32,571 nucleotides of DNA from Nitrospinota bacterium (GTDB taxonomy: Bacteria; Nitrospirota; Nitrospiria; Nitrospirales; UBA8639), in the NCBI GenBank assembly GCA_022572725.1, contig JACZVJ010000025.1:1-32571 (forward strand). The letters run 5' to 3'. Under the pieces are notes generated by a model. The model did no database searches and was not told the origin of the DNA. It was given only the letters and a program-made list of their open reading frames with translations. Both the position numbers and the translations under genes were made by a program. Each line of letters begins with the position of its first letter. Position 1 is the stretch's first letter. This document shows positions 1 to 32,571 of the stretch, in pieces.

Positions 1-516
1 TACTGGTTTTCCCAACGATAATTCGGAGATATACGATTCCGTTGGGCCAGATTGGTTTCTCTGGCTTCTAGGAAAGATCGGTGGAAATACAGGAAACTTT
101 ACAGGTTTCTGGAGCAAGAGGGTCATCCCTCATTCAAAGGAATAGTAAGCCTGGGCAAGTATTGTGCTCAGGTTGTGATCAACCAAATCACTTTGCAGCC
201 GATTCAAGTCTATTCCAGCCAAATTAGGTTTAGTAACTAGAGCTTTGATGAAGTTGGCTTTGGTGAGTTGGAGTTGGGTGAAATAAGGGGTCAGAAACGG
301 TTTCGTAAACCCCGGGTCAGAGACCTATGTCAATTAAAATGCAAGCCTGGCGGGTCCGCAAAACATCTCTTTAATGGACAGCCTTAACCCCTTCCCGAAA
401 CCCCGAATTTTCAGACATTTTCGAAGACCCCATTTTGACAGGATTTATGGACAATGGATTTTAAGTCCAAGAGGGGTATTTGCCCGTTTGAGCCTACAAA
501 GGAGATCTTAGAGAAC
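1..516. other. Gene-poor stretch
   Basis: I see no convincing gene here. A 62-codon frame with a TTG start (52-240) has no clear ribosome binding site and no recognisable family. Around 288-327 there are two short GGGTCAGA-type words on either side of a run containing GGTTTCGTAAACC, which may be a worn repeat. The stretch ends at the decayed copper-ATPase tail. Confidence 0.5.
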
Positions 517-667
517 TCAGAGAGCCACCCTCCGCAAACGTAAGGCGTTGGCAATCACCGACACCGAGCTGAAGGTCATGACCACACTGGCAATGATGGG
601 GCCGACGGAAAAAGGGACCTTCTGATTGTATGGGTAGGACTTGTAGAAAGAAGCCGAGGAATCCGAA
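517..667 (-). pseudogene. Decayed 3' end of a copper P-type ATPase (remnant 1)
   Basis: Read on the minus strand, 609 down to the stop codon at 517-519 encodes PIIASVVMTFSSVSVIANAL followed by RLRRVAL and a stop. This closely matches the C-terminus of the intact ATPase at 16342-18831, which reads [20 protein letters not shown] then RLRRADL. Upstream (about 608-667) the similarity continues weakly in a different frame, with a hydrophobic stretch ending in GPFF where the intact protein has YPFF, so a frameshift lies near 608-612. No other part of the ATPase is visible upstream; the selW-like gene ends 20 bases away. This is a gene tail, not a functional gene. I am confident of the homology and less sure of the exact ends. 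Confidence 0.8.
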
Positions 668-686
668 TTTCTGCTCTAGAAATTTC

Positions 687-965
687 CTATTTGTCGGAAT
701 GACCGAGATCTTTTCCCGGGGCAATACGGTCTCGAATCAATTGCTTTAACTCCTTCGACTCCGGGAAGTGCCCTCGCTCCTGGCGAGACCAGATCGTTTC
801 TCCCTGAACCCGCACCTCAAACACCCCACCGGTTCCCGGGACCAAAGCTACTTCTCCCAACTCCGACTCAAACGTGGTCAACAACTCTTGAGCCATCCAC
901 GCCGCCCGTAACAGCCAGCGACATTGGGTGCAATATTCGATTTCCACGCGTGGTCGATTGCTCAT
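687..965 (-). CDS. SelW/SelT/SelH (Rdx) family thioredoxin-like protein, CXXC form
   Basis: A 92-residue protein of the Rdx family, the size of prokaryotic SelW homologues. It starts with a beta-strand (VEIEY) leading directly into Cys12-Thr-Gln-Cys15, the position of the family's CXXU/CXXC redox motif; here both are cysteines, so no selenocysteine machinery is needed. A second conserved block, GTGGVFEVRVQGETIWSR, matches the family's G-x-FEV...G..iwsR region. The family is thought to act in cytoplasmic thiol redox chemistry, but its partner is unknown and nothing nearby shows one. The start ATG follows an AGGG-type site in a short non-coding gap. The gene stands alone, with an ATPase tail remnant just downstream. 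Family assignment is firm; physiological role is not. Confidence 0.88.
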   Translation of the reverse strand: MSNRPRVEIEYCTQCRWLLRAAWMAQELLTTFESELGEVALVPGTGGVFEVRVQGETIWSRQERGHFPESKELKQLIRDRIAPGKDLGHSDK

Positions 966-1110
966 AGTGCACTACCCTTTTGTTGTTTCCGATCCGCCTT
1001 CCGGCGCTGGCCAGACTAGTCAGCTTTTCTGAACAAGAGAGGGCGACCTGAAGGCCGCCACCATTGATTCTTGCTCTTTCCGCCCTACGGATTCTTGTCC
1101 AACCTCCAGG

Positions 1111-2070
1111 TTAATATGGTGGCCGGCTGTTGCTGAGGCACAGATCGACCAGGTCGTCCAGACGCGCGGTCCCGGCACACATCACGGTGTCCGCGCCACC
1201 CCAGTAAATCTTTACGCCGCCGTCGTCATCCGCGACCGCACCGCAGGTAAAGACGACGTTGTGGACGTAGCCCGTGATCTCCCAGGGATCCTCTGGGGCC
1301 AGCACCCATTCGTCTGAGACGCCGATAATCTTCGCGGGGTTGGCGAGATCATGCAGCGCCACGCCGAGGCGATAGACCGCCCCGTCCATGGTCTCGAATA
1401 CCCCGTGGTAGATGCTGAGCCAGCCGCGCTCAGTGCGAATCGGGGGCGCACCGGGACCGATCTTCGACTCGTCCCAGTGATAGGGCACCGGTTTCATCAC
1501 CACCTCGGAATCGCCCCAGTGCACCAGGTCCGGCGACCATGACAGCCACACGGACCAGGGGCTGATCTCCGAATGGGGACGGTCCAGGCGGGCGTAACGG
1601 CCATTGAACCGCTCTGGGAAGATGACGATGTTGCGCATGTCCGCCTGCGTGATCAGTGCAACCCGCTCGACGGATCGAAAGTCCCGGGTCCTCGCCAGCC
1701 CGATACGCACACCGTGGCGTGAATAGGCGCTGTAGGTAATCAGGTATTCCCCGTCAATACACGAGACTCTGGGATCCTCTACTCCGAAGGCCTCGTATTC
1801 TGCAAATGCTCCTTCTGTCGACGGAATCATGAATGGTTCCGTTCCGGCCGTGAACTTGAACCCATCTTCACTCTCGGCGATCCCGATGATCGACCGACCA
1901 CTGCGCAGGTGGGATCGAAACAGCATGATGTAGCGCCCGTCGTGCCGTGCGATGCCGGCGTTGTGCACGGTCTCCACCGGATAGGGGATATCGTCCCTGG
2001 TGAGGATCGGGTTGGTCGGGCAGCGTTTGATCACCGGCCGAGTGTTACCAATGTTACGGGGAGCGGCCAT
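1111..2070 (-). CDS. GH130 family glycosidase/phosphorylase (short form)
   Basis: A 319-residue protein with the five-bladed beta-propeller signatures of GH130, whose members phosphorolyse (or in some subfamilies hydrolyse) beta-mannosides. Visible motifs are VEDPR at about residues 97-101 with the family-conserved acidic residue, GAPPIRTERGWLSIYHGV, GYVHNVVFTCGA and YWGGADT near the C-terminus. There is no signal peptide, so it should act in the cytoplasm on an internal or imported oligosaccharide. The start ATG has a strong GGAGG six bases upstream and lies inside the last codons of the GT4-cupin gene (17-base overlap), so the two are translationally coupled. Its length fits the short GH130 phosphorylases. 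The exact donor and acceptor sugars cannot be told from sequence; mannose linked to glucose, mannose or N-acetylglucosamine are all known in the family. Confidence 0.88.
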   Translation of the reverse strand: MAAPRNIGNTRPVIKRCPTNPILTRDDIPYPVETVHNAGIARHDGRYIMLFRSHLRSGRSIIGIAESEDGFKFTAGTEPFMIPSTEGAFAEYEAFGVEDPRVSCIDGEYLITYSAYSRHGVRIGLARTRDFRSVERVALITQADMRNIVIFPERFNGRYARLDRPHSEISPWSVWLSWSPDLVHWGDSEVVMKPVPYHWDESKIGPGAPPIRTERGWLSIYHGVFETMDGAVYRLGVALHDLANPAKIIGVSDEWVLAPEDPWEITGYVHNVVFTCGAVADDDGGVKIYWGGADTVMCAGTARLDDLVDLCLSNSRPPY

Positions 2071-3403
2071 AGTCGTCCTCCAACCGAATAATGTCGTCTT
2101 CTCCGAAATAGTCCCCCATCTGGACTTCTACAAAGACCAGCGGGATGTTGCCAGGGTTCATGATTCTGTGTACCGCACCCTTGGGTATGTCCACGGACTG
2201 CCCCGGCTTGAGCAGGGTCTCCTGTTCCCCGACCGTGACCAGGGCCACGCCGCTGACCACGGTCCAGTGCTCTGCACGGTGCCGGTGCTTCTGGAGACTC
2301 AGCCGCTTGCCCGGCTGGACGATGATCTCTTTGACCTTGTGATCGTCACGTTCGAGGAGGTTTTCGTAATGTCCCCACGGTCGGTGGTTCTCCCGGTCGT
2401 CGAGAATCCTCTGGTAGACGTCCAGGTATCGACGCGCCATGTGCTGGCAGGTGAAGCGTTCCTCCACCTCGTCCCGGCAGGCGCGCCGGTCGAGTGAGTC
2501 AATCCTGCCCACCGCATGAACGGCTGCGTTCACATCTGCCACGATAAATCCCGTGCCGCCGTCGCGAATGAGTTCCGACATTGACCCACGCCCAAATGCG
2601 ATCACCGGCGTGCCACAGGCCATGGACTCGACCACGCTCAGTCCGAAGGGCTCGTCGAAGTGGATCAGGTGCAACAACGCCAGCGCACCGCCCAGAACCT
2701 CTTGTCTTTTTTCCGGCCCGACGGAGCCGATGTATTTCACACCGGATCCATCGATGTGCGGCTCAACGTGTTCCTTGAAGTACACCTCGTCGTGCACGAT
2801 TCCCGCGATCACGAGCGGGATGCCAGTCCTGCGCGCCACCTCAATGGCTTCGTGGACACCCTTGTCGGGGTGGATGCGCCCGAAGAACAACAGGTAGCTT
2901 CCTGCATTTTCCCGATAGGGAAATTGGGCAAGATCGATGCCATGATGGATGGTTGCGATATAACCGAGTTCACGACACTTGTCGGCCTCACTGATAGCCA
3001 CGTAGTATGTCCGCTTGCTGTACTTTTGATAAACTGGCAAAATTGACGACGAAGAGAATCCATGTATGGTCGTGACGATCGGTGTATCGGTAAAACCACT
3101 GTAACTGAGCGGCAAAAAATCGAACTGGTTGTGAATCAGATCGAATTCATCCGCTCGCCTGAATACCTCTGCTATATGCAGGCACTCCCATACCTTTGGA
3201 TTGATCGAGGGGTCTTCTGAGTAGGGTCGTTCGCACACCCAGGCGAGTGTGCCACGGGTGAGGGAATCCCCGGTCGCAAACAGTGTCACATCTACACCCA
3301 TCGCCACCAACTGTTCCGTCAGGAGGCTGACCACGTTTTCCCAAGGCCCATAATGATGCGGTGGTGTACGCCAGGACAGGGGACTTAACATCGCAATCTT
3401 CAT
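2054..3403 (-). CDS. GT4 glycosyltransferase fused to a phosphomannose-isomerase-type cupin
   Basis: A 449-residue two-domain protein. Residues 1 to about 335 are a GT-B fold glycosyltransferase of family 4: an N-terminal KIAMLSP strand, a HHYGP glycine loop, the second-domain strand LLFFGRIHPDKG and the nucleotide-sugar E-x7-E motif EPFGLSVVE at 251-259. Residues 341-449 are a complete cupin of the type found at the C-terminus of bifunctional mannose-1-phosphate guanylyltransferase/mannose-6-phosphate isomerase (AlgA/ManC). It begins RPWGHYENL, carries the metal-binding block Q371-x-H-x-H-R-x-E-H379-W and ends with the GEDDIIRLEDDYGR signature. The guanylyltransferase domain is absent. If the cupin is active, the protein would interconvert fructose-6-phosphate and mannose-6-phosphate and also transfer a sugar; this pairing is inference. 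It is the first gene of a minus-strand pair with the short GH130, read away from the divergent promoter region at 3404-3715. Confidence 0.87.
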   Translation of the reverse strand: MKIAMLSPLSWRTPPHHYGPWENVVSLLTEQLVAMGVDVTLFATGDSLTRGTLAWVCERPYSEDPSINPKVWECLHIAEVFRRADEFDLIHNQFDFLPLSYSGFTDTPIVTTIHGFSSSSILPVYQKYSKRTYYVAISEADKCRELGYIATIHHGIDLAQFPYRENAGSYLLFFGRIHPDKGVHEAIEVARRTGIPLVIAGIVHDEVYFKEHVEPHIDGSGVKYIGSVGPEKRQEVLGGALALLHLIHFDEPFGLSVVESMACGTPVIAFGRGSMSELIRDGGTGFIVADVNAAVHAVGRIDSLDRRACRDEVEERFTCQHMARRYLDVYQRILDDRENHRPWGHYENLLERDDHKVKEIIVQPGKRLSLQKHRHRAEHWTVVSGVALVTVGEQETLLKPGQSVDIPKGAVHRIMNPGNIPLVFVEVQMGDYFGEDDIIRLEDDYGRSP

Positions 3404-3715
3404 GAAGGACCTACCTGCAAGACTCCTATACGCGGTGAGGTGGTGTTGTTAATAATCAGGAACAACTGTCCGACATAGTAACACGATGAGTTGGGCGGCC
3501 GACGGGAGAAGGAAACCCATGCCTGGTATCGGATGGGAACAACCACACGTTCCTGCACTATTGGATTGGCCAGGCATGTCGCCGGTGATGCCGTTGAAGG
3601 CCATCGTGCCTTGCAAAGAAAATGTTCATCGTATCATTAATTCAACTATTATACAGTGCGGATTGCAATGCAAGCTGCATCAGATGGAGAGGCCTCGTTC
3701 CGGGTTGACACAGGG
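3404..3715. promoter_or_regulatory. Divergent intergenic region between the two arms of the glycan module
   Basis: About 310 bases separate the GT4-cupin gene (leftward) from the long GH130 gene (rightward), so promoters for both should lie here. For the rightward gene a TATTAT -10-like hexamer sits at 3647-3652, with only a weak GTTCAT 17 bases upstream. A start near 3659 would leave a leader of about 57 bases, which argues against the GTG at 3656 as the true start codon. The stretch around 3440-3480 is AT-rich. I see no clear operator repeat. Confidence 0.35.
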
Positions 3716-5227
3716 ATGATGGAAACCAAACCTATCCCCCCCACTCTCCTTGCACGGCGCAAGGCGATCGTGATGAATGTGAAGATGGGCCGCGTCATTA
3801 CCCGACCCTATTTGCCTGTCGGTGAAGGACGTATCCGAAACGTCATCAACCGGGTGTTGAACCTGGACGAGGACCAGGCGTGTACGATACTGGAAACCAT
3901 CTTCCATGATTTCTCCCACCGTCACCGGGACTTCAGGGAGACGTTGGAGCGAAATTTCGAAAGAGTGGTCGGCTATATACCGGGTGTCGACAACCTGTCG
4001 AAACAACGGCGGCTTTTGATCGGCGCGTACTTTACCGCGGAATACTCTGTGGAGGCGGCGGCGTTGTTCAATCCCTCCATTGTGCGGTTTCCGAGTCAAG
4101 AAACGGATCCTGAAGGATCCTGCCGTTTCATTATGAGCTTCCGTGCCACCGGTGAAGGGCACATCTCATCCATCGAGTTTCGCAGCGGAATTATCGATAC
4201 GAACAACGATATCTACTTCGATCCCCTGAGCGACTATGTCGAAACTCCCGACATCCATCCCAATCCAAGCTATGACCGGCACCAGTTCCGGCTGAAACTC
4301 CAGGAAATGGGGGCGAGTAACCAGGTGACACAATGGCTCCTCAGCGAACTGTCGGACAAATTCACCTTCCACGACCTCCAGGGAAAGATCGCCGAACTCT
4401 GGAGCATCGACCATTTCACACCACAGGAGAAAGCGGGTGGCATCGAAATGGCGATGTGGCTGGCGCAATCCAATTACCAGATCTTCTTTCGCAAGGAGCA
4501 TCCGGTTTCCGAGCGGGTGATCTTTCCCGTGTCGGAATCCGAGCGCAAGGGAATCGAGGATGCCCGTTTCGTGCGTTTCGTTGATAATGACGGCACCGTG
4601 ACCTACTACGCCACCTATACCGCGTACAACGGAGAGACGATCCTGCCGCACCTCATTGAGACTGGAGACTTCTGCTCATTCAAGGTCACGACACTGAACG
4701 GAACACAGGCGCAGGACAAAGGAATGGCCCTGTTCCCGAGAAAGATCCGGGGACAGTACGCCATGCTGTCGCGCCAGGGTGGAGAGAACAACATGATCAT
4801 GTTCTCGGACAATCTGTACTTCTGGGAGAAGGCCCAAATTTTGCAAGAGCCTACGTTTCCATACGAATTCTTACAAATGGGGAACTGCGGCTCTCCCATC
4901 GAGACGCCTGAGGGTTGGCTGGTTTTGACCCACGGGGTTGGCCCGATGCGGACATACAGCATCGGAATCGAGTTGCTGGACCTGGAAGATCCGACCCGGA
5001 TAATCAGCCGGATCAAAGAGCCGATCCTGGTGCCGAACGAACATGACCGTGAGGGGTACGTCCCTAACGTGGTGTACAGTTGCGGTGCAATAATCTACCA
5101 GGACGAATTGATCATCCCGTACGCCTCGGGCGACCAGCGCTGCGGCATAGCGACTCTGCCGGTACCGCAGGTGATGGCCAGGCTGGCACAGAATTCCACC
5201 GATCCCATCCCGATGACAGCCCCATAG
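3716..5227 (+). CDS. GH130 family protein, long form with helical N-terminal extension
   Basis: A 503-residue protein from the chosen ATG. The C-terminal two-thirds carry GH130 propeller motifs: GIEDARFVRF with the family acidic residue at about 280-283, YATYTAYNG, GSPIETPEGWLVLTHGV, GYVPNVVYSCGAII and IPYASGDQRCGIA. The first roughly 240 residues are a mostly helical extension beginning near KMGRVITRPYLP. That places it in a different GH130 subgroup from the short protein at 1111-2070. The frame extends upstream to a GTG at 3656, but that lies on the probable transcription start, and the conserved sequence begins after the ATG pair at 3716-3721. There is no signal peptide. It is transcribed divergently from the GT4-cupin/GH130 pair and converges with the large GT4 gene, 22 bases away. 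Phosphorylase versus hydrolase cannot be decided from sequence alone. Confidence 0.85.
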   Translation: MMETKPIPPTLLARRKAIVMNVKMGRVITRPYLPVGEGRIRNVINRVLNLDEDQACTILETIFHDFSHRHRDFRETLERNFERVVGYIPGVDNLSKQRRLLIGAYFTAEYSVEAAALFNPSIVRFPSQETDPEGSCRFIMSFRATGEGHISSIEFRSGIIDTNNDIYFDPLSDYVETPDIHPNPSYDRHQFRLKLQEMGASNQVTQWLLSELSDKFTFHDLQGKIAELWSIDHFTPQEKAGGIEMAMWLAQSNYQIFFRKEHPVSERVIFPVSESERKGIEDARFVRFVDNDGTVTYYATYTAYNGETILPHLIETGDFCSFKVTTLNGTQAQDKGMALFPRKIRGQYAMLSRQGGENNMIMFSDNLYFWEKAQILQEPTFPYEFLQMGNCGSPIETPEGWLVLTHGVGPMRTYSIGIELLDLEDPTRIISRIKEPILVPNEHDREGYVPNVVYSCGAIIYQDELIIPYASGDQRCGIATLPVPQVMARLAQNSTDPIPMTAP

Positions 5228-5249
5228 GCAGTTGGGGTCACATCGATTT

Positions 5250-7595
5250 CTACGACGCCTCGCGGGCCTCCAATTGGGTAGGCTCTCCTTCCTGTGTGAC
5301 ACGATCCAAGCCGCGGTGGTTGTAAGCGGTGAGCAGCGCCATGAGCCAGCAAAGAGAGGACTCTGCCCCCTGATTTTCATTCGCGCCATGCGCTTCCAGT
5401 CCATCCCGGCAACCCCCGGTGGAGTGGTCGTAGAGCGGAACCCTCAGGTCGTTCTCCCCTTGGTACCAGTTGAGACACCGGTAAGCCTCAGTGATCCAAT
5501 CCTCGTCCCGCGTGCAGTTGAATGCCTCAATGCAGGCGTCCACCATCGCTGCCGCCTCGATGGGCTGTTGATCGAAACGCGCCTTTTCGCCGTCCCTGGC
5601 AAACCACCCCTGGTTGCCGATAGCGGTGAAATGGCGGCCTATCTCATCGGTCTGAACCTTCTTCAGCCAATCGAGCGCACGCAGACCCATCTCTAGCATT
5701 TCGTGGTCTGGAAGCCATTGCCCGGAAAGCAGCAAAGCCTGTGGCAGCCGGGCGTTGTCGTAGGTCAGGATATCCTCACACCAGGGCCAGTCTTCGGTGG
5801 CGGAATCCCTGAACTGTTCCATGAGCCGGTCGGAGAGTATCTTGCGCATCCTTCTCGCCCGACTGTCCCCACTGTAGCGGCAAAGATACGCATGAATACC
5901 GATGATGGCGAAGGCGATCGCCCGCGGGTGTGTGAAATGTTCGGTGGTCCCCAGCGCACGATGGAACAGGTCTACCGCAAAACCCACCTGTCCCTTATCC
6001 CGATCCAAAGCCACCGCGACGCCCAGCCCCCACACCGCGCGACCGTGGGAATCCTCCGAGCCTGCTTCCTCGAGCCAGCGATGATCAAAGGACATGAAGT
6101 TGCGGAACCGGCCAGTCTGATCATTGAAGGCATGGCCCAGAAAACTCAGGTACACGGTGGCAAGGTCGCTCAGCGAGGAATTCAAAGGTTGGAGGCCCTG
6201 TGCCATGACGGCGACAATCAACGCACGGGCATTGTCGTCCACGCAATAGCCGTGCGTCCGGTCTGGAACCGTGTACTTGGAGTGCTGAAGAATGCCCGTT
6301 CCATCGGTCATCCGGCGCACATGGTCCAGCTTGATCTCTGGTAGCCGTTGCTGGCGTAGTCCGAGGGTCTCCAGTCTCCGTACGGGTACGATCTTCCGCA
6401 ATCGCTGGCGTTTGGCTTCCACGAAGGCCTCGAGATAGCGGCGGCCTACGTTGCTCCAGACCATTCTTCGACCGTAGTCATAGGCTCTCTTCTGTATGGC
6501 GCGGAGCTCGTCGGGATGGTCCAGGAGGTCGATAACCTCCCGTGCGAGGTGAACGTGATCTCGGAACGGAACCAACCTGCCCCGACCGTCGGCGAGCAGC
6601 TCTTGAGCGTGCCAGTAAGGTGTGGAGACCACTGCTTTGCCCATCCCAAACGCATAGGCGAGCGAACCGGATATAATCTGCGCCTCGTTCAGGTACGGGG
6701 TGACATAAATATCTGCAGCCCCAATAAACTCCCGCAGGTCCTCGTCGGCCATGAAACGGTCGTGGAAGACAATGTGGTCCGCGACACCGAGCTTTTTCGC
6801 GCGCAGGTGAAGGCCGATTCGGTAGTCCTCCCCCTGTTCTGCCTTGAGGTGCGGATGGGTGGCGCCTACAACCAAGTAAATGACCTGTGGGTGGGCCTTC
6901 AGAATCTCCGGCAGGGCATCGATCACCGCCTCAATGCCCTTCCCCGGTGAAAGCAGGCCGGATGTCAGGATGACTCTCCTTCCCAATACGCTGAACTTTT
7001 CCTTGTAGGCGTCGGATCCAACGAACGGGACGTCAGGAATGCCATGGTGAATCAGGATAATTTTCTCCTCCGGCACCTTGTAGATCTCGCGTAGGAATTC
7101 GATTGACCGTTCACTCATTACAACCAGCCGGTCGGAGAATTCGGAGAGTTGCATCATGATGTGCCGGTCCTGAAGGGTCGGATCCTTCAGGATCGTGTGC
7201 AAAGTCGTCACGACGGGGATCTTGAGGTCGCGCAACAGCTCGATGATGAAGCTGCCCCGCTGGCCGCCGAATATGCCGTATTCATGCTGGAGACAGATCA
7301 CGTCCACCTGGTTGAGGTTGAGCAGATCAGCCGCCAGGCTATATTCGCTCAGGAGGCTCTGATTGACCTCGAACCGCACCTGAGACGGATAGGGATAGCC
7401 TTCAGGCCGGTCGTTCATCGCGACCACCCAACAAATTTTGTCCGGTGCATTCAGGGCGATGGAGTCAAGAAGATGCGAGGTGAACGTGGCGATGCCACAC
7501 TGCCTGGGGAGGTAGTTGCCGATGAGAACGACGTCCTTAAGTGTCTCCCATTCCGGCGGTGAGTCTGTCGTACTGAGAGATTCCATTGATGCCAT
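5250..7595 (-). CDS. Large GT4 glycosyltransferase with C-terminal alpha/alpha-type domain
   Basis: A 781-residue protein. Residues about 20-395 are a GT-B fold family 4 glycosyltransferase: GNYLPRQCGIATFTSHLL at the N-terminus (the CGIA loop common in this group), LQHEYGIFGG, HHGIPDV, TSGLLSPGKGIEAV and the donor-site region YLNEAQIISGSLAYAFG near 301-317. Residues about 420-770 form a helical domain with HGYCVDDNARALI, W..D.LTYDNARLPQALL and ...QPIEAAAMVDAC. These motifs suggest an alpha/alpha toroid, a fold shared by many glycan-active enzymes, so a second catalytic or glycan-binding role is possible but unproven. No signal peptide or membrane segment is seen, so it is probably cytoplasmic. 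The ATG at 7595 has only a weak ribosome site; a second ATG lies three codons in. The gene converges with the long GH130 and completes the module. Confidence 0.85.
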   Translation of the reverse strand: MASMESLSTTDSPPEWETLKDVVLIGNYLPRQCGIATFTSHLLDSIALNAPDKICWVVAMNDRPEGYPYPSQVRFEVNQSLLSEYSLAADLLNLNQVDVICLQHEYGIFGGQRGSFIIELLRDLKIPVVTTLHTILKDPTLQDRHIMMQLSEFSDRLVVMSERSIEFLREIYKVPEEKIILIHHGIPDVPFVGSDAYKEKFSVLGRRVILTSGLLSPGKGIEAVIDALPEILKAHPQVIYLVVGATHPHLKAEQGEDYRIGLHLRAKKLGVADHIVFHDRFMADEDLREFIGAADIYVTPYLNEAQIISGSLAYAFGMGKAVVSTPYWHAQELLADGRGRLVPFRDHVHLAREVIDLLDHPDELRAIQKRAYDYGRRMVWSNVGRRYLEAFVEAKRQRLRKIVPVRRLETLGLRQQRLPEIKLDHVRRMTDGTGILQHSKYTVPDRTHGYCVDDNARALIVAVMAQGLQPLNSSLSDLATVYLSFLGHAFNDQTGRFRNFMSFDHRWLEEAGSEDSHGRAVWGLGVAVALDRDKGQVGFAVDLFHRALGTTEHFTHPRAIAFAIIGIHAYLCRYSGDSRARRMRKILSDRLMEQFRDSATEDWPWCEDILTYDNARLPQALLLSGQWLPDHEMLEMGLRALDWLKKVQTDEIGRHFTAIGNQGWFARDGEKARFDQQPIEAAAMVDACIEAFNCTRDEDWITEAYRCLNWYQGENDLRVPLYDHSTGGCRDGLEAHGANENQGAESSLCWLMALLTAYNHRGLDRVTQEGEPTQLEAREAS

Positions 7596-7922
7596 TTTTG
7601 ACTGAAAACGTTGTGCAGGTGTGTGAACGATTGGACCTTGATACGCGAGTAGCCGAAGGCCACCGAAACTGTGTACCGTAGGTGGCCCTGGCAGCCTCTA
7701 TTGTACATGATTTCAAGGTGATTGACCTATCCGAGTATCTCATGTGTGCAGGCGGGGCCTGATCAACTTATCGACCGGAAGGCCTTGTGTCCCTGTCAGT
7801 GGCGAATTACGAATTCTCCTGTAAAAACAATCGCTTGAGCAGCATGATTCCCGATGGTAGTGGGTTCTTGCCAGAGAAGACACAAATCTACACACTCATT
7901 TCAATATCCAGACGGAGGCCTA
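7596..7922. other. Intergenic stretch before the toxin-antitoxin remnant
   Basis: I see no gene. It must hold the promoter of the large GT4 gene (leftward), where a TACAAT hexamer on the minus strand near 7704-7709 is a possible -10, and that of the antitoxin gene (rightward). Base composition falls from the GC-rich glycan module to the AT-richer region to the right. The last 12 bases contain the antitoxin ribosome site GGAGG. Confidence 0.4.
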
Positions 7923-8189
7923 ATGAACAACGCCATTCCCCTAAAAGAAGCACGCCAAAAGTTTTCCAGGTTGGTTGACCGGGCAGATCGGCAATCGGAA
8001 AGGTTTGTGGTCACCAAAAATGGGACTCCCAGAGCTGTGCTTATGAGTGCAGAGGAATGTGAAAGTTGGGTAGAAAGCTTGGAATTGATGCCCAACCCCA
8101 AAGCCGTCAAAACTTTGGAGCAAGGATTAAAGGAAGCCAAATCTAGAAAGGTGGCATCATTTAAAGAAGTGTTTGGCGAAGAGCTGTGA
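7923..8189 (+). CDS. Phd/YefM family antitoxin
   Basis: An 88-residue protein. The first 55 residues match the Phd/YefM DNA-binding antitoxin fold: IPLKEARQKFSRLVDRA followed by RFVVTKNGTPRAVLMSAEE, the typical strand-turn-strand of the family. The remaining acidic and lysine-rich tail (ending SFKEVFGEEL) is the part that usually wraps and neutralises the toxin. The ATG at 7923 has GGAGG five bases upstream; a longer frame from 7854 lacks such a site and is not used. Such proteins normally bind their own promoter and repress it together with the toxin. The downstream toxin frame overlaps its stop codon by four bases but is broken by stop codons, so this antitoxin appears to be orphaned. Confidence 0.87.
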   Translation: MNNAIPLKEARQKFSRLVDRADRQSERFVVTKNGTPRAVLMSAEECESWVESLELMPNPKAVKTLEQGLKEAKSRKVASFKEVFGEEL

Positions 8190-8437
8190 GAAAAGTCTGG
8201 CTCACTCCTTTGGCCTAAATAGCCCTCAAGACCTTCGAGCCAAACACCCTCCCGAAAATCAAAGAAGCCCTCCGGCACCTCGCCCAACACCCGCTGGAGG
8301 GAAAACCACCCAAAGGATTTAAAAAAGATACGGTATGGTCTTACCGGGGGTGGCCTTACCGCATTCTCTACCGACTTATAGGGACTGAATGACTCGATGG
8401 CTTAGCGGTCGAACACCGGAAGGATGTGTATCGCTAA
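8186..8437 (+). pseudogene. RelE/ParE-type toxin gene, inactivated by two in-frame stops
   Basis: Starting at the GTG that overlaps the antitoxin stop codon, the frame reads VRKVWLTPLA, stop, IALKTFEPNTLPKIKEALRH, then LAQHPLEGKPPKGFK, VWSYRGWPYRILYRLIGTE, stop, LDGLAVEHRKDVYR, stop. Apart from TAA at 8216-8218 and TGA at 8390-8392 the 84-codon frame is intact. Its content is that of a RelE/ParE mRNA interferase or gyrase inhibitor: a basic helix, a WxYRxxPYRI strand and the C-terminal H-R-x-x-VYR signature. The GTG start, four-base overlap with the antitoxin and family pairing all support a former two-gene toxin-antitoxin operon. Loss is by substitutions, not frameshifts, so decay looks recent. 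A sequencing error would have to hit twice to explain it. Confidence 0.85.
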
Positions 8438-8448
8438 AATGAGGCCCT

Positions 8449-10764
8449 TTACAGGGTGGTGCCGTGCATGCGGGCAAAGAGTTCCCAATCGAAGGGTTTA
8501 GGAGTCAGGGCATGAAGAGGCACAGCCTCAATGTTCCCTGAATCTCGGTAGGCCAACATGCAGCCGATTACCTGTTGAGGCTGCTCAACCAGGCGCTTGA
8601 TGACTTCGTACGCGAGGTGCTGAGCCATAGCCTTGTCCGTTGGGGTTGGAGGGGCCCCCCGTAAGGTATGACCTAGAATCGTGGCTTTTGTGGCCACGGG
8701 AAGTGGATAATGCGCAGTTTTCTTTTGACGATCACACTGCCACTGGACAAGCCTGTTGGCCACATACTGGGTCAGGCCGTGGGTTCCACCTTCCGGGTGG
8801 TGCCGATGAGGAGTCCGCTCTGCCACGATAAAAATATGGCTTTTGTTTGGGACCCCCAAGGTTTGGGTTAAATTCCCAAGGATAAACTCCTCAATATAAC
8901 TATCCGGATCAGGATGTTCGTTGACCAAAAGCCCTTCAGCTCTTGCCTGGTAGGCACAGGTCAGCGCGAGGTGGCCAGATCCCGCGCCCATCACCTCGAC
9001 GAAAAACACGGTTCCCATAGCCGCACTGGTGGCTTTGAGCGACTCGATTGATTGATTGGCTAACGCGACAGCTGAATGGAGTCCGAGCGAAGTGGTGCCA
9101 GCGATGTTGTCATCAATCGTGCCAGGGACTCCCACAACCTGGACACCATACCGTTCATAAATGGCACGAGCACCCCGAAGGCTCCCGTCTCCTCCAAGGA
9201 CCACTAAGGCCCCATCCTCCAGGTAAGGTTTGAGGTGGTGAATCGCCGCTTGTTGGACCTCTTCATCTTTAAAATCTTCGAATCGGCTGCTTCCGATGGG
9301 GCTGCTGGCGTGGTTGCTCATCCCCCGGGAATCGTGCTCGGAAACTGGCTCAATCCAATTATTGGCCAAGCCGAGAAAGCCGTGCTGAACAAAGAACACC
9401 TCGATGCCTAGACGGTTCCCGGTCACACGAAGTTCTTTTAAGGCCGCCCCGGCCCCGGCAAAATCGCCACCGGAGACCAAGGCCACGAGCCTCCGAATTT
9501 GACCAGGTTTAAGGGTCACACGGGCCTGACGATCCTGTTCCACAGTTATCCAGGCATCCCGTACCACCTTTTCCCGCTCTGAAAGCCCGACGGCAGTGGA
9601 GTACCCGGACAACTGCCCATGCTCAAAGGTCAAAAGGACCACGTTATCCTGCCCTTCTTTGTATCCACTGAATTCAGCAAAGGCTTCATGGAAAGGCCGT
9701 GGGTCCAGATAGATGATCAAGGCCCGCAAAGTGGAACTATGGGTGTAGAGACAGAGGACCTTGCCCTGGTGCGCCACACCCAACTGATGAAACCCGTCGA
9801 TGACATTCATATACAGTTCAAAGAAAGAGTGACCACCGGGGTAACTGTAGAGGGGGTGCTGGATGAGTCGCTTGGCGGTGCTGGCCTCCACTCCAAAGGC
9901 CTTGGCAGCTTCCTCGATTTCGGCTGTTTTATCGATCCCCGTGGCCCATCCAAAATCCTGGGATTCCAAAGCACACTCCGCTTCGGGCCGAGTGACCTTG
10001 ACCAACCCTGGAGCAATAGCAGCGATAACCCGTTCAAAGAGTTGTCGAGTATTGGGACTTTTACTGACCAGATGAATGAAGGTTTGCGGGTCAAGGTAAT
10101 TACTTAATTGAAGGTAATCTAACTGATGCTCCACTATCCCTAGCATTCGAGCCAGTCCGGCACCAATCGAATCCGCCTTGGGAAATCCCCGTTCTGGATC
10201 AAGGTAATTCGCGAGCCGGCACCCCACCCGATGCGTCTTGCTTTCCACTCGAGAGATGCCGTGTCGCATGGTGAATAACAGGGTCCGGTTAGCCAAATCA
10301 CGGGGCATGAGCCAAAACCGATCCTCTCCCATGTTGAGGACCGTTCGACTCTCCGTGAGCTGCGGGGTCAGATGTTGGCGGGGCACGATCGCCTCGGGAC
10401 GGCGGCGTGTCGGTTTCCGAATAGCACCAATTGGGGCTCGCAATATCGGAGACAGTTCCCCTCGGGCAAGGAGTTGGTTCCAGGCCGCGAAAAATACCAA
10501 CTCGTCTCCCCCGCAGTCCTCTCTTATAAGAGCGCTGCGGAGACCACGATACGTTTTGGCATCGGGTAGCCCGGCTTGCGCGCGTTGGACAAAAGCCTTG
10601 ATCGCTTCTGTAGCCTGGGGCACTCGACTCGATCGGGTTGGGTCTTTTATGACAGGGGTAGGAACTTCAAACCCATCAACATGCGGTCGTTGGGCAAGGG
10701 CTTCTCCATAGGCCAGAAGGCCCTTCACCGTGACAAAATCAAGCGTTCCCACTTCGGGGCTCAT
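8449..10764 (-). CDS. Histidine phosphatase-phosphofructokinase fusion
   Basis: A 771-residue protein with two recognisable parts. Residues about 160-390 resemble the histidine phosphatase (phosphoglycerate mutase-like) superfamily: LLFTMRHGISRVE with the RHG triad at 167-169, SYPGGHSFFELYMNVI, and LCLYTHSSTLRALI with the second histidine at 342. Residues about 425-771 are a PfkA-type phosphofructokinase: LVSGGDFAGAGAAL at the nucleotide loop, VVLGGDGSLRGA at 522-532, GVPGTIDDNIAGT at 545-557 (cognate of the PKTIDND catalytic motif, with the catalytic aspartate kept) and VEVMGAGSGHLAL (cognate of the EVMGR.aG block). Residues 1-150 have no fold I recognise. The start ATG follows AGGTGAGGA. 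It could phosphorylate fructose-6-phosphate and dephosphorylate a sugar phosphate on one chain, or the phosphatase part may be regulatory. Changes in the first glycine loop leave the phosphoryl donor uncertain. Confidence 0.82.
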   Translation of the reverse strand: MSPEVGTLDFVTVKGLLAYGEALAQRPHVDGFEVPTPVIKDPTRSSRVPQATEAIKAFVQRAQAGLPDAKTYRGLRSALIREDCGGDELVFFAAWNQLLARGELSPILRAPIGAIRKPTRRRPEAIVPRQHLTPQLTESRTVLNMGEDRFWLMPRDLANRTLLFTMRHGISRVESKTHRVGCRLANYLDPERGFPKADSIGAGLARMLGIVEHQLDYLQLSNYLDPQTFIHLVSKSPNTRQLFERVIAAIAPGLVKVTRPEAECALESQDFGWATGIDKTAEIEEAAKAFGVEASTAKRLIQHPLYSYPGGHSFFELYMNVIDGFHQLGVAHQGKVLCLYTHSSTLRALIIYLDPRPFHEAFAEFSGYKEGQDNVVLLTFEHGQLSGYSTAVGLSEREKVVRDAWITVEQDRQARVTLKPGQIRRLVALVSGGDFAGAGAALKELRVTGNRLGIEVFFVQHGFLGLANNWIEPVSEHDSRGMSNHASSPIGSSRFEDFKDEEVQQAAIHHLKPYLEDGALVVLGGDGSLRGARAIYERYGVQVVGVPGTIDDNIAGTTSLGLHSAVALANQSIESLKATSAAMGTVFFVEVMGAGSGHLALTCAYQARAEGLLVNEHPDPDSYIEEFILGNLTQTLGVPNKSHIFIVAERTPHRHHPEGGTHGLTQYVANRLVQWQCDRQKKTAHYPLPVATKATILGHTLRGAPPTPTDKAMAQHLAYEVIKRLVEQPQQVIGCMLAYRDSGNIEAVPLHALTPKPFDWELFARMHGTTL

Positions 10765-10848
10765 TCCTCACCTTTTTGGTGCATTGAAGATGTGCCCATG
10801 AAAAAAGCTTTGGCGAGGATATGAAGATCACACTCGCAACGTATTTTA

Positions 10849-11418
10849 CTAAACTTGTCGGTTAGATGGGATATAGAATTCATGCCCGCCGATAGTGGCA
10901 ACCTTCTGACTGACCTTGGCCCAGTAGGGAGTCCTGACCAGATTGGGGTTATAAAAAAGAACCGCCCCATCCACGATCTTTCTTCCATCCTGGACAAGTC
11001 GCCAAGCCAATAAGCTGTCCCGCATCTCCTTATTTCTGAGATCGAATCGCACCTGATGGGGGCTTTTAAAATTCCAAGGTTGGAATTGTCTGGGTTTCAA
11101 GACGGTTCCTTTAATCGTTCCATCGCTTTGATACCGTAGCTTCATTCTATTCCTGATGACGGCAGCCACCGCCAGCTTGCCTGCGAAACTCTCTCCCCTC
11201 GCTTCAAGATACACGGTTAGGGCGGCAAGGGTCTCTTCAGAAAACATCGGTTGGTCTCCCCAAAGGCCTGCGAAATTTCCAATGGAGAGTGGCATTCCAA
11301 CGACTCCGGCCCTGGCATGAACGGGTATCAGAGGGCTTGCGGTCATGCCGGGCATAAGGAGAACCGAAAGAAATCCCACCATGCTGATGGCCATTCCAAC
11401 TCTCAGATGTTTGCTCAT
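10849..11418 (-). CDS. SleB-type cell wall hydrolase, exported
   Basis: A protein of about 189 residues from the chosen ATG. It opens with a Sec signal peptide (positively charged start, then GMAISMVGFLSVLLMPGMTA). The mature part carries the hydrolase_2/SleB signature: LAALTVYLEARGE with the catalytic glutamate, then GKLAVAAVIRNR, and the PRQFQPWN block seen in the family. These enzymes cleave the glycan strands of peptidoglycan, so it should work in the periplasm on wall turnover. The frame also allows a TTG start at 11451 or an ATG at 11442 near a GGAGG, which would add about 11 residues before the signal peptide; I prefer the ATG at 11418 behind a GAGGGGG site. No partner gene is apparent next door. 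Confidence 0.82.
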   Translation of the reverse strand: MSKHLRVGMAISMVGFLSVLLMPGMTASPLIPVHARAGVVGMPLSIGNFAGLWGDQPMFSEETLAALTVYLEARGESFAGKLAVAAVIRNRMKLRYQSDGTIKGTVLKPRQFQPWNFKSPHQVRFDLRNKEMRDSLLAWRLVQDGRKIVDGAVLFYNPNLVRTPYWAKVSQKVATIGGHEFYIPSNRQV

Positions 11419-11674
11419 GACGGAGATTCCCCCTCTATTCATCCTCGCCAAATGTCCTCCCTATGAATAAAAATCCTTGTCAGGACATGCCCTCAAAAGA
11501 TTCCCCATGCAGCCCAGGCCAGCCACACCTCCCAATTGGCTTCGGGAAAGAAGAACTTTGCTCGTTCCCTGTCTATGGAATCCGGAATTCAACACGAGAT
11601 TGGCTGGAACCTGTTTCAGTTAGGGAGACTTTTAGCAGCTTGCGAGCAATCGACCAGGGTCTGGCACCCAGAGA

Positions 11675-12004
11675 TCATGAAGTCTGAGCCAAGACCTGCT
11701 TTTCTGCCTCGAGCCAGTCGCCCTCGTGATATCCGTGCTGGAATCCCCGTTGCGCATACAGATCATAGGCACACTGGGCAATGAGCCCTTGCACCTCCGT
11801 AGGGACTGGGGCACGATGTCCGGAAGTGGGCTCACTCTTATTCACATCCCCAACCGGGATAGCCGAGTTCGAGGTGGCACCGGGATTTTTCTTCTTGGGA
11901 GAAGAAGGTTTCTTGACTCTGGGAGCAGCATCAAGTGCTGTGTTTTCTTCACGCTCAGATTTTCTCGTAGATTTTTTTATCATTTCCCACCACCAAACTT
12001 TCAT
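11675..12004 (-). CDS. DUF2934 domain protein
   Basis: A small protein of about 109 residues. The N-terminal two-thirds are lysine, serine and proline rich and look disordered. The C-terminal 40 residues, IAQCAYDLYAQRGFQHGYHE then GDWLEAEKQVL, match DUF2934, a short helical domain common in Proteobacteria, Acidobacteria and Nitrospira and of unknown function. Three starts are possible: GTG at 12022, ATG at 12004 (behind GAGGTGGAGG, spacing a little long) and ATG at 11983. I chose 12004. It lies between the wall hydrolase and the RRM gene on the same strand, but the gaps are too large to claim an operon. Confidence 0.75.
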   Translation of the reverse strand: MKVWWWEMIKKSTRKSEREENTALDAAPRVKKPSSPKKKNPGATSNSAIPVGDVNKSEPTSGHRAPVPTEVQGLIAQCAYDLYAQRGFQHGYHEGDWLEAEKQVLAQTS

Positions 12005-12145
12005 GTTGTAGTCTGCCTCCACCTCTTAACAAGTGGCTGAAGAAGCCACCGGGAACACTCGGGGAAAGGCTGGCCCACCACCTTTGGGGGTTCACCCCTT
12101 CTGATGATGGTCCGCCTTCCTGGACCTTGATCTAGTTGATAAATC

Positions 12146-12430
12146 CTATCGCCAGCCCACCTCAGCCCTATCTTGTCTGGGCGCCTGAGGCCTGGCCTCG
12201 TTGACCAACAACGAGCGTCCACCTAGTTCAGTACCATTCAGTTCGGCAATTGCGGCTACGGCTTCCTGGCCATTGGACATTTCCACAAAACCGAAGCCAC
12301 GTGAGCGGCCAGACAATTTGTCCGTTATCACACGTGCTGACTCAACGGTCCCGTACTCGTCAAACAAGCCCTTCAACTCCTGGTCAGTCGTGGAAAAGGG
12401 CAAACCACCCACATAGATCTTTGAAGTCAT
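12146..12430 (-). CDS. RRM-domain RNA-binding protein
   Basis: A 94-residue single-RRM protein. RNP2 (IYVGGL, residues 5-10) and RNP1 (RGFGFVEM, residues 44-51) are both complete with their aromatic RNA-contacting residues, and the whole RRM spans residues 3-80, followed by a short basic tail. These bacterial glycine-rich RRM proteins are often cold- or stress-induced RNA chaperones in the cytoplasm. The ATG has GGAGG nine bases upstream. It is preceded by a long leader with a good promoter and a hairpin (see 12574-12648), consistent with post-transcriptional control. Its downstream neighbour on the same strand is the DUF2934 gene, 124 bases away. Confidence 0.93.
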   Translation of the reverse strand: MTSKIYVGGLPFSTTDQELKGLFDEYGTVESARVITDKLSGRSRGFGFVEMSNGQEAVAAIAELNGTELGGRSLLVNEARPQAPRQDRAEVGWR

Positions 12431-12573
12431 AGACTTCCTCCTTGAATTGGAATTGTGACTAAAATTGGAGAACAGTCGAAAGGAAGAAACAGACCGAAGG
12501 CGAGAAAACCGTAGCGGCTGAGATCAACTTCCGATCAAATCAACATTCCCCCAAAAACACCGACTCCTGACAG

Positions 12574-12603
12574 CCTTGGATGAGTGATGGTCAAAATCCA
12601 AGG
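12574..12603 (-). promoter_or_regulatory. Hairpin in the RRM gene leader
   Basis: CCTTGGAT (12574-12581) and ATCCAAGG (12596-12603) form a perfect 8-bp stem with a 14-base loop. It falls near the 5' end of the predicted RRM transcript, 8 bases downstream of the likely start site. It is not followed by a T run on the minus strand, so it is not a simple terminator. A role in mRNA stability or temperature response is inference. Confidence 0.45.
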
Positions 12604-12618
12604 CACAAACGAGGTCGG

Positions 12619-12648
12619 ACTATACATGAAGCCTTTCGTAACATGCAA
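12619..12648 (-). promoter_or_regulatory. Sigma70-like promoter of the RRM gene
   Basis: On the minus strand TTGCAT (12648-12643) and TATAGT (12624-12619) are separated by 18 bases, close to the TTGACA/TATAAT consensus. Transcription would start near 12611, giving a leader of about 180 bases before the ATG at 12430. Long leaders are typical of cold-shock-type RNA chaperone genes. Confidence 0.5.
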
Positions 12649-12840
12649 TAAAAAAAATGTGAATTTCTGAAAAGGCCGTGGAATTTAGGGGACGGCCCTA
12701 AGCTTCTAGGACTAATGTCCTACCTTAAAACTTGGAGATTGGGCAATCCGGACCCTCGCATTAAGGACTTTCTAGCTACCGGACTCCTTTTCCGGAATTT
12801 CACCTGACGGAATTTCCCTTCCCGTTTTCGGATCATAGGA

Positions 12841-12953
12841 ATAGAAAATGGGGCTGAAGTCTTTTTTCCCCACCAATACACACACCCAGCCCGGCCCCCA
12901 GCTATGTACTTGACAAGCCGAATGGCCAGGGAAAACAAGGTTGCAGTGCGAGC
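12841..12953 (+). repeat. Direct repeat, copy A, downstream side of pyk
   Basis: About 113 bases that recur at 14784-14903. Long shared blocks include CTTTTTTCCCCACCAATACA, CCCCCAGCTATGT and CAAGCCG, ending in an AAGGTT..AG.GCGAGC block; copy B has an insertion of about 9 bases. The copies lie in the same orientation on both sides of pyruvate kinase. The surrounding 12649-13118 holds no believable gene: a 109-codon minus frame (12720-13049) runs through this repeat and the tandem repeat beside it and has no family resemblance. Confidence 0.8.
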
Positions 12954-12962
12954 TAGTAAGTC

Positions 12963-13016
12963 AATACTCATGCCTGACCCCATATTTTTAATACTCATGC
13001 CTGACCCCATATTTTT
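12963..13016 (+). repeat. Two perfect tandem copies of a 27-bp unit
   Basis: The unit AATACTCATGCCTGACCCCA followed by TATTTTT occurs at 12963-12989 and again at 12990-13016 without a mismatch. It contains a TGCCTGACCCC word like those in REP-type intergenic repeats. Its edge is 9 bases from the end of direct repeat copy A. Confidence 0.9.
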
Positions 13017-13118
13017 CAGGAGAAAATTGAGGTGGGGAATTTCGTTCATGGCACCACCTGACTATTGCTTCAGCTGAACGCTCCCCCCCTTCCCTAGCAA
13101 AAAAGGACAAGGCAAGCC

Positions 13119-14519
13119 TCATGGGATATCTCGAATTTGAATCGAATCGACCCGTTGTTGAGCCAAGACGTCTGAGATAATCACGACTTTTTCCCCTGTG
13201 TGGAAATGTTCACGTTGTTTTAAAATCCTAAATGCGGTTTGCAACGTTTTTTCAGGGTCTGAGCTAAAACTGATCCGGAACGGATACACCCCTCGATTGA
13301 GGGTCATGGTCCGACGTGATTGACTCATGTTGGTAAAGGCATAAATGTTCGTGGAAAAAGGACGACAATTTGAGACAAAATCGGCCATGATGCCTCTTCT
13401 GGTAATCACCACAATCCCTTTGGCTTGTAACCCTTCTGCGAGCTTGACCGCAGCGACCGCCAATTGCTGTTTATCTGCGGTAATGTGTAGGTGTTTCGCA
13501 AATTGCAAGCCTGGAATCTCTTCGGTTTTGGTCGCAATTTTGCGCAGATGCTCAATACATTTAAGCGGATATTTACCCATGGCTGTTTCTCCGGATAACA
13601 TCACCGCATCGACTTCTTCATAGATCGCATTGGCCACGTCCGTCACCTCGGCACGTGTGGGAATGGGATGATGAATCATGGATTCCAGCAGGTGGGTCGC
13701 GACAATCACGCGTTTTCCATATTGCGCGCACAGCCGTACAATTTTGCGCTGCACATTCGGCAACTCTTCCAGGTTGATTTCCACACCCAAATCTCCCCGA
13801 GCCACCATAATGCCATCCGATTCCTGAATAATATCTTCCAGATTTTGAACCCCTTCCTGATTTTCAATTTTCGCAATGATTTTAATTCTCCCGGCTTTGC
13901 TGCCCATGAGGTGTTTTAATTGCCGAATATCCTCTGCCTCACGAACAAAAGAAAGGGCAATAAAGTCCACATCTTGAGATAAGCCAAACACGATATCTTT
14001 TTCATCCTTTTGAGTAATAGCGGGTAGGTTGACATGAATCCCTGGTAAATTGACATGGCGTTTACTTTTCAAGACGCCCCCATCCAGGACGCGGCATTGC
14101 ATGAGTCGATCTTCTTTTTCCAGGACTTCAAGGTTGATCAACCCATTATCCACGGTAATCTTATCTCCCACATTGACTGTCTGGATTAAATCGGCATAGT
14201 CGATGTGAATAGAACTTTCTTCCACATCCACTGGCCCTCGCGCTGTGATGGAAATGATCGTGCCTTGCTTTAAATCTAAATCGGTAGACAAGTCCCCTGT
14301 CCGGATTTCAGGGCCTTGCGTGTCCAAGAGAACAGGAATAGGAAATTCGACTTTTTTATTCAGCGTCTTGATGTGTTTGATCACTTTGGCGTGAGATTCG
14401 TGGTCTCCATGGGACATGTTCAAACGCACAATGTTCATGCCGGTGTCATACATTTTTCGCAACATCTCGTAGGATTCCGTAGCCGGTCCGATCGTACAGA
14501 TGATTCTTGTCTTTTGCAT
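13119..14519 (-). CDS. pyk: Pyruvate kinase
   Basis: A 466-residue protein, the usual length of bacterial pyruvate kinase. It converts phosphoenolpyruvate and ADP to pyruvate and ATP, the last step of glycolysis. Diagnostic motifs are KTRIICTIGPAT at the N-terminus, NMSHG, LLDTQGPEIRTG, the active-site block IAKIENQEGVQNLEDI with MVARGDLGVE, and DAVMLSGETAMGKYP. The C-terminal domain has the GIVVITRRG strand typical of the regulatory domain. I chose the ATG at 14519 behind AGGGACGG; the frame extends 20 codons upstream without conservation. The gene stands alone and is AT-richer than the glycan module. Two direct repeats lie on either side of it, so it may sit in a mobile or recombination-prone segment, though the gene itself looks intact. 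Confidence 0.97.
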   Translation of the reverse strand: MQKTRIICTIGPATESYEMLRKMYDTGMNIVRLNMSHGDHESHAKVIKHIKTLNKKVEFPIPVLLDTQGPEIRTGDLSTDLDLKQGTIISITARGPVDVEESSIHIDYADLIQTVNVGDKITVDNGLINLEVLEKEDRLMQCRVLDGGVLKSKRHVNLPGIHVNLPAITQKDEKDIVFGLSQDVDFIALSFVREAEDIRQLKHLMGSKAGRIKIIAKIENQEGVQNLEDIIQESDGIMVARGDLGVEINLEELPNVQRKIVRLCAQYGKRVIVATHLLESMIHHPIPTRAEVTDVANAIYEEVDAVMLSGETAMGKYPLKCIEHLRKIATKTEEIPGLQFAKHLHITADKQQLAVAAVKLAEGLQAKGIVVITRRGIMADFVSNCRPFSTNIYAFTNMSQSRRTMTLNRGVYPFRISFSSDPEKTLQTAFRILKQREHFHTGEKVVIISDVLAQQRVDSIQIRDIP

Positions 14520-14783
14520 AAGGCCGTCCCTGGAATGTGAATGATCCTCAATTGTGCAATAACTCATCAGATTCAGCAATGCGGGCGGTATGAGTGGCCC
14601 GTTTGACCAGAACGTGTCACAGACCTTTCAGGAGCCAAGCCGGTGGTTTCGATTGCCAGGGGAACAGGAACTTGCGGTGGCCCAGGTCAACCTTTGGCGG
14701 GCGGCAAACCAACGCCCTGACCCAACAGGAGACCGACGTCCTAACCAAGGAGGAAAAGGGGGCATTCTGGTTTTTTGAGGGGT

Positions 14784-14903
14784 ATAGAAAAGTCTGGAGT
14801 CTTTTTTCCCCACCAATACACGGATCCAGTCCAGCCCCCAGCTATGTCCTTGTCAAGCCGGATCGACCAGGGAAATTAGGGAAAATAAGGTTCCAGCGCG
14901 AGC
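14784..14903 (+). repeat. Direct repeat, copy B, upstream side of pyk
   Basis: Matches copy A at 12841-12953 in the same orientation, with an insertion of about 9 bases (CAGGGAAATTAGGGAAAA against CAGGGAAAA). The rest of 14520-15076 contains no gene that I can support: the 5' side must hold the pyk promoter, and the 3' side holds the second copper-ATPase tail remnant. Short frames across the repeat have no family resemblance. Confidence 0.8.
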
Positions 14904-14974
14904 GAGGATCGTACGGGGTGGAACGAAGGAAAGGGTCTAATCCACCCCCTTTTCAGACCCGCTCTTAGGCGAAA

Positions 14975-15070
14975 ACCATGTCGAGGGGCGTTGGTGATGA
15001 CGGCCACGGAGCTAAACGTCATACCACGCTGGCAATGATGGAACTGAGTCAGGGCCTAAAAGCCCTATGA
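14975..15070 (-). pseudogene. Decayed 3' end of a copper P-type ATPase (remnant 2)
   Basis: On the minus strand the sequence passes from GGGCTTTTAG (cognate of GLL in the intact ATPase) through IIASV, a one-base deletion, then MTFSSVAVITNAP. The intact protein has [19 protein letters not shown]. The deletion falls between the codons for SV and MT (near 15022). After NAP the similarity fades. The remnant begins 7 bases beyond the stop codon of the M48 peptidase gene, whose own upstream neighbour is the intact ATPase. It is the second such tail in the window after 517-667. Confidence 0.78.
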
Positions 15071-15076
15071 GGCCAA

Positions 15077-16093
15077 TCAAAATTCCTTCATTTCAGGAAC
15101 CAATGGGATCCCGTTTCGGATTTTCTCCTTTATTTCTTCCACCGTGCCCTCTATGGCAGCCAAGCGCTCCAGGGTACTCCCATGGGTGGACAAAAAATTA
15201 GTTGCAGTCGCCTCAGGGGGTTTTTGTGCCATGCGCCGCCAAAACCCGGTAGCTTCGGTTATGTCGTACTTTGCCCTTGCGGCAAAGTAGAGCCCCACAT
15301 AATCTGCCTGTGCTTCCGATTCCCTCGTGAAGACCGTTATGCCAGGATTGGAACTACCCCGCTTTCTGCTCATGTGCCCTAGAGCGTTATGAGCCATTTC
15401 ATGGCTTAATACCAAGGCTAGGTCTTTATCTAAGCGGGCCATCGTCATCATTCCGGAGGTCACCCATATCCGGGTGCCGGTGGCAAAGGCGTTGACCGTC
15501 TCTGAATTGGCCAGGATCACACCGTAATGACAAGCTACAATACCCTTAATGGTTATTTCCTTCATTTGACCATTTCGTTCGATCCGTAATTGAAGAGGGG
15601 CGGTCAGTGGTTTTGGAGGACCTTCCAAAATAGATTCTTCTTTAAAGAATTCGATGATCCGGCTGACAGCTTTGGTATTTTTGCCTTCAAGGGTTTGGCC
15701 ATTAATGGCCAGGACCACGTCGCCGACTTGGAGCCCCCCAACTGCTGCGGGAAGGTCCGGATGGACATAGCGCACCGAAGTCTTTTCACTAAGACCACGG
15801 CCCGCAGCAATACGTCGGTATGCATCGGCGTAGGAAGATTTGTCATGGAGGTCAAACCCATACGTCGGCCTGGCATCCTGGCACAATTCGGCATTTCTGA
15901 CTCTGAGGGAATAGGCAATTTGGGATAACCGGTTTATGCGTTTCAGCATGACTTCAAAAGCGACCTCTAATTCATTTTCCCGGGTTTCCTGGACAACCCC
16001 GCTTGAACCCGTAGAGGGTTGGAGCATCAAAGCCAAGCAAGCCAGGCCAAAGCTTAGAAACAAGAGTTCAGTACGCTGTAATAAAATTCTCAT
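15077..16093 (-). CDS. PDZ-containing M48 family metallopeptidase, exported
   Basis: A protein of 338 residues from the ATG at 16093. The N-terminus is a hydrophobic Sec signal (LLFLSFGLACLALML). A PDZ domain follows, with VRYVHPDLPAAVGGLQVGDV and VLAINGQTLEGK, then the M48 catalytic domain: LVLSHEMAHNALGH with the zinc motif HEMAH at about 231-235 and the third ligand in ESEAQADYVGLYFAAR. M48 proteins of this type are periplasmic proteases linked to envelope quality control. A GTG at 16159 would add 22 residues before the signal and is less likely. The intact copper ATPase lies upstream across a 248-base gap with a strong hairpin repeat, so co-transcription is doubtful. A decayed ATPase tail follows directly downstream. 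Confidence 0.85.
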   Translation of the reverse strand: MRILLQRTELLFLSFGLACLALMLQPSTGSSGVVQETRENELEVAFEVMLKRINRLSQIAYSLRVRNAELCQDARPTYGFDLHDKSSYADAYRRIAAGRGLSEKTSVRYVHPDLPAAVGGLQVGDVVLAINGQTLEGKNTKAVSRIIEFFKEESILEGPPKPLTAPLQLRIERNGQMKEITIKGIVACHYGVILANSETVNAFATGTRIWVTSGMMTMARLDKDLALVLSHEMAHNALGHMSRKRGSSNPGITVFTRESEAQADYVGLYFAARAKYDITEATGFWRRMAQKPPEATATNFLSTHGSTLERLAAIEGTVEEIKEKIRNGIPLVPEMKEF

Positions 16094-16170
16094 TCTCGGA
16101 TGCTGGGTAAATGTGGTGAGGCGAATGGGTGGCCAGGAGTTTGCGATTGTCCACCTCACCCCCTACCCCC

Positions 16171-16245
16171 AGCCTTCGCCGAGCCTCCTTCGCCGAGCCA
16201 CCTCCGCCGAAGTGGCTACGGAGGCCGGGAGTGGCTACGAAGGCT
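16171..16245. repeat. Nested GC-rich inverted repeat between copA and the M48 gene
   Basis: Three nested pairs of arms are visible: AGCCTTCG (16171-16178) with CGAAGGCT (16238-16245), AGCCAC (16196-16201) with GTGGCT (16231-16236), and CCTCCG (16201-16206) with CGGAGG (16219-16224). The left side repeats the CCTTCGCCGAGCC word twice. It looks like a REP/BIME-type element that could stall polymerase or protect mRNA ends between the two genes. There is no T run. Confidence 0.65.
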
Positions 16246-16341
16246 GAAAGCGCTTCGGCGCGCAGGCAGGTCTCCCCACAGGGGCGAAGGCGCGGGGCTT
16301 TCATTCCACAACACGCAAATCCTGAGGAGACAAAAACAAGT

Positions 16342-18831
16342 TTACAAATCGGCCCTTCTGAGTCGGAGGGCGTTGGTGATGACCGACACCGAGCTTAACG
16401 TCATGGCTACACTGGCGATGATGGGACTAAGCAAGAGCCCAAAAAACGGATAGAGGACTCCGGCAGCGATTGGGATGCCCAACGAATTGTAGAGAAACGC
16501 GAAGAAGAGGTTTTGACGGATATTCCTCATCGTGGCTCGGCTGAGGTTGCGGGCCCGGGCCACGCCGCGCAGGTCCCCTTTCACCAGCGTGATGCCCGCG
16601 CTTTCTATCGCCACGTCGGTTCCAGTGCCCATCGCAATGCCGACATCGGCCTCGGCTAAAGCCGGGGCATCGTTAATGCCATCCCCAGCCATCGCCACGA
16701 CACACCCTTTTTTGCGTAGCTGCTTGACTACTTGGTGTTTGTGCTCAGGGAGAGCCTCAGCGTGAATCTCCTGCACATCGAGGTGTTGCGCGACCGCTTC
16801 CGCCGTCACACGGTTATCCCCTGTCACCATCACAATCCGAACGCCATCCTTCTTGAGTGTTTTTATTGCCTGGAAGGTAGAGCGTTTAATGGGATCCACC
16901 ACGCCAATCAGGCCGGCCGGTCGACCATCCACTGCCACAAACATGATGGTTTGCCCATCTTTTCGCAAAGCCTCGGCTTGCTTATTCAAATTGCTGAGCT
17001 CACTGGACGCAATTCCCATATCCCGCTCAAGAAAGGAGCGGTTCCCTAGGGCCACGATTTTCCCCTGCACCTTACCTTTTACGCCTTCCCCTGTTTGAGA
17101 ACGGAATTCCTGGACCTCGCCTATGGTAAGGCCTTTCTCATGGGCACCAGCCACGATCGCTGAGGCAAGGGGATGCTCACTGCCTTTCTCGACGCTCGCC
17201 GCAAGTTGAAGCATCTCGGCTTCTGCGAAGCCTGAAATCGTGACCAGGGATTGGAGTTTGGGCTTGCCCTCTGTGAGGGTTCCCGTTTTATCGACAACCA
17301 GGGTATCAACCTTTTCCAGGCGCTCGAGTGCTTCCGCGTTTTTGATGAGCACCCCTGCCGAAGCCCCTCGACCGGTCCCCACCATAATCGACATTGGGGT
17401 CGCCAACCCCAGGGCACAGGGGCACGCGATAATCAAGACGGCCACCGCATTGACCAACGCGAAGGCCAGTCGAGGTTCAGGACCAATGACCGCCCAGATG
17501 CCAAAGGTGAGCCCGGCGGCCACCAAAACGACCGGCACAAAGTACCCCGACACGACGTCGGCTACCCGCTGAATTGGAGCGCGGCTTCGCTGGGCCTCGC
17601 TGACCATCCGGACAATTTGCGCGAGCATGGTTTCATGACCCACACGGTTGGCGATCATCAAAATCATTCCTACTCCATTGAGAGTCCCACCAGTCACCAC
17701 ACTCCCCTGGACTTTTTCCACCGGAATGGGTTCCCCAGTGATCATGGACTCGTCAATCGATGTCGAACCTTCCAGCACTTCCCCATCTACCGGCACCTTT
17801 TCTCCAGGGCGGACGCGAACCCGGTCTCCAACCTTGACCTGCTCCAGAGGAATATCCTCTTCTTTTCCCTCACCCCGCACCACCCGAGCGGTTTTGGGCG
17901 CGAGGCCCAGAAGGGCTTTTAACGCACTGGTGGTTCGGCTGCGGGCGCGAAGTTCCAGCACTTGGCCCAATGCCACCAACACTGTGATGACCGCTGCCGC
18001 TTCGAAATAGACGGGGACTTCGCCATGGGAGCCACGGAAGGATTCGGGGAATATGCCCGGCAGCATAGTTGCCACCGTACTGTACACATAGGCCGTTCCG
18101 ATCCCCATCGCAATGAGCGTAAACATGTTCAGGCTTTTATTCACCACCGACGCCCAGCCCCTCTGAAAGAACGGCCACCCGCACCACACCACCACCGGTG
18201 TGGCAAAGAGCCACTGCACCCAGGCCATAAGGCTCCCGGAGATGACCTGCTGAACCGGCTGTCCTGGAATCATTTCCGACATGGCCAGTCCTACCACCGG
18301 CAGCGCTAGGGCCAAACCCATCCAGAATCGGCGGGTCATGTCGATCAATTCTGGGTTGGTTTCTTCCTCTATTGAAACGGTCCGGGGCTCTAACGCCATA
18401 CCGCACTGTGGACATTCTCCAGGGCGGTCTTGAATCACCTCAGGATGCATCGGGCAGACATATTCTGTTTTTGTCGCAGGGGCCAGATCCAGAGCCCGCT
18501 CCAGCGCCATGCCACACATCGGGCAGGCCGCAGGTTTTTCGGACTCCACACCTGGACACATCGGGCAAATGTATTTTGCTGTCCCATGGTCAGATGCCGG
18601 TTCCATGGAAGGTTTGTATTTTCCCTTGAGGAAACCGTCCGGATCAGAACTGAATCGATCCACACAATGGGGACTACAAAAGAAATAGGTTTGTCCAGCG
18701 TGACCGAATTTTCCCGCGGCGTTCAGGGGGTCCACAGTCATGCCACAGACGGGATCAATGACCGTTTCCAACTTGGCCATCAGAAGTTCCCGGCGTTTGG
18801 GCTTGTCTTGAGGGGTCTTTTCCTGCGCCAT
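16342..18831 (-). CDS. copA: Copper-translocating P1B-type ATPase with YHS and double metal-binding N-terminus
   Basis: An 829-residue heavy-metal ATPase that would export Cu(I) (or Ag(I)) across the inner membrane using ATP. The N-terminus has no classical HMA domain. Instead it has a YHS domain (DPVCGMTV at 26-33, FFCSPHC at 50-56) and two short cysteine-rich metal-binding domains (YICPMCPGV...CPMCGMAL at 87-110 and YVCPMHPEV...CPQCGMALE at 124-148). The core is complete: the membrane CPC motif at 470-472 in [11 protein letters not shown], phosphorylation site [11 protein letters not shown] (Asp514), TGDN and [20 protein letters not shown], and C-terminal membrane helices with [11 protein letters not shown] and [15 protein letters not shown]. 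The ATG at 18831 has AGGAG almost touching it; an ATG at 18780 behind GGGAA is an alternative. Copies of the last 30-50 codons lie in decay at 517-667 and 14975-15070. Confidence 0.95.
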
Positions 18832-19063
18832 TCTCCTTAGCCTTTATACGTCATACCAAGTCGCCTTCATCAATCACACCAAACTCCTGGCCCCTGCCAG
18901 GAATTTGCCGAACGATAATAATTTCACCAATTTTTTCACCTGGAGGCCAACCATTATAACGCTTATTTGAACCTTTTCTCAGCTAACAGCCCGGGAGAAC
19001 CAAGGACACCTCCCCTACCCCATTGCAGTGCTTCTTTCATCTCATCCACCGAACCTCAATTCC

Positions 19064-19345
19064 AACCTAAGCGGGAAGAACCCTAAAAAAGTCGAGCGGC
19101 ACTATCAGGCTGCCCTGGAAAATTGGGACAGGCACCGGCGGGGACTGGCCTGATCAGGGACTGTCCTCTTTCTGTGCCGGAGCCAGTCCCCATTTTCTGA
19201 GCAGAGGCCCGTTTATAGCGCCGGGGTATTCTTTGAGTTCCATAGCAAGAACACCGATAAAGCGCTTATACACTATAAGAAGTATGTCGAACTGGGTGGA
19301 ATGGACAAACGGATTCAGCAGGTGGTAAAAGGGGTAAGTCGTTAA
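19064..19345 (+). pseudogene. Remnant of a TPR-repeat protein gene split by a REP-like insertion
   Basis: The frame reads NLSGKNPKKVERHYQAALEN up to about 19126, then an insertion with a TGA at 19151-19153, then resumes in the same frame from about 19205 with RPVYSAGVFFEFHSKNTDKA, then LIHYKKYVELGG, ending at TAA 19343-19345. Both pieces have TPR helix features (A.LENW; YSAGVFFEF; ALIHYKKYVELGG). The beginning of the gene is not recognisable upstream, so this is a fragment. The TonB-like gene starts 10 bases later, so the lost gene probably formed an operon with it; TPR proteins often sit beside TonB genes. 18832-19063 holds no other gene that I can see. Confidence 0.65.
19119..19196. repeat. 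REP-like inverted repeat inside the TPR remnant
   Basis: AAAATTGGGACAGGCACCGG (19119-19138) pairs imperfectly with the end GCCGGAGCCAGTCCCCATTT (19176-19195); about 17 of 21 positions match as an inverted repeat. The words GGGACAGGCACC and GGAGCCAGTCCCC are, from memory, typical of REP elements mobilised by Y1 (TnpA-REP) transposases. No such transposase gene is in the window. Confidence 0.65.
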
Positions 19346-19355
19346 AGGGCGGAAC

Positions 19356-20120
19356 ATGCGAAAACGCCAAACGGGATACCATCCATTTCTCATGCCAGCC
19401 GGCTTGTCCATCGTTTTGCATGGAGTCGGGCTGGCGTTTTTGGCCTTGGCAATTGGGCCCCACACACCCGACTCTTTCCCCCCAATCATGCAAGTCACCT
19501 TGGTCGAGAAACCTACGGTTTCTCCCACCATGACCCCTTCCCAAACCAAACCGCTTAGCCCATCCAGCCCTGTTACCCAGGAGGTTTATCAGGAAGCACA
19601 ACTCGCATCCCCTGAGCCTCCTCCCTCGTTCCACCTGGCCTCACTCAGGAATATGGCCCCAAGTCAGCCTCAGGGTTTACGGTCCGCTCCAGACCGAATT
19701 GACACGGCTTTTCTGTCTGCACCCACACCTGAAGCCATTCCAGCTATTGCCAAAAGTGTGCACCGGCCTAGGAATTCCGCCCACCAAAACCCATTTACCG
19801 GTGTTCTTTTGGATAACCGGGCGGCCTCCTATCTTTCCGCCCGAACACCTGCCAGGCTCCTGCATAACCCCATTCCCCTCTACCCCCGAATCGCCCGAGC
19901 ATTGGGGTGGGAAGGAAGAACCCTGTTACAGGTCGAAATCCGTGAGGACGGCACAACCGGCTTGGTAAAGATCAAGGAGAGCTGTGGACATCCTCTCCTA
20001 GATGAAACGGCTGCGGAAGCTGTCCAGGAATGGAAATTCCTTCCAGCCCAGGATGGTCTGTTCACCGTCCGGACCATCGTGGATCTGCCTATTCGATTCT
20101 CCCTGAACCAACTGAGTTAA
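19356..20120 (+). CDS. TonB family energy-transducer-like protein
   Basis: A 254-residue protein with TonB architecture: a short cytoplasmic start, one membrane helix (about 13-32, GLSIVLHGVGLAFLALAIG), a proline- and serine-rich spacer (about 50-150), and a C-terminal TonB domain (about 170-250). The latter has YPRIARALGWEGRTLLQVEI, then REDGTTGLVKIKESCGHPLL and AAEAVQEWKFLPA, the usual TonB box partner fold. It would couple the ExbBD proton motor to outer-membrane receptors, with the C-terminal domain in the periplasm. No exbB/exbD or TonB-dependent receptor is in the window, so its partners are elsewhere. The ATG follows GGGCGGA, 10 bases after the stop of a decayed TPR gene. Confidence 0.87.
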   Translation: MRKRQTGYHPFLMPAGLSIVLHGVGLAFLALAIGPHTPDSFPPIMQVTLVEKPTVSPTMTPSQTKPLSPSSPVTQEVYQEAQLASPEPPPSFHLASLRNMAPSQPQGLRSAPDRIDTAFLSAPTPEAIPAIAKSVHRPRNSAHQNPFTGVLLDNRAASYLSARTPARLLHNPIPLYPRIARALGWEGRTLLQVEIREDGTTGLVKIKESCGHPLLDETAAEAVQEWKFLPAQDGLFTVRTIVDLPIRFSLNQLS

Positions 20121-20192
20121 AACCCCGGATTGGCAGACCTCTTTTGTTAGGCGTACACTATCCGCCTCTCCTCAACCCTCTTTTAGGGTCCG

Positions 20193-20774
20193 ATGATGAC
20201 CAGAACTCCCTTCCAAGTTCTTTTGTTTATCTGGCTCTCCCTTGTCTTGGGCTGTGCTGGAATTTATCACACAGATATATTTCCCGAAGATGTCTTGGCT
20301 CAACTTAACAAGGCTGTCACTTTTCCCCAGGTGAGGGAATCACCTTCTTCCCATCAAGGAACACTCATGATGGTAGGGGGAGAAGTCATCTCGGCCAAAC
20401 GACTCAAAGACCACACGCGTCTGACTGTTCTCCAACTCCCGCTTGACAGGTCTCAAAAGCCGAGCACCGACCGCACTCAGTCCCAAGGCCGGTTCCTGGC
20501 GATGCAACCTGAATTTCTTGACCCAGCCACTCTTCCCCCCGGAACACGAGTGACCCTTATTGGCACAGTCTCCGGGGCCACCACTGAAATGCTGGATGAG
20601 ATGGAATACACCTACCCCATCCTGACCATCAAACACCTCAAGGTCTGGCCAGAGCAGGTTCCGCTTCCGTATTGGTACAGCCCCCATGCCTATGGGCCCT
20701 ATTGGTATCGGCCCTATTTCATCGGTCCATACGGGGGGCGCTATTGGGACACCTTGCATCCCTACCGGTGGTGA
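20193..20774 (+). CDS. Slp family outer-membrane lipoprotein
   Basis: A 193-residue lipoprotein. The signal peptide ends with the lipobox LVLGC (Cys21), so the mature protein is lipid-anchored, probably in the outer membrane. The body resembles the Slp (starvation-inducible lipoprotein) family: FPQVRESPSSHQGTLMMVGG, GEVISAKRL and GRFLAMQPEFLDPATLPPGT, followed by RVTLIGTVSG. The C-terminus is unusually rich in tyrosine, tryptophan and proline (YWYSPHAYGPYWYRPYF), a low-complexity tail of unknown role. Slp proteins are often tied to envelope and starvation stress. The gene follows the TonB gene with a 72-base gap on the same strand and could share its transcript. 20775-20960 after it holds no gene. 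Confidence 0.82.
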   Translation: MMTRTPFQVLLFIWLSLVLGCAGIYHTDIFPEDVLAQLNKAVTFPQVRESPSSHQGTLMMVGGEVISAKRLKDHTRLTVLQLPLDRSQKPSTDRTQSQGRFLAMQPEFLDPATLPPGTRVTLIGTVSGATTEMLDEMEYTYPILTIKHLKVWPEQVPLPYWYSPHAYGPYWYRPYFIGPYGGRYWDTLHPYRW

Positions 20775-20966
20775 GCAAACACGGTTGCTTGAAAATTCCA
20801 GACGCTATCCTTTCAATTTCCTAACCCGGCATATCCGGAACTAAGCAAGGCAAGAGAACCGTGGGGTGTGATGCGTCAGGCGGGAAAGGAAACCCCAAGC
20901 CAAGAAGGAATCCTTAGGCGGGAGGCGTTCGGAGAGACAGGCCCTTTAAAGCCAGGAGGCTCCTAG

Positions 20967-21127
20967 GATGCTGTCCTAGATTAGTGATCGTTACAAGGTT
21001 GTGTCGGTTTGAGGCAGATTTTTCGATCGTTTGAGGCGAATAGTGGGGCCTATTTAACGAAAAGGATCGGAGAATCTGGCCAAATCCGGCGCAACCGTAG
21101 TAGATCAACCTAATCTGGGACAGCCTC
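20967..21127. mobile_element. MITE-like palindromic element with CTAG target duplication
   Basis: 161 bases bounded by terminal inverted repeats GATGCTGTCCTAGATTAG on the left and, read inward from the right end, GAGGCTGTCCCAGATTAG (2 mismatches in 18). The similarity of the two arms continues about 65 bases inward with more mismatches, so most of the element is one large imperfect palindrome. CTAG occurs directly outside both ends (20963-20966 and 21128-21131), as expected for a target duplication; such CTAG/YTAR duplications are known for the IS5 group. It encodes no transposase. The right CTAG supplies the stop codon of the minus-strand gene at 21128-21520. Confidence 0.75.
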
Positions 21128-21520
21128 CTAGGTCATCCACGCTCCTGTTTCTTCATCAAAGACCTCGAACTGAACCAACATTTCCTGTTCAACGGCCCAA
21201 CCCTCCAGCCTCATCCTCAGGCTTCGCATGCCGAACATCCCCCATTTCGCCCCCACCGCGTGGCGGTAGTAAAACTCCACTAATCCTTGAAACACCGGAA
21301 AATTGAAGGGGCCTTCATAGCCCTGAGGACGTGTCACCAGCAGCGGTTCATTTTCTGCCCCTTCCCGCACCAGTTGCCTAACATCAACATGGAGATTGGC
21401 ATACCCTTCGCCATCCAGATCCAGGTCGAAAAATACCCGCGACCCCACGTGGTCATCATCGCTTCCATACTCAGGAGAGTTGAAAATGCACCGGCGGAAT
21501 GCAACTGTGGCAATGGGCAT
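21128..21520 (-). CDS. Hypothetical protein
   Basis: A 130-residue protein I do not recognise. Visible features are a strand-rich start PIATVAFRRCIFNSPEYGSD, FFDLDLDGEGYANLHVDVRQ, a hinge RPQGYEGPFNFPVFQGLVEF, and a final acidic strand FEVFDEETGAWMT. It has no signal peptide or membrane segment and looks like a compact soluble beta protein. I chose the ATG at 21520 because the sequence looks conserved from there; the longer frame begins at 21553. Its stop codon is the CTAG of the MITE-like element, so the natural C-terminus may have been altered by the insertion. No function is claimed. Confidence 0.6.
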   Translation of the reverse strand: MPIATVAFRRCIFNSPEYGSDDDHVGSRVFFDLDLDGEGYANLHVDVRQLVREGAENEPLLVTRPQGYEGPFNFPVFQGLVEFYYRHAVGAKWGMFGMRSLRMRLEGWAVEQEMLVQFEVFDEETGAWMT

Positions 21521-21658
21521 AGGCTCATCCCTCGCCTTATGCCAGGTAACCATATCGGTTCATCGAGTCTGCCCTTTTCAAAGGGAGAATTCTCACAAGA
21601 CCGATTCTGTAGAAAACCCTTTTAACCATCTTCTCTTTGTTCCCTAGTGTCAAGAGTT

Positions 21659-21783
21659 TGGACAAAAAGGCCGCCCAGCGCGGCCGCAGCAAGCGAGGAG
21701 GTGAAGGCGTACTCTGTTCGGTACGTCGAGCCTCCAAGCGCCGCGAGAACGAAGCTGGCGGACTTTCTCAACATCCTGCTAGG
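21659..21783. repeat. Intergenic repeat, copy upstream of the bactofilin gene
   Basis: A block with a GGCCGC-CCAGC-GCGGCC hairpin (21669-21685), a CGAGGAGG word and the end CTGGCGGACTTTCTCAACAT then CCTGCTAGG. The same end recurs at 22672-22724. From memory it resembles a repeat scattered through Nitrospira genomes. 21521-22072 otherwise holds no gene I can support; a short plus frame (21647-21898) is driven by the repeat. Confidence 0.55.
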
Positions 21784-22072
21784 TGATTTCGATCCTCTAC
21801 AAAACTTCAGAAGCCAACCGATGGTAAAACCGTGGATAGCTCAACCCACACTCAAGGTCCTCGAAGGCATCCCCCCAAAAGAAAAAACTTCCAAATGACT
21901 GAAAATAATGGAGGAAATAGAGAAGCAGGTCCAGGCAGGACAATACACATTCAACTTATCTAGGCCAACAGCCGATATTCATCAACAATTGATGTTAAGC
22001 TCTCAACAAACCCAGTGTGTCTACAAACTTATCCCAGAAGGCAACACCCTTCTCCACCGGGATGATTGAGCC

Positions 22073-22600
22073 ATGACAACAACCACGAAATCCCGTGTGC
22101 TAAAACAATCGAATGGGCGGAAACAGGTCAAGCCCACCGAGAGGCGCACTCGCTCTAAAGGGATGAGTACCTCACGCCGGTCAAAAGGAGAACTTGCCGC
22201 CTTTTTTGGGGAGGGGGTCGAATGTATAGGAACCATTACCAACCACGGAAATGTACGTGTGGATGGCCGATTTGAGGGGGAAATTTATACGAAGGGTTCA
22301 CTCCTGGTCGGAGCAGAGGGGGATATCCGCGCCAATATCCGGGCCGCCAGGGTCATCAGTGAAGGCAAAATCAACGGACACATCGTCGCCAAAGAACAGG
22401 TGCAGCTCCTCGGGAAGGCCAGGGTTGAGGGCGACCTGACCACGCCTCAATTATTCATGGCTGAGGAAGCCACCTTGCATACGCCCTGGACCCTCTGGAT
22501 GAAAAAATCCAAATACTTAGGGCGACAGCTCGTTCCTCGAATCATCAACGTCGTGGGAAGCAACGGCGTTGATCAGCAACACCTCCTCCCTAAAAAATAG
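22073..22600 (+). CDS. Bactofilin (polymer-forming cytoskeletal protein)
   Basis: A 175-residue bactofilin. After a basic, disordered N-terminal stretch (residues 1-40) comes the beta-helix core: FFGEGVECIGTITNHGNVRV, DGRFEGEIYTKGSLLVG, GDIRANIRAARVISEGKING and HIVAKEQVQLLGKARVEGDL. The repeated G-x-[IV] steps every 6-7 residues are the bactofilin solenoid. These proteins polymerise without nucleotides and scaffold envelope or cell-shape functions beneath the membrane. The C-terminal 40 residues (PWTLWMKKSKYLGRQLVPRI) are not part of the core. A start at ATG 22163 would still keep the core. No M23 peptidase, a frequent partner, lies next to it; the nearest envelope enzyme is the S16 protease further on. 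Confidence 0.9.
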   Translation: MTTTTKSRVLKQSNGRKQVKPTERRTRSKGMSTSRRSKGELAAFFGEGVECIGTITNHGNVRVDGRFEGEIYTKGSLLVGAEGDIRANIRAARVISEGKINGHIVAKEQVQLLGKARVEGDLTTPQLFMAEEATLHTPWTLWMKKSKYLGRQLVPRIINVVGSNGVDQQHLLPKK

Positions 22601-22671
22601 CCCAGCCCCAGCCCCTTGGGTACTTCCTATTCAACCAAATTTGGTTTGAAAGTGGACCTTCTCCGCAGCCA

Positions 22672-22724
22672 CTGGCGGACCCTTCGGCTATGCTCAGGGC
22701 ATGCTTTTTCAACACCCTGCTAGG
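22672..22724. repeat. Intergenic repeat, partial copy downstream of the bactofilin gene
   Basis: CTGGCGGAC (22672-22680) and CTTTTTCAACACCCTGCTAG (22704-22723) match the end of the repeat at 21755-21783, here separated by about 23 extra bases containing CCTTCGGCTATGCTCAGGGC. The two copies bracket the bactofilin gene in the same orientation. Confidence 0.55.
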
Positions 22725-22738
22725 AATTATTTAGGAAA

Positions 22739-23446
22739 TCAGGAAGAAACTTGGCTGACCGAGCGCACGATCTCTCGAAAGCGGGAGCTTTCATTGACTC
22801 TCGACGGCCAAACCCAATCAGCACCATAATGGAGAGCATTGAGAAGCATATCCCAACCATTTACTCGGGTCACGAGAGGGTCAGAAAAAAAACGATTCCA
22901 TGGTTGGTCCATGAGAAAAACCGGTATTCCCTGCTCACTATACCCCTTCGCGTGAGCAGGGTGGTCGTCAACGGCCATCACAATCGGTCCAGGAACATTT
23001 GCCTTCTCGTCCGTATGGTAGAGCTCGTCATAGGGAATCCGATGCCTTTGGAGCCAGGCCAGGGTCTGTGGGCGGGAGGTAGGACGCCGCGCCGTGACGA
23101 TGACAATGCGGTAGCGACGCTGGAGAATTTGGAGCGCGAGTTGGGCTCCAGGGAAGGAGGGGAGGTGGGGAATACTCCGGACATGAAAATAGTCCAAAAT
23201 CTTCTCAACAAGGTCCCGGTTGAGTGAACTCCCATCAAGACCCCCCGCACTGGCATACATGGCCGCTGGCCACGCCTGGGCGGTCAATTCTGTATAAATG
23301 CGCTGCACCTCTCCTTCAGCTTGGGCCAGCACATTATCAATGTCTACAGCAAACCCAGGCCGGGTTGATCCTTCACTCACCAACCGTTGCTCCTTCGATA
23401 TTGGCCTCCAGATTGAATCCCTATCTGTGGCAGTGAGTTGCTCCAC
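22739..23446 (-). CDS. HAD-superfamily phosphatase, NT5C-like
   Basis: A 235-residue protein of the HAD superfamily. Motif I is FAVDIDNVLA (Asp35, Asp37), motif II IVIVTARRPTSRP, and motif III is at PIVMAVDDHPAHA. The pattern resembles the 5' (deoxy)nucleotidase type C group (NT5C), which removes phosphate from nucleoside monophosphates in the cytoplasm; substrate range in bacteria is poorly known. The frame starts with GTG at 23446, but a GTG at 23380 has a better GGAG site and would remove 22 residues before the core. No operon partner is obvious. Confidence 0.75.
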   Translation of the reverse strand: MEQLTATDRDSIWRPISKEQRLVSEGSTRPGFAVDIDNVLAQAEGEVQRIYTELTAQAWPAAMYASAGGLDGSSLNRDLVEKILDYFHVRSIPHLPSFPGAQLALQILQRRYRIVIVTARRPTSRPQTLAWLQRHRIPYDELYHTDEKANVPGPIVMAVDDHPAHAKGYSEQGIPVFLMDQPWNRFFSDPLVTRVNGWDMLLNALHYGADWVWPSRVNESSRFREIVRSVSQVSS

Positions 23447-23643
23447 CTCAAGGCCTTTATGTGGGCATTTTGATCATTTTCCATTTCCCCGAGCATCGCC
23501 GTTTCCCAGGCTAGTGTCAAGGCTCCCGACTATTTTGCCTCTTCACGGGACCTCATGGACGGCAGGTCTTTCCCCCAAATACACACAGGTGGCCATTTAT
23601 CTCTATGACCTATTCTTATTGGAGGAAAAGGTGTGACGGCCCC

Positions 23644-24462
23644 TCATGGAGACGTTGAACCGTTAATCGAAGAAAGGACCGAGGCGAGTGGCTGTCGACA
23701 GGACATTTCAAGGGAACAATCAGTCAGGCCTTGATAGGCTTTCCTCACATTCCCGACAGGCGAAACTTGCATGAGAAACGGCGTTTGCCAATCCCCATCC
23801 GCTACATCCTGTTCTTCCGGAATGAGGACTCTTCGGAGATGCTTTTTGTGGGCGGCAAGAATTTTCAACGGCACGCCTCCCACTATACCGATATGACCAT
23901 CAGGCATGATCGTACCAGTAAGCACCCGACCAGGCGGAAGCGGATCTCCCCTGGCGAGAGCCAGCACACTTAATCCAACCATGGCGGAAAGGCTTTCCCC
24001 ATACATCGTGATTCCCGGATAGGGAAGGGTGAGGGTGATAGCCCAAGACTCGGTGCTCAGTCTACCAACTTCGGCAGCTCGATGGATGGCCTGCGTGACG
24101 GCCCGTTGGGCAACTGGAGAGAAGCGCCCAGGTTTGGTTTGGAAGTAAACTTGGAGCCCCTGCTGATCCATACGACGTTCGAACTGAATGTCAACCTCAA
24201 CCACAATCCCCACCTGCTCCCAATCTTTATTCAATGTCGTGCCCAAAATGGGGACCGCAACCTGCTTGACGGGGGAGGGATTCGAGGATTTTTCAGCAAA
24301 CGCAATGGAAGGGGACGCTGTAAGAACACCGACCAGGATCAGCCGACCTAATCCGAAAACCAGACCAGAGCAGAGACGCAGGTGGGCGCCACATGAAGTG
24401 TGTGACCCTGAATCATACCGCCTGTGGACATCTTCTGAAATTTGATACAGGCGCGGCACCAT
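23644..24462 (-). CDS. Secreted S16 (Lon-type) serine protease domain protein without AAA+ module
   Basis: A 272-residue protein. Residues about 32-56 form a hydrophobic signal segment ending AFAEK, so it is exported or membrane-anchored. Residues about 135-225 are a Lon proteolytic domain: GESLSAMVGLSVLALARGDP with the serine at 157, RVLTGTIMPDGHIGIVGGVP, then LKILAAHKKHLRRVLIPEEQ with the lysine at 200. The Ser-Lys distance of 43 residues equals that of E. coli Lon (Ser679, Lys722), which supports a working Ser-Lys dyad. There is no AAA+ or Lon N-terminal domain, so it does not unfold proteins by ATP. ATG 24462 follows a strong GGGAGGAAGG. Its position outside the cytoplasm suggests envelope proteolysis; the substrate is unknown. 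Confidence 0.83.
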   Translation of the reverse strand: MVPRLYQISEDVHRRYDSGSHTSCGAHLRLCSGLVFGLGRLILVGVLTASPSIAFAEKSSNPSPVKQVAVPILGTTLNKDWEQVGIVVEVDIQFERRMDQQGLQVYFQTKPGRFSPVAQRAVTQAIHRAAEVGRLSTESWAITLTLPYPGITMYGESLSAMVGLSVLALARGDPLPPGRVLTGTIMPDGHIGIVGGVPLKILAAHKKHLRRVLIPEEQDVADGDWQTPFLMQVSPVGNVRKAYQGLTDCSLEMSCRQPLASVLSSINGSTSP

Positions 24463-24914
24463 AGCCTTCCTCCCTGTCCTAATACTTTTTCGGGAAGAAC
24501 GGAGATAAACTTGAACATGTGGAAATCCAAGAGGTGCCCGTGGTTTTGACCGAAGGGTGGATGAACGCTGATCAACATAATGTTGGCCTTCTCAAGAGGG
24601 ATAGATCGGTAGCCTGACGGACCTAAGGGGACCTTTCCCCTCTCGAGGCTACCCTTGCGGGTACTTAGGTGATTCATCACAGCCTCAGGCCCCTCAAATC
24701 CTTAAGGGTTCCTGCTCAACCACTCCCCTCTGCGATGCGGCCTACCAGCCTCCATTGGGTTCCCTCCTGCCTGGCCTAAATCCCTTCTTTGGAGTCAAGC
24801 CCAACCTTTAAAAACCCGAAAGAATTAAGTGTAAACGGGAAAGATTGGCATTCTTCTTTATCCAAATCGGGCAGACCTTTGGAGTAGGCTTCTTATCGAG
24901 AGGTTTTTCAATCA
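24463..24914. other. Divergent intergenic region
   Basis: 452 bases between the S16 protease (leftward) and the HD-GYP gene (rightward), without a gene that I can support. A 110-codon minus frame (24348-24680) mostly overlaps the protease start and has no family match. A short stem AGGGGA-TCCCCT lies around 24626-24640. The ribosome site GAGAGG of the HD-GYP gene is at 24898-24903. Confidence 0.45.
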
Positions 24915-26174
24915 ATGGCCATAAAACGTATACCGGTCGAGTTACTCAGACTGGGCATGTACATCGTCGGGATCGACCGGTCGTGGATGGACACCCCATT
25001 TCTGACCCATCGATTCCTTCTCAAAAAACCCTCCCAGCTTAAAAAATTAAAACAATCTGGCATCCAAGAAGTTGAAATTGACACCGATCGGGGAGCCGAT
25101 GTCCCCAACGAACCAGAGGAAGCTCCTCGTATTCTCGAAGAAACCCAAACTCCCGAGAGCGACCTCTCCAACTTAGAAGCCCGCCTGGCCAATCTACCCG
25201 AAGCCCTTCAGGGGAAGTCCTTATCCGACGAATTTACGGAGGTCCATCAGGTCCAAGAGCACATGCTTCATGAAGTGCAGGAGATGCTGGACTCCGTCCG
25301 CACTTCGGGGATCGTGGAAGGCAGTCAAGTCAAAGCCCTTTCCCAAGAAGTCATCGCTCAGACATTAGGGCACGAAGAGGCCTATGCCGCCCTTATCCGC
25401 ACACGCGAGTTTTCACCTGACCTGTATGATCATGCACTATCCGTGTGCACCCTCGCGGTCCTGATGGCGCGACTTCTCGGTTATGAAAAGGGGCCACTGG
25501 AGCACATCGCCATGGGTGCACTCTTACATGACATCGGATTCTTGCGGCTTCCGTCGGAATTGATTCGCCCCCATCGAACGCTGTCAGAATTCGATCAGAT
25601 TCTTTACGACAGCCATCCACGCTTGGGAGTAGAGATCCTCAAATCTAGCCCAGGGATCTCAGAAGAAGTCATGCAGATGGTGGCCCAACACCACCTAACG
25701 GGGGATTTACAGATTCGCCCGGAGGGAGGGCCATTTGAGGAGACCGGATTCGGCGGGCGTTTGATTCGGGTAGTGGACGAGTACGATGAGCTGCTGACTG
25801 GACAGGGGTCAAGCCCTCCCCTACCAATGCGTGAGGCGCTTGGTGAGTTATACCTGCGAGCCCAACGAAACCAACTCAACCCGGAATTGGCTTCTTATCT
25901 CATCATTCAAATCGGAATCTATCCTATTTACAGCCTTGTTGAACTGAACACTGGTGAAAGGGGGATTGTCACCGCCGTAACACCTGGAAGCCTCCTCCAC
26001 CCCGTCGTGCTGGTCATTCAGGACCCCAACCGGAACCCCTATCACGAGCCGTTCCCTGTCAACTTTGCAAAGCCGGCGTCTGACCGCCCTCCGGTAGAGA
26101 TCGTGAGGGTCTTGGATGCCGAGGAAGAAGGCATTCGAGTTGAAGAAGTTTTAGGGAGTTGGAACATACTATAA
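24915..26174 (+). CDS. DUF3391-HD-GYP-like protein with degenerate GYP motif
   Basis: A 419-residue protein. Residues 1-60 match the DUF3391 domain that precedes many HD-GYP proteins (KRIPVELLRLGMYIVGIDRSW). Residues about 165-300 are an HD domain: H173, the HD pair in ALLHDIGFLRLP (205-206), H234, the HH pair at 259-260 and D288, so metal ligands are present. The region that in cyclic-di-GMP phosphodiesterases reads HHExxDGxGYP instead reads HHLTGDLQIRPEGG, lacking the GYP triplet. It may therefore hydrolyse another substrate or only bind a nucleotide. Residues about 315-419 form an extra C-terminal domain. The ATG is preceded by GAGAGG. It is not close to another gene and is probably transcribed alone. 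Confidence 0.85.
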   Translation: MAIKRIPVELLRLGMYIVGIDRSWMDTPFLTHRFLLKKPSQLKKLKQSGIQEVEIDTDRGADVPNEPEEAPRILEETQTPESDLSNLEARLANLPEALQGKSLSDEFTEVHQVQEHMLHEVQEMLDSVRTSGIVEGSQVKALSQEVIAQTLGHEEAYAALIRTREFSPDLYDHALSVCTLAVLMARLLGYEKGPLEHIAMGALLHDIGFLRLPSELIRPHRTLSEFDQILYDSHPRLGVEILKSSPGISEEVMQMVAQHHLTGDLQIRPEGGPFEETGFGGRLIRVVDEYDELLTGQGSSPPLPMREALGELYLRAQRNQLNPELASYLIIQIGIYPIYSLVELNTGERGIVTAVTPGSLLHPVVLVIQDPNRNPYHEPFPVNFAKPASDRPPVEIVRVLDAEEEGIRVEEVLGSWNIL

Positions 26175-26380
26175 GTCGAACATCGGACAGGATTAGGCCT
26201 TATCCTTCTTTTCGTAATATTCCCATTCATTTTTTTGTGGAATACACCTCCCCCAAGCCCCCCTGACACCAATGTTCCTTGGGTCTTTAAGGAAAGTTAT
26301 GTAGCGGCCTTGAGAGCACACCTTACAGGGAGGAGGAAATCCGGAATACCTTCATTCGGGGAAACGAGGAACGAAGATTG

Positions 26381-27526
26381 CTAACAACTCCGTTCCACCG
26401 CACGGACGAAATTCTGACAGGTTTCGACCACCTTGTTGGGATGTTGAAGTAAGGTTCCTCCCACAACCACCATGACCTCCATACCGAACAATTCCAATAT
26501 TTCAGGAATTCTCTCCAAACCCAAATGTCCCCCAACGGCCGGCAATATCGCCTTCATATGCCTCAGTGGTTTACCGGTTTCCCCAGCGATCTGAGCACAC
26601 TGGTCTCGTGAAATCGAAAAGTCTCTTCCAAAGACAGGGAACAGGCTCGCATCGACACCAAATAGCCTGGGGATTTGGCCGAACAGCACTGACGGGGCAA
26701 TCCCGGTATCGTCATGAACAATCAGACTGCCAAGCCCGCCTGGATGGCCGAGAATCGGCAAAGCCAGGTCTTTATGAACAGCCAAGCACCGAATGACATC
26801 AAAACCCGTCATGCCCGGACAGATCAATAACCCACCGGCACCAGCTTCTCCAGCAAACAGAGCCCGGGGCAGAATCTGGTCGAATGGCCCAGTGACGTTC
26901 GGCAGATACAGAGCATTCCGCCCGGTCTGTTGATTGGCTTTCTCCACAGCCTCCGCACAGCGTCGGACACGTTCTTCAAAAGGACAAAAGGCCTGGTTGG
27001 CTAGTCCTTGATCGTCCTTGATGATATCCAGGCCTCCGAGGGCGTAGGAATAGGCCAACTTCGCCAGATCCGTGACACACAGGCCGACCGGCTTTAAAAC
27101 GCCGCAGAGCAACGGTCGTTGAGGTTGCCCTACCTTTTCCCGAAGGCCAGCCCGACCAAAGCGAGGACCGTTCATTCCGTCTATGAGCGACTTGGAGAGC
27201 TCAATGGATGAAACCCGAATTCCTGGTTTCAAGCTCAACATACCAAAGACGATTTGGAGCAGGTGAGGCAACTCACTTCCCGTCACCTCAACAGCGAAAC
27301 TGACAACGGCCTCATAGACATCAAGCGCGACTGGCCGAAAGCCCTCTAAGCGCCCGAGGATGTGGTTTCGTATCTCCTCGTTCGGGACAAGTTCGGCCGA
27401 CATCTCAACCGTTTGGTCAAGACAAATGGCTTCAGCCTTTCTCCGCGCATCACCTTCGGCACCCTTCACGTGGTAGTGGACAGCAAACCGTTCTCCAGAA
27501 AGACCGAGGGAGGAGGAAGGAGTCAT
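26381..27526 (-). CDS. RuBisCO-like protein (form IV)
   Basis: A protein of about 381 residues with the RuBisCO large-subunit fold. Numbered from a TTG codon 7 triplets upstream, conserved landmarks are GVLKPVGL (Lys152 equals RuBisCO K175), GGLDIIKDDQGLANQ (Lys177 equals the carbamylated K201, Asp179 equals D203), LPAVGGHLGLERIPEILELF and GGTLLQHP. Two residues needed for CO2 fixation are changed: the K177 position is Val154 and the E204 position is Gln180, and the loop-6 GKLEG lysine segment is absent. It is therefore a form IV RuBisCO-like protein and probably an enolase or isomerase in sulfur or sugar metabolism; the subgroup needs a tree. ATG 27526 is preferred. No methionine-salvage genes are nearby, so no pathway is assigned. 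Confidence 0.9.
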   Translation of the reverse strand: MTPSSSLGLSGERFAVHYHVKGAEGDARRKAEAICLDQTVEMSAELVPNEEIRNHILGRLEGFRPVALDVYEAVVSFAVEVTGSELPHLLQIVFGMLSLKPGIRVSSIELSKSLIDGMNGPRFGRAGLREKVGQPQRPLLCGVLKPVGLCVTDLAKLAYSYALGGLDIIKDDQGLANQAFCPFEERVRRCAEAVEKANQQTGRNALYLPNVTGPFDQILPRALFAGEAGAGGLLICPGMTGFDVIRCLAVHKDLALPILGHPGGLGSLIVHDDTGIAPSVLFGQIPRLFGVDASLFPVFGRDFSISRDQCAQIAGETGKPLRHMKAILPAVGGHLGLERIPEILELFGMEVMVVVGGTLLQHPNKVVETCQNFVRAVERSC

Positions 27527-27971
27527 CGGATTCGACCAAGGGCCCAACTGGTGGAAGGATCGGACCCTGAGTTTGGAGAAAACCGGTTACGAATATCGAT
27601 CAACTGAGACAAATGAACCCAAATGGGAAAAGCCTGAACTTTCCTGGAAGTTTTCTCGTCGTCATGCCGATAAGGACAAAGTGAGGCATTGAGAACCAAC
27701 TGGCTGAGGAAGCAGGGATCTAAGGGGATGCTGTCAAGGCTAGTTTGGCTGGACACGAAACCCTAGGTCAAACCTTCCCCTCTTAGGCTCCTTTTGAGGG
27801 ACACCCCTTGATTCTTTCCGTTGGGATCCTCAGCAAAGCCGTACTAGGTAGAGAATTTAAAAACCCCTAGGCATCCAAGAATCAACGGAACGTAACTATC
27901 CAACGGGGCCTCTTCCGGAGGCACCCCCGAGTAGATACCAGCCCAAACACTGCTCATGGAAGGATACGACC
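27527..27971. other. Intergenic region without a visible gene
   Basis: 445 bases between the RuBisCO-like gene (leftward) and a small exported protein gene (rightward). I see no supported gene or clear terminator. A GATGCTGTCAAGGCTAG word near 27728-27744 faintly recalls the MITE end at 20967 but lacks the partner end. The promoter of the RuBisCO-like gene should lie in its left part. Confidence 0.45.
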
Positions 27972-28301
27972 ATGGTACTCAAAAAAACCTCCTACACCCG
28001 TAAGGCCCTTTTGGTCGGGATATTAGCCTTTTCCATTTCCCTGCTCACAGCTGGAGTAGAGGGAAGCACCAACGTGTTCCCCCAACGGGCCCTGCTTTCC
28101 CCTATGGTCCACTCAATCTCGGATGGTTTGAATAAAAAGAGTCTCCTTCCTGAGATGACTCAAATGCCAGCCGGGAGGAAGCCCAACGTTCAATCCACTG
28201 TAAACCAAAGGGTGGGCACTGCACGATCACGGGAGCTACGGGATAAGAAAACACTCGGAGTGCTGTTATTAGTTCTCGGAATGGTCGCTGAGGGAAAATA
28301 A
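27972..28301 (+). CDS. Small exported hypothetical protein
   Basis: A 109-residue protein I do not recognise. A lysine/arginine-containing start followed by ALLVGILAFSISLLTAGVEG looks like a Sec signal peptide. The middle is basic and polar without an obvious domain. The C-terminus has a hydrophobic run LGVLLLVLGMVAEGK. The ATG has GGAAGG eight bases upstream, which supports translation. It converges with the ABC-class ATPase gene, 13 bases away. Function unknown. Confidence 0.55.
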   Translation: MVLKKTSYTRKALLVGILAFSISLLTAGVEGSTNVFPQRALLSPMVHSISDGLNKKSLLPEMTQMPAGRKPNVQSTVNQRVGTARSRELRDKKTLGVLLLVLGMVAEGK

Positions 28302-28314
28302 CCCAGGACTCTTC

Positions 28315-30069
28315 TTAGGCTTGGCGCATACGAACTGTCCGCAGCCGGTTGAGAGCTGCCGCGATTTCATACGATCGAGGACGAGCAAAATTCCCCGGAT
28401 GCCGACCAGGACGATAGAACGGGTCGAGTACATCCAAACCTTCCACGGTTAAAAGGCGGCCTACGTCCTCCACCACATCGCAAAGCCTGGCCTTCCCATC
28501 AATAAATCGTTCCGCCGCTAATTGAATGGCACAGCCCACCGCACGGGTCTGGCTGATATCCACAAGCTGCTCAACTCCTTTCAAATCAATGGCCTCATGA
28601 CCGAATACAATCAGGTCGATACCCTTGGTATCAATTTTCACCTCGCGCCGGCCGCGCGATGGATCGATACTCTCCGGCAAAGGAATTCGATGGGCAAGCG
28701 ATGGCATGGAAGAGGCCACCTCCATGCACCGATGCGTCTCGTGGCTCCGGGCAATCTGTTGCGCCTCTACGGTGACTTCAAGCGGCAGATACTCCCGCAT
28801 CATAATGACGGTGTCAGCCACATCAAAATAATCCCCGCATCCACCCATCACGAGGACGCTGGAAACCCCCTGTGTCTGGAAGAGCTCGCGGACCCGGTCG
28901 AGAAAAGGCGTAATCGGTTCATGCGCCTTGATGACCAACGCCTGCATGCGGGCATCGCGCACCATAAAGTTCGTCGCAGAGGTATCCTCATCGAGCAAAA
29001 GGACTGTGGCTCCAACCTCCAAAGCTTCAAGAATCGTCGCAGCTTGACTCGTGCTGCCACTGGCATTGTCTGTGCAAAATTGAGTCGTGTTCTGGCCGAA
29101 TGGGAGATTGGTGATAAAGCCGCTGATATCGACCTGCTCGATCCGTCGGCCGTCCTCCGCCCGGATTTTGACAGCCCCCTGAGAGGCCACGACAAACTCC
29201 CGCCCATCACCTGGAACATGGGGATAGATCCCACGCTCTAGGGCTCGAAGAAGCGTTGATTTTCCATGATACCCTCCTCCCACGATAAGCGTGACGCCCT
29301 TGGGGATACCCATCCCAGTGAGTGAGCCAACGGGTTTTCCACCTTGCTCAATGGGATTGGGAATCGGGATGGTGACGCGAAGGGATTCAGGGCTTTGAAA
29401 TCGCCTGACGTTTTTTCCAGCCAAGGGTGAATCAGAGGCCCCACTCGCGCGCGGGAGGGTGGCTCCATCCCCAATAAAGGCAACCAAGCCCAGGGAGTCT
29501 AACTGGTGGCGGATATGTTCCTGGTTTTCCACCCAGTCAACAAACTGCTTTCCCTCCCGCTGAGGAATATTTCCCCATAGAAGCCCCTGCTCCACAATTT
29601 GGGGAATCTCCTGACAGAGCATGGCCTCAGCCTGCCGCCCCAGTACCGTCCTTCCTTGAGCCGGCAGCCCGACCTGTAACCGCGCCTCCACCCATTCGTG
29701 GTTGACGAGCATCGCCGTGCGCTCCAGAACTTCTTGCCCTCCAACGTCAATAGAAATGAGGCCGCTTTTCCCCATGCCCCGGTGACCTTGGCTGACATGC
29801 CGAATGGCCGAGTGGGTGGTCCTGATCAAAAAATCCTGCACCGCCACCCGCCGAGCGGTGTTGGCAAAGAACGCCTGGGGAACGTTGGCGACGGATTGAG
29901 AGATTCGAACCCGAACCTTCGAGGGGGAAGCAAAGGGATCACCCTGGACATGATCCACGAAGAGAATAAATTGGTGGTGGTGGTAAGAGCCCTCAAGATC
30001 TTTGTACGCCTTGTACCCTCGCCCATCAATCCGAGCCAGGGTCCTCCGTAAATCTTCAATGGTTGGCAT
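28315..30069 (-). CDS. ABC-class ATPase (PF09818-like)
   Basis: A 584-residue soluble protein of the predicted ABC-ATPase family (PF09818). The nucleotide site is complete: Walker A GGGYHGKST at 264-272, signature-like SGSTSQA at 337-343, and Walker B TVLLLDEDTSATN around 355-367. An N-terminal conserved domain (FILFVDHVQGDPFASPSKVR) and a C-terminal domain flank it. The protein lacks membrane segments, so it is not a transporter; the family's job is unknown, with proposals around RNA or nucleic-acid handling. It lies 94 bases downstream of the dehydrogenase gene on the same strand and may be read with it and agmatine deiminase. The ATG at 30069 has no strong ribosome site. Confidence 0.88.
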   Translation of the reverse strand: MPTIEDLRRTLARIDGRGYKAYKDLEGSYHHHQFILFVDHVQGDPFASPSKVRVRISQSVANVPQAFFANTARRVAVQDFLIRTTHSAIRHVSQGHRGMGKSGLISIDVGGQEVLERTAMLVNHEWVEARLQVGLPAQGRTVLGRQAEAMLCQEIPQIVEQGLLWGNIPQREGKQFVDWVENQEHIRHQLDSLGLVAFIGDGATLPRASGASDSPLAGKNVRRFQSPESLRVTIPIPNPIEQGGKPVGSLTGMGIPKGVTLIVGGGYHGKSTLLRALERGIYPHVPGDGREFVVASQGAVKIRAEDGRRIEQVDISGFITNLPFGQNTTQFCTDNASGSTSQAATILEALEVGATVLLLDEDTSATNFMVRDARMQALVIKAHEPITPFLDRVRELFQTQGVSSVLVMGGCGDYFDVADTVIMMREYLPLEVTVEAQQIARSHETHRCMEVASSMPSLAHRIPLPESIDPSRGRREVKIDTKGIDLIVFGHEAIDLKGVEQLVDISQTRAVGCAIQLAAERFIDGKARLCDVVEDVGRLLTVEGLDVLDPFYRPGRHPGNFARPRSYEIAAALNRLRTVRMRQA

Positions 30070-30163
30070 GATAGTTCAGCGAAAAATAACGAGGAGAAGG
30101 GTAAGGAGTAATGGGTGGGGCATCATGAGTCACCCAGAACCAACATTTGGAGGTGGGTCTTTT

Positions 30164-31093
30164 TCACGCTTCACGTTTTTTCACTTCCACTTTCGATAAA
30201 TGTTCCAACGCCAGCATCAAAGCATGAGTGCCGGCTTTTCCATGGCCATGAGCTTGGACGGCCAGATATAGTTGTTGGACCAGCGCGAGACCAGGAAGGA
30301 TCAGCCCCATTCGTTTCGCTTCGTCCAACGCCATGCCCATGTCCTTGACAAAATGATCCACAAAAAACCCAGGATCAAAATTGCGCTTCAGGATCCGAGG
30401 CGCAAGATTATCCAACGTCCAGCAGGAAGCGGCCCCACCCCGAATAGATTGCAGCATGGTCTCCAGGTCAAGCCCGGCCTTGTAGCCATAGAGGAGTGAC
30501 TCACAGACTCCAACCATCGTTCCCGCGATCGTAATCTGGTTGCAGAGCTTTGTATGCTGTCCCGACCCTGCCCTACCCTGATGCACGATGGTTTTACCCA
30601 TCACCTCAAAAAGGGGTCGAAGAGCCTCGACCACTCCAGAGTCTCCTCCGACCATAATGGACAGGGTGCCATTGCGCGCGCCCACATCCCCACCGGATAC
30701 CGGAGCATCAATACAGTGAACATCCCTCGTCTGGCACGCATCATGAATTTCGACAGCAAGGCTGGGAGGCGACGTCGTCATGTCGATCAACACCATATCA
30801 GATCGAAGGTGATTCAGAAGACCGGATTCACCGAAATACACCTCACGAACATCGTGCGGAAACCCCACCATGGTAAATACCACATCAGCCTGTTCCGCGA
30901 CATGTGCGGGAGATTCTCCCCACTGAGCACCTTGCCCAAGCAAGCCTTCGGCTTTTTGACGTGTTCGCGAATAGACGGTGATAGGATACTGTTTCTCCAG
31001 TAAGTGTCCGCACATCGCCGCACCCATCACACCTGTGCCAATCCACCCGAGTCGAAGTGGTACAGGAAGGACAAATGATTGGCTAGACGGCAT
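30164..31093 (-). CDS. NAD(P)-dependent beta-hydroxyacid dehydrogenase family protein
   Basis: A 309-residue enzyme of the 3-hydroxyisobutyrate/6-phosphogluconate dehydrogenase family. The Rossmann start is [20 protein letters not shown], the substrate motif [22 protein letters not shown] occupies the middle, and [11 protein letters not shown] carries the catalytic lysine, with [20 protein letters not shown] near the end. Members reduce tartronate semialdehyde, glyoxylate or succinic semialdehyde, or oxidise beta-hydroxyacids; the substrate cannot be fixed here. It starts 17 bases after the stop of the agmatine deiminase gene, so the two are probably one transcription unit. A link through semialdehydes of putrescine breakdown is possible but speculative. 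Confidence 0.88.
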
Positions 31094-31110
31094 GGGGCGT
31101 AAACGAAAGG

Positions 31111-32151
31111 TTACCTAGGGCTTAGAGAAGGTTGCTGTTGAGTCAAACAGTGAATGGTGCCAAACCCCCACACTAAATCGACGGCATGGATACCAACAAC
31201 GGGGCGATCCCGAAAGAGGTCACTCAAAATTCCCAGAGCCAGTCGATCATGAGGATCATTAAAAGTGGGGACGAGTACCGCCGCATTGCCAATGTAAAAA
31301 TTGGCATAACTCGCGGGCAATCGACGGCCATCGAACCATAACGGACTGGGCATGGGCAACGGGATAATTTCAATTTTCGCCCCATCTTCCAATCGGGCAC
31401 TATCAAGACGTTCTCGATTTTCGGCTAATGACCGATAGTTCTCGTCGTGGATATTGCGCTCTTGGCAAAGCACGACAGTGTGTTGATCGACAAATCGACA
31501 GATATCATCAACATGCCCATGTGTGTCATCACCCGCAATGCCTTTGTTCAACCACACCACATTGGTCGCGCCCAATGATTGGCCGAATACCATTTCATAA
31601 TCATCTCGACTTATGCCGGGATTACGCACTTGGATATGAGCATCAAGCAAGCACTCATCAGTGGTGAGTAGTGTGCCGGTGCCATTGACGTCGATACACC
31701 CTCCTTCAAGTACCACTTCCCTTCCCTGGAATGAGATCGGCAATAATTTACAATTCAAACGCTTCGACACGCGAACTGGAACCTGATTGTCTTTTTTCCA
31801 ATCGGGATAGCGAGCCCAACCATTGAATTGAAACCGAGCGATAACGCATTCGGAAGCGGGGTGTTCCTTCCTGACAAAAATGGGACCAAAGTCGCGGGTC
31901 CATCCGCGGTTCGTCGGAATGCGAAAAAACTCAACCTTACCTAAATTGGTGCCAGCCCGACGAAGAAAGCGCTTGGCCCGATCTTCATGACCTTTCGAAT
32001 TGACAAGAATTCGGACCTTTTCTCCATCCGCCAACTTCCGAACAATCTCCGCATACACCCAATGGATGGCCGCCAATTTCCCGGGCCAATCCGAAGCATT
32101 ATGCGGCCATCCTAACCACGTGGCCTCATGCAACTCCCACTCCGCCGGCAT
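31111..32151 (-). CDS. aguA: Agmatine deiminase
   Basis: A 346-residue enzyme from the ATG at 32151. It hydrolyses agmatine to N-carbamoylputrescine and ammonia, in the arginine-to-putrescine route. The start [18 protein letters not shown] is the hallmark N-terminus of the family. Other signatures are TRDFGP (84-89), [10 protein letters not shown] (149-158), [13 protein letters not shown] with the catalytic histidine (213), and [11 protein letters not shown] with the catalytic cysteine (335). The frame has no stop upstream and runs on through two REP-encoded segments into a DUF559-like domain, so the translated product could be much longer. I set the start at 32151 because family homology begins there, though its ribosome site is weak. 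The dehydrogenase gene follows 17 bases downstream. Confidence 0.9.
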
Positions 32152-32571
32152 GCGAAAACCCAGCGACGATGAGTTCTCCAGACTACCCTTCCTAGAAGGA
32201 TTCTTTTCCCTCTCCCTCGAAGGGAGAGGGCTAGGGTGAGGGATTGATTCCCCACTTGATATTCGTCTGAAAGTAGAGGAGCTAAGAACGGTCTGGTCTT
32301 GAGTATCAGAACAATTTGATTTTCTCTTTCCCCTCTCCCTTGAAGGGAGAGGGCTAGGGTGAGGGATTTCTATTTCTTGAAGAATTTTCTCAAGGACAGC
32401 GTCAGTAAGATTCAAAACCTCATGATTCCAAAATCGAAGAACGTGATATCCTAATTTCTTTAATTCCTTTATACGCCGTTCATCGGCCTCTTGGTTCTTT
32501 GTATGTTGTCCACCATCAACCTCTACGATAAGATTTCGCTCAGGACAATAAAAATCGGCGATGTAAGGCCC
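32152..32571 (-). CDS. DUF559 endonuclease-like domain, partial, in frame with aguA
   Basis: From the window edge on the minus strand the frame reads GPYIADFYCPERNLIVEV, DGGQH, ELKKLGYHVLRFWNHEVL and DAVLEKILQEIE (to about 32367). This is the C-terminal half of a DUF559 domain, a small restriction-endonuclease-like (PD-(D/E)XK type) fold; the D...EVD core motif is present. The beginning lies beyond the window. The frame then passes, without a stop codon, through two copies of a REP-type hairpin (each encoding IPHPSPLPSRER) and a 29-codon spacer into agmatine deiminase. DUF559 genes often end in such REP-encoded tails, so the missing stop may simply reflect the tail. Whether one fused protein is made is not known. 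Confidence 0.75.
32208..32243. repeat. REP-type hairpin repeat, copy 1
   Basis: 36 bases beginning CCCTCTCCCTCGAAGGGAGA and ending GGGCTAGGGTGAGGGA. The arms CCCTCTCCCT and AGGGAGAGGG form a perfect 10-bp stem with a 3-base loop. An almost identical copy lies at 32331-32366. The repeat is read through in the fused DUF559-aguA frame. Confidence 0.92.
32331..32366. repeat. REP-type hairpin repeat, copy 2
   Basis: Differs from copy 1 at one position (CTTGAAG against CTCGAAG) and has the same orientation; the copies are 123 bases apart. It directly follows the last DUF559 codons, as is common for this domain. Confidence 0.92.

Follow-up and report, generated by a model that had tools for sequence, protein, structure and literature searches.

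Among the described systems closest to the locus reported here is a cluster of Thermoanaerobacter sp. X-514, in which Teth514_1786-1789 combine GH130 proteins of two kinds with a GT4 and with a guanylyltransferase for mannose-1-phosphate (PMC4264767). This cluster also includes ABC importer genes and a GH5, both of its GH130 proteins are short, and neither a GT4-alpha/alpha fusion nor a PMI fusion has been reported in it. A second comparison is the mannogen cycle of Leishmania, where GT108 mannosyltransferase/phosphorylases make and phosphorolyse an intracellular beta-1,2-mannan reserve; the summary of that cycle mentions no GT4 partner (PMC8950772). Two single proteins are also informative: TeGSS (tll1591), a GT4 alpha-1,2-glucosyltransferase that uses UDP-glucose and sucrose (PMC9909042), and GMP-PMI (ManC), which has a type II PMI domain.

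We analyzed a stretch of 32,571 nucleotides (the window) and confirmed four open reading frames at 1111-7595, encoding two different GH130 proteins, a short one (GH130s) and a long one (GH130L), a GT4-cupin fusion and a GT4-alpha/alpha fusion (Table 1). A sequence-only reading had proposed these same proteins, and matches to PF04041, PF01050 and GT4 domains bear it out. It had also arranged them around one divergent promoter, which describes three of the genes: an intergenic region separates GT4-cupin and GH130s, whose genes overlap by 17 bp, from GH130L. The GT4-alpha/alpha gene lies outside this arrangement, convergent with GH130L across a gap of 22 bp, and hence would need its own promoter beyond 7595. 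The intergenic region is ~90% identical in a related genome (G027, locus L015), including the motif GTTGTT-N10-AACAAC. Promoter consensus scans, this region included, gave no excess over shuffles, and Rfam and terminator scans found nothing.

Table 1. Features of the module and their positions in the window
Feature	Position	Strand	Remarks
GH130s	1111-2070	-	319 aa, PF04041, predicted beta-mannoside phosphorylase
GT4-cupin fusion gene	2054-3403	-	GT4 domains and PF01050
GT4 half of GT4-cupin	2399-3403	-	residues 1-335
PMI-type cupin of GT4-cupin, C-terminal	2054-2398	-	residues 336-449
Divergent intergenic region, GT4-cupin / GH130L	3404-3655		252 bp
GH130L	3656-5227	+	523 aa from GTG, PF04041
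GT4-alpha/alpha fusion gene	5250-7595	-	GT4 domains and a C-terminal half without Pfam match
GT4 half of GT4-alpha/alpha	6396-7595	-	residues 1-400
Alpha/alpha half of GT4-alpha/alpha	5250-6395	-	residues 401-781
Transferred unit, extent	1089-7862		blastn against the G027 contig

The limits of the module could be drawn by comparison with G027. The window aligned by blastn with its contig at 1089-7599 (92.7% identity) and 7708-7862 (82%), and no common DNA was found outside the module. Since what is shared covers the module and nothing else, we regard it as a real unit. A third genome (L016) has the same end, at 1109, ~145 bp from a tRNA-Lys gene. We regard the module as horizontally mobile and presumably gained as a single 6.5-kb unit. 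A viral origin was rejected: GT4-alpha/alpha had no match in IMG/VR, and phages gave a weak match to the GT4 part only.

The sequence-only reading had been staked beforehand on the genes occurring together in other genomes, and they do. A pattern scan found more than 560 stretches encoding GH130L, of which 80 were retrieved. Among 44 relatives with full flanks, selected by GH130L alone, GT4-alpha/alpha was present in 41 and all four genes in 21, and GH130s never occurred in these loci without a GT of the GT4-cupin type. Carriers of the set belong to at least eight phyla, so that it is not a chance assembly. The mannose theme proposed earlier also gains from the relatives. GMPP, PMI and PMM genes stand in line with GT4-alpha/alpha and GH130L on three sphingomonad plasmids, GMPP adjoins the pair on four more, and in a Bacillota MAG a GMPP-PMM fusion lies among the four genes. 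PMI itself comes as a fused type II cupin in eight relatives besides the window, or as a type I gene adjoining the module in Gammaproteobacteria and alphaproteobacteria. These gene neighborhoods argue strongly for a link of the module with mannose. Further constant partners were sought by clustering the neighbors, which returned generic families (kinases, ABC ATPases), none of them constant; the unit is hence four genes, plus GDP-mannose genes in some carriers. Nor did the clustering show genes for transport or secretion to be constant neighbors. The sphingomonad copies adjoin groESL or dnaK-grpE-dnaJ, Hsp20, universal stress protein and Dps genes, and such stress genes neighbor the module neither in the window nor in most other carriers. 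We found no paper describing the module in the open-access literature.

The two GH130 proteins differ in how closely they follow known enzymes. GH130s matches PF04041 with E 1.1e-55 (189 bits, curated cut-off 26), and its closest solved sequence is TM1225 (1vkd, E 2.3e-56). Its active site (N37, R52, E98-D99, R164, K203, H222, Y233 and D294) is kept in 33/33 sequences. The combination of N37, D99 and D294 with the phosphate-site residues R164, K203, H222 and Y233 is that of mannoside phosphorylases, and GH130s is predicted from these residues to be a beta-mannoside phosphorylase. Specificity for beta-1,2 linkages goes with a Glu before the catalytic Asp and a Lys equivalent to Lys199 of BT3780 (PMC4599007). 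GH130s has the Glu (E98) but Arg146 in place of the Lys, in all 33 sequences, whereas GH130L has both (E301 and K355, 83/83).

GH130L also belongs to PF04041 (E 5.2e-30, 105 bits against the cut-off of 26). We used the GTG start; the first 28 residues are of low confidence, and translation may in fact begin at an ATG farther downstream. The AlphaFold2 fold (pLDDT 89) is a five-bladed propeller with a helical N-terminal segment and a helical insert. Its top matches are GH130 structures only, the best being Teth514_1788, a 1,2-beta-oligomannan phosphorylase (E 1.6e-21). We rejected the assignment of GH130L to GT108, because it is a GH130 by profile and the fold match to the GT108 MTP-4 (6q50) ranks 36th, with E 5e-7 versus 1.6e-21; 6q50 is also absent from the sequence-profile matches. 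Residues N139, R163, E301-D302, K355, R373, H426, Y434 and D493 are invariant in 83/83 sequences. The exception is the aligned phosphate-site position 407, where Lys or Arg would otherwise be expected and which is Gln in 65 of the 83 and Lys in 18. GH130 hydrolases have Glu at phosphate-site positions (PMC4599007), so that GH130L fits neither the phosphorylase nor the hydrolase class cleanly, and Gln407 makes its reaction uncertain. Gln407 was rejected as a marker of the four-gene system: all 32 four-gene members have it, but so do 33 others. The association is moreover confounded by clade, since the Lys members are mostly Verrucomicrobia and relatives of Geothrix.

The GT4 half of GT4-cupin is 44% identical to the glucosylsucrose synthase TeGSS (7fg9/7fga) over 339 aligned residues and shares its catalytic Tyr, Arg, Lys and Glu: Y18, R176, K181 and E251 are kept in 38/38 sequences. 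The donor-phosphate residues R176 and K181, together with an EX7E motif (E251-x7-E259, 38/38), are those of a retaining GT4. In contrast, the residues W10, Y97, R117 and W254 of the TeGSS acceptor cavity are all replaced, so we rejected the idea that GT4-cupin is a glucosylsucrose synthase; TeGSS also lacks a cupin. This cupin matches PF01050, the type II PMI domain, with E 3.7e-42, and TIGR01479 at positions 356-467. It corresponds to the PMI domain of ManC but is joined to a GT4, with no guanylyltransferase part. The HxH-E-H metal motif of type II phosphomannose isomerases is intact in the window (H373, H375, E378, H412 region), but the second His is lost in six of the nine fused members compared. 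Production of mannose-6-phosphate by the cupin, as proposed earlier, is hence plausible in the window and doubtful in these six.

In the GT4-alpha/alpha fusion, the GT4 half has PimA, PimB' and MshA as profile and fold relatives, and its GT4 domains are present, but the second Glu of the EX7E motif is Leu312 in 67/68 sequences and the first is not invariant. The other half, for which no Pfam family was found at E<=5, is all-helical (AlphaFold2, mean pLDDT 87.5) and matches YPO2471 of Y. pestis (PDB 7tem, profile E 2.6e-16), a protein for which we found no paper in the open-access literature. Its residues D453, D454, D515, E607, Q676, Q677, N741 and E745 are each conserved in 66-68 of 68 sequences.

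The host genome encodes a GMP-PMI followed by a PMM-family gene. Hence, the fused cupin is not the sole source of PMI, even though no type I PMI was found. In the genomes carrying L017 and L045, whose assemblies may be incomplete, there was no GMPP-type match. A glycogen branching enzyme exceeded the cut-off in the host and in 4 of 13 other carriers tested and was weak or absent in the rest, a distribution without pattern that led us to reject the module as a replacement for glycogen.

What could such a module do? Retaining GT4 enzymes produce alpha linkages, and inverting GH130 enzymes act on beta-mannosides. The products of the GT4s therefore cannot, as such, be the substrates of the GH130s. 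This conflict, together with the loss of one basic phosphate-site residue in GH130L, speaks against the earlier proposal as it was worded, in which two GT4 enzymes build, and two GH130 enzymes phosphorolyse, the same glycan. We suggest instead, with a probability of roughly 0.58, that the module is a horizontally moving cytosolic kit for making and recycling a mannose-containing oligosaccharide or mannan. On our best reading, this product would be a mixed alpha/beta mannoside or mannan, made at the expense of GDP-mannose and returning mannose-1-phosphate. We infer its substrates, product, direction of flux and physiological role as follows. The PMI-type cupin, or separate PMI genes elsewhere, would convert fructose-6-phosphate to mannose-6-phosphate, which PMM and GMPP, encoded elsewhere in the host genome, would turn into mannose-1-phosphate and GDP-mannose. 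One or both retaining GT4 enzymes would place an alpha-linked sugar on a primer, and the GH130 enzymes would add or remove beta-mannosyl units. GH130s could act as a phosphorylase (beta-mannoside + Pi <-> alpha-mannose-1-phosphate), and GH130L could work on linkages of the beta-1,2 type, either phosphorolytically or in a synthase-like reaction. In lean times, the released mannose-1-phosphate could enter glycolysis via PMM and PMI.

Several observations favor this mannose cycle: the conservation of the module as a unit with GDP-mannose genes beside it in relatives, the recruitment of PMI in several forms, the intact mannose-binding and catalytic residues of both GH130 proteins, with the beta-1,2 Lys and the 1,2-beta-oligomannan phosphorylase fold match of GH130L, and the host GMP-PMI and PMM-family genes. 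A simple hydropathy scan found no N-terminal signal-peptide-like hydrophobic segment in the module proteins, as had been claimed, which together with the lack of a constant transporter or export neighbor argues for a cytosolic role. Against the cycle, the alpha/beta mismatch forces one or more additional assumptions about the glycan or about how the GH130s react, the characterized enzyme nearest to the GT of GT4-cupin takes UDP-glucose rather than GDP-mannose as donor, Gln407 weakens the case for GH130L as a phosphorylase, and the genomes of L017 and L045 gave no GMPP-type match.

The alternative that survives best, though we consider it unlikely, is salvage, as proposed for Thermoanaerobacter Teth514_1786-1796. 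Imported beta-mannosides would be phosphorolysed to mannose-1-phosphate for GDP-mannose, and the GT4 glycan would be unrelated to the GH130 substrate. This avoids the alpha/beta problem and has a precedent, since the same kinds of genes (GT4, GMPP, two GH130) are grouped there and beta-1,2-mannoside phosphorylase activity was demonstrated for both GH130s (PMC4264767). But that cluster has five ABC-transporter genes and the GH5, whereas the relatives of our module lack a constant transporter or secreted mannanase, and the unit shared with G027 contains neither; one GH130 protein of our module is long, with Gln407. Lacking importer genes, the module does not belong to the Thermoanaerobacter type of salvage cluster. 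The core pair also nearly always includes a GT, and the carriers have unrelated lifestyles.

Slightly less probable still is a compatible solute, in which the GT4 pair would make a small non-reducing alpha-oligosaccharide (like glucosyl- or mannosyl-sucrose or -glycerate) that the GH130s trim, or cap with beta-mannose, under stress. The similarity of GT4-cupin to glucosylsucrose synthase, whose product accumulates in salt or heat stress (PMC9909042), points this way, as do the chaperone and stress genes beside the sphingomonad copies. These two features are also what suggests a stress role at all. Yet the TeGSS acceptor cavity is not kept, the window and most other carriers lack such neighbors, and this explanation overlaps with the mannose cycle without excluding it. 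Of the internal storage or osmoprotectant glycan proposed earlier, the cytosolic location is retained; storage or stress protection may be its role, in a host that possesses a glycogen branching enzyme as well. That the module makes a mannose glycan of the cell surface or one linked to lipid, with the GH130s in trimming or quality control, is very improbable: the GT4 halves resemble PimA, PimB' and MshA and clusters for surface glycans often contain GT4s, but neither the unit nor its constant neighbors include a flippase, polymerase, exporter or polyprenyl-phosphate transferase, and signal peptides are absent.

The mannose cycle also admits a bolder and distinctly tentative version, namely a widespread mobile bacterial counterpart of the mannogen cycle. 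It would maintain an intracellular mixed alpha/beta mannan or mannoside as reserve or stress protectant, with GH130L, which has Gln407, as a new kind of beta-mannosyl synthase of the GH130 fold and GH130s as the recycling phosphorylase. As far as the mannogen summary goes, the likeness, a mannose reserve inside the cell on which enzymes of the GH130 fold act, is one of working; the Leishmania enzymes are GT108, and GH130L is a GH130. The sphingomonad plasmid copies, in cultivable strains and with a complete gene line in which GDP-mannose genes lie next to chaperones, open the idea of a mannose cycle to direct test. If right, such a cycle would provide new enzymes for beta-mannosides, which are difficult to synthesize, and explain what a large uncharacterized branch of GH130 and the unassigned GT4-alpha/alpha fusion do in the cell. 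Many bacteria of at least eight phyla would then have an unrecognized internal economy of mannose glycans.

Four ORFs occupy the module, which lies in a window that spans contig C210 in full; the draft genome to which this contig belongs measures 3.17 Mb. A single divergent promoter had been proposed for all four genes. The gene arrangement fits this for the first three, GH130s, GT4-cupin, and GH130L, which alone in the module share the divergent region, but not for GT4-alpha/alpha, which is convergent with GH130L (gap of 22 bp). By hydropathy, no signal-peptide-like N-terminal stretch was found in any of the four ORFs, in agreement with the sequence-only reading.

Features of the window (GH130s and GH130L, short and long GH130; L016, a locus from a third genome)
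Feature	Coordinates	Strand	Length	Content
ORF	687-965	-	92 aa	CxxC motif, SelW/Rdx-like by eye; just past the left edge of the module
GH130s	1111-2070	-	319 aa	GH130
GT4-cupin	2054-3403	-	449 aa	GT4 with C-terminal type II phosphomannose-isomerase (PMI) cupin
Divergent region	3404-3655		252 bp
GH130L	3656-5227	+	523 aa	GH130
GT4-alpha/alpha	5250-7595	-	781 aa	GT4 with 380-aa C-terminal half
ORF	7854-8189			Phd/YefM-like antitoxin by eye, at the edge of the putative transferred unit
Frame	8190-8440			RelE/ParE-like toxin, interrupted, directly after the preceding ORF
ORF	8449-10764		771 aa	Phosphofructokinase domain in C-terminal part; weak histidine-phosphatase match in N-terminal 400 aa (E 0.0067)
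Gene	13119-14579			Pyruvate kinase
Repeat	22673-22712		41 bp	Intergenic; 88% to L016 1451-1490 (module flank)
ORF	26381-27547			RuBisCO large-chain-like (PF00016, E 9.4e-27), possibly RuBisCO-like rather than true RuBisCO

The gene set singled out by the sequence-only reading recurs in other genomes. An alignment scan for GH130L (one genome per species) confirmed at least 569 stretches, of which the best 80 were retrieved; all four genes were present in 28 of these 80. Partners were counted within 6 kb in the 44 of these 80 loci with at least 3.5 kb on each side, related and hence non-independent species included: GT4-alpha/alpha accompanied GH130L in 41/44, a GT of the GT4-cupin type in 25/44, and the complete set in 21/44, with no case of GH130s without the GT4-cupin type. 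These counts are not circular, because loci were picked by GH130L alone. Among the best 80, four-gene loci occur in Gammaproteobacteria, Desulfobacterota/Myxococcota, Spirochaetota, Bacteroidota, Balneolota, Eisenbacteria, Melainabacteria, and Bacillota, and an Ilyobacter plasmid adds Fusobacteriota. A two-gene form, GT4-alpha/alpha with GH130L, is found in Verrucomicrobiota, Acidobacteriota, Planctomycetota, and others. One gammaproteobacterial locus (L022, 4246-9655) has, beside its four-gene set, another copy of GH130L that has diverged further (44% identity).

Patchy presence, sharp borders, and differing flanks point to acquisition of the module by horizontal transfer. GH130L is encoded by 4/396 genomes of the phylum, including this one (E<=1e-60). 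In a set of 60 genomes from the window genome's family and order, matches were restricted to the window genome itself, G027, and G016, the last through the short GH130 alone. G027, of the same family, matches window positions 1089-7599 (blastn, 92.7% identity) and 7708-7862 (82%), with no blastn match on either side of 1089-7862. The four genes thus form a single unit. The closest relatives of GT4-cupin outside the family are gammaproteobacterial MAGs (tree, 96% SH-aLRT), which have gene order and orientations identical to those of the window module. In L016, roughly 145 bp separate the GH130s end of the module from a gene for tRNA-Lys, a common kind of integration site.

What could the enzymes do? 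Criteria for beta-1,2 specificity and for three basic residues are available for GH130 (PMC4599007). In GH130s, the aligned phosphorylase residues N37, R52, E98-D99, R164, K203, H222, Y233, and D294 are all kept (33/33), and position 146 is Arg where beta-1,2 enzymes have Lys. It is thus likely a phosphorylase, with its linkage left open. GH130L keeps N139, R163, E301-D302, K355 (the beta-1,2 Lys), R373, H426, Y434, and D493 (83/83), and the top fold match of its model (pLDDT 89) is Teth514_1788. Its position 407 is Gln in 65/83 and Lys in 18/83, where known phosphorylases have Lys/Arg. The putative assignment of this position to the phosphate site rests on the alignment and on K212 of Uhgb_MP, which we take to be its counterpart.

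The GT half of GT4-cupin is 44% identical to glucosylsucrose synthase, with catalytic but not acceptor-cavity residues kept. That enzyme is a retaining alpha-1,2-glucosyltransferase whose product builds up under salt or heat stress (PMC9909042). The metal motif of the fused cupin is intact in the window protein, which makes PMI catalysis likely for this protein, but it is lost in 6/9 fused members compared, so that such catalysis is doubtful as a role of the fusions in general. The second His of HxH is kept in the window, G027, and L030, and is Arg, Lys, Gln, or Leu in L027, L036, L037, L052, L062, and L076. GT4-alpha/alpha has an unusual EX7E motif (Leu312). In its helical half, acidic and amide residues that are invariant make up what looks like a second active site; the sole solved relative is an uncharacterised protein (7tem).

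Retaining GT4 enzymes make alpha-mannosides from GDP-mannose, whereas inverting GH130 enzymes handle beta-mannosides with alpha-mannose-1-P (PMC8950772, PMC4264767). Hence, the proposal that the GT4s build and the GH130s break a mannose glycan holds only if the glycan has both anomers or GH130L is synthetic. We favour an alpha core or primer, which the GT4s would make, with beta-mannosyl units that the GH130s would attach and detach. Mannose-1-P would be the hub of this cycle, and PMI/PMM would connect it to fructose-6-P. The window genome can make its own GDP-mannose, since contig C4 carries a full GMP-PMI (C4:12922-14337) followed by a PMM-family gene.

GDP-mannose genes are also neighbours elsewhere. 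An 846-aa GMPP-PMM fusion (GMPP, mannose-1-phosphate guanylyltransferase) lies between GH130s and GH130L in a Bacillota MAG (L067, 7237-9777), PMI precedes the GT4-alpha/alpha-GH130L pair on Sinorhizobium and Devosia plasmids, and a type I PMI stands next door in two gammaproteobacterial loci in place of the window's fused cupin. Three sphingomonad plasmids (L105, L108, L112) have, in line, genes for GroEL, GMPP, PMI, GT4-alpha/alpha, GH130L, and phosphomannomutase. On four further ones, GMPP, GT4-alpha/alpha, and GH130L adjoin grpE-dnaK-dnaJ, and some of these plasmids also have genes for universal stress protein, Dps, and Hsp20; the seven loci are mutually related and count as a few events. 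The GMPP-GT4-GH130 block of L105, L106, L108, L109, L111, L112, and L115 lies within plasmid stress islands holding groESL or grpE-dnaK-dnaJ, Hsp20, universal stress protein, Dps, BON, and zwf/gnd, reminiscent of the transmissible locus of stress tolerance.

The protein families of the module are already known, and we found no description of the four-gene module in the open-access papers searched. The nearest described arrangement is a cluster in Thermoanaerobacter, which its authors interpreted as a salvage route from imported oligomannan to GDP-mannose (PMC4264767); unlike the window module, it includes importer genes. The nearest described physiology is that of Leishmania mannogen. The chaperone neighbours in sphingomonads and the stress-linked relative of the GT4-cupin GT suggest that the module may serve in stress protection, and its product may equally well serve as a reserve.

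Follow-up and report, generated by a model that had tools for sequence, protein, structure and literature searches.

The locus examined here lies on the minus strand of a stretch of 32,571 nucleotides (the window) from the class Nitrospiria. It raises the question of what a single polypeptide does that joins a histidine-phosphatase (HP) fold to a phosphofructokinase (PFK) of the PfkA type, and whether, as a preliminary description of the DNA had suggested, it might switch between glycolysis and gluconeogenesis. The Nitrospiria are a class of nitrifying and related bacteria which includes the Nitrospira nitrifiers. Nitrospira and its relatives are major nitrifiers, and their division of carbon between gluconeogenesis and glycolysis has been inferred from annotation. 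In some genomes, its own among them, no phosphofructokinase candidate other than the fusion was found, and the F6P-contacting residues and regulatory site of the fusion depart from classical PfkA. Whether it produces FBP and what role the HP half plays bear on whether these organisms have a working phosphofructokinase step, and the fusion would show a new way of building PFK regulation.

The presence of the HP fold and the PfkA-type PFK on one chain is confirmed. The ATG start codon is preceded at a short distance by the Shine-Dalgarno-like sequence AGGTGAGG, and full-length homologues with 61-76% identity end to end, found in dozens of independent genomes, rule out both an assembly artefact and a chance adjacency of the two halves. 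Averaged over pairs of members, identity amounts to 76% in the PFK half and 69% in the HP half, to 50% in residues 1-120 and to 80% in residues 121-158. The helices at the N-terminus are followed by a strongly conserved RRPxxIVPR motif and then a beta hairpin; no family match was obtained for residues 1-158, and the helices gave no strong match in the PDB. A short open reading frame (ca. 100 amino acids, 42%) resembling the N-terminal helical region alone is found elsewhere (G004:C37:162173-162448), and in another genome (G023:C44:4131-4361) an additional piece of the C-terminus (69% to residues 695-771) lies 4.6 kb from the fusion. These partial copies suggest that the N-terminal helical region can stand apart or persist as a remnant.

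Table 1. Features of the fusion gene and its product, and the nearby pyruvate kinase gene (positions in the window, residues of the fusion protein)
Feature	Residues	Positions	Strand	Remarks
Fusion gene	771 aa	8449-10764	(-)	ATG start, stop included; ORF and full-length homologues
N-terminal region	1-158	10291-10764	(-)	AF2 secondary structure: five helices (ca. 12-110)
HP fold, branch 1	159-392	9589-10290	(-)	Pfam, Foldseek, hhalign
RHG (R167-H168-G169)	167-169	10258-10266	(-)	R and nucleophile His invariant
N238-T239-R240	238-240	10045-10053	(-)	Where the second catalytic Arg is canonically found; Asn at 238 without exception, Arg at 240 in 16/31
S268	268	9961-9963	(-)	Aligned with the acid/base Glu that is canonical in branch 1; 30/31 Ser, 1/31 Pro
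H342	342	9739-9741	(-)	Second HP histidine, within invariant HSSTxRA
Linker helix	393-421	9502-9588	(-)	AF2
PfkA-type PFK domain	422-771	8452-9501	(-)	PF00365, Foldseek
GGDG	524-527	9184-9195	(-)	With G531: E. coli D103, G104, G108 kept; ATP-type signature
T-I-D-D-N	549-553	9106-9120	(-)	Retains catalytic base D551 (E. coli D127); Asn instead of D129 throughout
T585	585	9010-9012	(-)	Corresponds to R162, which binds the F6P phosphate; always Ser or Thr
M592-G593-A594	592-594	8983-8991	(-)	Canonical MGR; always Ala instead of R171
K693	693	8686-8688	(-)	Corresponds to R243; always Lys
Pyruvate kinase gene		13119-14579	(-)	TIGR01064, E=4e-156; 2.4 kb from fusion, same strand

The N-terminal half contains an HP fold of branch 1, with RH near the N-terminus of the domain and a late second histidine. 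In the window protein alone Pfam PF00300 (His_Phos_1) stays below threshold (E=0.0067), and His_Phos_1 was matched in 31 of 31 homologues (best 7.5e-8). Alignment of the HP half by hhalign gave a probability of 92% (E=6e-7) against 29 ordinary HP proteins of relatives and a low probability against a single HP sequence. The PDB top matches of the AF2 model of residues 1-421 (pLDDT 84.9, pTM 0.86) were HP-fold enzymes only, namely TIGAR, PGM, PhoE, PFKFB3 and Rv3214, with TM-scores of 0.75 for PhoE (by target length) and 0.72 for Rv3214. A false hit is thereby ruled out by profile, profile-profile and fold comparison, and the RHG phosphatase-like domain proposed in the preliminary description is a phosphatase fold by its modelled structure.

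Conservation and loss of catalytic residues are both evident in this domain. The invariance of R167, H168, H342, R347 and N374 indicates that the pocket is under selection, and it probably binds phosphate, but the normal catalytic set is missing. The canonical second Arg of the two-Arg/two-His core, present in 29/29 ordinary HPs of relatives, falls on invariant N238 in an ungapped alignment and on variable R240 with a one-residue gap, the placement chosen by hhalign. Since the former is never Arg and the latter is Arg in only about half of the members, the second catalytic Arg is unconserved under either alignment. The usual branch 1 Glu, found in 22 of the 29 ordinary HPs, corresponds to S268 in the hhalign runs against both the single HP and the 29 HPs; the adjacent E267, which is Glu in 28 of 31 members, could in principle act as a stand-in. 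The conservation of the HP half across the class speaks against simple decay, and as a phosphatase this half is most likely weakly active or inactive, judging from its residues. Thus, the RHG motif and second histidine noted earlier are indeed retained, whereas the idea of a normal phosphatase is not supported.

These residues weigh on the proposal of a bifunctional enzyme resembling PFKFB, in which the product of the PfkA half, a sugar bisphosphate, would be hydrolysed by the HP half, so that one chain could toggle between glycolysis and gluconeogenesis. Such an enzyme would be in keeping with the secure HP fold and with the RHG motif and second His that no member lacks, as well as with the presence of TIGAR, PFKFB3 and Rv3214 among the top fold matches and of PFKFB2 as the best, albeit weak, match of the HP-half profile to PDB sequences (E=0.44). 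The HP-superfamily enzyme Rv3214/GpmB of M. tuberculosis reportedly has FBPase activity as well. However, bisphosphatases are not favoured over mutases in the fold matches, the second Arg and the usual Glu are not conserved, and a class I FBPase is encoded by a separate gene in the own genome and in 8/8 relatives tested. The latter rules out the HP half as sole FBPase and leaves the need for a gluconeogenic switch unsupported. A PFKFB-like switch is unlikely, and less likely than a regulated ATP-dependent PFK.

The kinase half is a member of the PfkA family by profile and by fold. Pfam PF00365 covers residues 427-723 (E=1.7e-55, 188.8 bits against a curated cut-off of 30.9), and the full-length AF2 model resembles bacterial PFKs (TM-scores of 0.83-0.86); the NCBIfam equivalog for ATP-PFK gives 176 bits against a cut-off of 371. 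As the preliminary description stated, this kinase fold is different from that of PFKFB. Its suggestion of a convergent design can apply to the kinase side only, because the HP half belongs to the same superfamily as the FBPase-2 half. Residue numbers of the kinase half given below are those of E. coli PfkA, with the sequence agreeing with 1PFK. Residues G11, R72, D103, G104, G108, G124, D127, M169, E222, H249 and R252 are kept in every fusion member, and the catalytic Asp (D127) and the ATP-type GGDG are invariant in 31-33 members; the GGDG and TIDD (residues 549-552 of the fusion) motifs recognized earlier are thus preserved. The ATP-type signature consists of G104 and G108 (PMC12203962, PMC11609450), and ADP-type PFK-A carries Ile at position 108 (PMC11609450). 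The ADP type is ruled out by G108, and a PPi-dependent PFK by G104 and G124, which are Asp and Lys in the PPi type, as in the paralogues of ca. 430 amino acids.

The sugar site is less canonical. The F6P site is highly conserved throughout PFK-A (PMC11609450), but the conserved F6P-binding set is incomplete in the fusion, with R162 and R243 changed throughout and M169, E222, H249 and R252 kept. The R171A and D129N replacements occur in 0/18 other Nitrospiria PFKs examined, one of which has His at position 171, and also not in E. coli PfkA. The sugar site is thus altered, and since the kinase half is unlike all other PFKs examined at positions contacting F6P and phosphate, F6P is a likely but not a secure substrate. 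It is conceivable, though unlikely, that F6P has given way to another substrate of the kinase, a different sugar or sugar phosphate such as sedoheptulose 7-phosphate or a larger phosphosugar, and that this compound is also the one on which the HP half acts or which it senses. The change of R162, R243 and R171, in the 6-phosphate/1-phosphate region, in 31/31 members would agree with this, as would the very long stem branch of the fusion clade (5.4 changes per column) and the short PfkA, ADP-type or PPi-type PFKs found alongside the fusion in many genomes. On the other hand, H249, R252 and the Lys at 243 may suffice to bind a 6-phosphate, and the pyruvate kinase linkage and the fusion-only genomes described below fit a glycolytic role.

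The PfkA effector-site residues R21, R25, R54, R154, K211 and K213 are replaced in the fusion. The ADP/PEP effector site is lost, so the kinase half should lack the classical R/T switch. The fixed active-site changes in both halves might even indicate that neither half is a normal enzyme, and that two former active sites serve as a metabolite sensor or regulator, comparable to the C-terminal half of eukaryotic PFK-1. In human liver PFK the regulatory C-terminal half likewise has D129N and a small residue at 171, and within the PDB it yields the highest-scoring single stretch to the fusion PFK domain. Such a double sensor is nevertheless very unlikely: the fusion strictly retains D127, for which the human regulatory half has Ser, together with nearly all residues of the nucleotide site, and several genomes have no other PFK.

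A phylum survey, as the preliminary description had proposed for this fusion, found it only in the class Nitrospiria. The full-length fusion occurs in at least 73 of the 296 Nitrospirota genomes sampled and a split or partial form in two more; all 75 belong to the window's own GTDB class, and among the 296 genomes those outside the class gave matches through the PFK half only. A profile of the N-terminal 421 residues matched 41 of 198 phylum genomes, all within the class and always in fused form, with no weaker tail up to E=0.01; no stand-alone relative of the HP half was found in these 198 genomes or in plasmids. An exact-peptide scan of 84,980 species, which distant relatives in other phyla could escape, returned only records titled Nitrospirota/Nitrospirae, Nitrospirales, Nitrospiraceae, Nitrospira or Candidatus Manganitrophus, titles from which the class of the fusion-bearing genomes is taken to be Nitrospiria. 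In the PFK tree all fusion domains group together as a single clade on a very long stem, and the branching inside it is broadly in line with the host families. This indicates that the gene is old and has been passed on vertically within the Nitrospiria.

In its own genome (98.96% complete, 221 contigs) no other PF00365 protein was found. Counting this one, 15 genomes with a completeness of 95% or more have the fusion as their sole PF00365 protein, the single-contig genomes G142 and G215 among them. Most Nitrospirales genomes with the fusion also encode a PPi-type PFK (ca. 430 amino acids; GGDD, K124), and some genomes have the PPi type alone. In deeper Nitrospiria families the fusion is accompanied by a short PfkA or an ADP-type PFK-A. 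The short PfkA proteins of these families (L121, L123, L124, L127, L129) carry Asn or Thr for D103 (GGNG) and Ser for G124, which is unusual for an otherwise canonical PfkA, and the PFKs L126, L128 and L130 (Nitrospiria families f7 and f10) combine the ADP-type PFK-A signature (G104, Ile108) with K124. PF00365 is absent in 12 genomes of genus g3 of the window's family, so that a whole genus near that of the window seems to be without a PfkA-type PFK.

A pyruvate kinase gene is present near the fusion in 17 of 28 fusion-bearing loci, mostly immediately adjacent and divergent. This linkage spans two families, between which the remaining neighbours differ; in the deeper families the neighbours of the fusion gave no consistent functional hint. 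Elsewhere in the window, positions 7854-8440 (+) hold a Phd/YefM antitoxin gene (7854-8189) and then a RelE/ParE-type toxin-like frame, which is broken by a stop at ca. 8390 that leaves the typical HRKDVYR end out of reach. A cluster at 1111-7595 encodes two GH130 phosphorylase-type proteins (1111-2070 and 3656-5227) and two GT4 glycosyltransferases, one (2054-3403) with a mannose-6-phosphate isomerase C-terminal domain and one (5250-7595) with a long C-terminal extension without Pfam match. Positions 26381-27547 (-) encode a RuBisCO large-chain family protein (PF00016, E=9e-27, ORF of 388 amino acids), possibly a RuBisCO-like protein or a divergent form.

The reading we prefer, with a probability of roughly 0.45, is that the fusion is a divergent ATP-dependent phosphofructokinase of the PfkA fold, specific to the Nitrospiria and controlled by a phosphometabolite-sensing HP-fold domain. 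The kinase would act on fructose 6-phosphate. Having lost the usual ADP/PEP effector site, it would probably have passed control to the fused N-terminal half. The HP fold, which retains the phosphate-binding R-H...H core without the full catalytic set, would most likely bind a phosphorylated metabolite and modulate the kinase through allosteric coupling, with little or no phosphatase turnover. This reading is favoured by the retention of the catalytic and ATP-type residues in every member, by the lack of a second PF00365 protein in the own genome and in 14 others that are at least 95% complete, and by the vicinity of pyruvate kinase, the other irreversible glycolytic gene, where other neighbours vary. 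Three of the four PfkB-family proteins of the own genome look otherwise assigned, resembling ribokinase, an RfaE-domain kinase and HMP-P kinase, and the fourth is unassigned. Further support comes from the replaced effector-site residues, from an HP pocket that is under selection yet has no conserved second Arg and a Ser for the usual Glu, from the constant company of a PFK half wherever an HP half of this kind was met in the 198 phylum genomes, and from the single fusion clade that broadly follows the host families.

Against this regulated kinase stand the changes of R162, R171, R243 and D129, with which F6P might bind or turn over poorly, or another substrate be used. Since a PPi-type PFK occurs beside the fusion or alone, the glycolytic role does not fall to the fusion in every genome, and the pTM of 0.56 of the full-length AF2 model is too low to fix the mutual arrangement of the domains. 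Taken together, the fusion is probably a self-regulated, unusual version of a key glycolysis enzyme in the Nitrospiria. A wider formulation, tentative and somewhat unlikely, is that of a Nitrospiria-made single-chain device for control of the PFK step, in which an HP-fold domain either degrades the product of the PfkA-fold kinase or senses a bisphosphate signal, as an independent counterpart of PFKFB and of the allostery of eukaryotic PFK-1.

An earlier description of an HP-PFK fusion was not found in the CC-licensed full texts searched; the passages on fusions in a 2025 review of the PFK superfamily do not mention an HP fusion, and phosphofructokinase is not mentioned in the Nitrospira metabolism papers checked. 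Among known proteins, E. coli PFK-1 (PF00365) shares with the fusion the fold, the GGDG/ATP-type donor residues, D127, R72, E222, H249 and R252. The fusion is 29% identical to it, differs by R162S/T, R171A, R243K and D129N, lacks the effector-site arginines and carries a 421-residue HP-fold N-terminal extension. The branch-1 HPs PhoE, GpmA/PGM, TIGAR and Rv3214/GpmB have the fold, RHG with the nucleophile His, the second His and PGGxS in common with the fusion, whose HP half differs in having no conserved second Arg, Ser instead of Glu and longer insertions, and in never being free-standing.

PFKFB likewise combines a phosphofructokinase-like domain and an HP fold on one chain, and the HP halves belong to one superfamily. 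Its kinase is a P-loop (adenylate-kinase-like) PFK-2, whereas that of the fusion has the PfkA fold; moreover, in the bacterial fusion the order is reversed with the HP fold first, the HP catalytic set is incomplete and a separate FBPase is present. The fusion is not a member of the PFKFB family, from which its kinase fold, its order of domains and its incomplete set of HP catalytic residues exclude it, and the comparison is apt as a functional analogy. Yeast and animal PFK-1 similarly provide a PfkA core with extra parts, in eukaryotes a tandem half, and yeast PFK-1 is described in passages of a recent paper as having a glyoxalase-like N-terminal domain (PMC12203962). Unlike these enzymes, the Nitrospiria fusion adds an HP fold and a helical region, acquired independently.
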